From contig NZ_CP054140.1 in the NCBI RefSeq assembly GCF_016446285.1, forward strand, positions 1,407,501 to 1,471,500: DNA of 64,000 nucleotides, in the 5' to 3' direction. The first letter of the stretch is position 1. Each line of letters begins with the position of its first letter. A program made the translations under genes and the position numbers. This DNA comes from Desulfobulbus oligotrophicus. GTDB taxonomy: Bacteria; Desulfobacterota; Desulfobulbia; Desulfobulbales; Desulfobulbaceae. Under the pieces are notes generated by a model, which had not been told where the DNA came from, searched no databases, and saw nothing but the letters and a program-made list of their open reading frames with translations. Below, piece by piece: positions 1-64,000 of this stretch.

Positions 1-366
1 AAACCGTTATATGCCTACGCCCGTCGGGGCATACTGATTCAAAAAGAGGCCAAACCCATCGAAGTCTATCGTCTGGATTACCTGGCGTACGATGCAGTGT
101 CCCACCAGTTGACTGTTCTTGTTGAGTGCAGCCCGGGAACCTATATCAGGGTGCTGGCAGCGGATATTGGTCGATCCCTGGGGTGTGGTGCTTATCTGGA
201 GAGTTTACGGCGCACCCGGAGTGGGCCCTTTACAGTTGAGGAGAGTCTGTCCGGAAAGATCTTATTGGAAGAGAATGGTCTGCAACTGTTATGCAGCAAC
301 CGACGAAGTATTGATGAGGTATTGGAGACCATCGGGCAGCCGTCTCTTTGTACTTGCAACAGTTGA
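1..366 (+). CDS. truB: tRNA pseudouridine synthase B, C-terminal part (cut by window start)
   Basis: This is the C-terminal part of TruB, which makes pseudouridine 55 in the T-loop of tRNAs. The frame is open from base 1, so the start and the catalytic Asp lie outside the window. Visible family signatures are the KPLYAYARRG segment at the very start (the usual P-x-Y-SA-x-K-x-x-G-x-x-x-Y-x-x-AR region), the strand CSPGTYIRVLAADIGR, and LGCGAYLESLRRTRSGPF. It ends with TGA at 364-366. rpsO follows on the same strand, the common truB-rpsO-pnp order of bacteria, so the genes are probably cotranscribed. Confidence 0.95.
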   Translation, partial: KPLYAYARRGILIQKEAKPIEVYRLDYLAYDAVSHQLTVLVECSPGTYIRVLAADIGRSLGCGAYLESLRRTRSGPFTVEESLSGKILLEENGLQLLCSNRRSIDEVLETIGQPSLCTCNS

Positions 367-501
367 TGCCCCTCGGGTATAGAAAGGCAAATCGTTCCTC
401 TGGGTCGCAACCCTCTGCCCCAGAAACAGGAACAAATTATCCAGACTCCAGAAAGGCTGAGGGCGTTGCTTTTCTGGCAGCAGAAGGACAATGGAGTGTT
501 C

Positions 502-771
502 ATGGCACAAACAACGGAGAAGAAAAAAGAACTGATTGAACAATTTAAAACCCATGAGAACGATACAGGGTCCTGTGAAGTGCAGATTGCACTTTTGACA
601 GACCGTATCCTCTATCTCACCGAACATTTCAAAACACATACCAAAGATCACCACTCTCGACGCGGACTGTTGAAACTCGTTGGTCAGCGTCGCAATTTAC
701 TTAAATATTTGCAGAAGAAGGATGTTGACAAGTATCGAACTCTGATTCAGCAGCTCGGTATTCGCAAGTAA
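502..771 (+). CDS. rpsO: 30S ribosomal protein S15
   Basis: S15 binds the central domain of 16S rRNA and helps assemble the 30S platform. The protein begins [15 protein letters not shown] and has 89 residues, exactly the usual family length. It contains the conserved stretches [16 protein letters not shown] and [20 protein letters not shown]. The frame stays open upstream to 466, but the ATG at 502 gives the standard N-terminus and has GGAG at 493-496. The 135-base leader after truB can form a small hairpin (399-424). Some bacteria regulate rpsO through leader structure, but no such role can be shown here. A stem-loop follows the stop. Confidence 0.97.
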
Positions 772-783
772 GTCGTTTTTTTG

Positions 784-816
784 ACGGCGAGCCGAAAGGC
801 TCGCCGTTGATATTTT
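784..816 (+). terminator. Stem-loop after rpsO (terminator or processing hairpin)
   Basis: A perfect 10-base-pair GC-rich stem (784-793 with 798-807) closes on a GAAA tetraloop and is followed by a short T-rich stretch. It sits 12 bases after the rpsO stop. In other bacteria the rpsO-pnp junction holds a leaky terminator and RNase III site; the same role here is inferred. Confidence 0.7.
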
Positions 817-856
817 TACAGACGGCGCCATTGCAGGCTACAAATCTTCATAACGA

Positions 857-921
857 CACAAAGGGCACAGAGAGAATTGACGTGAAATGTCGATTGTCGC
901 TGCACCCTTTGTGCCTTTGTG
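857..921 (+). repeat. Inverted repeat in the rpsO-pnp spacer
   Basis: CACAAAGGGCACAG at 857-870 is mirrored by CACCCTTTGTGCCTTTGTG at 903-921, giving a nine-base-pair stem with a roughly 30-base loop. It lies in the 5' leader of pnp. It may help control pnp or be one copy of a dispersed intergenic repeat; the window alone cannot decide. Nothing else was seen in the 808-991 spacer. Confidence 0.45.
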
Positions 922-991
922 ATGTAACTGAGCTGCACTGGTTTGGCCGTTCCCCACGTTATATTCCGAAGCATTCGGAACAGGAGAATTT

Positions 992-3079
992 ATGATGCAT
1001 ACAGTAGCAATCGATATCGGCGGGCACAACATATCAATGGAAACCGGTAAAATGGCCAAGCAGACAAATGGCTCAGTAATGGTTTCCAATGGCGACACCA
1101 AGGTGCTGGTCACAGTTGTTGCTGAAACTGAACCCAGGGGTATGGGATTCTTACCACTGACTATTGAATATCAAGAGCGGATGTATGCGGCCGGGCGCAT
1201 TCCCGGTAGTTATTTTCGCCGGGAAATCGGTCGACCGAGTGAAAAAGAGGTGTTGACCTGTCGTCTGATAGATCGGCCTTTACGACCACTTTTTCCGGAA
1301 GGGTATGACTGTGAAACCCAATTGATTGCCACGGTTTTTTCCGCAGATCAGAATTTTGATCCGGATGTGTTGGCCATGAACGGGGCTTCCGCTGCCCTGC
1401 TTATCTCCGATATCCCATTTGGAGGACCGGTTGGAGCTGCCCGGGTCGGCTATGTTGACGGCCAGTACGTGCTTAATCCGAGCAAGAAGCAATTGGAACG
1501 CTCGCAACTGAATCTGGTCGTTGCCGGTACAAAGACCAATGTGGTGATGGTTGAGGGCAAGGCGAGTGAGCTGTCCGAGGACATTGTACTTGAAGGTATC
1601 TTTTTTGCCCATGCCGGTATTCAGCCCCTTATTGAACTGCAACTCGAACTTCAACGGCGGGCGGGTAAAAGTAAACGGGTCGTTGTGGCCCCGCAGGTCA
1701 ATGCAGTTCTTAAAGAGCAGGTTGAGACCCTGGCTGCTTCTGGAATGGAAGAGGTGCTGAGTATTGCAGAAAAGGTGGCTCGTTCTGATCGGTACAGCCA
1801 GCTGAAGGCAGAGGTCCTTGCTCAGCTTGATCCGGAGTTGTACGAGTCTGTTGGTCAGGTTCATGAAATTTTAGATGATTTTAGAAAAAGGATGATGCGA
1901 AGCCGTATTGTCACGAAAGGCGAGCGACTGGATAGACGTTCTTTTGAGGAAGTTCGACCGATCAGTTGTGAAGTGGGGATCCTTCCCCGGGCGCACGGCT
2001 CAGCCCTTTTTACCCGCGGTGAAACACAGGCCCTGGTTATTTGCACACTGGGCAGTGAGCGCGATGAACAGCATCTGGAGGGACTTGGAGGCGACGTGTT
2101 TCGCCGGTTTATGCTCCACTACAACTTTCCGCCCTTCTGCGTTGGAGAGGTTCGTCCTTTACGTGGTCCAAGCCGCCGGGATATTGGTCACGGTACGCTG
2201 GCTCGTCGCGGTGTTGAAGCGGTCTTGCCGGCAAACGACGCTTTTCCGTATACGTTGAGAGTGGTTTCAGAGGTGTTGGAGTCGAATGGATCCTCTTCCA
2301 TGGCAACAGTGTGTGGTTCCAGTCTGGCACTGATGGATGCAGGGGTGCCGGTTCGGACACCCGTTTCAGGGGTGGCCATGGGTTTGATCAAAGAGGGCGA
2401 CCAGGTGGTGGTCCTGACCGACATTATCGGCGACGAAGATCATCTCGGGGATATGGATTTTAAGGTGGTCGGCACCTCTGACGGGATTACCGGTCTGCAG
2501 ATGGACATCAAAATCGATGGTGTTGACCGGCAGATCATGTCTCAGGCGCTGACTCAAGCTAAAAATGGTCGAATACACATTTTAGAGAAGATGGAAGAGG
2601 CCCTGAGCTCACCTCGTGCCACGGTTTCCGAACATGCTCCGAAGTATATCACCATGAAGATAGATCCGGACAAGATCCGGGATATCATCGGCCCCGGTGG
2701 GAAGATCATCCGCGAGATGACAGCTGAGTTCGACTCTAAGATTGATGTTGAAGACGATGGGACGGTGAAAATTTTCAGCAATAATGTTGAGACCGCCAAT
2801 GCCTTGGTTAAGCGGATTCAACAGATCACTGCAGTGCCTGAGGTCGGTAAGATCTATGAGGGCGAAGTCAGAACCATTAAGGAATTTGGTGCCTTTGTCC
2901 AGATTCTTCCTGGAACCGATGGTATGGTGCATATCTCAGAGCTGGCGAACGAGCGGGTTAAAAATGTGACCGATGTTGTTAAGGAAGGCGATATTATTAA
3001 GGTCAAGGTCCTTGAGATTGATAATCGAGGCCGAATCAGGTTGAGTCGTAAGGCTGTACTTGCAGAAGATAATGAATAA
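992..3079 (+). CDS. pnp: Polyribonucleotide nucleotidyltransferase (PNPase)
   Basis: PNPase degrades RNA phosphorolytically from the 3' end and is a core part of degradosome-like complexes in the cytoplasm. The 695-residue protein matches family length. It has two RNase PH-like halves (first: GSVMVSNGDTKVLVTV and YFRREIGRPSEKE; second: FTRGETQALVICTLGS and HYNFPPFCVGEV). A KH domain follows (KIRDIIGPGGKIIREM, about 560-620), then a C-terminal S1 domain (GKIYEGEVRTIKEFGAFVQI onward). Two ATGs lie at 992 and 995 behind AGGAG at 982-986; either could start translation. A long leader with an inverted repeat precedes it. Confidence 0.97.
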   Translation: MMHTVAIDIGGHNISMETGKMAKQTNGSVMVSNGDTKVLVTVVAETEPRGMGFLPLTIEYQERMYAAGRIPGSYFRREIGRPSEKEVLTCRLIDRPLRPLFPEGYDCETQLIATVFSADQNFDPDVLAMNGASAALLISDIPFGGPVGAARVGYVDGQYVLNPSKKQLERSQLNLVVAGTKTNVVMVEGKASELSEDIVLEGIFFAHAGIQPLIELQLELQRRAGKSKRVVVAPQVNAVLKEQVETLAASGMEEVLSIAEKVARSDRYSQLKAEVLAQLDPELYESVGQVHEILDDFRKRMMRSRIVTKGERLDRRSFEEVRPISCEVGILPRAHGSALFTRGETQALVICTLGSERDEQHLEGLGGDVFRRFMLHYNFPPFCVGEVRPLRGPSRRDIGHGTLARRGVEAVLPANDAFPYTLRVVSEVLESNGSSSMATVCGSSLALMDAGVPVRTPVSGVAMGLIKEGDQVVVLTDIIGDEDHLGDMDFKVVGTSDGITGLQMDIKIDGVDRQIMSQALTQAKNGRIHILEKMEEALSSPRATVSEHAPKYITMKIDPDKIRDIIGPGGKIIREMTAEFDSKIDVEDDGTVKIFSNNVETANALVKRIQQITAVPEVGKIYEGEVRTIKEFGAFVQILPGTDGMVHISELANERVKNVTDVVKEGDIIKVKVLEIDNRGRIRLSRKAVLAEDNE

Positions 3080-3105
3080 TTAGTCAGATTGTATCTCTGA
3101 TAGGG

Positions 3106-3141
3106 GCCGGCAACCGCAGTATCACGGTAGCCGGCTTTTTT
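3106..3141 (+). terminator. Rho-independent terminator after pnp
   Basis: GCCGGC-A-ACCG pairs with CGGT-A-GCCGGC around an eight-base loop (3106-3135), followed directly by TTTTTT. It lies 26 bases after the pnp stop and 30 before dut, so dut may depend on read-through or on its own promoter. Confidence 0.85.
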
Positions 3142-3170
3142 GTCCTTGAAAGACGGGTGAAGGAGGGGCG

Positions 3171-3668
3171 ATGAAGGAAGTGCACGTGGCGTTTAAGTGG
3201 CTTGAACCGGAGCAAAGTACTGATCTGTCATTACCGACTTATGCCACTGAACTCGCTGCCGGAATGGATGTCTGTGCTGTTCTTTCCGAACCAGTGGTAC
3301 TCAACCCGGGTGAAAGGAGATTGTTTGGTTGTGGTTTTGCGGTGGCTATTCCTTCAGGCTATGAAATGCAGGTGCGGCCCCGATCCGGCCTGGCAACCAA
3401 GCACGGAATCACGGTGATCAATGCTCCCGGTACTATTGATGCGGATTATCGGGGTGAGGTGAAGGTCGGCCTGATCAATCTTGGTCAACAGCCATATACA
3501 GTCCAACGAGGCGATCGTATTGCCCAGCTGGTCTTAGCGCCGGTGGTTCGAGCGGTTTTGCAGTCTGCAACCGAACTGCCTGCAACAGCTCGAGGAACGG
3601 GAGGATTCGGTCATACAGGTCTTGGTGCCGGAAAAGAGGTTGTCGATAGTACTGGTGGTCGTCGGTGA
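3171..3668 (+). CDS. dut: dUTP diphosphatase
   Basis: Trimeric dUTPase hydrolyses dUTP to dUMP and pyrophosphate, limiting uracil in DNA and feeding dTMP synthesis. All five motifs are visible: AGMDVCA (usually AGYDL), [29 protein letters not shown], and the C-terminal arm [10 protein letters not shown]. The protein has 165 residues, slightly longer than average because of a short tail after motif 5. Start ATG 3171 has AGGAGGGG at 3161-3168. The stop overlaps the next gene's GTG by four bases, so the two are translationally coupled. Confidence 0.96.
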
Positions 3669-4438
3669 AATTTTCTGTTCTCGGCAGCGGCAGCAGAGGA
3701 AACTGCACTGTGGTGGAGGCCGGTTCCACCCGATTGCTTATTGATGCCGGTTTCAGCGGCAAGGAGATAGATCGCCGGTTGAACATGGTGGGCATTGATG
3801 CGAGATCTTTGACGGCCATTATAGTGACGCATGAACATGATGACCATATCAGGGGGATTGGTGTCTTGGCACGAAGATTCAATATACCGATCTATGCCAA
3901 TGCGGCAACCCACCGGGCTGCGGCACCTAAAATCAATCATCTTCCGATAGCCCGGGAGTTCGGAGTCGGTGAATCTTTTACCATCAACGAATTTTCTGTT
4001 CATCCCTTTGCCGTTTCCCACGATGCAGTTGATCCGGTGGGGTTTATCATCAGCGATGGTCGCCGGCAACTTGGATACTGTACAGATACCGGCATGGTCA
4101 CCCGTTTGATTCAGCACCATCTTCAGCAGTGCCAGGCGGTTATTCTGGAGGCAAATCATGATGTTGAGATGCTGAGAAACGGGCCGTATCCCCTGTTGCT
4201 GCAGCAGCGTGTTCTTTCCAACCAGGGGCATTTAGCCAACGAAACCTCGTTAGCCCTGGCTTCATTGCTGGCAAAGGAGCAATTGCAACTTCTGGTACTG
4301 GCTCATTTAAGTGAAATAAACAATCACCCTGATGTGGTGCGTCGGGTTGCGCACCACTACCTGTCGGCTGACCCTACCATATCGGTCACGCTTTCAAGGC
4401 AGGAGCAGCCGCTGCCGCTTGTATCTTTAGGTTCTTGA
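3665..4438 (+). CDS. Metallo-beta-lactamase-fold hydrolase (YycJ/WalJ-like)
   Basis: This is a 257-residue cytoplasmic MBL-fold protein starting at GTG 3665, which overlaps the dut stop (GTGA). The N-terminus [17 protein letters not shown] and the metal motif [10 protein letters not shown] are typical of the YycJ/WalJ group of small phosphodiesterase-type hydrolases; the later metal ligands lie in LGYCTDTG and EANHD. Family members have been linked to DNA processing and cell-wall control, but the substrate here is unknown. Coupling to dut could hint at nucleotide or DNA metabolism, though that is inference. Confidence 0.88.
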
Positions 4439-4467
4439 AAACACGTACAGGTGTCTGGCAGTGGTCT

Positions 4468-5379
4468 TTAGCCGCGCGGATGGTATCGCCGGTGGATTTC
4501 CTTGAGACGGTCACTGTCGACATGGGTGTAGATCTGTGTGGTGGCAATGTCGGTGTGCCCGAGCATCATCTGCAGGGACCGCAGGTCTGCGCCACCGGCC
4601 AGAAGGTGCGTGGCAAAGGAGTGGCGGAGCATATGCGGACTGATTGCTTTGCTGATGCCTGCTTGTATGGCGGTCTCCCGAATGATCTGCCAGAAACGGT
4701 TTCTGCTCATTGCCGTACCACGATTAGAACAAAACAGTATGGCGTTGGGTTTCCCCTTCAGGAGCACTGGTCGTCCATACTCAAGGTAGTCGCTGATCAT
4801 TTTTCCGGCTGTGGCGGAAAACGGGACGATTCGTTCCTTGTTCCCTTTGCCGAGGATACGTACATGGCCACTGCTCAGGTTGCAGCTGTTGAGCGAGAGG
4901 TTAACCAGTTCGGATACCCGTAACCCTGAAGCATACAACAGGTGCAGCATGGCATAGTTCCGAAGGACCATGGGGGGGTGCTTCTCAGGTAGGCGCAGCA
5001 GGGCGTCAACCTCGGTTATACTGAGCATTTTCGGCAGACTGTGCCCAATTTTCGGGGAGTCGATTGCAGTGGTAGGATCAATTGTGATCACTGCCTGATC
5101 CTTCAGAAAGCGGAAAAAGGTACGCAGCGTTGCAAGCCTTCGGGCATTTGATCGTGTACTGGTGCGCTGTTGATGGCAGTGTTGAAAATACCGGATAATC
5201 TGATCAGTCTGTATATCGCTCAGATACAGCGGGGAAGGAGTCGTATCAAGAAGGAAGTTGAAGAAAGATTGAATATCGGCGCTGTAAGCAGCCACCGTAT
5301 TTTTGGACAATCGACGCTGTATGGTCAGATATTGTACAAAAAGCGACAGGTACTGACTGAACTGAGAGGCGGCCTTCAA
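4468..5379 (-). CDS. xerD: Tyrosine recombinase XerD
   Basis: XerD acts with XerC at dif to resolve chromosome dimers. The 303-residue length and domain order match: an N-terminal SAM-like core-binding domain (about 8-95), then the catalytic domain. All catalytic residues are visible: Arg154 (SGLRVSEL), Lys in GKGNKER, His249 and Arg252 (HMLRHSFATHLL), His275 (LGH) and nucleophile Tyr284 (TTQIYTHV). It follows rpsU on the minus strand beyond a strong hairpin, so its expression may be lower or separate. No adjacent integron, prophage or att repeats were seen, supporting the housekeeping role. Confidence 0.93.
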   Translation of the reverse strand: MKAASQFSQYLSLFVQYLTIQRRLSKNTVAAYSADIQSFFNFLLDTTPSPLYLSDIQTDQIIRYFQHCHQQRTSTRSNARRLATLRTFFRFLKDQAVITIDPTTAIDSPKIGHSLPKMLSITEVDALLRLPEKHPPMVLRNYAMLHLLYASGLRVSELVNLSLNSCNLSSGHVRILGKGNKERIVPFSATAGKMISDYLEYGRPVLLKGKPNAILFCSNRGTAMSRNRFWQIIRETAIQAGISKAISPHMLRHSFATHLLAGGADLRSLQMMLGHTDIATTQIYTHVDSDRLKEIHRRYHPRG

Positions 5380-5400
5380 GAGAGGAAAATGATGAAAAGA

Positions 5401-5430
5401 AATAACCCCAGTGTATGTACTGGGGTTATT
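5401..5430 (-). terminator. Terminator after rpsU
   Basis: A perfect 12-base-pair stem (5401-5412 with 5419-5430) has a six-base loop and starts three bases beyond the rpsU stop. On the minus strand it is followed by TCTTTTCATC, a T-rich tail. It probably terminates most rpsU transcripts, with partial read-through into xerD. Confidence 0.85.
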
Positions 5431-5433
5431 AGC

Positions 5434-5628
5434 TTAAGATCGATTTCTCAAGCGGTTGAACTTTCGAAGTTTTCGCAGGGCTTCCGCTGCTTTACGGCGT
5501 TTCTTTACGCTGGGTTTTTCGTAGTATTCACGCCTTTTCAGCTCACGTTTAATACCGTCGATCTGCAGTTTTTTCTTTAACTGCCTGATCGCGTATTCAA
5601 GGTCACCTCTGACTTCTACTTCGATCAT
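5434..5628 (-). CDS. rpsU: 30S ribosomal protein S21
   Basis: S21 is a small basic protein of the 30S platform near the anti-Shine-Dalgarno region. The 64-residue sequence MIEVEVRGDLEYAIRQLKKK and the Arg/Lys-rich C-terminus (EYYEKPSVKKRRKAAEALRK) are typical. A good ribosome site, AAGGAAGTG, lies just upstream on the minus strand. A near-consensus sigma-70 promoter sits about 65 bases upstream and a strong terminator immediately downstream, so it is probably expressed mainly as a single gene. Confidence 0.96.
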   Translation of the reverse strand: MIEVEVRGDLEYAIRQLKKKLQIDGIKRELKRREYYEKPSVKKRRKAAEALRKLRKFNRLRNRS

Positions 5629-5692
5629 CGTGCATCACTTCCTTTGGTATGTGGCCATGGCCATTAATAAGAATATTGCATTAAAAGACATA

Positions 5693-5721
5693 ATTTTATC
5701 TGGGTATTTACGATTTGTCAA
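5693..5721 (-). promoter_or_regulatory. Sigma-70 promoter of rpsU
   Basis: On the minus strand TTGACA (5716-5721) and TAAAAT (5693-5698) are separated by exactly 17 bases, an almost perfect housekeeping promoter about 65 bases before the rpsU start. The rest of the 5629-5936 gap shows no supportable gene and only a GGGAG site before ddl. Confidence 0.85.
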
Positions 5722-5936
5722 TCTAAACAATTGATACGGCAACTGTTTTCAGTGTTCCTTGTGTCATCAAGGACAAATTGTCATGAAACTGAGGAGCTGC
5801 AGGTGGCAGAATGTCCAGGTTCACGGTCAGTGCAGCGCCGGCTGTCCTTTTGATTGTTTTTCTTGATCACGATGGTACCATGGTGCATCTTTTGTGAAAC
5901 CAAGAGTGAATGTTCATTAAGCAATGGGAGTAAAGC

Positions 5937-6881
5937 ATGGCACAGATTCGATTGGCGTTGATCGCTGGAGGAACATCTGCTGAACGTGACGTTTCGCTTC
6001 GTGGAGCTGCTGGTGTGGAAAAGGCCCTGGATCCTCAGAAATATAAGGTTGTCCGTTACGATCCGGCCACTGACCTTGCTCGCATAGCTCAGGATGCCGC
6101 TTCCATCGACGTTGCCTTTTTGCTTCTGCATGGTATCAACGGAGAAGATGGTACGATTCAGGGATTTCTTGATCTGCTGGGTGTCCCCTATCAGGGGGCA
6201 GGCGTACTGGGGAGTGCCCTGGCCATGGATAAGAATTTGGCCAAAGTCCTGTATCAGCTCAACGGGTTGCCGGTGGCGCCTTGGATCATGCTGGAGTCCG
6301 GTGACCTGGATGATCCCGGCCGGATTATAGCTGAGGTTGGGCTTCCCTGCGTGGTAAAGCCAGTGCGACAGGGATCTTCCGTGGGGATGTCGATTGTCAG
6401 GGATGTGGAGAATCTTTCGGCAGCGTTGCGCTTAGCCCTGGAGCATGACAATGAAGTCATGGTTGAGAAATATGTGCAAGGTCGCGAGTTAACGGTGGGA
6501 GTGCTTGGTACAACCGATGTGCAGGCCCTGCCGCTGGTTGAAATTATTCCCTCGGCTCAGTATGAGTTTTTTAACTATGAGGCCAAATATAAACCAGGAG
6601 CCAGCACAGAGATCTGTCCGGCCGAGGTGAGTGACAAGATACGGCAAAAAGCTCAGGACTATGCGGTACGCGCCCACCGTGCTCTGCACCTGCGCTGTTA
6701 CAGTCGCACCGACATGATTCTTGCTGGTGATGAACTCTACCTGTTGGAGACAAATACAATTCCGGGTATGACGCCCACCAGTCTTCTGCCTCAGGCTGCC
6801 GCGGCTGCCGGTTATTCTTTCAGTGATCTGCTGGATCGTTTAATCGAGCTTGCCCTGGAACCTCCGGCTAAACCGGTGTGA
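5937..6881 (+). CDS. ddl: D-alanine--D-alanine ligase
   Basis: Ddl joins two D-Ala in an ATP-dependent step to make the dipeptide for peptidoglycan precursors. The 314-residue ATP-grasp protein shows LIAGGTSAERDVSLRG at the N-terminus, then LLHGINGEDGTIQG, SALAMDKNLAK, the ATP-binding KPVRQGSSVGMS, and the C-terminal LLETNTIPGMTPTSLLPQ with metal and substrate ligands. Start ATG 5937 is preceded by GGGAG. It stands apart from a mur cluster and converges on serS. Confidence 0.95.
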   Translation: MAQIRLALIAGGTSAERDVSLRGAAGVEKALDPQKYKVVRYDPATDLARIAQDAASIDVAFLLLHGINGEDGTIQGFLDLLGVPYQGAGVLGSALAMDKNLAKVLYQLNGLPVAPWIMLESGDLDDPGRIIAEVGLPCVVKPVRQGSSVGMSIVRDVENLSAALRLALEHDNEVMVEKYVQGRELTVGVLGTTDVQALPLVEIIPSAQYEFFNYEAKYKPGASTEICPAEVSDKIRQKAQDYAVRAHRALHLRCYSRTDMILAGDELYLLETNTIPGMTPTSLLPQAAAAAGYSFSDLLDRLIELALEPPAKPV

Positions 6882-6923
6882 TCAACTGCATGCGGGTTGT
6901 TCTGAGTGTATCTGCATCTGGCA

Positions 6924-8195
6924 TCAGAAACGTTGCGTAAAGTAAGGTTCCAGCGCCGGGGGGAGGCGGACCGTGCCGTCCGGATTCTGGTAGTTCTCCA
7001 GGATAGCCAGCAGAGTACGGCCCACCGCCAAGCCGGAACCATTCAACGTATGAACCAGCCGGCTTTTCTTTTCTCCTTTGGGCCGATATCGGATGCCTGC
7101 CCGACGGGCTTGAAAATCGAGAAAATTAGAGCAGGAAGATATTTCACGATAGCAGTTTTGTCCGGGTAACCAGACTTCAATGTCATAGGTTTTAGCTGCA
7201 GAGAATCCCAGATCACCTGTACAGAGAGTGACAACACGGTACGGTAGTTCCAACAGCTGCAGGACAGCTTCAGCGTCGGCAAGTAACTGCTCCAGTTCAT
7301 GCCAGGATTGCTCGGGTGTGGTGAACTTGACCAGTTCCACCTTTTCAAACTGATGCTGACGAATCAGGCCGCGGGTGTCTTTGCCGTACGAGCCGGCTTC
7401 TGAACGAAAACAGGGCGTATAGGCAGTGTATTTGAGTGGCAGGTCGGCTTCGTCAAGCGTTGTATCGGCATGGATGTTGGTGACCGGTACCTCGGCCGTC
7501 GGGATCAGCCAGAGATCCCAACCGTCCAGTTTGAACAGATCTTCCTGGAATTTCGGCAGCTGACCTGTGCCGGTCATGGTTTTGGTGTTCACCATGAACG
7601 GAGGGAGAACTTCGGTGTATCCATGACGTTGGGTGTGGAGATCGAGGAAGAGGTTGATCAGAGCCCGTGACAGTCTGGAACCGAAGCCCCTGAGCAGTGC
7701 AAAACGGGCACCGGCAAGTTTGGCGGCAGTTTCAAAATCAAGAATACCAAGCAGTTCACCGATTTCCCAGTGTGGCCGTGGTGGGAAAGAAAAGGTTGGT
7801 ATGGTTCCCCATCGTTTGATTTCGAGATTATCCTGCTCACTCTTCCCCGGAGGCACGGTGTCATCGCAGAGGTTGGGGATGGACAGAACAAGAGCCTGGA
7901 GCTCCTCTTCGATCTGCACAAGGCTGGTGTCCAGTTCTTTGATGTGGTCGGACACTGCACGCATCTCAACGATCATGGCTTCAGCCTGAAGGTGATCACC
8001 CGACTGCTTCAGAGAGGCGATGGTTTTTGAAACCGTGTTGCGGCGGTTTTTGAGCGCTTCTACTTCGGCAAGGGCGGCGAGTCGACGTTGATCTGTGAGC
8101 ATAAACTGGTCGATGAGCTGGGGATCAACGCCTCTCAACATACTTTTTTGACGGACCAGATCCAGATGTTCTCTAACAAAACGTAATTCTAACAT
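6924..8195 (-). CDS. serS: Serine--tRNA ligase
   Basis: This class II synthetase charges tRNA-Ser. The 423-residue protein has the N-terminal antiparallel coiled-coil arm (about 1-110, starting [18 protein letters not shown]) that grips the long variable arm of tRNA-Ser. The catalytic core follows, with motif 2 around [17 protein letters not shown] and motif 3 near [14 protein letters not shown]. It converges with ddl across a 42-base gap and diverges from tatC. No recognisable serine T-box-like leader was seen upstream. Confidence 0.96.
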
Positions 8196-8382
8196 GATGT
8201 GTTGCAGGTATGGGGAATATGAGGAAGTAAAACACCGACCTGTTTCAGAACACGCCGATGTGAACGGTTTTTATCATGGCGTCAAGGGAAACGCAACGGG
8301 TATTCATTTGCGTTTATTCTTCTGTTTTGCTACGTATTTGCGGGTTTTGTGCTTATGAACAGTCAGGATACATTTTCAGACC

Positions 8383-9111
8383 ATGACAGGATCACTTAAA
8401 TCATTTGCCCTTGTTCTGCTCGAGTTGCGTCGTTTTGTCAAGCTGCTGGCCGGAACGATTGCCATGACGACCCTGGTTTTTTTCTTTGTTTCCAGTCGTC
8501 TGTTAACAGGGGCTCAAGACTTTCTCGGTCAGAAATTATATTTTTTCTCCGTTGCCGGACCCTTTCTTGCGCATGTTAACGTTGCCTTTTTTGGGGCGCT
8601 CTATGTGCTTATGCCGTTGTGTATGTATGTGTTGTGGAAAGCCGTCAGCAGACCATTTAAAATTTCAAAAAAACAGCTGTTCTGGTTTGTGGCTACCACC
8701 TGTGTTCTCTTTTATGGGGGGACGATATTCTGTACAGCTGTGACCCTACCCTTTGGCATTCAGTTTCTCCTCAGCTATCAATCAGAAGAGCTGCTCGCCT
8801 ATATTTCAGTCGGTCATTTTGTCAAGTTTGTTATCCTGTTTATTTTTGCATTCGGCCTCATCTTCGAATTACCGGTATTCATGCTTTTTACCGCCCAGGT
8901 CGGTATGATCGGCCGTGCTACATATGAAAAATACAGGCGGTATGCCGTGCTGGTGATTGCGATCCTTGCAGCAGTGCTCACCCCGACTCCGGATGTTGTC
9001 AATATGGCTCTCATGGGTGTACCGCTTTATTTTCTTTATGAATCCGGTATTCTTTTGATCCGCCTGGCCGGGGCTGAGAAAAAAGAAACGAACGTTAGGC
9101 CGAAGCAGTGA
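8383..9111 (+). CDS. tatC: Sec-independent translocase protein TatC
   Basis: TatC is the polytopic receptor of the twin-arginine export pathway for folded proteins. The 242-residue protein has about six membrane segments. The C-terminal half carries the strongest signature: FGLIFELPVFMLF, the YRRYAVLVIAILAAVLTPTP loop, and DVVNMALMGVPLYFLYE. The N-terminal HLxELR motif appears in reduced form as LLELRRF. The ribosome site is weak (AGGA about 15 bases upstream), and a 14-codon reading frame starting at 8355 overlaps the start. No tatA or tatB is adjacent. Confidence 0.85.
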   Translation: MTGSLKSFALVLLELRRFVKLLAGTIAMTTLVFFFVSSRLLTGAQDFLGQKLYFFSVAGPFLAHVNVAFFGALYVLMPLCMYVLWKAVSRPFKISKKQLFWFVATTCVLFYGGTIFCTAVTLPFGIQFLLSYQSEELLAYISVGHFVKFVILFIFAFGLIFELPVFMLFTAQVGMIGRATYEKYRRYAVLVIAILAAVLTPTPDVVNMALMGVPLYFLYESGILLIRLAGAEKKETNVRPKQ

Positions 9112-9140
9112 GAATGTTTATGTATTTTGGTGTACTGTGT

Positions 9141-9554
9141 CTAAAAAGGGATAATCTGTATACCGCGGCTTTGAAGCAAGGCAGCGGTTACACCGATGAC
9201 AGGCGCGTATCCGCACGATGGGCTGCCTGATTTAAAGAAACAAAGACGGATACCCTGTGCCTGAGCAATGGCCAGGGTCATAAAGGCGCCACGCAGAAAG
9301 GCGTCTGTGCGGTCGACGCGGTGCTGATCAACGACACGGCAGATTCCGGCAAGAACGTCATGGCCGTCACCGTTTATCAGGTTTGCGGGAGGACGAGGGG
9401 TGGAAAGACCACCTAACTGTTCCGGGCAGACCGGAACCCAGTGATATTTGGCCAGAAGCTGTAAACAACCTGTATGGGTTTTACTCTGACCGTCATATCG
9501 GGTACAGAGTCCGGTGAGACAGGCGCTAACCAGACATTTTTCCATCTGTTTCAT
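9141..9554 (-). CDS. DUF523 family protein
   Basis: This 137-residue cysteine-containing protein matches the DUF523 (YbbK-like) family: CLVSACLTGLCTRYDGQSK near the start, PVCPEQLGGLSTPRPP in the middle and FFKSGSPSCGYAPVIG later. The conserved cysteines (SACL, LCTRYDG, VCPE, SCG) suggest a metal or redox centre, but the biochemical role is unknown to me. The start could be Met1 or Met4. It is divergent from ftsB with about 40 bases between starts. Confidence 0.85.
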   Translation of the reverse strand: MKQMEKCLVSACLTGLCTRYDGQSKTHTGCLQLLAKYHWVPVCPEQLGGLSTPRPPANLINGDGHDVLAGICRVVDQHRVDRTDAFLRGAFMTLAIAQAQGIRLCFFKSGSPSCGYAPVIGVTAALLQSRGIQIIPF

Positions 9555-9593
9555 AATCTTTTTTCACATTTGCGGGTTCGAACGAAAAGTTCC

Positions 9594-9920
9594 ATGGCGT
9601 TGCGTAAACAAAAAATCAACAGGCAGCAAAACAAGAAGGTGATCTGGATTCTTGGCGGCATTCTGCTCTTTTTTCTTCTGCTCTGGGTTGTGTTTGCTCC
9701 GGGGCGCGGCTTGTTTGCTTACCTGAAGCTGCGTCAGGAGATTGTCAGGTTGACTGAAGAGAACAGGCGACTTGAGATACGTAATGTCGAGTTGTCTGAG
9801 GATATCAACCGGTTGCGTACGGATGAGCAGTATCTGGAAGGGGTGGCTCGTCAGAAGTACGGTCTTTTGAAAAAGGATGAAACCGTGTTTGACTTTGCAC
9901 CGCCAAAGAAAAAAAAATAG
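9594..9920 (+). CDS. ftsB: Septum formation initiator, FtsB/DivIC-like
   Basis: FtsB/DivIC proteins are small bitopic cell-division proteins that form a complex with FtsL and FtsQ. The 108-residue protein has a basic N-terminus (MALRKQKINRQQNKK), one membrane helix (about 17-36, ILGGILLFFLLLWVVF), a leucine-zipper coiled coil (LRQEIVRLTEENRRLEIRN) and the typical EQYLEGVARQKYGLLKKDE segment. The frame is open from 9474, but ATG 9594 gives the usual topology. The ribosome site is weak. It ends 25 bases before the next gene's start. Confidence 0.88.
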   Translation: MALRKQKINRQQNKKVIWILGGILLFFLLLWVVFAPGRGLFAYLKLRQEIVRLTEENRRLEIRNVELSEDINRLRTDEQYLEGVARQKYGLLKKDETVFDFAPPKKKK

Positions 9921-9945
9921 GCGTATATCGTCTGATGACATCACT

Positions 9946-10809
9946 ATGAAAGAAAAGCCGCAGGAATATGCCGACACCGAAGACCGGTCAGGAAAAGGCC
10001 CGGTACAGACAGTGACAGCAGCTGATGTTGATGTCAACATGCTTGCTGTTGTCGCAAAGGGGCTTCGCGACACACTGCGCTATCACCAGCTCATGGGGAT
10101 CGAAACCTACCCCCTTTCCCCTGCTCTCAGACAACTGCACGACCCCGGCAAACAGTCGAGGAGGGGGACTGACAAGGGGATCGGTACCCCTGATCGGGTA
10201 AAGATCCCACCAGTGGTTGCCTCAGGTCCGGAGAAAAGCGAAGTTGATACCCGGTTGCATCTTTTGCAAAAGGAGCTGGAAGCATGCCGGCTCTGTTCGC
10301 TGTCGGGTTCGCGTCAGGGTATCGTCCCCGGCAGAGGACAGGCAGGGGCGTCTTTGTGTGTAGTCGGCGATTACTCATTGCAGGAAGGTTCCTTTTCCGA
10401 GGCGACTCTCTTTAGTGCTGATGAAGATATCATGCTGTGGAACATGATGAAGGCCATTGGACTGACTCCGGGTGCAGTGTATGTGACCAATGTGCTGAAA
10501 TGCTGTCCCAACACGTCTGTACAACCATCCGAGCAGAATCTGTTGCTCTGCCGTCAGCATCTGTTCCAGGAGATCGCAATGGTTCAGCCGAAGGTCCTGT
10601 GTGCCATGGGAGAACAGGCGGCTCATGCCCTGATTGACACCAAAGCATCACTTTTTGGTTTGCGTGGACGATTGCATTCCTATCGGAACGATCGATCGAT
10701 ACAGGTCATGGTCACATTGCATCCACGATTGCTTCTGAAAAATGCTTCCCTGAAAAAAGCGGCCTGGCAGGATCTGCAGATGGTGAGTCGTCTGCTGCAG
10801 ACGATGTGA
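9946..10809 (+). CDS. Divergent uracil-DNA glycosylase (family 4-like)
   Basis: The 287-residue protein has a variable N-terminal 110 residues, then a UDG-superfamily fold resembling the iron-sulfur family 4. Visible are CRLC (about 114-117) and PGRGQ, the second cysteine group in NVLKCCPN and LLLCRQHL, CAMGEQAAHAL, and the C-terminal LHPRLLLKN with the conserved His. The catalytic motif A, normally GEAPG or GEGPG, reads GDYSL, so the usual acidic residue after Gly is shifted and the loop lost. Activity is therefore uncertain. Start ATG 9946 is chosen over the upstream overlapping frame at 9877. Confidence 0.75.
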   Translation: MKEKPQEYADTEDRSGKGPVQTVTAADVDVNMLAVVAKGLRDTLRYHQLMGIETYPLSPALRQLHDPGKQSRRGTDKGIGTPDRVKIPPVVASGPEKSEVDTRLHLLQKELEACRLCSLSGSRQGIVPGRGQAGASLCVVGDYSLQEGSFSEATLFSADEDIMLWNMMKAIGLTPGAVYVTNVLKCCPNTSVQPSEQNLLLCRQHLFQEIAMVQPKVLCAMGEQAAHALIDTKASLFGLRGRLHSYRNDRSIQVMVTLHPRLLLKNASLKKAAWQDLQMVSRLLQTM

Positions 10810-10842
10810 GAGCTGTATCGATCTCGTTGGGGTTGTGAAAAA

Positions 10843-11067
10843 TCAGGATCTGGTTTTACCGGTAACAAACAGCTCAAAAAGTTTCTCAAAGACAAACGGG
10901 ATTGCCGATGCCTGAGCATTTGCAGAGCCGGCGTAGGCCTTGGTAAGATCAAAGGCGCGTTCAAAGGCATCTTCATAGGCGGATTGTTTTTCGCGTTTTA
11001 TAATCGTCACAAGTTCCTGGGCGATGTATTCATCCATAAAGATTGCCTGTTTTTTGTAATGGTTCAC
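10843..11067 (-). CDS. Small hypothetical protein
   Basis: This predicted helical, soluble protein of 74 residues starts at GTG 11067, or has 64 residues from ATG 11037 (MDEYIAQELVTII). The central KREKQSAYEDAFERAFDLTK is strongly amphipathic, and the protein ends FELFVTGKTRS. I do not recognise a family. Neither start has a strong ribosome site. It converges with the glycosylase-like gene across 33 bases. Codon use and length look like a real small gene, but support is moderate. Confidence 0.5.
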   Translation of the reverse strand: MNHYKKQAIFMDEYIAQELVTIIKREKQSAYEDAFERAFDLTKAYAGSANAQASAIPFVFEKLFELFVTGKTRS

Positions 11068-11417
11068 TCAAGCGCTGTTTCACTTGACTGTCAGCATGTC
11101 TGAGAAGAGTCGCCAGGCGGCCGATAGTTCCAGTAGCTATGTATATAGGCGGAAACACTCCCGGCGCCAAGCTCTTTTTTTAGGTTGTGTCTCCTGTCAG
11201 GGATGCTGTTGTTTGGGGCAGCGTTGCACCGGCACGCTCAAAAAGGTGTTCTTGTCATCAACCGAAAAATGTGCGTTTTCTTGCGCTGTAGCAGCTCTTG
11301 ATGTGATGTCATTTTCTTTGGTGTTGCTTGCCAGGAAAAACAGATGGGCCGTGGCCCTGACTCACCGTACATCTCTCTTATCCCTGACCGGCAACAGTAC
11401 CGCATCTTAAACCCAGA
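11068..11417. other. Intergenic stretch without a convincing gene
   Basis: About 350 bases separate the small minus-strand gene from the DAC-domain gene. One open plus-strand frame spans it, but the predicted product is low-complexity with no family resemblance or start signals. No clear terminator was seen. The region probably carries the promoters of both neighbours. Confidence 0.4.
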
Positions 11418-12974
11418 GTGAGGATGGACAGGCTCACGGGTACTTTGCTTGCAAACGGTGACAATTCACGATATGTAAAGATGCATTGTACGTCACAGCA
11501 AGCCAATAACGGTCGTTTTCAGATGCCCCTTTCTACTCTTCAACATCACTCTTCGTTTGTTCGCCGTTGTGTGAGCGATATCCTCAATGGGCTCAGTGAC
11601 GGCCTGACACACTTCTCCGGAGTGAGCCGGGCAGCGTTGATCTTTGCCCTCAGCCCTGAAAGCCCGATGATGATCTGTGATCCGCAGAATCTGCTCAAGG
11701 GGCATGAGCCTATTTTTAAAAGTCTGTATATTGACAACCAGCGATGGAGGATCAACGAAAAGCTCCAGTACTGTCGCAGTCGTTTTGCCGAGATATTACC
11801 GGTCAAGGATCCTGGTTTGGCGGGTTTGCTGAGTAATGGAGGACACTCGCGAGCTGTTTTTTTTCAGCAATGGTTTACTGAACATCATCCTGACATGTGC
11901 TCCATCGGACCGACCGAGTGCTGGCTTGAACATGCGGTATGGCGCTTATCCCACGATCTCGCCAACGATGCGGAGTTGTATACTGGGATTTCCGGTTATT
12001 TCCTCAAGGAATATGCGACGCACGCCGTGCGTGACTACATCATAGACCAGATGAACATGCAGCTCGGCTGGGACAGTTTAATGCGGGTTTATCCGATTCT
12101 GGATGCAGTGCTGATGATTTCAGGCACTCAGGAGGAGGGATCGTGGCCTGAAGGCAAGCTGTTGTTTGTTGATTCGAGTATGCACGACCAACTGCATTTT
12201 CTGGTGCGGTTCCAAAAGCAGTCACAGCCGCGGTTGGTTAATTTTAAACATGTGCGCAAGCTTCTTCTTACCGTGGAACGATCGACACGGCACCTGGTGA
12301 GTGATGGCCGGGCGATTTTGGGTATCTGTGACAGCACGTTACCGGCTTTTTCTCTGTGCGCGGATTTTCAGGGTCGACGGGGTTTTTTCAGGGTGAACAG
12401 GGCAAAGGTGTGCAGTTTTGCCGATGGACGATTTACGTCAACGACCTATCAGGGCAAACTGGTCCAGCTGGAAGAGGTGCTGCTGGAGACGAATTTAGAA
12501 CGTGCCGACAGCTTTTTCATGTTTAAAATTGTGGCCAGTCTGGTGCACCATGCACAGAGACAGAAGCATGGCTGCACCATTGTCATTGATCTCAATGAAC
12601 AGCCGATCGAAATTTCCGGGCAAAATCTTGTGCCTCCGCTTGATCTGCGCAAACCGCTCATCTTAAAGCTGGCCAGATCTTTAGTGAAGGTGGACGGCGC
12701 TCTTCACATCGGAGCAGACATGCATCTTCATGGCTTTGCCTGTCTTCTGGATGGCCGCTCTTTTGCCGGTGAAGATCTGGCCAGGGGGGCGCGTTATAAT
12801 TCAGCCTTACGTTTTACAGCAGAGCACCCGAACATTATTATTGTTGTGGTGTCCTCGGATCGGCCGGTCTCGATTATACACCAGGGCATGGATGTTCAAG
12901 GTGTTTGCACCTGGCACCAGCAGGGAGGATGCTTTTACCGGATTGATCATCTTGATACGTGGGTCGGTATCTAG
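11418..12974 (+). CDS. Protein with C-terminal DisA_N-like (DAC, diadenylate cyclase-like) domain
   Basis: The product has 518 residues. The last 100 residues resemble the diadenylate cyclase (DAC) domain that makes c-di-AMP from two ATP. VDGALHIG (DGA at 426-428) fits the first catalytic motif, and GARYNSALRF (459-461) occupies the place of the RHR motif, followed by the core strand NIIIVVVSSDRPVSII. Tyr-Asn replacing His-Arg makes this a divergent subgroup, and enzyme activity cannot be assumed. The roughly 400-residue N-terminal part is presumably a sensor or regulatory region; I cannot assign it. The start is uncertain (GTG 11418, ATG 11424 or later). It converges with an unknown gene 27 bases downstream. 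Confidence 0.65.
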   Translation: MRMDRLTGTLLANGDNSRYVKMHCTSQQANNGRFQMPLSTLQHHSSFVRRCVSDILNGLSDGLTHFSGVSRAALIFALSPESPMMICDPQNLLKGHEPIFKSLYIDNQRWRINEKLQYCRSRFAEILPVKDPGLAGLLSNGGHSRAVFFQQWFTEHHPDMCSIGPTECWLEHAVWRLSHDLANDAELYTGISGYFLKEYATHAVRDYIIDQMNMQLGWDSLMRVYPILDAVLMISGTQEEGSWPEGKLLFVDSSMHDQLHFLVRFQKQSQPRLVNFKHVRKLLLTVERSTRHLVSDGRAILGICDSTLPAFSLCADFQGRRGFFRVNRAKVCSFADGRFTSTTYQGKLVQLEEVLLETNLERADSFFMFKIVASLVHHAQRQKHGCTIVIDLNEQPIEISGQNLVPPLDLRKPLILKLARSLVKVDGALHIGADMHLHGFACLLDGRSFAGEDLARGARYNSALRFTAEHPNIIIVVVSSDRPVSIIHQGMDVQGVCTWHQQGGCFYRIDHLDTWVGI

Positions 12975-13000
12975 TTTGGGGCTGCTCCTCAAGAGTGTGC

Positions 13001-13729
13001 CTATGTACTGTAGCTGCTCACTTCCGGTTTTCCCTGGGTATTGTATGCCGTATCAACCAACTCCTGCAGCTGTTTTCGGACCGTCTTCGTTGCCGGGAGA
13101 GCGGGGAGATCAGGAAGGAGATTGTCCGCTGGTATCGGAGCGCGGATGCGCATTTTTTCTGCAAAGTGATCATCTCGTAAAGGGGAGATATCCCCGGCCA
13201 TTCCCCCTGCCCCCTGCACAGAACCACTGTCCAGTCTACGCAGAAAACCCATCATGGTGCCGAGATCATTGTGCCGATGGAAATCTTCGATTTCTTTGTT
13301 TATTGCTTTGCCCTCCTCGATAAGCTGCTTCAGCCGGCTGTTATATGAGGTCACCCCGGCACTTAATCGTGTGTAAATATCAAAAAAAAGGTTGTGGAAC
13401 CGGGAACGGCGGGTGAACCCGTGGATGGTCAACCCCTTGAACAGACGCTGGCGAATGGTCGGTGAGTGGAGTAAATAGGGATCAAGAAAGACCTGATCGC
13501 GCAACCCGGTTAACTGAAAAAAGGCATGAATAAGTGACTCACTGCCAAGAAGGATGTACAGGCGGATCAGGTCGAACCCGACATCGTTTTCCAGTTGCCG
13601 ATAAGCGTTCTGTACATGCTGATTATACTGTTTGCTGTCATCTTCGATCATCTTCCGGAAGCCGAAGTATCGGTCCGCAATCTCCTTTTTGATCTCCAGG
13701 GAGAGCATGTCCTCCATGTCACGAATCAT
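13001..13729 (-). CDS. Hypothetical protein
   Basis: This 242-residue soluble, mostly helical protein has no signal peptide or membrane segment. Distinctive stretches are EIADRYFGFRKMIEDDSKQY near the start, a central RLYILLGSESLIHAFF, and FHNLFFDIYTRLSAGVTSYN. The last 60 residues look flexible and proline-rich. I recognise no domain. It is oriented tail to tail with the DAC-like gene, and dnaG starts 213 bases beyond its 5' end on the other strand. The long open frame, balanced composition and internal ATG start support a real gene. Confidence 0.65.
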   Translation of the reverse strand: MIRDMEDMLSLEIKKEIADRYFGFRKMIEDDSKQYNQHVQNAYRQLENDVGFDLIRLYILLGSESLIHAFFQLTGLRDQVFLDPYLLHSPTIRQRLFKGLTIHGFTRRSRFHNLFFDIYTRLSAGVTSYNSRLKQLIEEGKAINKEIEDFHRHNDLGTMMGFLRRLDSGSVQGAGGMAGDISPLRDDHFAEKMRIRAPIPADNLLPDLPALPATKTVRKQLQELVDTAYNTQGKPEVSSYST

Positions 13730-13942
13730 AAGAGACCTCTTGCTGCAGGCTGAATGGATGAGGGCGTGTTGTCATTATTGACGTTGCTGTATACCGTGGG
13801 GAGAGCTACGGTTACTCCAGAAGTTCGTAATTGTACATGATAACGGGAAAGAATGCATATATGAATAAAGCGGTCGCCGGCATTGAAGAGTCATGCGCAT
13901 CTGCCTGTTGAGGCAGGTGTACTGTAGAGGTGAGAAAGGTTT

Positions 13943-15721
13943 ATGAGCGAGTCGCCCTTTGGGGATCAGATAAAAAACTCTGTGAAAGAGGCTGCCGATA
14001 TTGTCGAGGTTGTCGGCGAAGTTGTGGCGCTGAGGCGTTCTGCCAGCCGGTGGGTAGGGTTGTGTCCTTTTCACAGTGAAAAAACGCCGTCGTTTTCAGT
14101 TAACCCCCAGGGACAATTTTTTCATTGTTTTGGCTGTGGTGAGCACGGGGATGTCTTTTCCTTTGTGATGAAATATCATCATATGGAATTTCCGGAGGCC
14201 TTAAAGGTTCTGGCGCAGAAATACGGTATACCTGTGCCTGAGCGTCAGCTGTCTGCTGCTCAGCGAAAACAACTGCAGAAACGCGAGCAGCTGTACGAGG
14301 CCAATGAGGCTGCCGCCCTGTTGTATCAGCATTGTCTGCAGCACTCAAAGTTCGGTGCCGTAGCCCGGAGCTACCTTGAACAGCGGGGCGTGCCGGCAAA
14401 GATTATTGAACACTATCGATTGGGCTGTGCGCCGGATCCTGACCAGGTGGGCTGGAGTTATGCAACTGATCAGTTACGCAACCAGGGCATATCACAGGAC
14501 AGTCTGAGCAAGGCAGGGCTGTCGGCCGTCAGCAACCGGGGCGGATATTATGACCGGTTCCGATCACGGATCATGTTTCCAATTATAGATATGACCGGTC
14601 GGGTTGCAGCTTTTGGCGGCCGTATCCTTGGCGATGGTGCCCCTAAGTACATGAACTCTCCGGAAAGTCCTGTTTTTGATAAAGGACGTTTACTTTTCGG
14701 CTTGCATCAGCACCGGGAAACCATACGTCGCCAGCGTCGTGCTTTAATCGTTGAAGGCAACTTTGATTTACTCCTGCTGGCGGCCCACGGCGTTGATTGT
14801 GCAGTTGCTCCTTTAGGGACGGCGTTAACCCGTGATCACATCCGTTCTTTGCGTCCATACAGCCTGGAAACTATTCTTCTTTTTGATGCAGACGCTGCCG
14901 GTTTGAAAGCAGTCATGCGTTGTATCCCTTATTTTTTGGCGGAACAGGTTGAGGCGCGCGTTGCCCTGTTACCTGCAGGGCATGATCCGGATTCATTTAT
15001 CCGGGCTGAAGGGTCGGCTGCTGTTATCGACCTGATGGAGAATGCCCGTCCGTTGGCTGAGTTTGCCTTTGACAGGCTGGCAGATGAACATGGGTTGACG
15101 CTGGCCGGTAAAAATAAAATCATTGCCGAGTTAAAGCAGCTGCTCAAAGAGGCAACAGATGCTGAACAGCGTGGCTTGATGGCCTCTCATTTCAGTGCAA
15201 AGCTGGGGGTCTCGCCGGAGTACTTTATAACGGAAAAGGTGATGGCCAAACGTCCGGCCATGTCCACAGCTGCTGCACAACCGCAGGGGTTGGCAGCCTT
15301 GTCGAGAAAGGAAAAACAGTTTGTCGATTTTCTTATTTTGCATCCCCACTCTATCGAAGAATTAGAAAAAGCCGGGCTGGATGTGGTTTTTAAGGATTCA
15401 GCGCTCCTTCACTTTGTGCAACTTGTTAAAGATGTCGCCAGGGGGGCGAGTTGCCGGCCTGAAGACGTGCTCGAACAGGTTGTTGAAGAACATGACCGCA
15501 CTTACATCGTCCGGGTGTTGACTCGGATAGCGCCGTCGGAAAGTGAACAGCCGGACCACGCACGACGAGAGTGTGAAGAGCTGGTCCAATGGCTTCAAAA
15601 AAATGCCCGCAAACAAACTGCGGCCTCTCTACAGGAAAAGATCAATCAGGCTGAACGCCTGGGCGATACACATCTGCTGATGGAATTACTTCACCAAAAA
15701 CAGATTCTGCAGCAAAAATGA
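13943..15721 (+). CDS. dnaG: DNA primase
   Basis: DnaG synthesises RNA primers at the replication fork. The 592-residue protein shows the CHC2-type zinc ribbon (CPFHSEKTPSF then FHCFGCGEHGD; ligands about C41, H44, C62 and C65). The primase catalytic core follows, with the TOPRIM motifs ALIVEGNFDLLLL and ILLFDADAAGLKA, and then a C-terminal helicase-interaction region. Start ATG 13943 follows GAAAGG. It is directly upstream of rpoD, the classic macromolecular-synthesis order without rpsU, which lies at 5434-5628 here. Confidence 0.96.
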   Translation: MSESPFGDQIKNSVKEAADIVEVVGEVVALRRSASRWVGLCPFHSEKTPSFSVNPQGQFFHCFGCGEHGDVFSFVMKYHHMEFPEALKVLAQKYGIPVPERQLSAAQRKQLQKREQLYEANEAAALLYQHCLQHSKFGAVARSYLEQRGVPAKIIEHYRLGCAPDPDQVGWSYATDQLRNQGISQDSLSKAGLSAVSNRGGYYDRFRSRIMFPIIDMTGRVAAFGGRILGDGAPKYMNSPESPVFDKGRLLFGLHQHRETIRRQRRALIVEGNFDLLLLAAHGVDCAVAPLGTALTRDHIRSLRPYSLETILLFDADAAGLKAVMRCIPYFLAEQVEARVALLPAGHDPDSFIRAEGSAAVIDLMENARPLAEFAFDRLADEHGLTLAGKNKIIAELKQLLKEATDAEQRGLMASHFSAKLGVSPEYFITEKVMAKRPAMSTAAAQPQGLAALSRKEKQFVDFLILHPHSIEELEKAGLDVVFKDSALLHFVQLVKDVARGASCRPEDVLEQVVEEHDRTYIVRVLTRIAPSESEQPDHARRECEELVQWLQKNARKQTAASLQEKINQAERLGDTHLLMELLHQKQILQQK

Positions 15722-15939
15722 AAGTTGAAGATTTAACATGTTGAAAAATGATGGAAATTGAGTAAGTTTAAAAAATTGTATTTTGGATGGAGCTCGCCTC
15801 TTCCCGGGGGGATGACAAGTGGGGCTGGTTTCTTGATTTCCATGTGAAGCTGATCGATATGATGTTTTGACTTTCCCTGATCTGGAAAGAATGCGCCGGT
15901 AATGCACTGAAACAGTAGAACGTTTTAAGGGAGGGGATA

Positions 15940-17534
15940 ATGAAGGCGGACGACTATCTTTTGGACGATGATCATGATCCTGCCGAAGTCGATGGGGAAG
16001 GCCGGGAAAGTTGGCTGCATCCTCAGGAAGAGAGTGACTGGGCTATCCGCCATGGTATTGAACGCCGCTCAGCCTTTGATCGCCGTTTAGGTGATGATCG
16101 GCGAGAAAGAGATCGCCGGGGCACAGGGAGCAGCATCGATCCGATGAATATCTACCTGCGCGAGATGGGTAGTCAACGCCTGCTCAGCCACGAAGAAGAG
16201 ATGGAGCTGGCTCGGATGATCGAAGACGGAGAAACACACATCCAGCGAGCCATACTGCGTCTTACCCTAGGTATCACCGCGCTCAATGATCTGGCTGAAA
16301 ATCTCCTGCGCGGTAAAGTCCGTATTAACTCTGTGGTCAGGGGACTTTCTGATAATGATGAGAAGGAACTGACCAGAGTGCAGGATGCCCTGCTTGATCA
16401 GATAGAAAAGGCCAACGATCTTGATGCCAGACGTCGCGAGCTGTTCCTTGAGTTGAAGCATCACGTGGGTGATACAACGAAAGAGGCTGCCATTGTCGAG
16501 GCAATACTTGCTGTGGGCATGGATATTGCCAATTTGTTTCAAGATTACCGGCTTTGCTCCAAGGGATTACTTTCAGTTGCAGATGCGGTTAAAGAGCTGG
16601 CCCAGAAGTTCAACAAAGTCAGGATAGTTGCCCGTCAACAGGAGCTTCTGCTGGCTGCGCGCCAGCACCAGATGCAACCCGAGGTTGTCAACGTTGATCC
16701 TGCGGAAGTCGAGAGGCGGGTTACCCTTGAGCTTGCCGAAACCATTGGCATCTCCTGGCCGGCGTTTATTGAAACCCAGCAGGAGATTGAAGTGGGGCGG
16801 GAAACCGCTAAACAGGCCAAAGATACACTGGTTCGGGCAAATCTTCGGCTTGTCATCTCTGTTTCAAAGAAATTTTTGAACCGTGGCATGCAGTTACCTG
16901 ACCTTATTCAGGAAGGCAACATCGGGTTGATGAAAGCCGTTGAAAAGTACGATTATCAGCGAGGGTACAAGTTCTCCACCTATGCTACCTGGTGGATCCG
17001 CCAGGCAGTGGCCCGTGGTATTGCTGATCAGGGTCGGACTATTCGTCTTCCGGTGCACATGATAGAAACCATCAACAGGCTGCTCCGCTTTTCCAAAGAC
17101 TTCCAACGGCTCGAAAACAGGGAGCCGACTCCAGAGGAAATGGCCGCCCAATTAGGAACGGATGTGGAGAAGGTACATATAGCTCTCAAAACAGCTAAAG
17201 ACGCCATCTCTCTCGATGCACCGGTCAGCGACGAGGAGACACCCTGCTCAGTGATTTTGTGGAAAACCATGCGTATCCTGACCCCCAGGAGCATTCGATG
17301 TCTGAAAGTCTCAAGCGCTGTCTGTGTAAGGTGATGGGATCGCTGTCCCCGCGTGAAGAAAAGGTGTTGCGCATGCGCTACGGGATTGAACTCGGGTGTG
17401 ATCACACGTTGGAAGAGGTGGGGCAATGCTTTTCCGTCACCAGAGAACGTATCCGTCAAATTGAAGCCCAGGCGCTGAAAAAATTGCGACATCCGACGAG
17501 AAGCGAGGAATTGCAAACGTTCATGATAGATTGA
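15940..17534 (+). CDS. rpoD: RNA polymerase sigma-70 factor RpoD, frame interrupted at 17242-17244
   Basis: This is the primary sigma factor. Region 1.2 (DPMNIYLREMGSQRLLSHEE), a large non-conserved region, region 2 (LVRANLRLVISVSKKFLNRG, LPDLIQEGNIGLMKAVEKYD, KFSTYATWWIRQAVARGIAD) and region 3 read in one frame to about residue 434. From CCC at 17242-17244 the homologous reading continues in the -1 frame: LLSDFVENHAYPDPQEHS, then region 4 (LSPREEKVLRMRYGIELG, VTRERIRQIEAQALKKLRH) to TGA 17534. Read literally the first frame ends at 17334 and lacks region 4. Adding one C restores about 531 residues. Essentiality suggests a sequence error rather than a true pseudogene. An Arg/Asp-rich N-terminal stretch (about 40-62) is unusual. 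A strong AAGGGAGGGG site precedes ATG 15940. Confidence 0.9.
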
Positions 17535-17544
17535 GTTTTTGTCC

Positions 17545-18678
17545 ATGCACCAGGATGTTGAAGACTGGCTGACCTTATCGTTTCTTCCCGGTTTGGGATG
17601 CACCCTGATTAACTATCTGGTTGAGCAGTTGGGGACGCCCGGTGATGTTTTTTCCAGGCCGGATCAGGTTGCCTCGTTACCCCGGTACGGGACACGTTTG
17701 TCAACGCTGTTGAACAGTAAAAAGCAGCTGCGTGCGGCAAGAACCCGTGCTCAGGAAGAGTTGGAGTTGATCGCGAAAGCTGATGTGCAGCTCCTGGTGC
17801 CGCCTTCTCCGCAATATCCTGCTGCCCTGTATGCATTTCCTGATCGCCCGGTGCTGCTGTACTGTCGTGGTAACATCGACGTCTTGCAGCAACGTTCAGT
17901 TGCTGTTGTCGGCTCTAGAAATGCCACCGATTATGGAAGACGCGTGGCGATGAAGCTGGCCGGTGATTTGGCCTCTGCAGGGCTTACCGTTGTATCGGGT
18001 GCGGCGTATGGAATTGATGCGGCCGCTCATCATAGTGCCCTGGCAGCGACCGGCGCAACCGTTGCTGTTCTGGGCTGTGGACTCGATGTGGTGTATCCCC
18101 GGGCCCATGCAGACCTGTTTGGTAAAATTAGTGCACAAGGCCTGTTGCTCAGCGAGTACCCTTTAGGGACACAACCTGAAGGGTTTCGCTTCCCGGCGCG
18201 CAATCGGATCATCAGCGGGCTGGTTGAAGGAGTCGTTGTGGTTGAGGCCACTGAAAAGTCGGGATCTTTGATCACTGCCAGGTTGGCCCTGGATCAGGGA
18301 AAGGAGGTCTTTGCCGTTCCCGGCCGGATTGATTCACCAAGGAGCGCTGGAACCCACCGCCTGATTCAGCAGGGTGCGCATCTTGTTCACACTGTTGATG
18401 ATATTTTGCTCGGCCTTTCCTGGAATCAACACAGCGGCACTCCCCGTTCCAACGAACCAGCGGAGGAGGATGACCACGCCGGCAACGCCCTGACTGCTCA
18501 AGAGCAGGCTGTCCTTGCCCAGATCGACACCTATCCTCGTGATATCGAGACCATAGCAGACCTCACCGGTCTTTCTTTTGCAGAGTTGCATGGCCTCTTG
18601 TTGCAGCTTGAGCTCAAAGGACTGGTCCGCCAGCTCGCAGGACAGCAGTATGAGAGCCTGGAATATACAAACGACTGA
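17545..18678 (+). CDS. dprA: DNA processing protein DprA
   Basis: DprA loads RecA on incoming single-stranded DNA during natural transformation and is conserved even in species not known to transform. The 377-residue protein has an N-terminal SAM-like region and the Rossmann-like core: VAVVGSRNATDYGRR, VVSGAAYGIDAAAHHSAL, FPARNRIISGL and KSGSLITARLALDQGKEVFA. A C-terminal winged-helix segment follows (about 310-370). ATG 17545 is preferred over TTG 17539 two codons earlier. It begins 10 bases after the rpoD stop and is probably cotranscribed. Confidence 0.94.
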   Translation: MHQDVEDWLTLSFLPGLGCTLINYLVEQLGTPGDVFSRPDQVASLPRYGTRLSTLLNSKKQLRAARTRAQEELELIAKADVQLLVPPSPQYPAALYAFPDRPVLLYCRGNIDVLQQRSVAVVGSRNATDYGRRVAMKLAGDLASAGLTVVSGAAYGIDAAAHHSALAATGATVAVLGCGLDVVYPRAHADLFGKISAQGLLLSEYPLGTQPEGFRFPARNRIISGLVEGVVVVEATEKSGSLITARLALDQGKEVFAVPGRIDSPRSAGTHRLIQQGAHLVHTVDDILLGLSWNQHSGTPRSNEPAEEDDHAGNALTAQEQAVLAQIDTYPRDIETIADLTGLSFAELHGLLLQLELKGLVRQLAGQQYESLEYTND

Positions 18679-18775
18679 TCCGCTCACCAAGGTATTGCTC
18701 ATTTTCCGCAGAGCGCTCCGACAGCCTGTTCTGATACCTGCCGGCTGTATAAAATTTTGATAAACAAGGGAAACC

Positions 18776-19456
18776 ATGCGATCGTTGATGATAGCCCCCT
18801 CTATTCTCTCAGCCGACTTTGCCCGGTTGGGTGAAGAGATCAAGGCCGTGGAAATGGCAGGAGCAGATGTTATCCATGTGGATGTCATGGACGGACATTT
18901 TGTTCCGAACATCACGATTGGACCACTGGTGGTCCGGGCTGTACGTTCTGTGACCGACCTGCCGATTGACGTTCATTTGATGATAACGGATGCTGATCAG
19001 TATATTCATGACTTTATTGATGCCGGAGCCGATTGGGTGACTGTGCACGTTGAAGCCTGTATTCACCTGCACCGTACCCTCACCGCAATTCGAGAACGGG
19101 GAAAAAAGGCAGGTGTGGTCCTTAACCCGGCAACCTCTCTCATGACCCTGGAATACGTGTTGACGGAAGTTGATCTCGTTATGCTGATGAGTGTCAATCC
19201 AGGATTTGGCGGGCAATCATTTATTGAGACATCACTGGAGAAAACCAGGCGTCTTCGTCAGATGCTTGATGCCGTAAACCCAGCGATCGGTATTGAAGTC
19301 GATGGTGGTATCGGTCCTGCAACCATAGCAAAGATGGCGGCTGCAGGTGCTAATATTTTTGTTGCCGGTTCGGCAATTTACGGACAGCCGGATTATCAGG
19401 CTGTTATTTCCCAGATGAAACAACTCGCAAGAGATGCCGCAGAAGAGGGGATATGA
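18776..19456 (+). CDS. rpe: Ribulose-phosphate 3-epimerase
   Basis: Rpe interconverts ribulose 5-phosphate and xylulose 5-phosphate in the pentose phosphate pathway. The 226-residue TIM barrel shows [17 protein letters not shown], the catalytic [38 protein letters not shown] and [19 protein letters not shown] precedes ATG 18776. The stop overlaps the pgi start (ATGA), so the two sugar-phosphate isomerase genes are translationally coupled. Confidence 0.97.
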
Positions 19457-21045
19457 AAGACTTCACTGCTTTGAGAGCGGTCCATCAGTTACAGGACCTG
19501 GCGAAAAGACCATATGACCTGACATCTGATAATGCGTTAACCGTTCAACGTCTTGAAACCTTTAAGACATCGATGTGTGGGTTTGATCTGCTGTATGCAA
19601 CGCAGCGAGTCGATGAGAACATTCTGAAGGCTTTGCAGGAACTTGCCGATGAGGCAGGGCTGGTTGAAGCGTTGGCGGCAATGCAGACCGGTGCTGTGCT
19701 GAACCGGATTGAAGGCTATGCCAGTGAGGATCGTCAGGTGTTACATACGGCGTGTCGGGATATCTTTACCGAGTCACCAATGGCCGGGGACGCGTCTGCC
19801 AAGGCGCAGCGTGAACTGGCAAAGCTGCAGTCTTTTCTTGATGAGCTGGCGGATGGAACTGTGGTTAATCAGGCGGGACAGCCCTTTTCAACCATGGTGC
19901 AGGTTGGTATCGGTGGTTCAGATCTTGGGCCCAGGGCGATCTGCCTGGCGCTGAAGGCATACAGTCTGCCGGGCCGTTCTGCACAGTTTATTGCCAATGT
20001 TGATCCTGATGACGCGGCCGAGGTGTTGCAGGAGTTGGACCTGTCGACAACTTTGTTCAATATTGTGTCAAAAAGCGGAACCACCTTGGAGACCTTGACC
20101 AATGAACAGCTGATTCGCGATTCCCTGATAAAGGCCGGTCTTGACCCGGCACATCATGTGTTGGCAGTAACCGGTGAGGGAAGCCCCATGGATGATCCCA
20201 GCCGTTATTTACGATCCTTTTACATGGAAGACTATATTGGCGGCCGTTACTCTGCCACTTCAATGGTTGGTGTTGTCACATTAGGGTTTGTACTGGGTTT
20301 TGCAGCAGTTATGGAGTTCCTGAAAGGAGCGCACGAAGTGGACCGCGCTGCCCTGCAACCTGCTGTTCGCTCGAACATTCCACTGCTGCTCGCTCTGTTG
20401 GGGATCTGGAATCATAATTTTCTTGGGTATCCCACGGTGGCAATCTTGCCGTACAGCCAGGCACTGTCACGTTTCCCGGCACATCTGCAACAGTGCGACA
20501 TGGAGAGTAATGGTAAATCTGTCACCCGGCAAGGGAGAGAGGTCGCTTGGAAAACCGGTCCCGTGGTCTGGGGAGAACCCGGGACCAACGGGCAACATGC
20601 CTTTTACCAGTTGATCCATCAGGGAACAGAGGTGGTACCGGTTGAATTTATCGGCTTTCGTCAGAGCCGATACGGTGTGGATGTCATGATCGAAGGCACC
20701 TCTTCACAACAGAAGCTGGTGGCAAATATGCTTGCCCAGTCTTTGGCTCTGGCAATGGGTAAGGACGACGAAAATCCAGCCCGGCGTTTTCAGGGAAATC
20801 GACCGAATTCAGTGTTGCTGGCGGATCGGTTAACGCCGAGATCGATGGGGAGTCTGCTTGCAATGTATGAACATAAAATTGCGTTTCAAGGATTTTGCTG
20901 GCACATCAACTCATTTGATCAGGAGGGGGTGCAGTTAGGCAAAGTTCTTGCTCAACAGCTTTTATCGATTCTTACCCAACCAGACAACCAGTATGGAGAA
21001 GAGGTGTTGGGGAAACAGATGCTCCGCATAGCCGGTTTGTACTGA
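19453..21045 (+). CDS. pgi: Glucose-6-phosphate isomerase
   Basis: Pgi interconverts glucose 6-phosphate and fructose 6-phosphate. The 530-residue protein has two SIS-type domains. Visible motifs are [18 protein letters not shown], the SIS loop [30 protein letters not shown], the [11 protein letters not shown] region, and [20 protein letters not shown] with the catalytic Glu-Gly-Gln-His block. Start ATG 19453 overlaps the rpe stop by four bases. The gene is followed by a 220-base spacer and then dsrA. Confidence 0.96.
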
Positions 21046-21099
21046 ATCGCAGTCAGGTATTGCGGGGTTTTATGGCAGAGCAGAAGCCGGTTAATTTTG

Positions 21100-21128
21100 T
21101 TGACAAAGATGTGGCGGACGTTTATGCT
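21100..21128 (+). promoter_or_regulatory. Candidate promoter of the dsr cluster
   Basis: TTGACA (21100-21105) and TATGCT (21123-21128) are 17 bases apart and lie 138 bases before the dsrA ATG. The -35 is perfect and the -10 matches four of six positions. No operator-like repeat was recognised in the rest of the 21046-21265 spacer. Confidence 0.5.
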
Positions 21129-21265
21129 CTGTGTTCTGAATGACCATTCAATATGGTGTTGTGCGTTCCTGCCTTTAATGACGTGCTTTTTTGACGTGTA
21201 GTTACTGTTCAGGCCGCTTGAGTGGGCAGGTACTTTTAATCACATACTCTCTAGGAGGAACCCTG

Positions 21266-22555
21266 ATGGCAAAGCATGAAACGCCTCTATTGGATCAATT
21301 GGAATCTGGTCCGTGGCCGAGTTTCGTCACCGATCTTAAAGAGCAGGCTGCCACAAAGCCTGAATGTTGGGACATTCTTGGTCAGCTTGAACTGTCCTAC
21401 AAGGATCGGATCACCCATTGGAAGCATGGTGGTATTGTAGGTGTTTTCGGGTACGGTGGCGGGATCGTCGGCCGATATTCAGATGTCCCGGAAAAATTTC
21501 CTGGTGTAGAGCACTTTCATACTGTTCGTGTTGCTCAACCGTCAGGCATGTACTACACAACCAAAAACCTTCGTGACTTGATGGATCTGTGGGAGAAGTA
21601 TGGCTCCGGCGTGACCAATATTCACGGCTCCACCGGTGACCTCATTTTCCTTGGAACGCGCACCGAGAATCTCGAGCCGTTGTTCTGGGATCTGACACAT
21701 GATTTGGGACAGGACCTCGGCGGCTCGGGCTCCAACCTGCGTACCCCCTCTGCTTGTCTTGGTGAGTCTCGTTGCGAATGGTCTCTGTACGATGCTCAGG
21801 AGGCCTGTCACCAGCTGACAATGATGTATCAGGATGAAATTCACCGTCCGGCCTTCCCCTATAAGTTTAAATTTAAGTTTTCCGGCTGCCCGAACGACTG
21901 TGTTGCCGCGGTTGCTCGTTCCGATTTCTCCGTAATCGGCACCTGGAAGGACAATATCCGGATAGATCAGGCTGCAGTTAAAAAATATATCAACAATGAA
22001 GCAGGATATCCGGCCAATGGCGGTGCCCATAAGGGCGGACCGTGGGATGGTAAGTTCGATATCCAGGCGGAAGTTCTTGATCTTTGCCCAACCCGCTGTA
22101 TGTGGATGGAAGGCGATGAGCTGAAGATTAACGATGCGGAATGTACCCGTTGCATGCACTGTATTAACGTCATGCCACGAGCTCTTCGCCCCGGTGTACA
22201 GAAAGGTGCCTCCATTCTTATCGGCGCTAAAGCACCGATTCTAGACGGTGCCCAGTTCTCCACCTTGATTATTCCATTTGTTGAGGTGAGTGCAGAAGAC
22301 GATTTCCAGGGCCTTGTTGATGTTATTGAAAAGGTATGGGACTGGTGGATGGAAGTTGGTAAAAACCGTGAGCGGGTCGGTGAGACCATGCAGCGCGTCG
22401 GATTGCCGACCTTCCTGAGAGTTATGGAGATAGATCCTTTGCCGCAGCATGTGCGAGAGCCGCGTTCAAACCCGTATATCTTCTGGAGAGAAGAAGAGGT
22501 GCCCGGTGGTTGGGAACGTGACATTGTAGAATTTAGAAAGCGTCATGCTGCCTAA
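21266..22555 (+). CDS. dsrA: Dissimilatory sulfite reductase subunit alpha
   Basis: DsrA with DsrB reduces sulfite to the sulfide level, with transfer to DsrC, in the cytoplasm: the terminal step of sulfate respiration. The 429-residue protein has the siroheme/[4Fe-4S] cysteines in SACLGESRCEW and EACHQ, then FSGCPNDCVAAVARSD. It also carries an inserted ferredoxin domain with LDLCPTRCMW and CTRCMHCINVMPRAL. Although the frame is open from 21191, ATG 21266 has a strong TAGGAGG at 21252-21258 and the usual N-terminus MAKHETPLLDQLESG. The reductive-type sequence and the presence of dsrD suggest a sulfate reducer, sulfite reducer or disproportionator. Confidence 0.97.
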   Translation: MAKHETPLLDQLESGPWPSFVTDLKEQAATKPECWDILGQLELSYKDRITHWKHGGIVGVFGYGGGIVGRYSDVPEKFPGVEHFHTVRVAQPSGMYYTTKNLRDLMDLWEKYGSGVTNIHGSTGDLIFLGTRTENLEPLFWDLTHDLGQDLGGSGSNLRTPSACLGESRCEWSLYDAQEACHQLTMMYQDEIHRPAFPYKFKFKFSGCPNDCVAAVARSDFSVIGTWKDNIRIDQAAVKKYINNEAGYPANGGAHKGGPWDGKFDIQAEVLDLCPTRCMWMEGDELKINDAECTRCMHCINVMPRALRPGVQKGASILIGAKAPILDGAQFSTLIIPFVEVSAEDDFQGLVDVIEKVWDWWMEVGKNRERVGETMQRVGLPTFLRVMEIDPLPQHVREPRSNPYIFWREEEVPGGWERDIVEFRKRHAA

Positions 22556-22605
22556 GCTCCGTAAAGAATATCCTTAACGCAATCACTTTATGAGGAGATA
22601 AGATA

Positions 22606-23748
22606 ATGGGTTACGATCCGAAAAATCCTATGGAAGGCCGGATTACCGACTTAGGGCCGCGCTATTACGGTGATTTTTTGCCACCGGTTATTAAAGAGAA
22701 CAAAGGTAAATGGCTCTATCATGAGATCTTGGAGCCGGGCGTACTTGTGCATGTTTCTGAGACCGGAGCAAAGGTGTTCACCGTTCGTTGTGGCTCAGCC
22801 CGTCTTTTGACTGTGAACCGTGTCCGTCTGTACTGCGACATCGCTGATCAACATTGTGACGGCTACGTCCGTTTCACGACTCGCAACAACGTTGAGTTCA
22901 TGGTTGCCAGTGAAGAGAAGCTGGAAGCACTGAAGGCCACCCTGCTCAAACATAAAAATGTTCTGCCGATCGGCGGCACAGGCGCCTGTGTGACCAACAT
23001 CGTTCATACTCAGGGCTGGGTCCACTGTCATACCCCGGCAACCGATGCATCCGGACCGGTTAAAGCAGTTATGGACGACCTGTTCGAGTACTTTGGATCC
23101 ATGGTTTTGCCGGCACAGGTCCGTATCGCGTTGGCCTGCTGCCTCAACATGTGTGGTGCTGTCCATGCTTCTGACATCGCGATTCTTGGTATTCACCGCA
23201 AGCCACCGATGATTGACCACGATCGTATTACCGGTGTTTGTGAGATTCCACTTGCTGTTGCCTCCTGTCCTCTGGGCGCAATAAAGCCTGCAAAGGCGAC
23301 CAACTCGGCAGGCGAGGAAGTGAAGTCAGTTGCAGTCAATAACGAGCGCTGTATGTTCTGCGGTAACTGTTATACAATGTGTCCGGCTATGCCACTGGCA
23401 GACCCGGATGGTGACGGCATCGCCATTCTGGTGGGTGGTAAAGTTTCCAATACCAGATCAGCACCTAAGTTCTCCAAGCTGGTGGTCCCGTTCTTGCCGA
23501 ACACAACTCCACGATGGCCGGAGGTTGTCGCCTGTGTACGACAGATCCTTGTGGCCTATGCTAAGGATGCGAAGAAGTATGAGCGACTTGGTGAGTGGGC
23601 GGAACGAATCGGCTGGGAGAAGTTTTTTGAGAAGGCAGGAATCCCCTTTACTGATAAATCGGTCGATGACTATCGACTGGCGTACGACACGTGGCGTACA
23701 ACTTCACAGTTTAAGTACACCAGCCATACTGCAGCCTACACCGAGTAA
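22606..23748 (+). CDS. dsrB: Dissimilatory sulfite reductase subunit beta
   Basis: DsrB carries the catalytically competent siroheme of the DsrA2B2 complex. The 380-residue protein shows [18 protein letters not shown], the [20 protein letters not shown] block, the siroheme-cluster cysteines in [15 protein letters not shown], and a ferredoxin domain with [32 protein letters not shown] precedes ATG 22606. It follows dsrA by 50 bases and clearly belongs to the same operon. A strong hairpin follows the stop, before dsrD. Confidence 0.97.
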
Positions 23749-23761
23749 CGAGGTTAATGTG

Positions 23762-23800
23762 ATGATCGGCCCTGGGATGAACAGGGCCGATCATTTTTGA
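23762..23800 (+). terminator. Terminator-like hairpin between dsrB and dsrD
   Basis: A perfect 13-base-pair stem (23762-23774 with 23782-23794) has a seven-base loop followed by TTTTT. It lies between two genes of the same cluster, so it may act as a partial terminator or an mRNA-stabilising 3' end that lets DsrAB exceed DsrD. Confidence 0.88.
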
Positions 23801-23826
23801 TTTTTTACTATGACGAGGAGCATGTT

Positions 23827-24057
23827 ATGGCACTAAGCATAGAAGAGCTGAAAAAAGCCATCATTGAAAAGGCGAAGAAATCTCCCAAAGCGCAGCTGTA
23901 CATTAAGGATTTCTACGCATGTGATCCTGATACCAAACCCAGAGACATCAAAAAAGTCGCCAATGCACTGGTCACCGAAGGTGAACTGATGTTCTGGTCA
24001 TCCGGTTCGACGACCATGTATGCACGTCCAGACCGCATTCAGAACGAAGAAAAATAG
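23827..24057 (+). CDS. dsrD: Dissimilatory sulfite reductase activator DsrD
   Basis: DsrD is a small winged-helix-like protein found next to dsrAB in sulfate reducers; published work identifies it as an allosteric activator of DsrAB. This copy has 76 residues starting MALSIEELKKAIIEKAKKSP, with the typical AQLYIKDFYACDPDTKPRD and ELMFWSSGSTTMYARP. The frame is open upstream to 23797, but ATG 23827 follows GAGGAG at the right distance and matches the usual length. A strong terminator follows. Confidence 0.95.
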   Translation: MALSIEELKKAIIEKAKKSPKAQLYIKDFYACDPDTKPRDIKKVANALVTEGELMFWSSGSTTMYARPDRIQNEEK

Positions 24058-24079
24058 ATCTTTTCAACTGAAAGGTTGA

Positions 24080-24117
24080 AAGCAGAGACCATTTGTTGGA
24101 TCTCTGCTTTTTTTTTT
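24080..24117 (+). terminator. Terminator of the dsr cluster
   Basis: AAGCAGAGA (24080-24088) pairs with TCTCTGCTT (24101-24109), followed by a run of about ten T. It lies 22 bases after the dsrD stop and marks the end of the operon. Confidence 0.9.
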
Positions 24118-24145
24118 CTGCAGAGTAAGACAGCAGTTAACTTGC

Positions 24146-24886
24146 ATGATCCATTTTCAGACGCACACTGACTCAACAAATCGAATAGCCAGAGAGATGG
24201 TCGCTGCTGGTGCTCCGGCCAGGACGGTGGTTGTCGCCGGCAGTCAGTCAGCTGGACGCGGTCAGTATGGCAGGGCCTTCAACTCACCTCCTGGGGGATT
24301 GTACTTCTCAAGTATAGTCGAGCCGCCCCTTCCTGTCATAAAGATACCCTTGGTTACACTTGCTACAGGAGTGGCTTGCCGTCGCGTCCTTCATGACAGT
24401 TTTGATATTCAGCCAATGCTTAAATGGCCGAACGATTTGTTTCTTTCTACAAAGAAGGTGGCAGGTATTCTATGTGAAAGTATCAGTAGGCAGCACCGCG
24501 ATCCTGCAAGAGTTAAAGTCATTGTTGGTGTTGGCCTGAATGTAAACAGTACAATCGAACAATTTGATCCTGAGATCAGACCTTTAGTTACAACACTGCA
24601 AGAGGAGCTGGGCTATCCTGTTGATTTGAAGAATTTACTTCACCAAATCCTCTCTGCCATTGACAAAAGTGTGAAAGATCTTTCGGTAAATCATAGAACT
24701 GTTCTTGATGAGTGGCAGAGATATGATATGCTTCTGCATAAACCGGTGAAGTACCTCATAGAAAATGAGCAAATCAAAGGGGTCGGTCACGGGTTAACAC
24801 CTGAGGGCTATTATCGGATCTGCGACTATGCCGGACAGGAACACACTGTTATCGGCGGTCAACTTCGGCTGGTCAGTCCCCAGTAG
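24146..24886 (+). CDS. birA: Biotin--[acetyl-CoA-carboxylase] ligase
   Basis: BirA activates biotin as biotinyl-AMP and attaches it to biotin-dependent carboxylases. The 246-residue protein begins directly with the catalytic domain (HFQTHTDSTNRIAREM), so it lacks the DNA-binding N-terminal domain and should not repress transcription. The biotin loop SAGRGQYGRAF, MLKWPNDLFLSTKKVAGIL and VIVGVGLNVN are visible, and a small C-terminal SH3-like domain follows. It begins 28 bases after the dsr terminator T-run and has no strong ribosome site. Confidence 0.92.
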   Translation: MIHFQTHTDSTNRIAREMVAAGAPARTVVVAGSQSAGRGQYGRAFNSPPGGLYFSSIVEPPLPVIKIPLVTLATGVACRRVLHDSFDIQPMLKWPNDLFLSTKKVAGILCESISRQHRDPARVKVIVGVGLNVNSTIEQFDPEIRPLVTTLQEELGYPVDLKNLLHQILSAIDKSVKDLSVNHRTVLDEWQRYDMLLHKPVKYLIENEQIKGVGHGLTPEGYYRICDYAGQEHTVIGGQLRLVSPQ

Positions 24887-24969
24887 TCTTTTTAAGAACC
24901 GGATTGGTTTTTTTTCCTGTAAAGACGTCATCCGTATAATCTGATCGAAATACTGCCAAGCAATACGCC

Positions 24970-25986
24970 ATGAATGATAAAAGGTATCGTGCACTTGTTG
25001 CCTATGAAGCTGCTGACAACACAATACAACGTCGGATCGAACAGAAAGATATAGACTCTCTGCCTGCAGGTGATGTTCTTATCCGGGTACACTACTCATC
25101 ATTGAACTACAAGGATGCCCTCTCAGCCAGCGGTAATCGTGGTGTCACAAAACAATATCCACACACACCGGGTATTGATGCTGCAGGAATCGTCGTAACC
25201 TCAACTGATCCGGCATGGCAAAAGGGCGATCCGGTTATCTGTACGGGCTATGATTTGGGAATGAACATTGCCGGTGGTTTCGGCCAATACATACGGGTAC
25301 CCGGCAGTTGGCTGGTTCGCCTCCCGCCCGGTCTCACACTACTGGAGAGTATGCGATTAGGAACAGCCGGATTCACCGCAGCGCAGTGTGTCTGGCATCT
25401 TGAACGAAACAACATCACTCCTGATAAAGGTCCAGTCCTGGTCACTGGTGCAAGCGGAGGCGTTGGAACTGTCGCTATTGTATTATTACGGGCCATTGGT
25501 TACAAAATTATCGCTGTAACTGGAAAACCCTCCGAGCACGCCTTTCTTACAGGCATTGGTGCCCATACTGTCATGAGTCGTAAAGAATTATTAAAAGATG
25601 CTGATAAGCTGCTGTTGCCGACACGCTGGCATGGGGTGGTTGATACTGTTGGCGGTGCTTTTCTTGCTGCAGCCATTAAGGGCACAGCCTTTGATGGCGT
25701 CGTAACCTGTTGTGGTAATGCGTCCTCCAGTGAGTTGGCGCTTTCAGTGTACCCGTTTATACTGCGGGGTGTTCATTTGATCGGTGTCTATTCAGCTAAC
25801 TGCCCAATGGAAAGGCGAGTACGCATCTGGGAGAAATTAGCGGGAGAATGGAAAATTGACCGACTGGACACCATCAGTCGTCTGGTCAGTCTTGATCATC
25901 TTGAGGTTGAAATGAAGGCCATGCTTGCTGGAAAAGGGAAAGGACGCTGTGTCGTCGATTTAGGAGGAGCTGAGGATGTCTCTTGA
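24970..25986 (+). CDS. NADPH-dependent quinone-oxidoreductase-like protein, YhdH/AcuI (acrylyl-CoA reductase) type
   Basis: This 338-residue zinc-free medium-chain dehydrogenase/reductase belongs to the YhdH/YhfP group, whose members include acrylyl-CoA reductases. Visible are YSSLNYKDALSASGNRGVT, PHTPGIDAAGIV, RLGTAGFTAAQCVWHLE, and the nucleotide-binding VLVTGASGGVGTVAI, then DTVGGAFLAAA. Acrylyl-CoA reduction could matter for propionate or DMSP-type substrates, but that is inference. The last 11 bases overlap kdsD, so the two are probably cotranscribed. Confidence 0.85.
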   Translation: MNDKRYRALVAYEAADNTIQRRIEQKDIDSLPAGDVLIRVHYSSLNYKDALSASGNRGVTKQYPHTPGIDAAGIVVTSTDPAWQKGDPVICTGYDLGMNIAGGFGQYIRVPGSWLVRLPPGLTLLESMRLGTAGFTAAQCVWHLERNNITPDKGPVLVTGASGGVGTVAIVLLRAIGYKIIAVTGKPSEHAFLTGIGAHTVMSRKELLKDADKLLLPTRWHGVVDTVGGAFLAAAIKGTAFDGVVTCCGNASSSELALSVYPFILRGVHLIGVYSANCPMERRVRIWEKLAGEWKIDRLDTISRLVSLDHLEVEMKAMLAGKGKGRCVVDLGGAEDVS

Positions 25987-26947
25987 GTTGGCAAAAGAAG
26001 TGATTGCAATAGAAGCTGAGGGGCTTCTTACTGTTCGTGATCGACTTGGTCATGAATTTGAAGTGGCAGTTGATATTATGATGAACTGTCCAAGTAGAGT
26101 CGTGGTCACTGGAATTGGAAAATCGGGCATTATCGGTCAAAAGGTGGCGGCAACCCTTAACTCTACAGGAACGTCTGCGATATTCCTGCATCCGGTTGAG
26201 GCTCTGCATGGGGATTTAGGCATGGTGACGTCTACGGATGTTGTCCTTGCTCTTTCGTACTCAGGGGAAACAGCCGAACTTAATCGTTTGTTGGGTAGTC
26301 TGAAGGAGCGTCGGATTAAAATTATCGCTCTCTGCGGTAACATTCAGTCAACTCTTGCTCAGCATGCAGAGGTGACCTTGAATGTTGCTGTACCCCGTGA
26401 GGCCTGTTCCCTTGGTTTAGCACCAACAACTTCAACAACAGCAACCCTGGCTCTGGGTGATGCCCTGGCAGTTGCCCTGTTGAATCGGAAACAGTTTCGA
26501 GCCGAGGACTTTCGACGGAATCACCCTGGAGGCAGTTTGGGGGAACGGTTGAAAGTTGCAGTTCGGGAGGTGATGCTGACTGGAGTGCAGGTGCCGGTCA
26601 TCACAGATGACCAATCAGTATCAGATGCGGTGTTTGAATTAAACAGAAAGAACCTGGGGGCGGTAATGATTCAGGATGCAGCAAACAAGCTGGTGGGAAT
26701 CATTACGGATGGAGATATCCGGCGGACGCTCTCCGTTCACAAAAATCTGCAGGAAGTTCATCTGACAGAGGTGATGACAAAAAATCCGGTGGCCATCGGT
26801 GGCTCACTTATGGCTGCTGATGCATTGAGCATCATGCAGCAACGCGAAATCACCGTCTTGGCAGTCACATCTGAACAGGGCTGTCTGGAAGGTATTTTGC
26901 ACCTGCATAACCTGCTGGGTAAAGGAGAATTTAGATTTTTGATTTAA
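25976..26947 (+). CDS. kdsD: Arabinose-5-phosphate isomerase (KdsD/KpsF)
   Basis: KdsD converts ribulose 5-phosphate to arabinose 5-phosphate, the first step of Kdo synthesis for lipopolysaccharide. The 323-residue protein has a SIS domain (VVVTGIGKSGIIGQKVAATL, LHGDLGMVTSTDVVLALSYS, LGLAPTTSTTATLALGDALA) and two C-terminal CBS domains (about 205-320, with VGIITDGDIRR). The start ATG 25976 lies inside the end of the previous gene, preceded by AGGAGGAGC. It converges with the large UEV-like gene. Confidence 0.94.
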   Translation: MSLELAKEVIAIEAEGLLTVRDRLGHEFEVAVDIMMNCPSRVVVTGIGKSGIIGQKVAATLNSTGTSAIFLHPVEALHGDLGMVTSTDVVLALSYSGETAELNRLLGSLKERRIKIIALCGNIQSTLAQHAEVTLNVAVPREACSLGLAPTTSTTATLALGDALAVALLNRKQFRAEDFRRNHPGGSLGERLKVAVREVMLTGVQVPVITDDQSVSDAVFELNRKNLGAVMIQDAANKLVGIITDGDIRRTLSVHKNLQEVHLTEVMTKNPVAIGGSLMAADALSIMQQREITVLAVTSEQGCLEGILHLHNLLGKGEFRFLI

Positions 26948-26983
26948 TCAAAGTCTGTATCTTCGATGTTCAGAGGCATGCCT

Positions 26984-29362
26984 TCAATCATGGTAAATTG
27001 ACCAACGACCTGAGCTCGTGTCGAATTGATAGTGCAACTCCAGTTTAGAGGTACTCCCCTGACTGCGTTCCAGACAGGTAAGGTTGAAAATAAGACTGTT
27101 CCCGATTTTTTTTGAAAACGTTGCCTTCGGCTGTGAGAGCTTTGACCCTTTAAATGTGGGATAGTTAGCGCGGAAAATAGTCTCAAAATGTTCTTCCAGC
27201 CAGGCTATTTTTTCATTTTGTAAGGCAATTTGTTGAGATTTTGCGATTTTTTCGTTTATTTTTTGGCCCACAATTTTCACGGTGGGATCTGACTGGTAGT
27301 TACTCGTCCGTATCAGCCTGAGAATTTCTCTGCTGTGTGTTAAAGCCGTATGCATATCACCCTTGTTTTCAGCAACAACAACTGCTTCCTGTAACTGTGC
27401 TATTTTAACGAGAAGCAGGGTCTTCTCAATTTTTCCTAAGGACTCCTCCTCCATATTTGTTGCAGAGTCCGGCTCAGTCGCCAGAAGATTGAGAGCATTT
27501 TGATATTCCTCTATGGCGGCCGGCCAGTTTTTCTGTTGATAGGCTTCTCTTGCGGTGGACAAGGTGAGATAAAGACGGGAGTTGATGAGGAGCCTGTGTA
27601 AATCCTGCCGTTCTTTTTCAGTCACTACAGTCGGGTTAACTGTTATAACCTGTTGAGCCTGCTCGAGGTATCGAATAGTTTCTTTCCATTGAGATTGGGT
27701 AAATGCCTTTTTTGATTGATCCAGCTCATGCCGAAAGGTGGCTGCTGTCATTCTGTTGGTTATGTCGCTGGTACTGCCCAGTGTTTGAATGTTACCGGAT
27801 ATGGTCAACGCGTTTCGATACGCTGCCGCTGCTTCATCCCAGTTTTTTTCCCGTTCTGCACGCTCAGCAACTGCCAATGCATACCGCAACTCTAAAGATT
27901 GGATAGTTTCATTAAGCATCGACTGCTGTTTCACAAGATTATGCTCAGCAGCAAATTTCATGGCTTGACGGTATAGTGTCAGCGACTCCAACAGCTTGTT
28001 CTGCCCGACAAATATCTGGGCTTGATCGGTCATGATGTTGAGTTCTTCCTGTGCCGATGCCAGTCCTGCCGGGATATACTCGCCTTGATAAAAGACTCGT
28101 CCCCGCAAACCCTCTTGAAGATGCTGGGATGCAATGAGCTCTGAGATGACTTTTTCCTGAGCACTTTTCTTAAAACGAAGAATGGTCAAGTTCGACAAAA
28201 CACTTCGGGCGGTTTCCAGATTTTCTAAGGCTGCATCAAACTGTTTCTTATCTATAAGCAGTTGTCCTTTAAGCAGTTGGGCTTGAGATTCGCTCAACAG
28301 ATCCTGATCGTTAAAGTAGAGAGAGATAGCCCCTATGAGCAGCCCCAGAAATCCGATACTGATGAGAATCGGTTTTATCGGGAGAGAAGATATCTTTGCA
28401 AAAGGCTTCCCGGTCGACAGCGGGCGGCGCTGCAGAGGAGTCGAAGCTGCTGGGTCTCTCGCTGTCTGCAACCGTTCAGTTTTTTTTGCGCTGATTCCAT
28501 CGATTTCGGCCACTTGAAACGATTGCTGAATCCGTGTTCGCAAGGTGTCAACTTCAGGGGCATCAGGTGCAATGGTCAGTAAGTTGTCAATGACTTCAAG
28601 TGCCTCTTCGTATTTTCCTACATCTTCAAGCTGCTCAGCCAGTTTAAAGAGTTGATCAGTTTTTCTAAGAGTTCTGCTGATCTCCTGTTGTAACTCTTCG
28701 CGGTCAGGGAAATCGATGTTGTCAGGTATTTCGGCCAGGAGTTTGTTGGCCGTAAAAATTTTGTGACTATCAATAAGGTCCCGAATCTGTTGGAGGTCAT
28801 CCGGCGTAACAGGCTTGACCGGTTCGAGGAAATCATCACTTTCAAGGCCAAGTGCAGCAAAGGTGTCTTCAGTCAGGGAGTCGAGGGGAGCCCCTGTCTC
28901 TTCAATATCAGCAATGCTGATGGTGTCAAGGGGGAGCTGGTCACTGTGACGTGTATACCATTCTGCCGCTTCCTGGTTAAAAGGGTCGTTAAGGTTATAG
29001 ACATTGCCGCAGATCATTTCTCCTATATGGAGAATAAGATCCGGAAGTGACGGATTTTGCTGCCAGTAGTCTGCCAGGCGAATGGCTGCGGGATCAAAAT
29101 CAGGATGGAAGATCGGGGTCAGTGGCTTGGCAATGGGTGCAAAATGAGGGTAACCAAAGGGCAGGCTAAGACGTATCCTGTGTTTTTCACCAATACTGAT
29201 CGAATGCTCATTTTCTCTGATATACCCGCGCAGAGTATACTCAATCTCATAATTGTCAGGAGGCTGGCCTGTCGTTCCTACCAGGACTATATGAGGGTAC
29301 AGTTCCAGTAGTTCTCTGAGTTGCGTATATTCGTCGGCAAGTTGTTGTGAACCCATCACCAT
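26984..29362 (-). CDS. Membrane protein with N-terminal ubiquitin-E2-variant-like domain and C-terminal TPR-like repeats
   Basis: The 792-residue product has four parts. Residues about 5-140 resemble the ubiquitin-conjugating (UBC/RWD/UEV) fold in order: YEIEYTLRG, LSLPFGYPHFAP, IFHPDFDPAAIRLADYW, LPDLILHIGEMI, and NDPFNQEAAEWYTRH. Canonical E2s have HPN followed by ICLD with the catalytic Cys; here Arg95 occupies that place, so it is probably non-catalytic. Residues 150-325 form a linker with one TPR-like hairpin (KYEEALEVIDNLLTIAP). A single membrane helix follows (about 330-350, PILISIGFLGLLIGAISLYF). The remainder, probably periplasmic, holds several TPR-like helical repeats and a beta-rich end. 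I know no function. It is divergent from the PATAN-domain gene at 29631. Confidence 0.6.
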   Translation of the reverse strand: MVMGSQQLADEYTQLRELLELYPHIVLVGTTGQPPDNYEIEYTLRGYIRENEHSISIGEKHRIRLSLPFGYPHFAPIAKPLTPIFHPDFDPAAIRLADYWQQNPSLPDLILHIGEMICGNVYNLNDPFNQEAAEWYTRHSDQLPLDTISIADIEETGAPLDSLTEDTFAALGLESDDFLEPVKPVTPDDLQQIRDLIDSHKIFTANKLLAEIPDNIDFPDREELQQEISRTLRKTDQLFKLAEQLEDVGKYEEALEVIDNLLTIAPDAPEVDTLRTRIQQSFQVAEIDGISAKKTERLQTARDPAASTPLQRRPLSTGKPFAKISSLPIKPILISIGFLGLLIGAISLYFNDQDLLSESQAQLLKGQLLIDKKQFDAALENLETARSVLSNLTILRFKKSAQEKVISELIASQHLQEGLRGRVFYQGEYIPAGLASAQEELNIMTDQAQIFVGQNKLLESLTLYRQAMKFAAEHNLVKQQSMLNETIQSLELRYALAVAERAEREKNWDEAAAAYRNALTISGNIQTLGSTSDITNRMTAATFRHELDQSKKAFTQSQWKETIRYLEQAQQVITVNPTVVTEKERQDLHRLLINSRLYLTLSTAREAYQQKNWPAAIEEYQNALNLLATEPDSATNMEEESLGKIEKTLLLVKIAQLQEAVVVAENKGDMHTALTHSREILRLIRTSNYQSDPTVKIVGQKINEKIAKSQQIALQNEKIAWLEEHFETIFRANYPTFKGSKLSQPKATFSKKIGNSLIFNLTCLERSQGSTSKLELHYQFDTSSGRWSIYHD

Positions 29363-29582
29363 AAAAGTAACCTACCTGGTAGAAGCTGTTGTGCGGGTTT
29401 CCGATCTTAAACGAGGCAGAATGATCAGGAGCGACCTTTTTTTGTGTGGTACTGCAACAGTCATAGTTTTTTAATAATTGTAAAGTATTTCGGCGTTTGA
29501 AACAAGTCAGCGTTGCCTCCAATGCATGAAAAAGTCTTTGGATGGCGGAATGCAAAAGATTGTTTGAGTGCAGGAAAAGAGA

Positions 29583-29626
29583 TGTGTACACTAATTACAG
29601 GATTAAGAAAATTGAGACTGTACACA
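29583..29626. repeat. Inverted repeat before the PATAN gene
   Basis: TGTGTACA at 29583-29590 and its exact reverse complement TGTACACA at 29619-29626 flank a 28-base spacer, immediately before ATG 29631. It may be an operator or a 5'-UTR hairpin. The surrounding 29363-29630 gap also has to hold the divergent promoter of the UEV-like gene; no clear -10/-35 pair was identified there. Confidence 0.4.
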
Positions 29627-29630
29627 CTCC

Positions 29631-30263
29631 ATGAAAACATTCAACACCGCATTTGAAATCACCCACGTTCAGAACTGTCCATTATACATGCAGGATGACT
29701 GTTTTGTCCTGACTGACAAGGCAGTGGAATTACCATTGGGACGAGCCTCCTGCCTGATCCTGGTACGAGAACTGACAGGGGTACTCTTCACCTTGATTCC
29801 GGATGCGGACCAGTGTTTTGCTAAACATCACAGGACGATTTTTACGTGCGGCGGATGCACCGGGTTGATCAAGTTCAGACTGACCGAGAAACCTGTCATC
29901 AGAAATAACAATAAAGATGTGCCGGCTTTTTCAGAAAATCCCCAGTCAGTTATCAGCGGCCGGATTGAGGCGATCCACCCGGCTGAGCTGCTGCAGGTCT
30001 TTCATATGCATCAGAAAACCGGTCGTCTTGTCCTCGAATTTGCAAACGGCTCTGCACGGGTAACCTTCAGAGAAGGCGGCTTATTGGCGGCACGTTTTGA
30101 AGATTTTGATAATCAGGAGGCGATTTATGCAATGCTGGCTGAAAAGAAGGGAACGTTTCATTTTATTCCCGGTCTGCCGGATGCACTGATGCAGACACGG
30201 GAAATCGGTGATTTTATGATGATCCTCATGGAAGGTTTACGGCGTCTTGATGAGGAAGCGTAA
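29631..30263 (+). CDS. Two-domain protein with C-terminal DUF4388 (PATAN) domain
   Basis: This 210-residue soluble protein has two parts. The N-terminal part (about 1-95) is cysteine-containing (VQNCPLYMQDDCFVL, RASCLILVRELTG, FTCGGCTGLIKFRLTEK) and vaguely resembles the TIGR04076 type of small metal- or redox-like domain. The C-terminal part (about 103-190) is a clear DUF4388/PATAN domain: ISGRIEAIHPAELLQVFHMH, KTGRLVLEFANGSARVTFRE, GGLLAARFEDFDNQEAIYAM and GTFHFIPG. PATAN domains occur in bacterial regulatory proteins, often with GTPase or receiver partners. There is no clear ribosome site at ATG 29631. It is divergent from the UEV-like gene, which may share regulation. Confidence 0.75.
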   Translation: MKTFNTAFEITHVQNCPLYMQDDCFVLTDKAVELPLGRASCLILVRELTGVLFTLIPDADQCFAKHHRTIFTCGGCTGLIKFRLTEKPVIRNNNKDVPAFSENPQSVISGRIEAIHPAELLQVFHMHQKTGRLVLEFANGSARVTFREGGLLAARFEDFDNQEAIYAMLAEKKGTFHFIPGLPDALMQTREIGDFMMILMEGLRRLDEEA

Positions 30264-30271
30264 AGATATGC

Positions 30272-30919
30272 CTAATCCTTTGTACAACAGGACGTATTAT
30301 TTTGAAAAGGCGGCAGCTTCAGGATACTTAAGAAATCATCCACATGATACTGGGCAGTCAACCGCTTGTTTTTGAAGGCAATCAGTTCAACACCACTACC
30401 GGCACAGTGCTCCTGGTCAACTTCCGAATCTCCAATGTAGATAGCATGTTTTGGTTCCACTTGAAAATGGTCCAGTATCATGTACAGACCGTCGGGAGCG
30501 GGTTTTGGACGTGGCGCTGTCAGTGCGGTGACCACCATGTCAAACCATGGGCGGAGAGCGAAGGTGTCAAGAATCGTATCCATGGTATCGGTGCGATTTG
30601 TTGAAATAGCTGTCTTATACCGCACCTTGACCTGTTGAAGAAAGGGCAGCAGATCCGGTTCCATGGTCATATGGCGAAGAAACTGCCTGTAGTCGAGATT
30701 TTGACGATACGACTCAATGGTGGCGGGAGGGATATGTGTATGCTTCCGGAATATATGCGCTACGGAATGACGGACATTGTGAATATGAACGTACTGTAGT
30801 TCTTCTTCATCCATCTGTGGACAGTCAAAAGCATGCAGAAGGTGGTTGTAGTAGTGGCGGTTTGCCTCAAGAGAGTTAAACATAACGCCGTCACAGTCAA
30901 AGATAACAAGTTGTAGCAT
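30272..30919 (-). CDS. HAD-superfamily hydrolase (phosphoglycolate-phosphatase-like)
   Basis: This 215-residue HAD subfamily IA phosphatase has motif I VIFDCDGVMFNS (nucleophile and acid Asp), motif II AISTNRTDT, motif III Lys in PRPKPAPDG, and motif IV YIGDSEVDQEHC. The helical cap domain is about residues 15-90. The substrate is unknown; related enzymes hydrolyse phosphoglycolate, PPi or sugar phosphates. It starts 27 bases after the HD-domain gene and likely belongs to the same minus-strand run. Confidence 0.85.
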   Translation of the reverse strand: MLQLVIFDCDGVMFNSLEANRHYYNHLLHAFDCPQMDEEELQYVHIHNVRHSVAHIFRKHTHIPPATIESYRQNLDYRQFLRHMTMEPDLLPFLQQVKVRYKTAISTNRTDTMDTILDTFALRPWFDMVVTALTAPRPKPAPDGLYMILDHFQVEPKHAIYIGDSEVDQEHCAGSGVELIAFKNKRLTAQYHVDDFLSILKLPPFQNNTSCCTKD

Positions 30920-30946
30920 CGTCTTTAGGAGCGAAGAGGAGAAGGG

Positions 30947-31606
30947 TTACAGGTTAGTGACTTCCCGGGTAAGTTGTTCGAAAAAGGTGTGCATGAACGC
31001 ATGCCGCTGCTCAGCCATCTTACGTCCTGCTGAGGTGAGCATCTGTTTGCGGATAGCGGACATTTTGACCACAAATTCACGGTAGGCCGTGTCATCAAGT
31101 GAATACGGCAAGGTTGCAAAAGGATCAACTTCAGGGTTATGAAGACGGGCACCGATCTGGCCGGCAAAGAGAAACGCTCTGCCGATCCCGATGGCGCCAA
31201 TGGAATCCAGTTTATCAGCATCAAAGAGAATTTTTGCTTCCAAGCTCTGCGGTTGCTTGTTGTCACGGTATCTGTGCGTTCGGATACAGTGACAGATCGC
31301 TTCGATTGCCACTGGAGTATACCCAAGCTTGTCAAGCAGTGGTGCTGCAAGTTCAGCACCGCGCTGAGCATGGCATATCTGTCCGAAACTCTGACTTTCG
31401 TCCTTACGGCCGATATCATGAAGCAGGGCCGCCGGAACGAGAACGTCCAGCCGTCCTCCCATCAGCCGGCCGATGGTGGTAGCGTTGTGCAGGACGCGCA
31501 GGCTGTGATCAGGACCATGTGCTCCACCCTCCGCCTCACAGTAAACACGACTGATCGATTTGAGTTGCTCAAGGAGAGCTGGATTGTCGGCGATACTGCT
31601 CATCAT
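30947..31606 (-). CDS. HD-domain phosphohydrolase
   Basis: This 219-residue metal-dependent HD protein has HGPDHSLRVLHNATTIG, then AALLHDIGRKDES with the paired His-Asp, then a later metal ligand in HCIRTHRYRD and LFDADKLDSIGAIGIGRA. This resembles the small uncharacterised HD phosphohydrolases of the YfbR/YedJ kind; the substrate is unknown. The frame is open to 31696, but ATG 31606 places the start 31 bases after the YkgJ-type gene rather than overlapping it. The ribosome site is weak. Confidence 0.82.
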   Translation of the reverse strand: MMSSIADNPALLEQLKSISRVYCEAEGGAHGPDHSLRVLHNATTIGRLMGGRLDVLVPAALLHDIGRKDESQSFGQICHAQRGAELAAPLLDKLGYTPVAIEAICHCIRTHRYRDNKQPQSLEAKILFDADKLDSIGAIGIGRAFLFAGQIGARLHNPEVDPFATLPYSLDDTAYREFVVKMSAIRKQMLTSAGRKMAEQRHAFMHTFFEQLTREVTNL

Positions 31607-31637
31607 GCGAAAAGATGATGCTTCATCACTGCTGCTG

Positions 31638-32390
31638 TCAGGAAAACCATTCGCAAACCAGCCATTCAATACCAAGAAGCAGCAGATCCTCATCACTGCC
31701 GGCTACTCCTCTGAGCTGTCGCGTATGCAGTGGTGATGGTAAATGAATGTGCCCACTGACCAACTCTTGGCGGAACCGGTCTATATCATACAGGACAAGT
31801 ATGTACTGATCCAGTTGTTGAGGTGTTGGGTGGAAGGTCTTGTTGCGGATGCTTTGATGCTGATACAGGGGAAGTAAGGCGTCATTGAACCGATTGTACA
31901 GTGTCAGACCTTGCTCCTGGAGATAGGTCTGAGCAGTCTGGGCAACCGGTTCTGTAAACCCTTTACAGTGGGGTTCCCGCAGAAGTACCAGAGATTCGAT
32001 GACCTCACCACCATCACTACACGCTCCGCCTCTGCCTAAGGGATAGGCCCGACAACTCCCCGGCCGGTCGGGGTAAACGGAACAGCCCTGTTGGTTCACG
32101 AAGACGCAGGATGCCCGGCCATCGTCTATCATTGTCAGATAGCAGATAGGTAAAATCTGATCCTGCTGTTGTTCAATAATGACGTATCTCTCAAGAAATT
32201 GGCCGGAGGTGACAGCCAAGGCACTTTTCAGTCGGAGAACATCATAGGGACTTAAGGCGAGATCAAGCTCGCGACAGCATTCGGTAAAACAAGAGATCCC
32301 GGGATGACAGGCAAAGGCGAATGGCTGTTTTGCCGAAATAGTCTCAAATTGTTCCGTTAATTCGGTCGCTGTCATCGAGAACCTCTCCAT
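31638..32390 (-). CDS. YkgJ-family cysteine-cluster protein
   Basis: This 250-residue protein has the YkgJ/CxxxCxxCC-type cluster: FACHPGISCFTECCRELDLA, then ASCVFVNQQGCSVYPDRPGS followed by CRAYPLGRGG. The family is thought to bind a metal (zinc or iron), with unknown role. After the cysteine domain comes an approximately 100-residue helical tail. Its 5' end overlaps the secDF stop by 19 bases, so translation is probably coupled. The start could be Met1 (32390) or Met6. Confidence 0.82.
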   Translation of the reverse strand: MERFSMTATELTEQFETISAKQPFAFACHPGISCFTECCRELDLALSPYDVLRLKSALAVTSGQFLERYVIIEQQQDQILPICYLTMIDDGRASCVFVNQQGCSVYPDRPGSCRAYPLGRGGACSDGGEVIESLVLLREPHCKGFTEPVAQTAQTYLQEQGLTLYNRFNDALLPLYQHQSIRNKTFHPTPQQLDQYILVLYDIDRFRQELVSGHIHLPSPLHTRQLRGVAGSDEDLLLLGIEWLVCEWFS

Positions 32391-34939
32391 TTAAGAGTCA
32401 GCATGGGAACGGCAACAAAAATAGATGAGTATGCGGCAATAGCCAGACCAATAAGCAGGGCAAACGAAAAATCATGGATTGTTGAACCACCCAGCAAAAA
32501 GAGGGAGAGTACCGTGAAAAGCACGGTGAGGGTCGTAATGATGGAGCGTGCTAAAACCTGGTTGATTGAGTTGTTGATGATCTCGTGAAAAGGAAGCTCC
32601 GGATTGTTCCGCATATTTTCACGGATTCGATCAAAGATAACCACCGTATCATTTAACGAATATCCTGCCAGGGTAAGAAGAGCTGTGATAATGAGGAGGG
32701 TCAACTCCTTGTCAAAGAGCCAACATATACCAAGAACGGCTAAGACATCATGAAATGTGGAAGCAGCGGCAGCCAGACCGAAGCGCAGGTCGAACCGGAA
32801 TGCCAGATAGATCCAGACTCCGACCATGGAGAGGATGATGGAGATAACAGCCTTGCTGCGCAGGTCAGCAGAGGTTGAAGCACCGATTTCAGACTTGCTT
32901 TCCATGGAGAAATTTTTGTCTGCCTGTTCTTTATTGAGGAGGTCTGTTATTTCGTCACTGATATTACCAAGCTGTTCTTCCGATTGTTTTAACTTTACAA
33001 TGAGTTCATTTTTGCCGGTTACTTCCTGCAGTTCCACCCCGTGGTAGCCGTGATTTTGCAGGGCATGCCGTATTTCATCCAGAGCAAATGGTTTTTCCGC
33101 CCTGTACTGCAATAAGACGCCTCCAGAGAAATCAACCCCCATGTTTGCCTGACCGCGAACTATCTGAATAAAGGCGATTAAGCCCAAGACAGCGAGGGCG
33201 GTAGATATACTGTAAGCGACTTTCCTGACTCGCATAAAATCAAAGTTCGATTTTTTTATGAAGCTGAAGAAGTTGAGCTTGTTGAGTTTTTTGTACGTAA
33301 ACAGGACATCATAAACTGTTCTGCAGAAGAACAGGACAGCAAAGAGGTTGAGTATGAGCCCTATGGACAGCGTAATGGCAAATCCTTTGATCGGGCCGGT
33401 ACCAAAGAGAAACAGGGCTAAAGCCGTGATCAGTGTGGTGATGTGGCCGTCAATGATACTTGAAAAGGCACGGCTAAACCCCGCATCCACACCGGCGCGA
33501 AGTGATTTTCCAAGGGCGAATTCGTCACGCATTCGTTCGTAGATAAGGACGTTAGCATCAACTGCCATACCGATGGTGAGAATAATACCGGCAATACCGG
33601 GTAGAGTCAGGGTTGCGCCAAAAAGTGCCAGGCCTACAAAGAGCAGGAGGATGTTCAGCACCATCGCAATGTCGGCGATTATCCCGGAGGTTCGATAGTA
33701 AAAGACCATAAAGATGACAACAAACAGTGTCCCGACCAGTCCGGAAAATATGCCCTTGTCAATGGAGTCCTGCCCCAGACTGGCACCGACAGTCAGGTTT
33801 TGCACCACATCAACCGGAGCGGGTAACGCGCCGACCCGAAGGACAATTGCCAGATCAGTGGCCTCGTTGTGGGTGAAGTTGCCCGAAATCTGTGCGCTGC
33901 CCCCCAGTATTTTTTCACGAATGACCGGGGCGGAACGGACGATTTCGTCCAAAACAATGGCCAGCCGTCTACCCACACTTTTTTCAGTTATGGTTGCAAA
34001 GACCTGCCCGCCACGGGAAGTAAGGTCCAGGCTGACGTAAGGCTCATTAAACTGCCCCCCGATCCGGACCTGCGCATTTTTCACCATCTCACCGGTCATC
34101 AGGACCGGGGTTTCAAGAAGAATGGGTACCCGGGATTCTCTTTTGGTTTTCTGGTCAATTGTTTTTTCAAAATATATTTCTGTACCCTGGGGTAATCGGT
34201 GCTGGAGAGCCAGGTTGAGCTGCTTTCTGCTTTCACCTTCCTGCCATTGGCCAGTTTTTACTGCCTCCTCGACCAGCTCCATCAGGTGTGTTCCCGGGTC
34301 TTCAGCCACCATTTTGAATTCCAGCTGTGCAGTTTGCCCAATGAGATCCATTGCCCGCTGCGGGTCCTTGACACCAGGGAGTTGCACAACAATCTGGTTG
34401 TCCCCCTGCCGAAGAACAATCGGCTCGGCAACACCGAATTGATCAATACGGTTCCGGATGATTTCAAGGGACTGGTTGACCGAATTCTTTTTAATAAAAT
34501 CGATCTCATCTCGTTTTAACTGCAGGGTAACCCGCGGGAAAGAGCCGGTCTCGGCGAGAACCTGGGTGTCGAGATTGGGAAACCGTTCTGAAAGAATTTG
34601 TTTGACAGTCTCCACCGCGCCAATGTTGGGGAGGGTGAACAGTACACTTTTGGGGTTCGCCGACTCCATCCGCACAGCGTTGATGTTCTGTTCAGCCAGA
34701 GCTGATTTGAAGTCTGAAGCGGCAAGGTCAAGGGAGTTCTCGGCAGCTTTTTCCAGATCGACCTGCAGAACTAAATGCATACCACCTTGTAAGTCCAGGC
34801 CAAGTTTGAGGCCGGCAGGAGCAAGATATTTTTTCCACCAGTCCGGCAGGTCATGATACAGTGAAGGGGTGAGGGCCAATCCTGCAAAGACGAGTAAGAA
34901 TACTACCAGCCCGATTTTGAGCTTTAAGATGGAGTTCAT
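32372..34939 (-). CDS. secDF: Fused protein translocase subunits SecD-SecF
   Basis: SecDF uses the proton gradient to pull exported proteins through SecYEG. The 855-residue product is a complete SecD (first membrane helix about 7-28; LGLDLQGGMHLVLQVDLEK; long periplasmic part; IGMAVDANVLIYERMRDE) joined to SecF (GVDFSGGVLLQYRA; YSLNDTVVIFDRIRENMR; C-terminal helices). Twelve membrane segments are expected. In most Gram-negatives these are separate genes; here there is no stop between them. yajC was not seen nearby. Its 3' end overlaps the YkgJ-family gene. Confidence 0.94.
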   Translation of the reverse strand: MNSILKLKIGLVVFLLVFAGLALTPSLYHDLPDWWKKYLAPAGLKLGLDLQGGMHLVLQVDLEKAAENSLDLAASDFKSALAEQNINAVRMESANPKSVLFTLPNIGAVETVKQILSERFPNLDTQVLAETGSFPRVTLQLKRDEIDFIKKNSVNQSLEIIRNRIDQFGVAEPIVLRQGDNQIVVQLPGVKDPQRAMDLIGQTAQLEFKMVAEDPGTHLMELVEEAVKTGQWQEGESRKQLNLALQHRLPQGTEIYFEKTIDQKTKRESRVPILLETPVLMTGEMVKNAQVRIGGQFNEPYVSLDLTSRGGQVFATITEKSVGRRLAIVLDEIVRSAPVIREKILGGSAQISGNFTHNEATDLAIVLRVGALPAPVDVVQNLTVGASLGQDSIDKGIFSGLVGTLFVVIFMVFYYRTSGIIADIAMVLNILLLFVGLALFGATLTLPGIAGIILTIGMAVDANVLIYERMRDEFALGKSLRAGVDAGFSRAFSSIIDGHITTLITALALFLFGTGPIKGFAITLSIGLILNLFAVLFFCRTVYDVLFTYKKLNKLNFFSFIKKSNFDFMRVRKVAYSISTALAVLGLIAFIQIVRGQANMGVDFSGGVLLQYRAEKPFALDEIRHALQNHGYHGVELQEVTGKNELIVKLKQSEEQLGNISDEITDLLNKEQADKNFSMESKSEIGASTSADLRSKAVISIILSMVGVWIYLAFRFDLRFGLAAAASTFHDVLAVLGICWLFDKELTLLIITALLTLAGYSLNDTVVIFDRIRENMRNNPELPFHEIINNSINQVLARSIITTLTVLFTVLSLFLLGGSTIHDFSFALLIGLAIAAYSSIFVAVPMLTLKWRGSR

Positions 34940-35107
34940 GACGACAGTACCTTCAGTGTAAAAGGGGAAAACGGCGCATCATTTATAAAAAGAGTAACAT
35001 ATACGGCGTTTCACTGCTTTGCGCAATGGCGTGTTGTTACTTTTCATAAAAGAAAGATGTTGGGTTGTAAAGAAGATCAGACAATATGTTTAATCTGAAG
35101 CAAGAGG

Positions 35108-35863
35108 TCAAGGCGTACGGTTGATCGCCGCCGCCATGCAGGCTGCGCCAAATCCGTTGTCAATATTAACCACAGCGAGTCCTGGTGAGCAGCTGGTCAA
35201 CATCCCGAACAGAGCGCTGTAGCCACCGGCGCCAACCCCGTAGCCCACACTGGAGGGGACACCAATGACCGGCGCACCGGTTAATCCGGCAACCACAGAG
35301 GGTAATGCGCCTTCCATGCCGGCAACAACAATGATCACCCTGCCTTGCTGCAGTAATGGGGACTGGGTCAGAATCCGGTGAATACCGGCTACTCCGGCAT
35401 CATAGATAGTTGCGACCGTGTGGCCGAACCACTCTAAAGTGATGCGTGCTTCTTCAGCGACACGGAGGTCTGATGTGCCGGCGGTGACAACAACCACGGT
35501 ACCCGAACCACTGCCTGTGGGAATATACTGTTTGTTGCCGGTCAACAGGCGAGCTGTTGCATGGTACGTGAGTTCAGGAAGTTGAGCGCAGACGGCTTCA
35601 GCCTTTTTACTGTCTACCCGTGTTGCCAGCACCACCGATGGTGTCTTCAGCATGGCTGAGAGAATCTCTACAAGCTGTGGGATGGTTTTGGTTTCCCCGA
35701 AAACAGCTTCCGGCAGCCCTGTGCGGAGGTCTCGATGGTGATCAATGCGAACCTCTCCCAATGTCTCCACAGGCCAGTGGCGTAGGCGGTCCATGGCCTG
35801 GCTGATTTCGATGGAACCGTCTTGAATCTGTTTCAGCAGTTCTTGTAGCGACCGTTTGTTCAT
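35108..35863 (-). CDS. larB: Nickel pincer cofactor biosynthesis protein LarB
   Basis: LarB carboxylates and hydrolyses nicotinic acid adenine dinucleotide in the first step of the nickel-pincer cofactor pathway (lactate racemase and LarA homologues). The 251-residue protein shows VFGETKTIPQLVEIL, VVVVTAGTSDLRVAEEA, VIIVVAGMEGALPSVVAGL and the PurE-like VIGVPSSVGYGVGAGGYSAL. ATG 35863 is used because the longer frame (to 35929) adds an unconserved-looking N-terminus. larC, larE and larA are not in the window. Confidence 0.88.
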   Translation of the reverse strand: MNKRSLQELLKQIQDGSIEISQAMDRLRHWPVETLGEVRIDHHRDLRTGLPEAVFGETKTIPQLVEILSAMLKTPSVVLATRVDSKKAEAVCAQLPELTYHATARLLTGNKQYIPTGSGSGTVVVVTAGTSDLRVAEEARITLEWFGHTVATIYDAGVAGIHRILTQSPLLQQGRVIIVVAGMEGALPSVVAGLTGAPVIGVPSSVGYGVGAGGYSALFGMLTSCSPGLAVVNIDNGFGAACMAAAINRTP

Positions 35864-36016
35864 AGATCTGTCTGCAAAGGAAGAGCGGGAACTGTTTATG
35901 AGCGTCCGGGCAGCAAACTGTTTACGCAAAACGCTCGTTTTGTTAGATTACAACGATTTATTACCCTTTCTAGATACCTGAATATCGAGCCTGGGTCAAC
36001 TAACTGGAGAAAACTG

Positions 36017-37033
36017 ATGACCGACAACCTCTTGCCCGACTTTTTGCGTGCGTTGCTGCAGCCCGGAATCTACGACCACCCCGTTCATGAAGTTGAATTG
36101 ATACAGACGCACATTTCGTGGGTTATTCTTGCCGGTGATTATGTGTATAAATTTAAAAAACCAGTAGATTTTGGTTTCCTTGATTTTTCCGATCTGGCGA
36201 AACGACATCGGTGTTGTGAACAAGAGTTGTTGCTGAATCGGCGCTTATGCCCGGACATCTATCTTGCACTCATCCGGGTGACCATTGATGCGGCCGCACA
36301 CTTTTCCCTCAATGGCAAGGGGGAAGTCGTTGAGTACGGTGTTCAGATGAAGAGAATGCCTGAAGATCGTATGATGGTACATCTTATCAGAGACGGTCAG
36401 CTGACAGCAGACCATATTGAGGCCCTGGCCACTGTTCTGGCTGATTTTTACCAGCGTGCTGAGCATGGTGAAGACATTGCCGGATTTGGTACTGCTTCTG
36501 CGGTGGGGGTCAATGTTGCAGAGAATTTCGAACAAACAGCCTCTTTTATCGGGAAAGGTGCCTTGAGTCAGGAGCAATACGACAGTATTGTTCGGTATTC
36601 ACATTCTTTTCTTGCGAATGAAGCCTTATTTCAACGTCGTATTGATGACGGATATATCCGTGATTGCCATGGCGATCTCTATTCAGCCAATATCTGTTTG
36701 GCGGATAAAGTCTATATCTACGATTGTATAGAGTTTAATCAACGCTTCCGCTACAGTGATATTGCAAGTGATGTCGCTTTTCTGGTTATGGATCTGGAGT
36801 TTTATGGACTGGATGAGCTGGCTCGTCTTTTTGTGGATCGATTTGTACAGAAAACAGGAGATAAAGGACTCATCGGAATGCTGAACTTCTACAAGTGTTA
36901 TCGTGCCTATGTGCGTGGCAAAATAAATGTATTTACAGCAGCAGACCCTGCAGTCGATCCTGCAACCAGAAGTCTGTGCAACAGGAATGCCGCCACCTAT
37001 TTTAGGCTTGCCCAGCGCTATGCAGAGGGCTGA
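36017..37033 (+). CDS. Aminoglycoside-phosphotransferase-like kinase (COG2187 type)
   Basis: This 338-residue protein has an APH/choline-kinase fold. SWVILAGDYVYKFKKPVDFG supplies the nucleotide-binding Lys region, RDCHGDLYSANICL (about 216-228) is the catalytic Brenner-type loop, and YDCIEFNQRFRYSDIASDVA holds the metal-binding Asp equivalent. It is typically paired or fused with a P-loop kinase, which here follows as a separate gene. The substrate is unknown; despite the name, antibiotic resistance should not be inferred. A possible ribosome site lies just upstream of ATG 36017. Confidence 0.82.
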   Translation: MTDNLLPDFLRALLQPGIYDHPVHEVELIQTHISWVILAGDYVYKFKKPVDFGFLDFSDLAKRHRCCEQELLLNRRLCPDIYLALIRVTIDAAAHFSLNGKGEVVEYGVQMKRMPEDRMMVHLIRDGQLTADHIEALATVLADFYQRAEHGEDIAGFGTASAVGVNVAENFEQTASFIGKGALSQEQYDSIVRYSHSFLANEALFQRRIDDGYIRDCHGDLYSANICLADKVYIYDCIEFNQRFRYSDIASDVAFLVMDLEFYGLDELARLFVDRFVQKTGDKGLIGMLNFYKCYRAYVRGKINVFTAADPAVDPATRSLCNRNAATYFRLAQRYAEG

Positions 37034-37043
37034 AGGAGTGCGT

Positions 37044-37619
37044 GTGCAGCGAGCTGAGTATATGATCGTCGTCTTCTTTGGTATGACAGCGACCGGGAAG
37101 TCTACACTTGGCCGGGCCTTGGCAGCCTATTGCAGTGCACCGTATTTTAATACCGATATGGTGCGTAAAGAACTGACAGGGCTGCAGGCAAGCCACCGGC
37201 AGCGCGAAGAAATAGGGCAAGGGATTTATAGTTGTATTTTTAGTGAAAAAACCTATCAGGCTCTTCTTGATCGGACGAACGCGGAGTTTATTAAGGGAAA
37301 ACGTCTTGTGATTTTAGATGGTTCGTACAGTAAACGTACGGATCGCGACCAGGTTCGGGAATTGGCAGCAAGATGGGGTGGGGGAAGCATGTTTATTTTT
37401 TGTACCTGTTCTGAAGAGGAGGTGCGCCACCGACTTGCTAAACGTGCTGCTGACCCATCAGCTGTTTCAGATGGAAGGTGGGAAGTTTATCTGCATCAGC
37501 AGAAAACTTTTGAAAAGCCCGACCTCCTTGACGAGTCCGACTGCCTGCAGTTGAATACAGAACAGTCAACAACGGATATGGTGCATTGGTTGACTGCTCA
37601 ACTCTGTCTGAGCAGGTAG
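37044..37619 (+). CDS. P-loop ATP-binding kinase (COG0645 type)
   Basis: This 191-residue protein has a Walker A MTATGKSTLGRAL close to the start, a gluconate- or chloramphenicol-kinase-like core (FNTDMVRKELTG, VILDGSYSKRTDRDQVRELA) and a lid region (CSEEEVRHRLAKRAADP). In many bacteria this domain is the C-terminal half of one protein with the preceding APH-like domain. GTG 37044 is preferred because AAGGAG lies at 37033-37038, right at the stop of the previous gene. The upstream frame is open to 36927 but overlaps that gene. The substrate is unknown. Confidence 0.78.
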   Translation: MQRAEYMIVVFFGMTATGKSTLGRALAAYCSAPYFNTDMVRKELTGLQASHRQREEIGQGIYSCIFSEKTYQALLDRTNAEFIKGKRLVILDGSYSKRTDRDQVRELAARWGGGSMFIFCTCSEEEVRHRLAKRAADPSAVSDGRWEVYLHQQKTFEKPDLLDESDCLQLNTEQSTTDMVHWLTAQLCLSR

Positions 37620-37635
37620 GTCGCTGGTTCGGTTG

Positions 37636-38502
37636 TTACAGGTTGTCCAGTTCAGGTGCATTTTCCGGGGCAAGTGGTTCTGAAACTTCAGGTGGTATTT
37701 CCGGCAGGTTTTCTGCTTCTTTTTCTTCCTTTCTCTCAGATGGCGCCTTGGTCATAAATTCCGGCATCCATCGATTCATCCCCCATTCCGGTTTGTTGCC
37801 CGCTTCCAGATGCGTGAGAAGCTCTTCTGCTTTAGGAGCGAGACTTGAATCGGGATACCGAGTCAAAAGATATTTTAACCTGTGCCTGGCCTCGTCGTAC
37901 CGGGCTGTGCGTACATAAAAAACAGCGACCATGTACTCATGGTTGACGAGAAACTCCGTGGCATCTTTGATGCGTGATTTTGCCTCCTTGGCATAGGGAG
38001 ACTGGGGATAGGCGTTGATCAGGCGGTTAAATGATTTGATGGCCTCTTTGGGCCCGGAAATGTCTCTGTCAATACGATCGGTCCTGTTATAATCACACAT
38101 ACCGGTTTGAAACAAGACATAGGGTATAGCCTCATTGGTGGGATGCCGTTCCTCGAAGGATTTGTAGAACACCTTGGCTTCAGCATACTGTTTGTCATAA
38201 TAATGGGCGTCAGCAGATTTTAGTTGTGCCAACATGGCCTGAGTGCTGAACGGGTGCTCGTCAAGGATAATTTTGAACTGCTTTATGGCCTCGCTGTAGT
38301 TACCGGTATTGTAGGCATCCATACCAAGAACAATCAGTTCTTCGGGCGGCAAAGATTTTGGTTCTTCCTCCTCTCCGAAGGTGAGTTTGCTGAACATTCC
38401 ACTGAACGTGGAGCATCCTGAACAGACGCTCATGGTTATGAGTAAAAACATCACTGCAAACCGTGAGATGGCCGTATGATATGTGTTTTGAGATGGAGGC
38501 AT
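37636..38502 (-). CDS. bamD: Outer membrane assembly lipoprotein BamD
   Basis: BamD is an essential lipoprotein of the BAM complex that inserts beta-barrel proteins in the outer membrane. The 288-residue precursor has a signal peptide with a lipobox-like VCSGC (about 27-30) and then TPR repeats: IVLGMDAYNTGNYSEAIKQF, DAHYYDKQYAEAKVFYKSF, KEAIKSFNRLINAYPQS and ARYDEARHRLKYLLTRYPDS. The C-terminal 50 residues are acidic and proline-rich. It starts 11 bases after trxB on the minus strand. Confidence 0.9.
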   Translation of the reverse strand: MPPSQNTYHTAISRFAVMFLLITMSVCSGCSTFSGMFSKLTFGEEEEPKSLPPEELIVLGMDAYNTGNYSEAIKQFKIILDEHPFSTQAMLAQLKSADAHYYDKQYAEAKVFYKSFEERHPTNEAIPYVLFQTGMCDYNRTDRIDRDISGPKEAIKSFNRLINAYPQSPYAKEAKSRIKDATEFLVNHEYMVAVFYVRTARYDEARHRLKYLLTRYPDSSLAPKAEELLTHLEAGNKPEWGMNRWMPEFMTKAPSERKEEKEAENLPEIPPEVSEPLAPENAPELDNL

Positions 38503-38513
38503 GAGCGAGAACC

Positions 38514-39479
38514 TTATTCACTGCAGTTGAGCGGTTGTTCCAGAGTTTGGTTACCGAGGTAGTGTTCTATTGCTAACTCAGCAACCGCACCTTCACCGGC
38601 AGCGTTTATAATCTGACGAAAATTTTTGCTGCAGATATCGCCCGCAGCGTAGACACCCGGAATAGACGTTGCCATATCAGCATCGGTTATAATAAATCCA
38701 CCAGCATCTGTTCGGAGGTGTCCGGCAGGGAAGAGTTCGTTGTTGGGTGTGGTGCCGATGAAAATGAAGATCCCGGTCACCTGAAGGGTCGACTCCTCAT
38801 CATTTCGGTGTTTGAGGCTGAGACTCTGGACACCGTTTTTATCTCCCTTGATTGCCGTGACCTGTGTGTTCCAGATGAAATCGATTTTCGAATTGCAGAA
38901 CGCTTTTTCCTGCAGAACTTTGGTCGCCCGCAACGTATCACGTCGGTGAATGACCGTTACCCTGTCAGCGAATTTGGTTAAGTGCAGGGCATCTTGAATA
39001 GCGGTGTTTCCACCACCAACGACAGCGATTTTTTGATGACGGTAAAATGGCCCGTCACAGGTTGCACAGTACGAAACCCCACGACCGGCAAAGGTATATT
39101 CCCCTGGAATTTCGAGTTTTTTTGGTTTGGCACCTGTGCAGAGAAGAATGGTTCTTGCGGTAAGAGCTTCTCCGTTTTCAAGGACAACGGTTTTGATGTT
39201 ATCGGTGAGCTCAAGGGATGTAATGGTTGCAAACCGTTTCTCAAGGCCGAAACGATCAGCATGTGCTGTCATCTTATCCATGAGATCAAACCCTGATATC
39301 CCTTCGACGAAACCGGGATAGTTGTCGACCCAGTCGGTAACAAGAACCTGACCGCCGGTTGCCCCCCTTTCAAGGAGCAAAACTTTGAGGCGACCGCGAG
39401 CCGCGTATAATCCGGCGGTTAAGCCTGCGGGCCCACCTCCAACTATGATCAGCTGATACTGAGCGTGTTGCATGTTCAC
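38514..39479 (-). CDS. trxB: Thioredoxin reductase
   Basis: TrxB is the NADPH-dependent flavoprotein that reduces thioredoxin. The 321-residue protein has the FAD motif IIVGGGPAGLTAGLYAARG, the redox-active SYCATCDGPFY, the NADPH-binding VVGGGNTAIQDALHL, and the C-terminal FAD motif GVYAAGDICSKNFRQI. It lies 65 bases downstream of trxA, from which it is separated by a terminator-like hairpin, so the two can be cotranscribed in part. Confidence 0.95.
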   Translation of the reverse strand: MNMQHAQYQLIIVGGGPAGLTAGLYAARGRLKVLLLERGATGGQVLVTDWVDNYPGFVEGISGFDLMDKMTAHADRFGLEKRFATITSLELTDNIKTVVLENGEALTARTILLCTGAKPKKLEIPGEYTFAGRGVSYCATCDGPFYRHQKIAVVGGGNTAIQDALHLTKFADRVTVIHRRDTLRATKVLQEKAFCNSKIDFIWNTQVTAIKGDKNGVQSLSLKHRNDEESTLQVTGIFIFIGTTPNNELFPAGHLRTDAGGFIITDADMATSIPGVYAAGDICSKNFRQIINAAGEGAVAELAIEHYLGNQTLEQPLNCSE

Positions 39480-39484
39480 CTATA

Positions 39485-39533
39485 ACAAAAACGGCACGGT
39501 GCTTTCAATGCAGAGTCGAAAAGAACCGTGCCG
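39485..39533 (-). terminator. Terminator between trxA and trxB
   Basis: CGGCACGGT (39492-39500) pairs with ACCGTGCCG (39525-39533) around a 24-base loop. Read on the minus strand the hairpin is followed by TTTTTG. It lies just after the trxA stop, so trxB expression probably relies on read-through. Confidence 0.65.
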
Positions 39534-39544
39534 GAGAAAAGGCG

Positions 39545-39874
39545 TCAGATAGCTTTTTTAATAAGTTCCTGTAACTGTGTCTTGCCTACAGCGCCGGTGA
39601 TCTGATCGACAACTTCTCCCCCCTTGAACAGAATGAGGGTGGGAATGGCACGAATACCAAACTTGCCCGGGGTGGCGGGATTATCGTCAACATTCATCTT
39701 GGCGATGACAACCTTTCCTTCAAATTCACCGGCCAGCTCATCAATGGCCGGACCGATTGCCTTACAGGGGCCACACCATGGAGCCCAGAAATCAACCAGA
39801 CAGGGGAGTGCATTGCCGATGACGGTGCTATCGAACTCGCTGTCAGAGACGTGGATTACTTTGTCACTTGCCAT
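39545..39874 (-). CDS. trxA: Thioredoxin
   Basis: This is the classic 109-residue thioredoxin: DFWAPWCGPCKAIGP contains the active-site WCGPC, followed by MNVDDNPATPGKFGIRAIPT with the cis-Pro, then LFKGGEVVDQITGAVGK. It starts at ATG 39874 with AAAAGGAGAAGG upstream and has a strong promoter about 100 bases upstream. The partner reductase trxB follows. Confidence 0.97.
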   Translation of the reverse strand: MASDKVIHVSDSEFDSTVIGNALPCLVDFWAPWCGPCKAIGPAIDELAGEFEGKVVIAKMNVDDNPATPGKFGIRAIPTLILFKGGEVVDQITGAVGKTQLQELIKKAI

Positions 39875-39973
39875 TTTGTCCTTCTCCTTTTAGCTTGCCA
39901 TAAAAAATGAGCAAATTCATAATTTTCGCTTTTCGTTCCTTGCGATCATATGATGATATTTTCCAAATTTGCC

Positions 39974-40002
39974 ATTCTACTCTGCCGACCCCATAGTGAC
40001 AA
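39974..40002 (-). promoter_or_regulatory. Promoter of trxA
   Basis: On the minus strand TTGTCA (39997-40002) and TAGAAT (39974-39979) are exactly 17 bases apart, each matching five of six consensus positions, about 100 bases before the trxA start. Confidence 0.65.
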
Positions 40003-40060
40003 GGAGAAATTGATTAACCGCGTGAACACTGGCGATGACGCTGGTCTTCATTTTTTAATT

Positions 40061-40090
40061 TTGACAGGAAAACATAATTTATTATATAAC
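40061..40090 (+). promoter_or_regulatory. Promoter of hemL
   Basis: TTGACA (40061-40066) is followed by an AT-rich block with TATATA (40083-40088, spacer 16) and TATAAC (40085-40090, spacer 18). It lies 53 bases before the hemL ATG. The remainder of the 39875-40142 gap contains the divergent trxA promoter. Confidence 0.7.
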
Positions 40091-40142
40091 TTATGCTTTT
40101 CTTGTGATGCAATGTTTCTTGCATATTTCTATAGGAGGTCCG

Positions 40143-41432
40143 ATGAAGACAGAACATTCTATGCAGTTGTTTACAGATGCCAGGACACTGATTCCCGGCG
40201 GCGTCAATTCGCCGGTTCGGGCCTGTCGAGCCGTTGGGACAGACCCCTTATTTGTTGCTGAAGCATCAGGATGCACGATCACTGATGTTGACGGGAACCG
40301 TTTTGTCGACTTCGTTGGCTCCTGGGGGCCGATGATTGTCGGCCATGCTCATCCCGAAGTTGTAGAAGCTATCAGGAGTACGGCCGGTCGAGGGACGAGT
40401 TTCGGAGCTCCTTCTCCCCTGGAGATTGACCTGGCCGCTGAGGTGTGTGCAGCTGTTCCTTCACTTGAAAAGGTTCGTTTTGTCAACTCCGGCACCGAAG
40501 CAACCATGAGTGCCGTCCGGCTCGCCCGAGGATACACCGGGCGCAAGATGGTTGTGAAGTTTGACGGTTGTTACCATGGCCACGCGGATTCTTTTTTAGT
40601 CAAGGCAGGTTCAGGTCTGATAACGCTTGGTATACCTGGAAGCCCTGGTGTTCCTGATGATATTGTCAAAAATACCATTTCGATTCCATACAACGATGAG
40701 GCTGTGCTGGATGCGACTTTACGCAACCCGGAGCTTGATATCGCCTGTGTCATTGTTGAGCCGGTAGCCGGGAACATGGGAGTGGTGCCGCCGTCAGAAA
40801 CCTTTTTGCAAAAACTTCGTCAACTGACCAGTGAACTTGGTATTGTCCTTATTTTTGATGAGGTCATTACCGGATTTCGTCTGGCACTGGGGGGTGCCCA
40901 GGAGTATTTTGATGTCACCCCTGATCTGACCTGCCTTGGGAAAATCATAGGAGGCGGTCTGCCGGTGGGGGCATATGGGGGGAGGAGTGATATTATGGAC
41001 TTAATTGCCCCGGAGGGACCGGTCTATCAGGCCGGCACTTTATCGGGAAATCCACTTGCCATGGCAGCCGGGCTGGCTACGCTTGGCATTGTCAAGCAGC
41101 CTGGATTTTATAAGGAGCTGGAAGAGAAAAGCGAGTGGTTCGGTAATGCATTGAATGCGGTGGCTGCCTCCTTGTCGGTTCCGGTTGTTTTGAACAGGGT
41201 GGGTTCAATGATGACCTGTTTTTTTACCCCTGATCCGGTGACGGATTTCCAGAGTGCCTCGCATGCAGAGACCGATCTGTATGGAGAGTACTATCGTCAG
41301 ATGCGATCCCAGGGGATCTGGTTGGCGCCATCGCAGTTCGAAGCACTTTTTGTTTCAGCAGCACATGAACGCAAGCACTTGGAAAAGGCACTGGTCGCGG
41401 CTGAATCCTCATTCAAAAAATTGATGAAATAG
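40143..41432 (+). CDS. hemL: Glutamate-1-semialdehyde 2,1-aminomutase
   Basis: HemL makes 5-aminolevulinate, the tetrapyrrole precursor needed for haem and for the siroheme of DsrAB. The 429-residue PLP enzyme starts MKTEHSMQLFTDARTLIPGG and shows VNSPVRACRAVG, FVNSGTEATMSAVRLARG, YHGHADSFLVKAGSG, IFDEVITGFRLA, and the Schiff-base Lys in LTCLGKIIGGGLPVGAYGG. ATG 40143 has a perfect AGGAGGT upstream; the frame is open to 40104 but that start lacks a ribosome site. Confidence 0.96.
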   Translation: MKTEHSMQLFTDARTLIPGGVNSPVRACRAVGTDPLFVAEASGCTITDVDGNRFVDFVGSWGPMIVGHAHPEVVEAIRSTAGRGTSFGAPSPLEIDLAAEVCAAVPSLEKVRFVNSGTEATMSAVRLARGYTGRKMVVKFDGCYHGHADSFLVKAGSGLITLGIPGSPGVPDDIVKNTISIPYNDEAVLDATLRNPELDIACVIVEPVAGNMGVVPPSETFLQKLRQLTSELGIVLIFDEVITGFRLALGGAQEYFDVTPDLTCLGKIIGGGLPVGAYGGRSDIMDLIAPEGPVYQAGTLSGNPLAMAAGLATLGIVKQPGFYKELEEKSEWFGNALNAVAASLSVPVVLNRVGSMMTCFFTPDPVTDFQSASHAETDLYGEYYRQMRSQGIWLAPSQFEALFVSAAHERKHLEKALVAAESSFKKLMK

Positions 41433-41520
41433 ATTAAAATTTGTTGCCTTTGCCGGTTGAGCATGCTACCACTAGCCCTGATTGTTGCACCTGGATAGAT
41501 AGACAGTGGGAGCGGAGATA

Positions 41521-41745
41521 TTGAATGACCGCAAGGAGACATTCCGGCAATTGGCGCTGTACAGCCAGGCTGGAATGTCATTTGTGTTTTCCATTCTGAT
41601 CGGTTTTGGGATGGGATGGATACTTGACCACAAAGTTTTTGCAGGAAAAACCGCCCCGTGGCTTACGTTTATTTTTTTCGGGTTTGGAGTTGCCGCTGGC
41701 TTTAAGGGGCTTTGGGATATGGCCAGGAAAATAGAAGATGAATGA
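41521..41745 (+). CDS. atpZ: AtpZ/AtpI-family small membrane protein
   Basis: This small protein has two membrane helices (about SFVFSILIGFGMGWILD and PWLTFIFFGFGVAAGF), as in the AtpZ/AtpI family that precedes F-type ATPase genes and has been connected with ion uptake or c-ring assembly. It has 74 residues from TTG 41521 (GGGAG and GGAG just upstream) or 79 from GTG 41506; I favour TTG on ribosome-site grounds. The end overlaps the next gene by eight bases. Confidence 0.8.
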   Translation: MNDRKETFRQLALYSQAGMSFVFSILIGFGMGWILDHKVFAGKTAPWLTFIFFGFGVAAGFKGLWDMARKIEDE

Positions 41746-42178
41746 TCAGGCTTGTTCTGGAGAACCAAAGGACATCACTTGCATACTTACCCGGATAGTT
41801 GTCTGCAGCGCGATCCTGACGCTGATACTTGTGCTGGGAAGTTGGTTTGTGGCAGGCTGGCCGTTCGCACAGTCGCTCTTAATTGGTGCGGTGCTGGTCA
41901 ATGGCAGTTTTCTGTTGTTGAAACGCGATGCCCAGCGATTGATACACAAAGTGAGCTTGAGTCAGACTGTGGAAACAGTGGTCATCGGCAGTGAAAAAAC
42001 CAGGTTTTTTTTGAGAACCTTTGCCCGATTGACTGTTATCGGGCTCTTTTTGTTTGTGATAGCCAATCATATTCCCATTAATGTGGTTGGATTGATTTTT
42101 GGTTGTGTCACAGTTGTGGTGAGCATCGTCATTATTGGCTTAAGCGCTGGCAGGCGCTGGACGCTGAACAAAGTTTGA
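41738..42178 (+). CDS. atpI: ATP synthase subunit I (AtpI)
   Basis: This 146-residue hydrophobic protein has four predicted membrane segments, beginning at about residue 18 (TRIVVCSAILTLILVLGSWF) and including SLLIGAVLVNGSFLLLKRD, RLTVIGLFLFVIANHIP and NVVGLIFGCVTVVVSIVII. Position between atpZ and atpB and this topology fit ATP synthase protein I, an assembly factor of the c-ring. The sequence is weakly conserved in the family, so the call rests largely on context. It overlaps atpZ by eight bases. Confidence 0.75.
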   Translation: MNDQACSGEPKDITCILTRIVVCSAILTLILVLGSWFVAGWPFAQSLLIGAVLVNGSFLLLKRDAQRLIHKVSLSQTVETVVIGSEKTRFFLRTFARLTVIGLFLFVIANHIPINVVGLIFGCVTVVVSIVIIGLSAGRRWTLNKV

Positions 42179-42192
42179 GGAGTGAGCAGGCT

Positions 42193-42915
42193 ATGGAACA
42201 TCCGATATTATTCATCTCTCTGATCCTTCAGGCGTTGGGGTTACCGGTGCCGCACACTCCGGTCGGAGCAACGCTTCTTGAGAAAATTTGTGAGCCGTAT
42301 ATGACCTATACCTGGATGGTCATGATCCTGCTGATCATAGTGCCGAGATTAACGATCGGGAAGCTGGAGATGGTGCCCGGCAGTGGACAGAATTTCTGGG
42401 AGGTGATGGTTGGCGGTTTGATGGATTTCTTTACCGAAAACCTTGGAGAGAAAGGGGCGAAGATGCTGTTCCCGATGATGGCCACCTTCTTTTTCTATAT
42501 CATAATCTCCAATATGATCGGTCTTATTCCCGGGTTCATGTCGCCGACGTCCAGTATCAATATCACATTGGCCATGACCCTCATTGTCTGGGTGACTCAT
42601 CACTTTCTTGGTTTTAAGTATCATGGTTTACGGTACTACAAGCACTTCATGGGGCCGAGCAAGGTAATGGCACCCTTCATGTTCTTGTTGGAGCTTATCA
42701 GTAACTTTGCACGACTGATCTCACTCTCCATGCGACTTTTTGGTAACATCCTCGCCAAAGAGGTTTTGCTCGGTGTTCTCTTTATGCTTGCCGGTGCATT
42801 TTTTGCCCCGCTGCCTATCCTCTGTCTTGGAGTTCTGGTCTCGGTGATCCAGGCAGTGGTGTTTGTTCTTCTTTCCCTGTTGTACTGTGCCGGAGCAATG
42901 GGGGAGGCGCATTAA
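42193..42915 (+). CDS. atpB: ATP synthase F0 subunit a
   Basis: Subunit a forms the half-channels for ion movement against the c-ring. The 240-residue protein has five to six membrane helices. It carries the essential Arg in LISLSMRLFGNILA and ends with the LLSLLYCAGAMGEAH segment typical of the last helix. Translation from ATG 42193 gives MEHPILFISLILQALG. atpE follows after 69 bases. Subunits b, delta and F1 are not in the window. Confidence 0.95.
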   Translation: MEHPILFISLILQALGLPVPHTPVGATLLEKICEPYMTYTWMVMILLIIVPRLTIGKLEMVPGSGQNFWEVMVGGLMDFFTENLGEKGAKMLFPMMATFFFYIIISNMIGLIPGFMSPTSSINITLAMTLIVWVTHHFLGFKYHGLRYYKHFMGPSKVMAPFMFLLELISNFARLISLSMRLFGNILAKEVLLGVLFMLAGAFFAPLPILCLGVLVSVIQAVVFVLLSLLYCAGAMGEAH

Positions 42916-42984
42916 ATCGATTTTAATTTCCGTGTAACGGAGAAGAAGGCCAACATATTTCACTTATTTTGGAGGAACACAACA

Positions 42985-43245
42985 ATGGATAAACTTAGTC
43001 TTGCCCTGATTTGCATCGGTGCCGCCCTTAGTATTGGTCTTGCCGGTTTTGGTGCTGGTATAGGTATGGGGCACGGTTTGCGCGGTGCTTGTGACGGGGT
43101 TGCTCGTAATCCTGAAGCTAGAGGTGCAATAACCACCACCATGATTCTTGGTATGGCTCTCTGTGAATCTATCGCTATTTACGGGTTGGTTATTGCCTTT
43201 ATTCTTCTCTATGCCAACCCCTTCAAAGCAGCACTTGGTATGTAA
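42985..43245 (+). CDS. atpE: ATP synthase F0 subunit c
   Basis: Subunit c is the rotor ring proteolipid. The 86-residue protein has two helices joined by a polar loop (VARNPEARG). The ion-binding carboxylate is Glu61 in ALCESIAIYGLVIA. The adjacent Ser and the Tyr match sodium-type rings, but Met28 stands where sodium types have Gln, and Ile follows Ser instead of Thr, so a proton-binding ring is more likely. GGAGG lies before ATG 42985. A strong terminator follows. Confidence 0.95.
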   Translation: MDKLSLALICIGAALSIGLAGFGAGIGMGHGLRGACDGVARNPEARGAITTTMILGMALCESIAIYGLVIAFILLYANPFKAALGM

Positions 43246-43280
43246 ACAGGACGTCGAGATAAAAGAGTCTTTACAGATTA

Positions 43281-43317
43281 AAAAGGCTGCGATGCTGTTG
43301 TCGCAGCCTTTTTTTAT
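43281..43317 (+). terminator. Terminator of the F0 cluster
   Basis: AAAAGGCTGCGA (43281-43292) pairs with TCGCAGCCTTTT (43301-43312) around an eight-base loop and runs into seven T. It lies 36 bases after the atpE stop. Confidence 0.92.
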
Positions 43318-43327
43318 GCAGTGTGCC

Positions 43328-44046
43328 ATGGATACTTGTTGTATTGATCCGTCTAAAAAAAAAATGAGCCGGGTTTACCTGCTCTTGGTATTTTAGCTGC
43401 CAACCCCACTGATACCTCATCTTTTTTCAAACTTGCCCAACTGTATGGTTTACAGGAGCACAGACTTTTTCATGCAAAGCTGTACTCCGGGGCTACCTTT
43501 TTTTTGGCCGGACCGACAGTCGGCGCACCGATGGCGGCCCTCACCCTGGAAAAATTGATTGCCCTTGGAGCACGTAAAGTTGTTGTGTACGGCTGGTGTG
43601 GCTCATTACATGCGTCCCTACAACCCGGCGCTCTTTTTTCTCCCACAGGGGTGGGGATGTGTGAGGAAGGAACAAGTGCTCATTATCCCCTGAATGATCC
43701 TTATTATGATGAAGAGTGGCACTCTTTACTTGTGCGTGTCTTGACAAATGCCGGTCACCAGGTAAGCCAGGGATTGATCTGGACGACAGATGCGTTGTAC
43801 AGAGAAACCCGTCAAAAAGTAGTCCAATACAGCGCACGCGGTATTTTGGCTGTTGATATGGAGTATACGGCTTTGCGTACTGTTGCCGCCTACCGCCGGA
43901 TCAGTCTTGCGGCGGTTATGAAGGTGTCTGATGCCTTGTTTCTTGAAAACTGGGTTCCCCGGTTTCAGCTGAAACGGTTTCAAGCGGATTCTCGGCGGCA
44001 GCTTGGTCAGCTTTGCGTGTTTTTGCAGGAAGGTGAGTTAGCTTGA
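43328..44046 (+). CDS. Nucleoside phosphorylase family protein, frame broken at an A10 run
   Basis: A nucleoside-phosphorylase-like body reads AGPTVGAPMAALTLEKLIAL, then VVVYGWCGSLHASLQPG, AVDMEYTALRTVAAYRR and VMKVSDALF. This fits the PNP/UDP-phosphorylase/nucleosidase superfamily (Glu in the VDMEY motif). The open body runs from 43357 in one frame (NEPGLPALGILAANPTDTSS) but has no start codon before TTG 43504. ATG 43328 begins MDTCCIDPSKKK in another frame, and the two meet at ten consecutive A (43355-43364). One extra A (or -1 slippage) would give about 239 residues. The stop overlaps the rimO TTG. Confidence 0.7.
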
Positions 44047-45389
44047 AAACGTTATACATGGTGAGCTTAGGCTGTCCCAAGAATTTGATTGACTCAGAGG
44101 TCATGCTGGCCGCTCTGGAACGTGCTGGTTATCGCCTGGTCGCGTCAGCTGATCTTGCAACGTTGGTGTTGATCAACACCTGCGGCTTTATTCGCCCCGC
44201 AGTTGAAGAGGCCATCGACACAGTTTTAACCCTGGCCGAGAATAAAGAAAAATGTCCTGGACAGTTGCTGGTTGTTGCCGGCTGTATGGTGCAACGATAC
44301 GGCGAGGCGTTGGTCGAGGAGTTGCCTGAGGTGGATTTATTTGTTGGCCTTGATGATTTTCATCGTCTGGATGAGCTGGTAGCGGACATTGAATCCGGCA
44401 CACGATGTATCGTTACCTCCGGAGCGGCCGATTTTTTAATGGATAGCCGTATTTCCCGTCGGATCGCAACCCCACCGTACCGCTCTTATTTAAAGATTAC
44501 TGAGGGATGCAACAATCGTTGTACCTATTGTCTGATCCCTTCGATCAGAGGTGTGTTACGTAGCCGGACCATCTCGGATTTAACCAGTGAAGCTGTCCAG
44601 CTGGAGCAGCTTGGGGTACGTGAGCTGTCCCTTGTTGCACAAGATCTGACCGGTTATGGGCGTGATTTGCAAGAGCCTGCTGATTTGGTTTTGTTATTAG
44701 AGTCGCTTCTGGAACACACTTCAATCCCATGGTTTCGTCTGCTGTATGCCTATCCAAGCGGTATCAGTGATGCCCTTTTGCAGCTCATGGTTCAGCAACC
44801 GCGAATATTGCCGTATATTGACGTACCATTCCAACACGCCAGTGATACGGTCTTAACCGCGATGAATCGGCATTACCGTCAAGCCGATCTTGACGATGTG
44901 GTGCGACGTATCCGATCGCAACTGCCTGAGTGCGCCATTCGCACAACCCTTATTGTTGGCTTTCCAGGTGAAACCGAAAAAGATGTTGAAATTTTGCGTG
45001 CGGCCCTTGAACGTTGGCAACTCGATCATGTCGGTGTTTTTCAATACCACGACGAAGAGGGGAGCCTTGCCTCTGCATTGTCTGCAAAGGTGTCGGCGCA
45101 GGAAAAAAAGAGACGTTATCAGCTGATTATGGAGGTTCAGGCCAAGATCAGCACCCAGCGCCAGCATCGATTTGTAGGACGGGTAGAACCGGTTTTAATT
45201 GAAGGTGTGAGTCAGGAGACCGACCTTCTGCTGGAGGGGAGAAGCAGGTTTCAGGCACCGGAAATTGACGGATGTGTGTACATCACCTCAGGGAATGTAA
45301 GCCCCGGTGATATTGTTCCGGTACGTATCACCGAGGCGCATACATATGATTTAGTGGGTGAAGTTATCGCAAAGAGTACCAATGCGTAA
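44043..45389 (+). CDS. rimO: Ribosomal protein S12 methylthiotransferase RimO
   Basis: This radical-SAM enzyme adds a methylthio group to Asp of ribosomal protein S12. The 448-residue protein has an N-terminal UPF0004 domain (MVSLGCPKNLIDSEVM, LINTCGFIRPAVEEA, VVAGCMVQRYGE) with three cluster cysteines. The radical-SAM motif TEGCNNRCTYCLIPSIRG and a C-terminal TRAM domain follow. The start is TTG 44043, overlapping the preceding stop (TTGA) with GAAGGTGAG upstream. RimO rather than MiaB is favoured by the SLGCPKNLIDSE and YLKITEGCNNRCTYC sequences. Confidence 0.94.
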   Translation: MKTLYMVSLGCPKNLIDSEVMLAALERAGYRLVASADLATLVLINTCGFIRPAVEEAIDTVLTLAENKEKCPGQLLVVAGCMVQRYGEALVEELPEVDLFVGLDDFHRLDELVADIESGTRCIVTSGAADFLMDSRISRRIATPPYRSYLKITEGCNNRCTYCLIPSIRGVLRSRTISDLTSEAVQLEQLGVRELSLVAQDLTGYGRDLQEPADLVLLLESLLEHTSIPWFRLLYAYPSGISDALLQLMVQQPRILPYIDVPFQHASDTVLTAMNRHYRQADLDDVVRRIRSQLPECAIRTTLIVGFPGETEKDVEILRAALERWQLDHVGVFQYHDEEGSLASALSAKVSAQEKKRRYQLIMEVQAKISTQRQHRFVGRVEPVLIEGVSQETDLLLEGRSRFQAPEIDGCVYITSGNVSPGDIVPVRITEAHTYDLVGEVIAKSTNA

Positions 45390-45415
45390 AGAGAAGAAGG
45401 GCAGGTAGGGTTTTA

Positions 45416-45697
45416 TCAGCTCATCTTGTTGACCCGCTCTCGCAGATCCTTGCCAACCTTGAAAAAAGGTAATTTTTTGGGTTTTACCTTGATCTTTTCG
45501 CCGGTTTTCGGATTCCGGCCGGTATAGGAGTCATATTCTTTGACAACGAAGCTCCCAAAGCCCCTGATCTCGATGGATTCACCGCGGGCGAGAGCGTCGC
45601 TCATGGTTTCAATAATGGTATTGGTTATTGAAGCTGCCTCCTGGACTGGAATGTTTGTCGCTTCGGCTAAGGCTTCTATTAGTTCTGACTTGTTCAT
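45416..45697 (-). CDS. HU/IHF-family DNA-binding protein
   Basis: This 93-residue nucleoid protein reads MNKSELIEALAEATNIPVQE, IEIRGFGSFVVKEYDSYTGR and NPKTGEKIKVKPKKLPFFKV. The beta-arm NPKTGEKI is typical, and the Pro at its tip intercalates DNA. IHF-beta versus HU cannot be settled from sequence alone; the SIEIRGFGSF form with KVGKDLRERV resembles IHF-beta-like proteins of this phylum. GAAGGAGGACGCG precedes the start. A candidate promoter and palindrome lie about 90 bases upstream. Confidence 0.92.
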   Translation of the reverse strand: MNKSELIEALAEATNIPVQEAASITNTIIETMSDALARGESIEIRGFGSFVVKEYDSYTGRNPKTGEKIKVKPKKLPFFKVGKDLRERVNKMS

Positions 45698-45784
45698 TCG
45701 CGTCCTCCTTCAGGGACCCCTTCATCACGGATACCTGTTAGCTCCTCGCTAGTTTACTGTCAGTGATACATCTCTTGTTGGAAA

Positions 45785-45806
45785 ATTATATTCACATTGT
45801 TGTGAA
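45785..45806 (-). promoter_or_regulatory. -10 element and adjoining palindrome upstream of the HU/IHF gene
   Basis: On the minus strand a perfect TATAAT (45785-45790) directly follows TTCACAACAATGTGAA (45791-45806), a six-base inverted repeat with a four-base centre lying between -10 and -35. No good -35 is seen. The layout suits an operator overlapping a promoter. Confidence 0.45.
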
Positions 45807-45842
45807 ATTTAATCAGGTATGTTTTTGATTGTAAAGGATTTT

Positions 45843-46562
45843 TTACGAAAAGATTTTTTTTATGTCTGTTTCTGTAAGAATTCTATATTTCCCTGAAGCC
45901 AACGTACCCAGAGTGAGTTTACCATAGGCAACTCTTTTCAAGTGCAGAACCTTGTGATGGACGGCTTGAAACATTTTTCGTACCTGTCGTTTTTTTCCTT
46001 CATGAATGACAATTTCGATCAATGTCTGAGTGTGGGTTTTATTGAGTACACGAATTTTTGCGGGCCTGGTCCGGATGCCGTCGATTTCTATTCCCTGGCT
46101 GAGATGCCTGAGGGCACTGGAAGAGGGAGAACCGCTGACCAGGGCCTCATAGGTTTTTTTTACTTCAAATCGGGGATGAAGGATGCTGTTGGTCAAGGCG
46201 CCATCGTTGGTCATCAGCAATGCTCCTTCGGTCTCAATGTCCAGTCGCCCAACCGGAAAAAGACGAAGCGGGATGTCGGCCACGAGATCAGTGACAACAG
46301 GTCGCCCCTGCGGATCCGAGAGCGTAGTGACATAGCCGGCAGGTTTATTGAGCAGGATGTACACTCTGTGCTCAAAAGAGATCTGTTTACCATCAAAGGT
46401 GATGATGTCCCGTAATGGATGGGCTTTGCAGCCCATATTTGTGACGACTTGTCCGTTCACCTGAATCCGGCCTTCACGAATGAGCTGCTCTGCACCACGG
46501 CGAGAGGCAAGTCCCGCCTTGGCCAGGATCTTTTGCAGTCGTTCCTCCACCAGGCTATGCAT
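45843..46562 (-). CDS. rluB: 23S rRNA pseudouridine synthase, RsuA/RluB family
   Basis: This 239-residue protein has an N-terminal S4 RNA-binding domain (ERLQKILAKAGLASRRGAEQ) and a catalytic domain with VGRLDIETEGALLMTNDGAL containing the catalytic Asp, then EGKKRQVRKMFQAVHHKVLH. RluB (23S position 2605) is the usual assignment for this type, but RsuA/RluE-like specificity cannot be excluded. It is on the minus strand, 36 bases downstream of the UbiD-family gene's stop side. Confidence 0.85.
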   Translation of the reverse strand: MHSLVEERLQKILAKAGLASRRGAEQLIREGRIQVNGQVVTNMGCKAHPLRDIITFDGKQISFEHRVYILLNKPAGYVTTLSDPQGRPVVTDLVADIPLRLFPVGRLDIETEGALLMTNDGALTNSILHPRFEVKKTYEALVSGSPSSSALRHLSQGIEIDGIRTRPAKIRVLNKTHTQTLIEIVIHEGKKRQVRKMFQAVHHKVLHLKRVAYGKLTLGTLASGKYRILTETDIKKIFS

Positions 46563-46598
46563 CTGAGGACAGTGATCCGGATGATTTACAAGACGGAT

Positions 46599-48371
46599 TC
46601 AATGGAATTGTCTGGGAAGAAGTGCGGCGATCCGGTCATCGACCTGTTGTTTGGTGGCAGGGTCAACTTCTAGGACCTCAGTGTACCAGGGTTTCATTCG
46701 ACAATCAAAGACGATCGGCGGTTCAAGACCGACATGAAAACGATGGACGGTTTGTTCTCGTCCATGGATATCAGCAGCCGGTTCAAAACGGGTGAAGAAC
46801 GTCCAGAGAAATTCCTGTAACGAGCAGGTCGCCTCTTTTGTCGAGTCAACGAGCAGAATGACTGGCCATGGAGCTACTCCGGCATGACGGGCCAAATGCA
46901 AGGCGAGCTGAGGTGCGTTTTCATACGACTCACCTTGAACGACCAGGGTGCCGGGAAGGAAAGTCAAAGGATGACTGCAGTGCTCCGGCAGGGATCCGGA
47001 AAATGCAGTGGGCAGATCACGGAGTTTTTCCCGGCCGAGACCAAGCATCATGGCTTTGGAACCTTTGTTAACCGATGGTCCTGTATAATCCAGGGTGTCC
47101 TGGGATACGTTGGCAAAGATAAATAAATCACGCTGCCAGTGAATACGTTCCAGAATGTGCTGCCAGAGTTTTGGAAAGTCTGCAACATCAATGCTGCCAT
47201 CGGTCAGAAGGAGAAACTTGGTTAAAGAAAGTTGTCCCTCGCCAAGAATCCGCAAACCCGCAGCAAAGGCTTCGCGAGGATACCGGTCGGTAACTCTTGC
47301 TGCTGCCAGGCAGTGAAAACCGGTCTCTCCAAAAGTTTTCAACTGCACAACCCCTTTCATAACAAGCGGGAACAGTGGAGAAAGCAGCTCCTGAAGGAAA
47401 TCGCCGATAAAAAAATCTTCCTGCCTGGGGCGACCGACAACAGTGGCCGGGTAGATGGCATCGCGTCGATGGTACAGGTGTGTTGTCTGAAAGACCGGGT
47501 AGTCATGCTGCAATGAGTTGTAGCCGTAATGATCTCCAAATGGTCCTTCCGGTCGGCGGAGATGGGGGGGAACCGAACCTTTGATGGCAAATTCAGCTTC
47601 AGCAATAAGCGGATGTCCACCAAGGGGATCAGTGACCATATGCAACTTGCTTCCCTGCAGCAAAGAGGCAAGGAGTAACTCTGGTATATTTTCAGGTAAA
47701 GGGGCTATGGCGGCAAGTATGAGAGCCGGAGGCCCGCCAATGTAGAGGGTCAGGGGAAGGGGTTGGTTTTTTTGTTCAGCAGCGAGATAGTGATATCCTC
47801 CCCCTTTGTGGATTTGCCAGTGGATGCCGGTGGTGGTGTCATCAAATCTTTGGGTCCGATACATCCCCAGGTTATGTCCTAAACCATCCGGATGCTCAGT
47901 GTACACCAAAGGCAGGGTCACAAAGGCTCCTCCATCAGAATGCCAGGATGTGAGCATAGGCAATTCCGTAAGCCGCGCCGGTTGTTGTCGACATTCAAGT
48001 ATCGGGCCTTTTTTAACCGTTTTCAGGCCGACACGAGCGCCCTGTAGAAGCAGGTCGCGAGCCTGCCAGAGTGTTTGCAGGGACGGTGGCATGGAATGGT
48101 TCACCAGATCAACCAGCCGCTGCACAAAATCAAGTGGTCGACGGCCGAAAGCCAGTTCCAGCCGTTGATTGGTCCCGAAAAGATTTGTTACCACTGGGAA
48201 GGTAGAGTGCTTTACTCGTGTAAAAAGAAGGGCCGGTCCTCCTTGGGCGATGACTCTTCGATGAATTTCAGCTATTTCCAGGTACGGATCAACCGGTGCG
48301 TCAATGGTGAGCAGTTGATTATTTTTTTTAAGTAAATCAATATATTGGCGTAGATCGGTCGGATAGTGCAT
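46599..48371 (-). CDS. UbiD-family decarboxylase
   Basis: UbiD enzymes use prenylated FMN to decarboxylate unsaturated or aromatic acids. The 590-residue protein shows LYIGGPPALILAAIAPLPEN, the EFAIKGSVPPHLRRPEGPFG block with the catalytic Glu region, and DHYGYNSLQHDYPVFQTTHL. The size and context allow a role in menaquinone synthesis (3-octaprenyl-4-hydroxybenzoate-like or futalosine-pathway MqnL), but this is inference. ATG 48371 is chosen over TTG 48404, which abuts the preceding stop. No ubiX is adjacent. Confidence 0.88.
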   Translation of the reverse strand: MHYPTDLRQYIDLLKKNNQLLTIDAPVDPYLEIAEIHRRVIAQGGPALLFTRVKHSTFPVVTNLFGTNQRLELAFGRRPLDFVQRLVDLVNHSMPPSLQTLWQARDLLLQGARVGLKTVKKGPILECRQQPARLTELPMLTSWHSDGGAFVTLPLVYTEHPDGLGHNLGMYRTQRFDDTTTGIHWQIHKGGGYHYLAAEQKNQPLPLTLYIGGPPALILAAIAPLPENIPELLLASLLQGSKLHMVTDPLGGHPLIAEAEFAIKGSVPPHLRRPEGPFGDHYGYNSLQHDYPVFQTTHLYHRRDAIYPATVVGRPRQEDFFIGDFLQELLSPLFPLVMKGVVQLKTFGETGFHCLAAARVTDRYPREAFAAGLRILGEGQLSLTKFLLLTDGSIDVADFPKLWQHILERIHWQRDLFIFANVSQDTLDYTGPSVNKGSKAMMLGLGREKLRDLPTAFSGSLPEHCSHPLTFLPGTLVVQGESYENAPQLALHLARHAGVAPWPVILLVDSTKEATCSLQEFLWTFFTRFEPAADIHGREQTVHRFHVGLEPPIVFDCRMKPWYTEVLEVDPATKQQVDDRIAALLPRQFH

Positions 48372-48404
48372 GCGGTATGATTGAGTGCTGTTTGTTCTGG
48401 GCAA

Positions 48405-48620
48405 TCAGTGGTGCTGATGCTCTTCGTTGAGAAAGAGCCGGTGATACTCATCACTGCTCAGGTGGTTGCGCATGATCACTGTCAGGAGATCAACCACCTG
48501 GTGGATCTCTTCCTCGCTCATGCGGGGTACCAAAGAGGAGAGAAGGTTCGTATCACTGAACTGACGCAGAAAGGTGATAAGCGATTTTTCGTCGGTAGTG
48601 CGGTCAAGTCCAAAAAACAT
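48405..48620 (-). CDS. Small conserved hypothetical protein
   Basis: This 71-residue acidic protein reads MFFGLDRTTDEKSLITFLRQ, LVPRMSEEEIHQVVDLLTVI and HLSSDEYHRLFL. It resembles a short uncharacterised family recalled from Geobacter-like and Desulfo-type genomes with RTTDEESL and LVPRLSDEEI, often annotated only as a cytoplasmic protein. ATG 48620 is chosen because it lies five bases from the yjbQ stop; the frame is open to GTG 48680, overlapping yjbQ. Function is unknown. Confidence 0.65.
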   Translation of the reverse strand: MFFGLDRTTDEKSLITFLRQFSDTNLLSSLVPRMSEEEIHQVVDLLTVIMRNHLSSDEYHRLFLNEEHQHH

Positions 48621-48624
48621 CTTC

Positions 48625-49026
48625 TTACCCTGCCAGAAATTTCCACCAGACTTTCCGGCTGCGCGGACCATCAAACTCACAGAAGAAAAGACGTTGCCAG
48701 GTACCGAGTTGTAACCGCCTGTTCTGCAGTATCAGGGTTACAGAGGAGGCGGTAACAGCGGTCATAAGATGAGCCGGTGAATTACCTTCACCATGAAGGT
48801 ATGGGTAGTCCGAAGGGATGATCCGAGACAGTGCGCCAAGAATATCTTTTTGCACATCCGGATCAGCTCCCTCGTTAATCAACAGGCCAGCCGTTGTATG
48901 TGGGTTGTAGAGAATAACGATGCCGTCCTTACAGTCGAAAGAGGACACCTCGTGTTGCAAGCGGTTGGTTATGTCTATCATCTCCAACCGCTTGCCGGTG
49001 ATAACAGCTATCTCGCCCCGAACCAT
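48625..49026 (-). CDS. yjbQ: YjbQ family protein (UPF0047)
   Basis: This 133-residue protein has the UPF0047 signature: ILYNPHTTAGLLINEGADPD, YLHGEGNSPAHL and LGTWQRLFFCEFDGPRSR. YjbQ members show secondary thiamine-phosphate synthase activity in published assays; the physiological role is not settled. It is upstream of the small hypothetical gene and the UbiD-family gene on the minus strand, with close spacing suggesting an operon. Confidence 0.92.
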   Translation of the reverse strand: MVRGEIAVITGKRLEMIDITNRLQHEVSSFDCKDGIVILYNPHTTAGLLINEGADPDVQKDILGALSRIIPSDYPYLHGEGNSPAHLMTAVTASSVTLILQNRRLQLGTWQRLFFCEFDGPRSRKVWWKFLAG

Positions 49027-49053
49027 GGTCGGCTCACTGCACTGCGTACGATC

Positions 49054-49491
49054 TTACCGGAGTTGCCATGTACCGTACTGGTCACGACAGGCAGTGCTGT
49101 ATGTCTTCTGACGTTTACCGTCGATAATCGCTTCAATCTCAGCGCGTCGACACACCTGGCTGGAGCTCGCATCCTGATAGGCCGGCTGCGGTGTTACCGC
49201 ATATTGGTTACCGCTGTCCGGATTTACCCAGGAAGAGCGCTGGTTGGACATACCTCGTTCATACGCATGGTTCAGCTGTTCACGGTCATATTTATCCATT
49301 TCGTTGCCAACAATATAACCGAGCATGCCGCCTACAGCTGCCCCGATGAGGGTTGCGCCTGTATTATGGCCAATTGCCTGGCCGATGAGAGCACCTGCTG
49401 CTGCACCACCGGCCGCACCTGTTTGCCCCCTTGTGGCACAGGAAGAGAGGAGTAAAAGGGCCAGTAATGCAAAAATACTCAAGTGTTTCAT
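49054..49491 (-). CDS. 17-kDa-surface-antigen-like lipoprotein with glycine zipper
   Basis: The 145-residue precursor begins MKHLSIFALLALLLLSSC, a signal peptide with lipobox SSC. A glycine-zipper region follows (GAAGGAAAGALIGQAIGHNT, ATLIGAAVGGMLGYIVGNEM), then a C-terminal domain with SWVNPDSGNQYAVTPQPAY and TACRDQYGTWQ. This fits the Rickettsia 17-kDa antigen/glycine-zipper family of outer-membrane lipoproteins. ATG 49491 follows the rmuC stop by two bases. Confidence 0.82.
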   Translation of the reverse strand: MKHLSIFALLALLLLSSCATRGQTGAAGGAAAGALIGQAIGHNTGATLIGAAVGGMLGYIVGNEMDKYDREQLNHAYERGMSNQRSSWVNPDSGNQYAVTPQPAYQDASSSQVCRRAEIEAIIDGKRQKTYSTACRDQYGTWQLR

Positions 49492-49493
49492 AA

Positions 49494-50843
49494 TCATTCT
49501 CCAATCGTGCAAGACGTTTTTGTTAAAGAGTCAGGGAGTTTTCTACTTGTCTGCACTCCCAGATGCTTTAGGGCCTCAGTTCGGGCAATCAGATTGCCCC
49601 GGCCGGTGCTTAAACGGTTTCGGGCCGTGTGCCATGCCTGCTGCGTTTGATTGAGGCGAAGACCAATTTCTTCAAAGGCCTCGGTAAAGCCAACGAACTT
49701 ATCATAAAGATTACCTGCCTGTTTGGCAATAAGTAAACTGTTTCTGTTTTGTTCGTCCATCCGCCACAGATGATGAATGGTGCGCAAGATGGCAAGCAGG
49801 GTTGATGGACTGGTAAGGATGATTTTCTGCTCCATGGCGGAAAGAAGTATCTCGGGATCATGTTCCAAGGCGAGCTGGAACGCCCCCTCAATCGGCATGA
49901 ACAGCAAGATGAAGTCAAGGGCACCGGGGCCTGGTAACTGTTGATACTGTTTGGCTGCCAGGAGTTTAATATGGCGTTTGATCGAGTCAAGATGCGACTT
50001 GATCTGTTGCGTTCGGGCTGCCTCATCAGAGGCGCTGTGCACTTCGGCAAAGGCTTTGAGCGAGACTTTGGCATCAATAATGATCGTCCGATCCTCTGGC
50101 AGATAAACCAGGGCATCCGGTTGAAGGATTGATCCGTCATCGGACTTGTAACTGACCTGTAACGCGAATTCAGTACCGTTACGAAGACCGGAGGCCTCAA
50201 GAAGTTTGGTGAGAATCATCTCACCCCATTGCCCCTGTACCTTACTGCTCCCCTGAAGAGCCTCGGTCAGGTTGGTCGCATCAATGCTTATTTGCCGGTT
50301 CAGCTGTTTGAGGTGTTCAATTTCTTTCAGTATTGATACACGATCGCGGAGATCCTGGTCGTATATTTCTTCCACCTTTCGTTTGAACTCCAGTAACTGT
50401 CCGTGAAAGGGACGAAGGAGCATGGTGAGAGCAGAGGTGTGTTGAGCAGTAAGGGCCTGACCTTTCTCAGTTATGATCTTTCCTGCCAACAGCTGGAAAT
50501 CCTGTTCAATCTGCCGGCGGACTTCGGTGAACAGCTGATTTCGTTCCTGGGTTTGCTGTTGCAGGGCAGTACAGGTTGTCTGTAAGGAGATGTTTTCTAA
50601 ATCAAGCCGGCGTACTTCTTTGGTGAGCAGTGTGTGTTCTGCCTGCAGACGTTCAAGTTCAGATGCACTGTTTTGAGAGGTTTTCTGTGCATGTTCCAGT
50701 CGATGTGACAACGTCCAGTGCCGTCGGTGACTGCGACTGAGGTTCCAGAACAAAATCGGGGCAATCAGTACAGCTGTTACAATTCCACCCAGTAAGAATG
50801 AGTCAATGTCGACCTGATGGAATAAAGCAGCCAGTGGATACAC
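49494..50843 (-). CDS. rmuC: DNA recombination protein RmuC
   Basis: RmuC is a nuclease-like protein that limits DNA inversions and has been connected with phage defence. The 449-residue protein has an N-terminal membrane helix (about 15-36), a long coiled coil (about 40-150, rich in Glu and Gln), and the RmuC domain with VQGQWGEMILTKLLEASGLR, LQPDALVYLPEDRTIIIDAK and IPLFMPIEGAF-like sequence. The PD-(D/E)XK-type core is in PDALVYLP and IIIDAK. It precedes the lipoprotein gene on the minus strand. Confidence 0.9.
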   Translation of the reverse strand: MYPLAALFHQVDIDSFLLGGIVTAVLIAPILFWNLSRSHRRHWTLSHRLEHAQKTSQNSASELERLQAEHTLLTKEVRRLDLENISLQTTCTALQQQTQERNQLFTEVRRQIEQDFQLLAGKIITEKGQALTAQHTSALTMLLRPFHGQLLEFKRKVEEIYDQDLRDRVSILKEIEHLKQLNRQISIDATNLTEALQGSSKVQGQWGEMILTKLLEASGLRNGTEFALQVSYKSDDGSILQPDALVYLPEDRTIIIDAKVSLKAFAEVHSASDEAARTQQIKSHLDSIKRHIKLLAAKQYQQLPGPGALDFILLFMPIEGAFQLALEHDPEILLSAMEQKIILTSPSTLLAILRTIHHLWRMDEQNRNSLLIAKQAGNLYDKFVGFTEAFEEIGLRLNQTQQAWHTARNRLSTGRGNLIARTEALKHLGVQTSRKLPDSLTKTSCTIGE

Positions 50844-50875
50844 GGTGAAGAAAAGAAAACACTGGAAGTTCTGGT

Positions 50876-51181
50876 TTACCGGCGCCGCGAAAGGCAGCGT
50901 AATTCCTGTAACTCATCAAGCAGGTCAAGGATCAGGGCACAGCCGGGCAGATTGACCTCAAGATCACGGTGCAACCGCATTGTTGTTTGTGCTCTTTTGA
51001 TGGCAAGAGATGTGAAACGCCACTCCATTTCTGATTGTCCTTCCGGGCTGATGATGCCTTCAGCGATCATTTGGTGAATCATCTCGGTATTGACATTGCA
51101 AAGTCTGCAGAGGTCGGACAAGGTGCAGCGGGTTGTTTCATTAAACACGACACCTTGAATGTAAATCGTTTGTTCAGTCAT
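50876..51181 (-). CDS. cbpM: CbpM-like chaperone modulator
   Basis: CbpM binds the J-domain of CbpA and inhibits it. The 101-residue protein is a MerR-like helical protein (CTLSDLCRLCNVNTEMIHQM, EGIISPEGQSEMEWRF, RLHRDLEVNLPGCALILDLL), which is typical of the family. It begins three bases after cbpA on the minus strand, so coupling is clear. Confidence 0.85.
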   Translation of the reverse strand: MTEQTIYIQGVVFNETTRCTLSDLCRLCNVNTEMIHQMIAEGIISPEGQSEMEWRFTSLAIKRAQTTMRLHRDLEVNLPGCALILDLLDELQELRCLSRRR

Positions 51182-51184
51182 TGT

Positions 51185-52129
51185 TTAGCTCTCCAGTCCG
51201 GCACGTGGGTTGAACGCCATCTTTTCCGCCATGGTACGGTAGAGGGCTCGTTGCTCTTCATTCTGTGCCTCTGGTACCACAATCTGTAATGTGACGATTT
51301 GGTCGCCAAGGAGGCTGGCTGTGCAGAGACCTCTGCCCTTGAGTCGAAGTTTTTTACCGGCCTGTGATCCCGGTGGAATTTTTAATTGGACATTACCGCC
51401 AAGAGTCGGCACAGTAACCTTGGCGCCTAAGGCTGCTTCCCATGGACTGATGGGGAGAGTAAGATGAATATCTCTTTTTTCGGCATGAAAGAGCCGGTCT
51501 TCCTGAAAAGAGATTTCCAGATAAAGATCTCCGCCCATGTTCTCTCCATACCCGGGTGAACCCTGCCCTTCAAGGCGAATACGCTGCCCCGCGACAATGC
51601 CTTTAGGTATGGTTACATGTAGTATGTGGGGGCGGGTGGTCACCCGTCCGGTAGTATCTACCACAGGTCTGCTTAAGGTAATGGTTTGACGGGAGCCGTG
51701 ATACGCATCAGCAATGGGAATAACAATTTTTGCATGCTGGTCACTGCCTCGCATGCGCACGTTACGGTCCTGACGGCTCTCCGTGCGGGCATGCCCGAAC
51801 AGTGCTTCAAAAAAATCACTGAAATCGCCGGCATCACCTGCAGAGTACCCGGTTCCGCTAAATTCAAAGCCTGCGTCCCAGTTGGGAGGTGTTTCAAAGT
51901 CCTGTCCATGCTGCCAGTTCGTTCCGAATTTATCATAAGCAGCTCGTTTTTCAGGATCTTTCAGCACCTCATAGGCTTCACCAATCTCCTTGAATTTAGT
52001 TTCAGCATTGGTTTCCTTGCTGACATCGGGGTGATATTTACGGGCTACCTTTCGATAGGCCTGTTTTATCTGGTCTTGGGTAGCATCACGTGAAACGTCT
52101 AATATTTTATAGTAATCTTTATATTCCAT
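51185..52129 (-). CDS. cbpA: DnaJ-class co-chaperone CbpA
   Basis: CbpA is a DnaK co-chaperone with a curved-DNA-binding form. The 314-residue protein has an N-terminal J domain (DYYKILDVSRDATQDQIKQA, the HPD of KYHPDVS), a Gly/Phe-rich linker with FSDFFEALFGHA, and two C-terminal substrate-binding beta domains (ILHVTIPKGIVAGQRIRLEG, VTVPTLGGNVQLKIPPGSQA). There is no zinc finger, distinguishing it from DnaJ. The start ATG 52129 diverges from aroK. Confidence 0.92.
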   Translation of the reverse strand: MEYKDYYKILDVSRDATQDQIKQAYRKVARKYHPDVSKETNAETKFKEIGEAYEVLKDPEKRAAYDKFGTNWQHGQDFETPPNWDAGFEFSGTGYSAGDAGDFSDFFEALFGHARTESRQDRNVRMRGSDQHAKIVIPIADAYHGSRQTITLSRPVVDTTGRVTTRPHILHVTIPKGIVAGQRIRLEGQGSPGYGENMGGDLYLEISFQEDRLFHAEKRDIHLTLPISPWEAALGAKVTVPTLGGNVQLKIPPGSQAGKKLRLKGRGLCTASLLGDQIVTLQIVVPEAQNEEQRALYRTMAEKMAFNPRAGLES

Positions 52130-52257
52130 GATTGCAGTAAGAAGATGTTAGAGGGTTTGTCACCAGATAGTAAGGATATCTTCTCAAAAAGAAAAGAAAA
52201 AAAGAAAAGAGCCCTTTCCTCTTGAAGGGCTGGTGCTCTTTCCTTTATGCTGACGCC

Positions 52258-52800
52258 ATGTGTAAACAACAAACATGCAACAATATCATAATGACGGGTT
52301 TTCGCGGAACCGGTAAGACCACGGTGGGAAGAATCCTGGCCGCCCGTTTACAATGGAATTTTCTTGATATGGACGAATTGCTGACGCAACGGTTCGGTGC
52401 TTCAATTTCGGAAGTTGTGGCCCGTCATGGCTGGCACTGTTTTCGGCAATCCGAATCGAAACTGCTCCGGGAGTTGCAGACCATCCGGCATACGGTTTTA
52501 GCGACCGGTGGTGGTGCAATCGAGCATCAGCAGGAGTGGCTGCAACTTCGTCAACATGGATTTGTGGTCTGGCTGGACGCTGCTATGCAAACCATTGAGC
52601 AAAGATTGCAGGATGACCCTCACTCCATGCAGCTGCGCCCCTCTTTAACAGACCAGACTGTTGCAGATGAAATTCGCACAGTACTGGAACGGCGCACCCC
52701 TCTTTACCGAACAGGTTCAGATCTGCGTTTGCTCACAGACAACAGTACACCGGAACAACTGGCCGACCAGATCTTACAGGTGGTTGGTACGGACAGCTGA
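52258..52800 (+). CDS. aroK: Shikimate kinase
   Basis: This enzyme phosphorylates shikimate with ATP in the aromatic amino acid pathway. The 180-residue protein has Walker A GFRGTGKTTVGRIL, the substrate-binding DMDELLTQRFGASISEV, the Arg of HCFRQSESKLLRE, ATGGGAIEHQ, and a lid RPSLTD. The start is ATG 52258 (MCKQQ); an upstream TTG at 52222 lies in a hairpin. No strong ribosome site is evident. AroK versus AroL cannot be separated from sequence. Confidence 0.9.
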   Translation: MCKQQTCNNIIMTGFRGTGKTTVGRILAARLQWNFLDMDELLTQRFGASISEVVARHGWHCFRQSESKLLRELQTIRHTVLATGGGAIEHQQEWLQLRQHGFVVWLDAAMQTIEQRLQDDPHSMQLRPSLTDQTVADEIRTVLERRTPLYRTGSDLRLLTDNSTPEQLADQILQVVGTDS

Positions 52801-52870
52801 TGACCTGTGAATCCATGAGAAGAGTTATCCTGTAAGATAAAAATACATAGAAGCAGAAGGGATAAAGTGT

Positions 52871-54532
52871 ATGAAAGTGTCAGGGCTATCAGGGGAGCAA
52901 GACAACCGTATCCGTTGTGTTTGGATGGTAACCCGTGAATATGATCAGCTGGCCGGAGCCGGTGGTGTTAAGGATGTCTGCCGCCAGTTGGCTGAGACAT
53001 TGGTTACCCATGCTGATTGCATGGTACGCGTGGTGCTGCCCCGCTACGGGTTCATGAATACCGAACGTCTCGGTTGTCGGCTCCTTCCCGTTACGCAGAC
53101 AAGTGGTCGCATCGGTGCACGGCGGTATGACCATATCTTTCACGTTGATATGGATTATGCGGATGAAGAGCGACGAGAACCCGTCGCCGTCTGGCAAACC
53201 GAACGTAATGGAGTAACACTCTTCCTGGTGGAAGCTGATCGTTATGCGACAAAGCGAGACGTCTATACCTATACTGAGGAGGATGAAGGCGAAGTTGTCT
53301 GGCAGCAAAAGGGCCGGGGCCACTATGATTTCTTTGCGATGAATACCCTTCTGCAGAAAGCGGCCCTTGATCTGATGATTCTTCTTGATGAGCATCCCGA
53401 TATTATTCACTGTCACGATGGGCATTCGGCGACCTTACCCGCCATCATGCGTGAAGCTGCTGGTTATCGTCATTACTTCCGTCGAACAGGTGCAGTGGTC
53501 ACCATTCATAATGCAGGGAAGGGGTATCATCAGGAGATTGGCGATTTAAAGTTTGCGCAAGCCATCACAGGCCTTCCTGAAAGAGTGGTGCAGGGGGGGA
53601 TATTAGACGATAGTTTTGATCCATTCATGGCTGCTGCGGATTATGCTGTCATAAATACGGTCAGTCAGCAGTATGCCCTGGAATTACAGCAGACGTCTGA
53701 AGATGCCCGGACAGGCTGGCTTGGCCATGCCCTCTTGGAAAGAGGTGTCACCCTTGCCGGTATTACCAATGGCATTGATCCTGGTTCATTTGATCCTCGT
53801 TTTGCCGAGCAATTAGGGATAGCGGCACGTTACGATGTGTTTAACGGTGATTTTGAAGGGAAGAGAGTATGCAAGGCTGATCTGCTTACAGCAATAGCCG
53901 CCCACGGCTCCTGGGAGCAGGTCAGACAGTACGGTGAGCTGATCAATGATGTTGAAAGGCCTCTTTGCACCTTTGTCGGCAGACTGACTTTGCAAAAGGG
54001 GGTTGATATCTTTATCCGCGCTTTACATGAGGTGTTGGGGCAGGATCCAGCTGTTCAGGTGCTCTTTCTTGGTTCAGGGATGCGGGAGTTCGAAGTGGAT
54101 ATCGAGCGATTGGCAACATCAGGGTCGTTTCAAAGAAGGGTTTGTTTTCTGAAGGGCTATGATCCACTATTGGCAAACAAAGTCTATGCAGCCGGTGATT
54201 TTTTTATTATTCCATCTCGTTATGAGCCATGTGGTCTGACCGATTACATTGCCCAGCTTTTCGGCAATATACCCATAGTCCACCATGTTGGGGGATTGGT
54301 TAAGGTTGTGCACGAAGAGACAGGTTTTTCATACCAGCACAATACGCCGACAGTGCTTGCTGATGCACTTCTGGAAGCCGTACGCGTGTATCAGCAACGA
54401 CCCCATGTTTTACGATCAATGCAGATGACCGCTGTGCAGCGAATTATGCAACTTCATACCTGGCAAAAAGTGATGGTTGCCTACCTGGAACTCTATCAAC
54501 GGGCAAAAAAGATGGCAGCCGGAGAGTTTTAA
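52871..54532 (+). CDS. glgA: Glycogen/starch-synthase-like glycosyltransferase (GT5)
   Basis: This 553-residue GT5 glycogen-synthase-like protein has an N-terminal Rossmann domain starting WMVTREYDQLAGAGGVKDVC, IIHCHDGHSATLPAIMREAA, and the C-terminal domain with FVGRLTLQKGVDIFI, FFIIPSRYEPCGLTDYIAQ and VHHVGGLVKVV. In typical GlgA the N-terminal loop is KTGGLADV and the acceptor loop GLTQLYGLRYG; here these read GAGGVKDV and GLTDYIAQLFG, so donor or acceptor specificity may differ. No other glg genes are in the window. Confidence 0.8.
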   Translation: MKVSGLSGEQDNRIRCVWMVTREYDQLAGAGGVKDVCRQLAETLVTHADCMVRVVLPRYGFMNTERLGCRLLPVTQTSGRIGARRYDHIFHVDMDYADEERREPVAVWQTERNGVTLFLVEADRYATKRDVYTYTEEDEGEVVWQQKGRGHYDFFAMNTLLQKAALDLMILLDEHPDIIHCHDGHSATLPAIMREAAGYRHYFRRTGAVVTIHNAGKGYHQEIGDLKFAQAITGLPERVVQGGILDDSFDPFMAAADYAVINTVSQQYALELQQTSEDARTGWLGHALLERGVTLAGITNGIDPGSFDPRFAEQLGIAARYDVFNGDFEGKRVCKADLLTAIAAHGSWEQVRQYGELINDVERPLCTFVGRLTLQKGVDIFIRALHEVLGQDPAVQVLFLGSGMREFEVDIERLATSGSFQRRVCFLKGYDPLLANKVYAAGDFFIIPSRYEPCGLTDYIAQLFGNIPIVHHVGGLVKVVHEETGFSYQHNTPTVLADALLEAVRVYQQRPHVLRSMQMTAVQRIMQLHTWQKVMVAYLELYQRAKKMAAGEF

Positions 54533-54595
54533 AGGTTTTTTGCTGTGTGCCACGGAATTGTATCGCATCCAGCTGGATTGTGCTGGAATGGCTGC

Positions 54596-54624
54596 TTGAC
54601 AGAATGTTGACGAGCTTGTTTTAT
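54596..54624 (+). promoter_or_regulatory. Candidate promoter in the gap gene leader
   Basis: TTGACA (54596-54601), a 17-base spacer and TTTTAT (54619-54624) match a housekeeping promoter moderately and sit about 205 bases before gap. The rest of the 54533-54830 spacer has no clear gene; the long leader may carry regulation. Confidence 0.35.
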
Positions 54625-54830
54625 TGTTTCACTTGGCGGGCAGTTATCGTCCGTGCTTAATTTTGGGTGTGCTTAATATATGCAAAAAGCAGTTGAGCCT
54701 TCGGACCAGAGAGGAGCTAAAAAACTGTCACTGTGCTGAGGAAAACAGACTAACCAGTGGAGCAAAGGCTGTGATTACCAGTGACTAAATACAACAGTTC
54801 GTCGGAACAAATTTATACAAGGAGTATGTT

Positions 54831-55835
54831 ATGGCTATAAAGGTAGGTATCAATGGTTTTGGTAGGATCGGCAGGAATATTTTTCGTGCCTTGAGTGAAG
54901 ACACTGCTTTTGCAGACATTGAGATAGTCGGTATCAACGATTTAACTGATGTCAAAACCATAGCCCATCTGTTGAAGTATGATTCAGTGATGGGTCGATT
55001 TTTGCACGATGTGTCTGTTGCTGAAAACAGTATTGTTGTAAACGGGAAGAACATCCCGATCACCAGTTTCCGTAAACCCGGCGAGATCCCATGGGCGACT
55101 CTGGGGGCTGAGTACGTACTTGAGTGCACCGGCTTGTTTCGTGATCTGGAATCTGCGAAGGCACATATTGACGGCGGGGCCGGCAAGGTCATTATTTCGG
55201 CACCGGCCAAGGGAGAGGTTAAAACCATTGTCATGGGGGTGAATGAGGATGAATATGATCCCACCCGGCATCATGTGGTCTCCAATGCCTCTTGTACCAC
55301 GAACTGCCTTGCACCGGTTGCTCAGGTTATTCTTGCTAATTTTGGGATTAAACGCGGGCTGATGACCACGATACACTCTTATACCGGTGATCAAAGGATC
55401 CTTGACTTTCCGCATTCTGATCTGCGTCGGGCCAGGGCAGCTGCTCTGTCTATGATACCAACGAAAACCGGTGCCGCTGCCGCCGTATCTTTGGTCATTC
55501 CGGAGCTGAAGAATAAATTTGATGGGTTGGCGGTCCGGGTTCCTACCCCGAATGTTTCGCTTGTTGACGTTGTGATCGAGGTGGAACGTGAGACCACAGT
55601 TTCAGAGGTCAACAAAGCCCTGTCTGATGCTGCCAACCGATACCTGGGGTACACGGAAGAACCGTTGGTTTCCATTGATTTTCAGGGAGATCCCCGCTCC
55701 TCCATTGTTGATGGACTATGCACCAAAGTATTGGGTACAACCGTGAAAGTTATGAGTTGGTACGACAACGAGTGGGGGTATTCCAATAGGATGCTGGATT
55801 TGGTGCTACATATGGAGGCTAATAAATTTTTATAA
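54831..55835 (+). CDS. gap: Glyceraldehyde-3-phosphate dehydrogenase
   Basis: This NAD-dependent glycolytic enzyme has 334 residues. It begins MAIKVGINGFGRIGRNIF with the Rossmann Gly motif, has the catalytic VSNASCTTNCLAP (nucleophile Cys155), the NAD-preferring GIND pattern, and the C-terminal SWYDNEWGYSNRMLD. AAGGAG precedes ATG 54831. A long leader (about 298 bases) suggests separate regulation from the glycogen-synthase-like gene. Confidence 0.96.
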   Translation: MAIKVGINGFGRIGRNIFRALSEDTAFADIEIVGINDLTDVKTIAHLLKYDSVMGRFLHDVSVAENSIVVNGKNIPITSFRKPGEIPWATLGAEYVLECTGLFRDLESAKAHIDGGAGKVIISAPAKGEVKTIVMGVNEDEYDPTRHHVVSNASCTTNCLAPVAQVILANFGIKRGLMTTIHSYTGDQRILDFPHSDLRRARAAALSMIPTKTGAAAAVSLVIPELKNKFDGLAVRVPTPNVSLVDVVIEVERETTVSEVNKALSDAANRYLGYTEEPLVSIDFQGDPRSSIVDGLCTKVLGTTVKVMSWYDNEWGYSNRMLDLVLHMEANKFL

Positions 55836-56521
55836 TTCTGATGCAGAGTAAGCAGATGTCTATACAGCAGTAACGTTTTTTAATCTCACCCCAGAAGGTT
55901 GGTTCCAGAGACCGATAGAAGACATCGTCTCCCCTGCGCTTTCAGAGCAAGAAGTACAGGGGGATATACTGATCTTCAAACACTTTTCCTGATAAGAAAA
56001 CCTGTAAGAATCAACCCTCTCATCCTCTGCCGGCCGACACGAAAATCCGTGCCGGTCGGCCCTCATCCAGACTTTTCAAAAGAGGAACCAACACCTTGTT
56101 CTTGGAGTATCGGTGTGTGTATATCGGTAAATTCATACCCATTATTACTCTATCCCTTCAGCAGCATGATCTGCTGTTGAGCCGGCTGTGGTGAGCTGTG
56201 CTGCCGGAGCAGAGCTGGCGGGGTAGTTCTAGGGACAGGCAGGAAATCCAATTTCAGGGATGGTCAGTTCCCCTGTATCTGATGTTTCTCGTCTTCAGTT
56301 TTTTGGGCTTGGATTGAAAGGAACGTGGATTATGGGAGAGTTGAGCGAAATCCGATTGTTCAGAAAAGAGAGATAAGCCATCCGGCAAATTGTTACGACA
56401 TGCCGGACGGCTTCTGTGTTCTGTGGGCTAGGTGTAGCGGCTGGTGCGTCAAGCCCTTGGGCAAGATAGTGTGGGGCTACCGCGTGTTGATTTTAGACAT
56501 GGTAAAGCCTGCAGAGGTTTT
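55836..56521. other. 686-base gap without a clear gene
   Basis: Only short, low-quality open frames on either strand are present, with no family resemblance. A hairpin of about 13 base pairs (GCCGGCCGACACG at 56029-56041 with CGTGCCGGTCGGC at 56048-56060, one wobble and one mismatch, loop AAAATC) is the main structured element. It lies about 190 bases downstream of gap and may be a terminator or part of an unannotated RNA. No tRNA or IS remnant was recognised. Confidence 0.5.
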
Positions 56522-56692
56522 TCAGCCGGCGACTTTTCCTGTCCCCTTGCATGTCGGACACTTTTGGTCAGGGGTACAAACTTGACCGTCATCTGTTTTT
56601 CCTTGCCACTCACTGCTTGTCTCGCAAACACCCTCGATGACTCCCTTACCGTTGCAGGTGGGACAAACATTGGTTTTTTTATCGTCAGCCAT
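56522..56692 (-). CDS. Small zinc-binding CXXCXGXG protein
   Basis: This 56-residue protein reads MADDKKTNVCPTCNGKGVIE followed later by KCPTCKGTGKVAG: two DnaJ-type CXXCXGXG zinc-binding motifs framing two further Cys. It resembles the central zinc domain of DnaJ without the J domain, and family function is unknown. The start has a strong GGAGGT upstream; the longer frame to 56740 lacks it. A sigma-70-like promoter lies just upstream. Confidence 0.75.
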   Translation of the reverse strand: MADDKKTNVCPTCNGKGVIEGVCETSSEWQGKTDDGQVCTPDQKCPTCKGTGKVAG

Positions 56693-56738
56693 TGTAACCT
56701 CCGTTAGATGATGTAAAAACAGTTCAATTTGTGGCAGC

Positions 56739-56766
56739 ACTATATATCAAAATAGGAAAAAATCAA
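56739..56766 (-). promoter_or_regulatory. Promoter of the small zinc protein
   Basis: On the minus strand TTGATT (56761-56766) and TATAGT (56739-56744) are 16 bases apart and lie about 47 bases before ATG 56692. The remaining gap to 56930 shows no gene. Confidence 0.5.
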
Positions 56767-56929
56767 TGACTTCCTTGGAAAGGCGGTATGCGTAAGGCTG
56801 TTGATAACAGGTGCTAAGGCAAATACTATTCGATATGTTCATAGAAATTAGGGGCATAAAAACAGCTGCTTGTTTTCAGTGCGGCCAGGAAATTCGTACA
56901 GATGAGGAATACGAAAGAGACAGATGCAA

Positions 56930-58378
56930 TTAATGGATGCTCGTATCTTTCCCTAGAGAAAAATCGACTGACCGGGCAGCAGCATGTACAGCCTGTTGAG
57001 CAAGAGAACCGCCGGTCGAATCACAAGGTGTTTCGTTGCCAAAGATAAGTTTTACGACTTCACTGACCGTGAATGCATCTATCGAGGTTGCCGGCATAAA
57101 GGATTCATTATCTTCTTTGTTTTGAATGCGTACAAGCAGGCCCCCATGTAACAGGCGGGTGACTGTCTGCCGAACATCGCTTCGTCGAATCTGTGGCAAT
57201 CGGCTGTTTAAAAATGCAAGGGAAGTGGCGGCACGTCGAGAAAATTGATCATGAACAATTTCCAGGACATCAACGGCTACCTGTAATTGCCTTTGCGGTG
57301 AAAGAACTGTTTCGGAAAAATGATAATACCTGTGATGCTGTAACGCATAGGCAAGGGACGCTCCGAGAAGAATAAAGGTCCAGCCGATATACAGCCAGAT
57401 CAGAAAGAGGGGAATGGAGGCAAAGGACCCGTAGATAGCGTTGTAGTTTGCCAGCCCAATTTGCAGGAAAACATAGAGTTTTTGAAAAGCAAACCAAAAG
57501 ACTGATGCAAAACAGGCACCGGCAAAAGCGACGGAAGCTTTGACTTTTGTATGGGGGAAAAAAAGGTACATTGTCATCAGGGTCAGAATGATAAAGACAA
57601 AGGGTGCCATTTTGATGCTGATGATGAGCATCAGCGCGGAAGGCAGAAGAGCATTCAATTTGTCCATGATGCTCTGATGGGCGAGAATGGTTTCAGCTGC
57701 TAAGGCTATGTTAAGTGACAGGGGCAACAGGATGAGCAGTGCCAGATAGTCCATGATTTTACGGAAAAGAGGACGGCCTTCAGATGTGTGCCAGATAACA
57801 TTCATGGCTTCCTCAATGGAAGCTAATACAAAGAGAATTCCAATAATGAGCCCAAGTACACCAAAGGCACCCAAAGCGGCAAAGTTGGTTCGATCAACGT
57901 ATTGAAAGACAATGTCGACAGCCTTGTGAAGATGTGCCGTTACCGGTGCTGCATCAGTCTTTGTTGCAGGAGGAGCTGGAGCCGTTGCATCGTTTTCGCT
58001 GTGTGCTGCTGATTTTTGTATGTGCAGGGATGGTTGCTCCAGCTGATCAATCAGACGGATTGCCGCTTGTTTGAGCTGTTCGTCGCTGCCCAGGCCCTTT
58101 AAGACCGAGGTGCTGAGAGCCAGGATGGGGACAAGAGAAAGAAGTATTAAATAGGTGAGCGAGGACGCTCTGATGGCCAGGTTGGTTTTCCTGAACTCAT
58201 CGCTCATGATCAGTAGAATGCGTATGCTGATCCGGATGAATTCAGTCACCCTGTTGCTTGCTGGTGAAGATCTGAAAGCCCAACGGTGTAATCGGGCTGT
58301 TCTGCTGGACACTGCCGGAGTGTTTGTCTGAGAGGAGGAGATATGCACCGTCTCGTTCATGATCTTACCCGTGTTCAT
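56930..58378 (-). CDS. YihY/BrkB family inner-membrane protein
   Basis: This 482-residue protein has six membrane helices in the central part (for example [55 protein letters not shown]-like) as in UPF0761/BrkB; the family's function is uncertain. A soluble extension of about 80 residues at the C-terminus resembles a winged helix. The start ATG 58378 overlaps the histidine kinase stop (ATGA), which is why it is preferred over 58399. Confidence 0.85.
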
Positions 58379-60531
58379 CCCAACCTGTGCTGCAGCCATT
58401 TTTCAAGAGTTTCGTCGACAAGTTCCCGTTTAACCGGTTTGGCAATGTAGTCGTTCATCCCTGCTTCAAGGCAGATTTCCCGGTCACCTTTCACCGCATT
58501 GGCGGTCATCGCAATGATAGGAACAGCCTCAAACCCTCTGCTGCGCAGTTCTCTGGTGGCGGCAAGACCATCCATTTCCGGCATTTGAACATCCATAAGA
58601 ATAAGATCAAAATCATCGGGACTGGCTGTGTAAGTATTCACAGCTTTGCGACCATCGGCAGCGACTTCGACCTCATAGCCCAGTTTGTTGAGAATCAGTA
58701 CGGTCAACTTTTGATTAACCGGATTGTCCTCGGCTAATAGTATCCGTGCCGTTGATGAAGGTTTTTTTAGGGCACTGATTCCGTTCGTTGAAGTTTTTCC
58801 GGCAGAGGTGGTTCCTGCAGCTCTTTCATCAGTGCTAAGCAGCTTTTCTATAGTTTTGAAAAGCGTCTCCCGTCTAATGGGTTTGCTTAGAATGGCGTCG
58901 AAGCCGATTGTTTCCCAATGTCGAACATTTTTCTCCTGAAAAGAGGTGTGAGCTATCAGGGGAATATCGGCTGTTTCGGGAATGTGATGCCGTATGAGAT
59001 GAGCTAACGTGCTGCCATCCGGATCCGGCATGTGCATATCCAGGATGATGAGATCAAACGAGACGCCCTGCCTGTACGATTGACGCAAAAGTGCAGGAAC
59101 CGTACTGCTGTCGCTGACCGTAGTTACCTTAAATGCTGCGGAGCGAAGAGTATGGCTGAGAATGTCCAGATTGTTGGGGTTGTCGTCAACAAGGAGAATC
59201 CTTTTGCCGGTTAATGCAACTGTTTTGAAATCTTTCGCCTGTTGATGTGCAACTTTTTTAAATTGTGCAGTGAAGTGAAAGGTACTGCCTTGACCAACCG
59301 TACTTTCTGCCCACACATGACCATCCATAAGGCTTGCAATCTTGCGGCAAATGGCAAGGCCTAATCCTGTACCGCCGTACTTCCTTGTTGTGGAGCCGTC
59401 AGCCTGTTGGAACGTCTCGAAAATCGATTCGAGCTTGTCTGCGGGAATCCCTATGCCGGTGTCGCGAACTTTTGTATGCAGGGTAATGGTATCCTCTGTC
59501 TCTTTAGCGGTCATAAGTGACAGTTCAAGTTCACCCTGTTTAGTGAATTTGACCGAGTTCCCCATGAGGTTCAGCAACACCTGGCGGAATCGACCGGGAT
59601 CTCCTGTCACAGCGGCAGGAACGGTATCGTCAACCCGGCAGAGAACTTCCACGGACTGAGAAGCAACTTTGGGATGTATGAGATCACACACATCCTGGGC
59701 AATGCTCTCCGGATCGAAGCTGACACTTTCAAGCGTGAGCTTTCCAGCCTCTACTTTTGAAAAATCGAGGATGTCGTTGATCAAGAAGAGGAGGGCGTCG
59801 GCACTGTGTTTGATTGTCTGAGCAAACTCTTCCTGCTCCGTATCAAGTGCAGTATCCAGTAACATATCTGTAAAACCGATAATGCCATTCATCGGGGTGC
59901 GGATTTCATGGCTCATGGCGGCAAGAAACTCGCTTTTGGCGATATTTGCAGCTTCCGCAGCTTTTTTGGCGAGAAGCAATTCTTCTGTTTGTTTGTGAAT
60001 TTCTGCCTGTAATGTCTCGGAATAGTTGAGCTGTTGTTCCTGTATCTTTCTGTAGTTTTGTTCGTTTTCCGCCATTATTTCCTGAAATTTTCTTTCCAGG
60101 ACTTCAGATTTACGGTCAAATTGTTTTTTTTGAATTCGAAGCCGATTAGTTGTTTCATTTGCTTCACGCTGGACCAGAAACAGGCGAATCGCCAGACGGA
60201 TGGCGGACGCAGCCCAGGGAGTGGAGCAGTTGCTCATTTTTTTTGTGTCCGAAGTTGCAAGAACATACCCCGGCAGGTCCGGAACAAGGTACAGGATGTA
60301 GTTTCGGTCTTTGAGCTGAAAGGTACCTGAAGATAATTTTTGTTTATTGTCTTGAATGCAAGAGATTGCCAGTGGGGTGGGCAAAGGGAAATCGGCGGAG
60401 GCTATATGGTGGCCGAAATGATTAAGACAGAAAAAAGAATGGTCATCAACTTCTTGCACCAGATGTGCGTGGATTAGCGTCAGGTCACCAAGTGGGTCGG
60501 CAAAATCAGCAAACAGCGGCGCAGTCAGCAT
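58375..60531 (-). CDS. Hybrid sensor histidine kinase with two receiver domains
   Basis: This 718-residue protein has an N-terminal unannotated sensor part (about 1-110), a coiled coil (about 120-195), HisKA with phospho-His208 in [11 protein letters not shown], a HATPase with [15 protein letters not shown] (N box), VRDTGIGIP and [11 protein letters not shown], and two receiver domains ([15 protein letters not shown] with Asp in DMHMPDPDG, and [14 protein letters not shown] with DVQMPEMDG). It lacks an obvious membrane helix, so it is probably cytoplasmic. It follows the HDOD gene by nine bases. Confidence 0.93.
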
Positions 60532-60540
60532 AAGGAAACC

Positions 60541-61392
60541 TCACACGCCATAGACATCTTTTATTTTTTCTAACTCTTCGGGGAGATCTGCGGCAAGCAC
60601 CTTATATTCTTCAATGTTATCTTGAATATGGTCTGCCAGTGATGTGTTCAACTGGCCTGGTATCCTGTCGTTAATGGCTGAAAAGTTCAGTTGGTCAATG
60701 ATGTATTCACTTATTTGCAGGATACCGGTGGGTGATTGCGGTGAAATTAGCGATACGGAATCCAGGTGATGATCACGAATAGCTTCAGCAATCGGAGTGG
60801 ACATCTGCCAGTTTTTGGCAAGTGTGTACCCAATCTCGCAGTGATCGGTCTGTAGAAGTTGCTGTTCAAGCACGGTGATCAGAGGAGGGAAATCCGGCTC
60901 AAGTTGCTCTATGAGTTGTAAAAAGGCAACTGGCTCTGCATCTAAAATAACAATCAAACCGATGTCGTGTAAGATACCGCACAGATAGGCGTCGTCGCCA
61001 TTGATCGAAAAAATACGCTCAGCAATCATTTTACAGCATGTGCCGGTGGCTGCACTGTGCAACCACAGGCGTTCCGGAGAAAATCCATTCATTTCGGAAT
61101 GGCCACGAAAAATCTTCCAGATAGCGTCACTGATCACGAAGTTGTGGAGGTTTTTCATGCCCATAAGGGCAACTGCCCGCGAAATTGAGTCAACCTTTCT
61201 ACTCAGACTGTAGAATGAACTGTTGACCAGGGTCAGCAAGCGGGCGACAAGTGTTGGGTCGAGTCGAATAACCTGTTCAAAGTCCTGGAGGGTGGATTCC
61301 TCGTCGTTCATCAATTGGACCAGCTTTGTGGCTATATGGGGGAGTGTTCTAACGGTTTTCGATTTTTCAATCAGTAATTGAGCCGAAGACAT
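60541..61392 (-). CDS. HDOD-domain protein
   Basis: This 283-residue protein has the HDOD output domain (an inactive HD-like fold) covering most of the length: LPHIATKLVQLMNDEESTLQ, RLDPTLVARLLTLVNSSFYS, MGMKNLHNFVISDAIW, YLCGILHDIGLIVILD, and later AEAIRDHHLDS. HDOD proteins act in signalling and often sit beside kinases. Here the next gene is the hybrid histidine kinase, nine bases away, suggesting one pathway. Confidence 0.88.
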   Translation of the reverse strand: MSSAQLLIEKSKTVRTLPHIATKLVQLMNDEESTLQDFEQVIRLDPTLVARLLTLVNSSFYSLSRKVDSISRAVALMGMKNLHNFVISDAIWKIFRGHSEMNGFSPERLWLHSAATGTCCKMIAERIFSINGDDAYLCGILHDIGLIVILDAEPVAFLQLIEQLEPDFPPLITVLEQQLLQTDHCEIGYTLAKNWQMSTPIAEAIRDHHLDSVSLISPQSPTGILQISEYIIDQLNFSAINDRIPGQLNTSLADHIQDNIEEYKVLAADLPEELEKIKDVYGV

Positions 61393-61443
61393 AGAATAGC
61401 TCCCTCAAAAAGACTGAACGTCGACAACAGGGCCGGGAAGAAA

Positions 61444-61806
61444 TTATCTGGTGAGCTCTTTTTTGCTGATGGCTTCTGACTTAACCCTGTCGAGTAACTC
61501 GGCCAACACCGGTTTTACATTTTCCCGGATATCACCGGCCACCACAATGAACAGAAGATCGTCCCCAGGGGTAAACGTCCCGGATTGGGTTTCGATTATT
61601 ATCTCATAAATTCCCGGCCGCTCAAGGTACTCCTGTCTTAGCTGGGTAATCTTTTCTTCATTAACAACGGTTTCCAGTGCGATTACATCTTGACGGCTGT
61701 TGCGAGACCAGTTGCGGGCGATCCCGTTGTGAACGAGGATCATGCCAACGTTGTCTGCAAAGTCAGGCCTCTTTTTGAGATCTTGAATAGTTTTTGAAAT
61801 ATCCAT
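61444..61806 (-). CDS. MoaE-like protein (molybdopterin synthase large-subunit family)
   Basis: This 120-residue protein resembles a truncated MoaE-like family found in Desulfobacterota: VGMILVHNGIARNWSRNS, then GIYEIIIETQSGTFTPGDDL and IVVAGDIRENVKPVLAELLD. Full-length MoaE is about 150 residues with a catalytic Lys near the C-terminal end; the present protein ends LDRVKSEAISKKELTR. Whether it makes molybdopterin is unknown, and no other moa gene is in the window. It lies between the lytic transglycosylase and HDOD genes. Confidence 0.65.
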   Translation of the reverse strand: MDISKTIQDLKKRPDFADNVGMILVHNGIARNWSRNSRQDVIALETVVNEEKITQLRQEYLERPGIYEIIIETQSGTFTPGDDLLFIVVAGDIRENVKPVLAELLDRVKSEAISKKELTR

Positions 61807-61869
61807 GGTGTGTATAAGGGGAGCTGTTGTGAGAAGTGGTACAGAAGATTCTGTTTTGGTCGCTTGGTT

Positions 61870-63045
61870 TTATAGTCGTGACTGCTCTACAGTAGATCGT
61901 TGGCGTGCAAGACGCAACGAGTTTTGCTTGTCGGCGGGGAGACGAACGAGGTAGTTACCGGGAACCGCGTGTTCGCCATTAAGGACAGGACGAAGTAAAG
62001 CAGGGTTGAGTCTGGAGAACTGCTCGGCCGACAGTCGATAATAAGATTGTATCTGTTTGACCGGTGTATCGTTTTTCAGCCGTAAAGTGATGATGGGTTC
62101 TGGACGTTCGAGCGAAAATTTGTGAGTTTTCTCGATTTGTTGTGCTACACGCAAGGCGGCTATAAATTCAGAATAAAAATTACGGGATGCAAATTTAAAT
62201 GCCCCCTGATTGTAAGAAGTAAAGATCCTTTCATAAGTGCCCATTTCTTTTTTTGCCCGCATTGTCCCATTTCGGCCATAGTTATACGCGGTCAGTGCCA
62301 GTGGCCAGCAGTGCAACTTGTTGAAGTTGTCTTTAAGCAGTTGTGCAGCAGCTTCGGTGGCGGTATAGGGATCATAACGTTCGTCAACGAGTTCATTAAC
62401 CGTCAGGTATTCTTTGCCGGTTGAACGGGTAAACTGCCAGAGACCGGCAGCACCAGCCTTACTGTAGGCTTTGGGGTTGAATGAGGATTCAACATGGGGC
62501 AGGTAGATAAGCTCGGATGGCATGCCTTTGGAAATGAAAATTCTTCTGAATGTTGGTAGATATTTACCCGAACGGATAACGCCTTCGTAAAAACGATCAC
62601 TTTGTCCCAGCTGGAAGCGGATCGTCTCTTGAGCAGCATGATACGCTGCAGGTCGATTGGAAGGAAACAGTGATGCTATGCGGCGTTCTTCCGGTGTTCT
62701 CGGTGGCAAACCATTACCAAGTCTCAAGAGAATGGCCCTGATCTGCTCTTTGGCAAGTTCAACGCGTTGTCTGTTTATTTGTTCGGCATTTTTTGTTTTT
62801 GCTTCGACAAGATGAATAACAGTGTACACCTTTCCAAGGTTGTCTCTGTCATGAATGATTCCCTGGCGAGTGGAGTACCGACCGTAGACATTCTCCCAGA
62901 ATTTAACATGGGATTTTATACAGGGATAAACAGGAAACCTCTCTGTTGCGTAGACTGGCAGGTGAACGATAAGAACGAGGAAGACTGTAACGGTAAAAAC
63001 TGAAAACCAGGTGTTACTTTCTTTTTTCGATACAATGGAATTCAT
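61870..63045 (-). CDS. Lytic murein transglycosylase (MltD-like)
   Basis: This 391-residue protein has an N-terminal signal segment (about 13-33, SVFTVTVFLVLIVHLPVYAT) and an SLT domain with LPHVESSFNPKAYSKAGAAG (catalytic Glu in the VESSF motif), LWQFTRSTGKEY, DERYDPYTATEAAAQLL and LALTAYNYGRNG. A C-terminal LysM-like stretch follows (ITLRLKNDTPVKQIQSYYRL, LSAEQFSRLNPALL). It cleaves peptidoglycan in the periplasm. It is divergent from the Nudix gene. Confidence 0.88.
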   Translation of the reverse strand: MNSIVSKKESNTWFSVFTVTVFLVLIVHLPVYATERFPVYPCIKSHVKFWENVYGRYSTRQGIIHDRDNLGKVYTVIHLVEAKTKNAEQINRQRVELAKEQIRAILLRLGNGLPPRTPEERRIASLFPSNRPAAYHAAQETIRFQLGQSDRFYEGVIRSGKYLPTFRRIFISKGMPSELIYLPHVESSFNPKAYSKAGAAGLWQFTRSTGKEYLTVNELVDERYDPYTATEAAAQLLKDNFNKLHCWPLALTAYNYGRNGTMRAKKEMGTYERIFTSYNQGAFKFASRNFYSEFIAALRVAQQIEKTHKFSLERPEPIITLRLKNDTPVKQIQSYYRLSAEQFSRLNPALLRPVLNGEHAVPGNYLVRLPADKQNSLRLARQRSTVEQSRL

Positions 63046-63188
63046 GGTACATGTATTTCCGCGTTGGTAAAAGACAGGCCGTACTTGTTCACTTGTAAAC
63101 AGGATATCGTATTCTGTGTCTTTAAGCCATAGATACTGTCGAATCGATAACTTCTATTGTAGGAAAAAGACTTCAATTGCGTCAAGTT

Positions 63189-63674
63189 ATGTACATGCCG
63201 ATTATTGGTACCCTTGGCTATATAGTTTCTCCTGATGGGCGGCAAACCCTGCTTGTTCATCGAAATGCCCGCACTGCAGACCAACATTACGGCAAGTATA
63301 ATGGGCTGGGCGGAAAAATGGAAGCTGATGAAGATGTCGTTGCCTGTATGCGCCGGGAGATCTGGGAAGAGGCCGGTCTTACTTGTGTCGAGCTGCAGCT
63401 GCGCGGGACAATTAATTGGACCGGATTCGGCCCGAACGGGGAGAACTGGCTTGGATTTATTTTTTTGATTACGGTCTTTTCCGGTATCCCCAGGTTAATC
63501 AATGAGGAAGGGGAGCTTGGTTGGCATGCTGTTGATACGCTTGCCACGCTCCCGATGTGGGAAGGAGACCGTTTGTTTTTACCGTTGGTGTTTGATGGAG
63601 ATCCACGTCCATTCCATGGGTACATGCCTTATGCCGGCGGTCAGCCGTTGTCATGGAGTTATTCGCGTCTGTGA
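63189..63674 (+). CDS. Nudix hydrolase (MutT-like)
   Basis: This 161-residue protein has the Nudix box GKMEADEDVVACMRREIWEE followed by AGL (GX5EX7REUXEEXGU). An unusually long C-terminal segment follows (LGWHAVDTLATLPMWEGD and FHGYMPYAGGQPLSWSYSRL), similar to 8-oxo-dGTP diphosphatase-like sequences. ATG 63189 (MYMPIIGTLGYIVSPDG) is chosen; the frame opens at TTG 63177. The substrate is not known; MutT-like 8-oxo-dGTPase is the usual assignment. Confidence 0.85.
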   Translation: MYMPIIGTLGYIVSPDGRQTLLVHRNARTADQHYGKYNGLGGKMEADEDVVACMRREIWEEAGLTCVELQLRGTINWTGFGPNGENWLGFIFLITVFSGIPRLINEEGELGWHAVDTLATLPMWEGDRLFLPLVFDGDPRPFHGYMPYAGGQPLSWSYSRL

Positions 63675-64000
63675 CGACTCTGTTTTCCAAGACAGGTGCC
63701 TTTTTTCGGCTGTAAACAGGAAGGATGGTCATGAATCGAGAAAGCCCGGGGATCCATGCGGTTTCCCGTTGGCCAATGGTTCATCGATTTTAAATGGCAA
63801 CTCGTGTAACCATTCTGATTTATTCAGTATAATGAATGCCTCTCTGTTTTTGGAGGGGATATTTTCAGGTAGCCTGTAAAGTTGTTGCGTACAGACCGCT
63901 TGATTTGTATAGTTACACATACGTTGGAAATTTGTAGTTATTGCCATAATTTCATAAGGTTAGAAGATTTACTTTTTGAATAACTAAAAATGTAAAGGAT
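63675..64000. other. Window end, no supported gene
   Basis: Only short overlapping frames on both strands remain. None has family resemblance or a good ribosome site. AT content rises toward the end, suggesting an intergenic or promoter region for a gene beyond the window. Confidence 0.45.

Follow-up and report, generated by a model that had tools for sequence, protein, structure and literature searches.

In this work, we describe a 792-residue membrane protein of Desulfobulbus oligotrophicus whose N-terminal portion (residues 1-145) was confirmed to belong to the UBC/E2 fold superfamily, and in which the catalytic cysteine has been lost, with an arginine (Arg95) in its place, a conclusion that is well supported. 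Regarding its function, we give an even chance to the interpretation that a ubiquitin-system E2 has been repurposed as a cytosolic head by which a TPR scaffold spanning the membrane docks, in cooperation with the PATAN protein encoded by the divergent gene. The analysis centers on a 64,000-nucleotide stretch of contig NZ_CP054140.1, hereafter the window, and on homologous loci from other genomes.

Gene organization and protein architecture

The gene and its divergent neighbor comprise the following features, with the methods supporting each assignment in brackets:

26984..29362, minus strand: whole gene, 792 residues (ORF, Pfam, structure models, transmembrane prediction)
28928..29362, minus strand: E2 (UBC) fold without catalytic Cys, residues 1-145 (Pfam, PDB search, model, profile alignment)
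29078..29107, minus strand: active-site loop, residues 86-95, HPD for HPN (profile alignment)
29078-29080, minus strand: Arg95 codon, on the Cys position (profile alignment)
28478..28804, minus strand: cytosolic helical/TPR stretch, residues 187-295 (Pfam TPR_2 at 238-267, model helices)
28313..28369, minus strand: single transmembrane segment, residues 332-350, predicted N-in
27143..28312, minus strand: predicted periplasmic TPR-like superhelix, residues 351-740 (Pfam, model, fold search)
26996..27142, minus strand: C-terminal four-strand domain, residues 741-789, with a conserved Cys (model and alignment)
29363..29630, no strand: divergent intergenic region shared by both genes, 268 bp
29631..30263, plus strand: divergent PATAN partner gene, 210 residues (Pfam, alignment, adjacency, co-occurrence)
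29631-29894, plus strand: partner N-terminal module with four invariant Cys
about 29955-30257, plus strand: partner PATAN/DUF4388 domain (Pfam)

The open reading frame begins with ATG and encodes, in this order, the E2-like domain, which is followed by a low-confidence linker in the structure model, the cytosolic TPR stretch, the transmembrane helix, the predicted periplasmic TPR-like superhelix and the C-terminal beta domain. A sequence-only reading of this DNA, made without database searches, had proposed a single membrane helix and a long TPR-like region, and both were borne out. Exactly one transmembrane segment was recognized by hydrophobicity in 127 of 127 full-length loci (the window included, some genomes counted twice), with a net positive charge that was higher on the N-terminal side of the segment in 111 loci and lower in 11. 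Pfam TPR_2 was matched at 1e-9, and the structure model of residues 160-792 (pLDDT 85.9, pTM 0.54) matched TPR superhelices, all 50 of the Foldseek matches listed being TPR or other helical-repeat structures. The cytosolic TPR stretch before the membrane helix, the C-terminal beta domain and the existence of Cys-bearing orthologues were all absent from the earlier reading.

An E2 fold without the catalytic cysteine

The characteristic order of E2 motifs, on which the sequence-only reading had based its assignment, is present in the protein as GYP, HPD (residues 86-88), I-R95-L, W100 and DPFNQEAAEWY. Residues 1-154 matched the Pfam family UQ_con (PF00179) with an E-value of 6.5e-6 and 26.2 bits, just under the curated cutoff of 27 bits, and the score fell to 22.3 bits when the whole protein was used; the same family was matched by 54 of 54 aligned relatives at E<=0.01, and by the E2 of a Sumerlaeota locus (L122) with 40.3 bits. 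A single-sequence search of the PDB with phmmer retrieved UBE2C at 2.6e-6, as well as UBE2N, and the profile built from the 54 relatives reached 8.5e-11, aligning the HPD-IRL segment with the E2 active-site loop and putting the catalytic Cys of UBE2C opposite the Arg95 column, as had been anticipated. Further, the structure model of residues 1-155 (pLDDT 90.3, pTM 0.85) was compared with known structures, a check named beforehand, and both searches placed the N-terminus among E2s: VIA returned E2s with Z up to 13.6 (UBE2S, 128 residues, 2.5 A), and all 50 Foldseek matches listed were E2 structures or E2-containing complexes. A chance resemblance was ruled out by the single-sequence and profile E-values, the matches in 54 of 54 members and the structure.

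The protein does not qualify as a catalytic E2, because the active-site Cys is absent, with Arg95 instead, and because its own genome gave no match to operon-type ubiquitin, nor to operon-type E1 at 1e-10, in searches that distant modifiers may escape. The UEV/RWD-like label given to it earlier stands in part: an E2 fold without Cys, the hallmark of UEV-like proteins, is indeed what the window protein has, but the RWD-like half found no support, since the matches were E2s, and no RWD family figured in the Pfam scan listing at E<=1, a listing that may omit families. The earlier suggestion that the protein senses or tethers instead of conjugating would fit these findings.

Distribution and conservation

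The full protein was matched in 70 of the 73 genomes of the window's family, and the E2 profile in 170 of 257 genomes of the class, including one (G025) with a broken copy. Named carriers include Desulfobulbus, Desulfogranum, Desulfopila and Desulfosediminicola, and also the cable bacteria Electrothrix and Electronema. In a sample of the phylum, 8 of 297 genomes gave a match, only two of them outside the order: G281, with a 1054-residue E2-like protein lacking Cys and with sub-cutoff TPR matches, and G331, where the E2 adjoins an E1 match. No plasmid matched the protein, and among the PADLOC E2 profiles the best E-value was 0.044 for the domain, with no match for the whole protein. These PADLOC and plasmid results, together with the clade-wide syntenic locus, ruled out both a defence system and, for the Desulfobulbales form, a mobile gene; the latter is also rejected because only G281 and G331 matched outside the order in the phylum sample.

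Conservation is highest in the E2 part, with a mean column identity of 62-64% versus 33% for residues 160-792, and the dN/dS of this part, 0.04 to 0.25 in eight pairs, indicates purifying selection. Both observations argue against the E2-like domain being a neutral relic, which we regard as highly improbable even with the Cys gone in the window's family, the E2 match interrupted by stops in G025 and no E2 match in G026.

A Cys/Arg/Lys series at one orthologous locus

The residue at the active-site position was read in 109 of the 170 E2-positive genomes, corresponding to 52 of 70 in the window's family (f1), 41 of 83 in its sister family (f6), 15 of 16 in f13 and 1 of 1 in f15. Arg was found in 48 of the 52 genomes of the window's family and Cys in none; Cys was found in 39 of the 41 of the sister family, a count that leaves out six short second copies (3 Arg, 3 Pro). 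The 15 genomes of f13 displayed Lys (7), Cys (6) and Arg (2), and the one of f15 displayed Cys. HPD instead of HPN was counted in 117 of 123 loci, irrespective of whether the form was Cys or Arg. Moreover, the Cys and Arg forms occupy the same locus, as the genome G117, bearing a Cys form (L284), harbors both the E2-like and the PATAN gene, along with six more window genes, in the same order by blastp.

In the tree, the Lys forms constitute one clade (support 98), the Arg forms are split between the window's clade (96) and a Desulfobia pair that stands apart (92), and the large groups devoid of Cys carry a basic residue, Arg or Lys; in the window's genus, G018, G029 and G035 have Ala or Ser at this position. 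A pure docking role does not account for the strong conservation of Cys in the sister family. This conservation, although operon-type ubiquitin was found in only one sister-family genome (G138), and the basic nature of both replacing residues in the large groups favor a Cys chemistry unrelated to ubiquitin as ancestral in the Desulfobulbales form, such as acyl transfer or the sensing of thiols or persulfides, with the Arg and Lys forms as fixed-state versions of a switch; we consider this alternative unlikely, and further evidence bearing on it comes from the partner gene described below.

Descent from the E2s of ubiquitin operons

Outside the group, E2s with HPN and Cys were found in named loci of Planctomycetota (L121), Sumerlaeota (L122) and Armatimonadota (L124). 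In L122, genes for a ubiquitin-like protein, E1, JAB, FHA-TM, a RING-like protein and E2 are arranged in a row (Pfam matches YukD, ThiF, JAB, FHA, Prok-RING_1 and UQ_con), and the same six-part set was recognized in L267, L268, L271 and L272; the prokaryotic RING is reportedly the subject of a paper by Burroughs and colleagues (2011). In the Planctomycetota sample around L121, the E2 profile matched 31 of 246 genomes, and the 25 loci read included 22 with Cys and three without it (Tyr in L250, His in L251 and L252). A tree of 126 rows, for which those of the window's family were thinned, recovered a Desulfobulbales clade of 97 rows with an SH-aLRT of 100, having the Planctomycetota and Sumerlaeota operon E2s as neighbors (joint fork 89), in a topology where 55 of 123 inner forks are open and outlying rows carry long-branch warnings.

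The flanks of 17 relatives from outside the order (L121, L122, L124, G281 and 13 of the Planctomycetota sample) were searched with queries from L121, L122 and G059, which distant components could escape and for which some flanks are short. At least one of E1, ubiquitin, JAB, FHA-TM or RING-like genes was detected near 12 of the 14 Cys-bearing relatives, versus none of the three Cys-less ones (G281, G568, G738); orphan E2-like genes thus tend to lose Cys. Two Cys-bearing Planctomycetota loci, L269 and L274, had no operon enzyme in the flank read, and they count against the explanation by descent and docking. The descent of the E2 fold from ubiquitin-operon E2s is well supported.

Ubiquitin-system components in carrier genomes

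The sequence-only reading had noted no ubiquitin-system genes nearby, and this held when homologues were searched: neither the window nor the other Desulfobulbales loci among 73 named contained E1, ubiquitin, JAB, FHA-TM or RING-like homologues. At the genome level, the operon-type ubiquitin profile matched 2 of 257 class genomes (G059 and G138) and none of the other 255; these two genomes hold the sole close E1 matches in the class, located in separate operons with their own E2, and G138 is the only sister-family genome with operon-type ubiquitin. A search with the operon E1 at 1e-10 gave some match in 182 of the 257 genomes, those outside G059 and G138 scoring far lower, as we read would be expected of general ThiF/MoeB-type proteins. 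Prok-RING_1 was over its cutoff in 0 of 257 genomes, with sub-cutoff matches in 14. The window's own genome gave no match to operon ubiquitin, nor to operon E1 at 1e-10; it contains one ThiF-family match over cutoff (212 residues) and two Prok-JAB matches, both under cutoff. Judging by these searches, no ubiquitin system is visible in most carriers, and very distant modifiers could be missed.

Eukaryotic UEVs act as Cys-less E2 cofactors, and the protein could analogously still belong to a ubiquitin-like pathway, as a UEV-type cofactor working with an unrecognized ubiquitin-like protein and E1, for instance a distant ThiS/MoaD-type modifier and the ThiF-family protein of the genome. The strong conservation of the fold and of most E2 landmarks would agree with such a role, as would the ThiF-family match in the window's genome and the widespread E1 matches in the class. 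However, the scarcity of operon-type ubiquitin, the lack of Prok-RING_1 over cutoff, the missing operon E1 match at 1e-10 in the window's genome and the absence of operon parts beside the gene in the window and the other Desulfobulbales loci searched, where very distant modifiers may escape, make it quite unlikely in our estimation.

The divergent PATAN gene

The divergent neighbor was correctly recognized beforehand as a PATAN gene: its product matched Pfam PF14332 (DUF4388/PATAN) over the cutoff, with 70.7 bits and an E-value of 1.4e-19. It is placed head to head with the E2-like gene, 268 bp apart, and its N-terminal module displays four Cys that are invariant in 13 aligned members; many relatives have a cNMP-binding domain between the two parts, and Pfam found no receiver domain in the window partner. 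Whether homologues keep this gene had been proposed as a check. Among 126 distinct E2-like sequences whose flanks were long enough, 96 have the PATAN gene next to them (five short-flank sequences and domain fragments below 120 residues were dropped), distributed as 50 of 65 Arg, 40 of 45 Cys, 6 of 7 Lys and 0 of 9 other forms; conversely, the cable-bacterium loci read contain no PATAN gene beside the E2-like gene, which is retained there with a Sua5/YrdC gene (identified in L100) in the PATAN place.

By a hand tally of genome tables, a PATAN orthologue (E<=1e-25, a line set by eye in a two-humped list) was found in 127 genomes, 126 of them E2-positive, and was absent in 44 of the 170 E2-positive genomes, cable-bacterium relatives among them, some of these absences being contig-end losses. 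In the window's genus, G025, G026, G018, G029 and G035 are without an orthologue. Linkage and partial co-loss of the two genes are thereby shown, and the PATAN protein cannot be the only ligand of the E2-like domain, since it is missing at the cable-bacterium loci and from those 44 genomes. The association between active-site residue and partner is strong by Fisher's test (8.7e-7), which ignores relatedness; on the tree, four well-supported independent pairs gave a mean of 3.7 in the same direction and 0 in the opposite one (sign test 0.125), and the link, based on about five independent departures, cannot reach significance there.

We consider it less likely that the neighbor is linked only through the shared promoter region or by stability of the locus, with the E2-like domain binding some other ligand. 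Much of the group also retains other flanking genes, and the cable-bacterium loci demonstrate that the E2-like gene can be kept when another gene takes the PATAN place; nevertheless, the PATAN gene stays adjacent where other neighbors differ (L111, L113, L114, L115, L117, L120), and nearly every genome with a PATAN orthologue has the E2-like gene.

The partner also bears on the Cys-chemistry alternative, in favor of which stand its four invariant Cys and the occurrence of the cNMP domain in partners of 38 of 40 Cys forms versus 2 of 26 Arg or Lys forms (Arg 2 of 20, Lys 0 of 6). This correlation, however, corresponds to 2-3 changes on the tree, where significance is not reached, and has exceptions in L113, L116, L200 and L203 (the L203 partner being truncated); owing to this small number of changes, it is not used as main evidence. 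A related reading, to which we assign a low probability, holds that the protein is an orphan membrane-anchored E2-fold receptor outside ubiquitin chemistry, in which a Cys switch (redox, persulfide or acyl), operating without any ubiquitin-like protein, would be read by the PATAN/cNMP partner and would have become Arg-fixed in the window's family.

Proposed function

The most economical function for the protein would be to serve as a cytosolic docking head attached to a TPR scaffold that crosses the membrane, and the first candidate for its ligand is the PATAN protein. According to this docking-head model, the N-terminal domain derives from the catalytic E2 of a bacterial operon encoding ubiquitin, E1, JAB, FHA-TM, RING-like and E2 proteins; in the Desulfobulbales line, the gene became a stand-alone, vertically inherited one encoding a TPR protein with a transmembrane helix, and Arg took the place of the catalytic Cys in the window's family. 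The cytosolic E2-like head may bind a protein, for which the divergent PATAN gene product is the probable candidate, and this contact would be passed, or anchored, via the single transmembrane helix to the periplasmic TPR scaffold, which may in turn support a process of the cell envelope.

Relation to known systems

The eukaryotic UEV proteins MMS2/UBE2V and TSG101 use a Cys-less E2 fold for binding. The best matches of the window protein are catalytic E2s, however, and its nearest relatives are bacterial E2s; the relation to UEVs is hence a likeness in kind, not membership. With the E2s of the Ub/E1/JAB/FHA/Prok-RING_1 operons the protein shares the E2 domain, and they constitute its nearest group in the tree; the L122 protein resembles it as well in having hydrophobic stretches near the C-terminus. 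Nevertheless, those E2s bear HPN and Cys and are located in conjugation operons, whereas the window protein combines HPD with Arg and has none of those partners; in addition, Pfam detected no TPR in the L122 protein at E<=0.01.

Non-catalytic E2 folds as such are already documented in bacteria: Iyer et al. (2006; PMC1779556, row 6e) describe a Cys-less, RWD-like inactive E2 in polyUbl operons, proposed to bind ubiquitin moieties, in highly mobile operons that also contain E1 and JAB. Both are bacterial E2 folds without Cys, but unlike the polyUbl-operon protein, ours is an orphan, clade-wide, membrane-anchored TPR protein. Concerning the partner, the PATAN/DUF4388 domain is shared with the Synechocystis regulators PixG, PixE and LsiR, linked to type IV pilus machinery or its control (PMC7690835), from which the window partner differs by its four-Cys N-terminal module and by having no receiver domain by Pfam. 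In Myxococcus, two PATAN proteins were among the candidate partners listed for the TPR protein SgmX, and that study did not follow them up (PMC11580455). The Synechocystis and SgmX observations may serve as leads only.

No paper on the E2-like protein of Desulfobulbales was found in a literature search that most subscription papers lie outside. As far as seen, the orphan state, the clade-wide vertical inheritance and the transmembrane TPR architecture are new, and so are the linkage to the PATAN gene and the occurrence of a series of Cys, Arg and Lys forms in a single set of orthologues.

No described function was found for this transmembrane protein, which occurs clade-wide in sulfate reducers and cable bacteria; it now has a first candidate partner, and its E2 fold appears to be an enzyme fold turned to another use. 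A single orthologous locus provides a natural series in which an E2-type Cys gives way to Arg or Lys, with relatives still residing in ubiquitin-like operons, and through this series the shift of a catalytic E2 to a non-catalytic one becomes testable outside eukaryotes.

The window protein and its PATAN partner

At its C-terminus, the E2-like single-TM protein carries a four-strand domain with a conserved Cys. The divergent PATAN partner occurs in two forms, and the long one, which includes a cNMP-binding domain, is mostly found in the company of Cys-bearing E2-like genes.

Features of the window protein and of the two PATAN forms
window 26996-27142, minus strand: C-terminal four-strand domain, residues 741-789
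window 29631-30263, plus strand: short PATAN form, about 210 aa
locus L111:6670-7755: long PATAN form

Second and broken copies

Shorter second copies of the E2-like TM protein (533-553 aa) are present at six loci of genera g29 and g30 (L157-L162). In these copies the Cys position is occupied by Arg or Pro, and none of them has a PATAN gene as neighbor. In G025, a genome of the same genus as the window, an E2-like remnant with two TAG stops was detected (contig C102, 2706-3109), and the E2 profile search returned no E2-like match in genome G026, which is 99% complete.

A ubiquitin-like operon in G059

Genome G059, placed with Electrothrix in the tree of E2 domains, harbors a separate ubiquitin-like operon on contig C1 (L217:7820-15479).

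Genes within L217:7820-15479
E1, 767 aa
Ub-like protein, 84 aa, C-terminal end AGI
E2, Cys present as read by eye
JAB protein, first of three
JAB protein with an E2-like match, second of three
JAB protein, third of three, N-terminus E2-like in appearance, by eye only

E2-like genes and an E2 locus outside the order

Two Planctomycetota E2-like genes display Tyr and His in place of the Cys (L273 in G568 and L275 in G738, respectively), and no operon components were found in about 16 kb around them. Separately, the Planctomycetota E2 locus L121 includes a gene (6601-7980) in which a trypsin-like protease domain is fused to a Prok-RING_1-like stretch, the latter just under the Pfam cutoff. Genome G281, from another family of the same phylum as the window, encodes a 1054-aa E2-like protein devoid of the Cys (L232:5257-8418), with Pfam TPR matches that are all sub-cutoff; the search of the L232 flanks found no operon components beside it. 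This protein possibly represents a separate instance of the change observed in the window protein.
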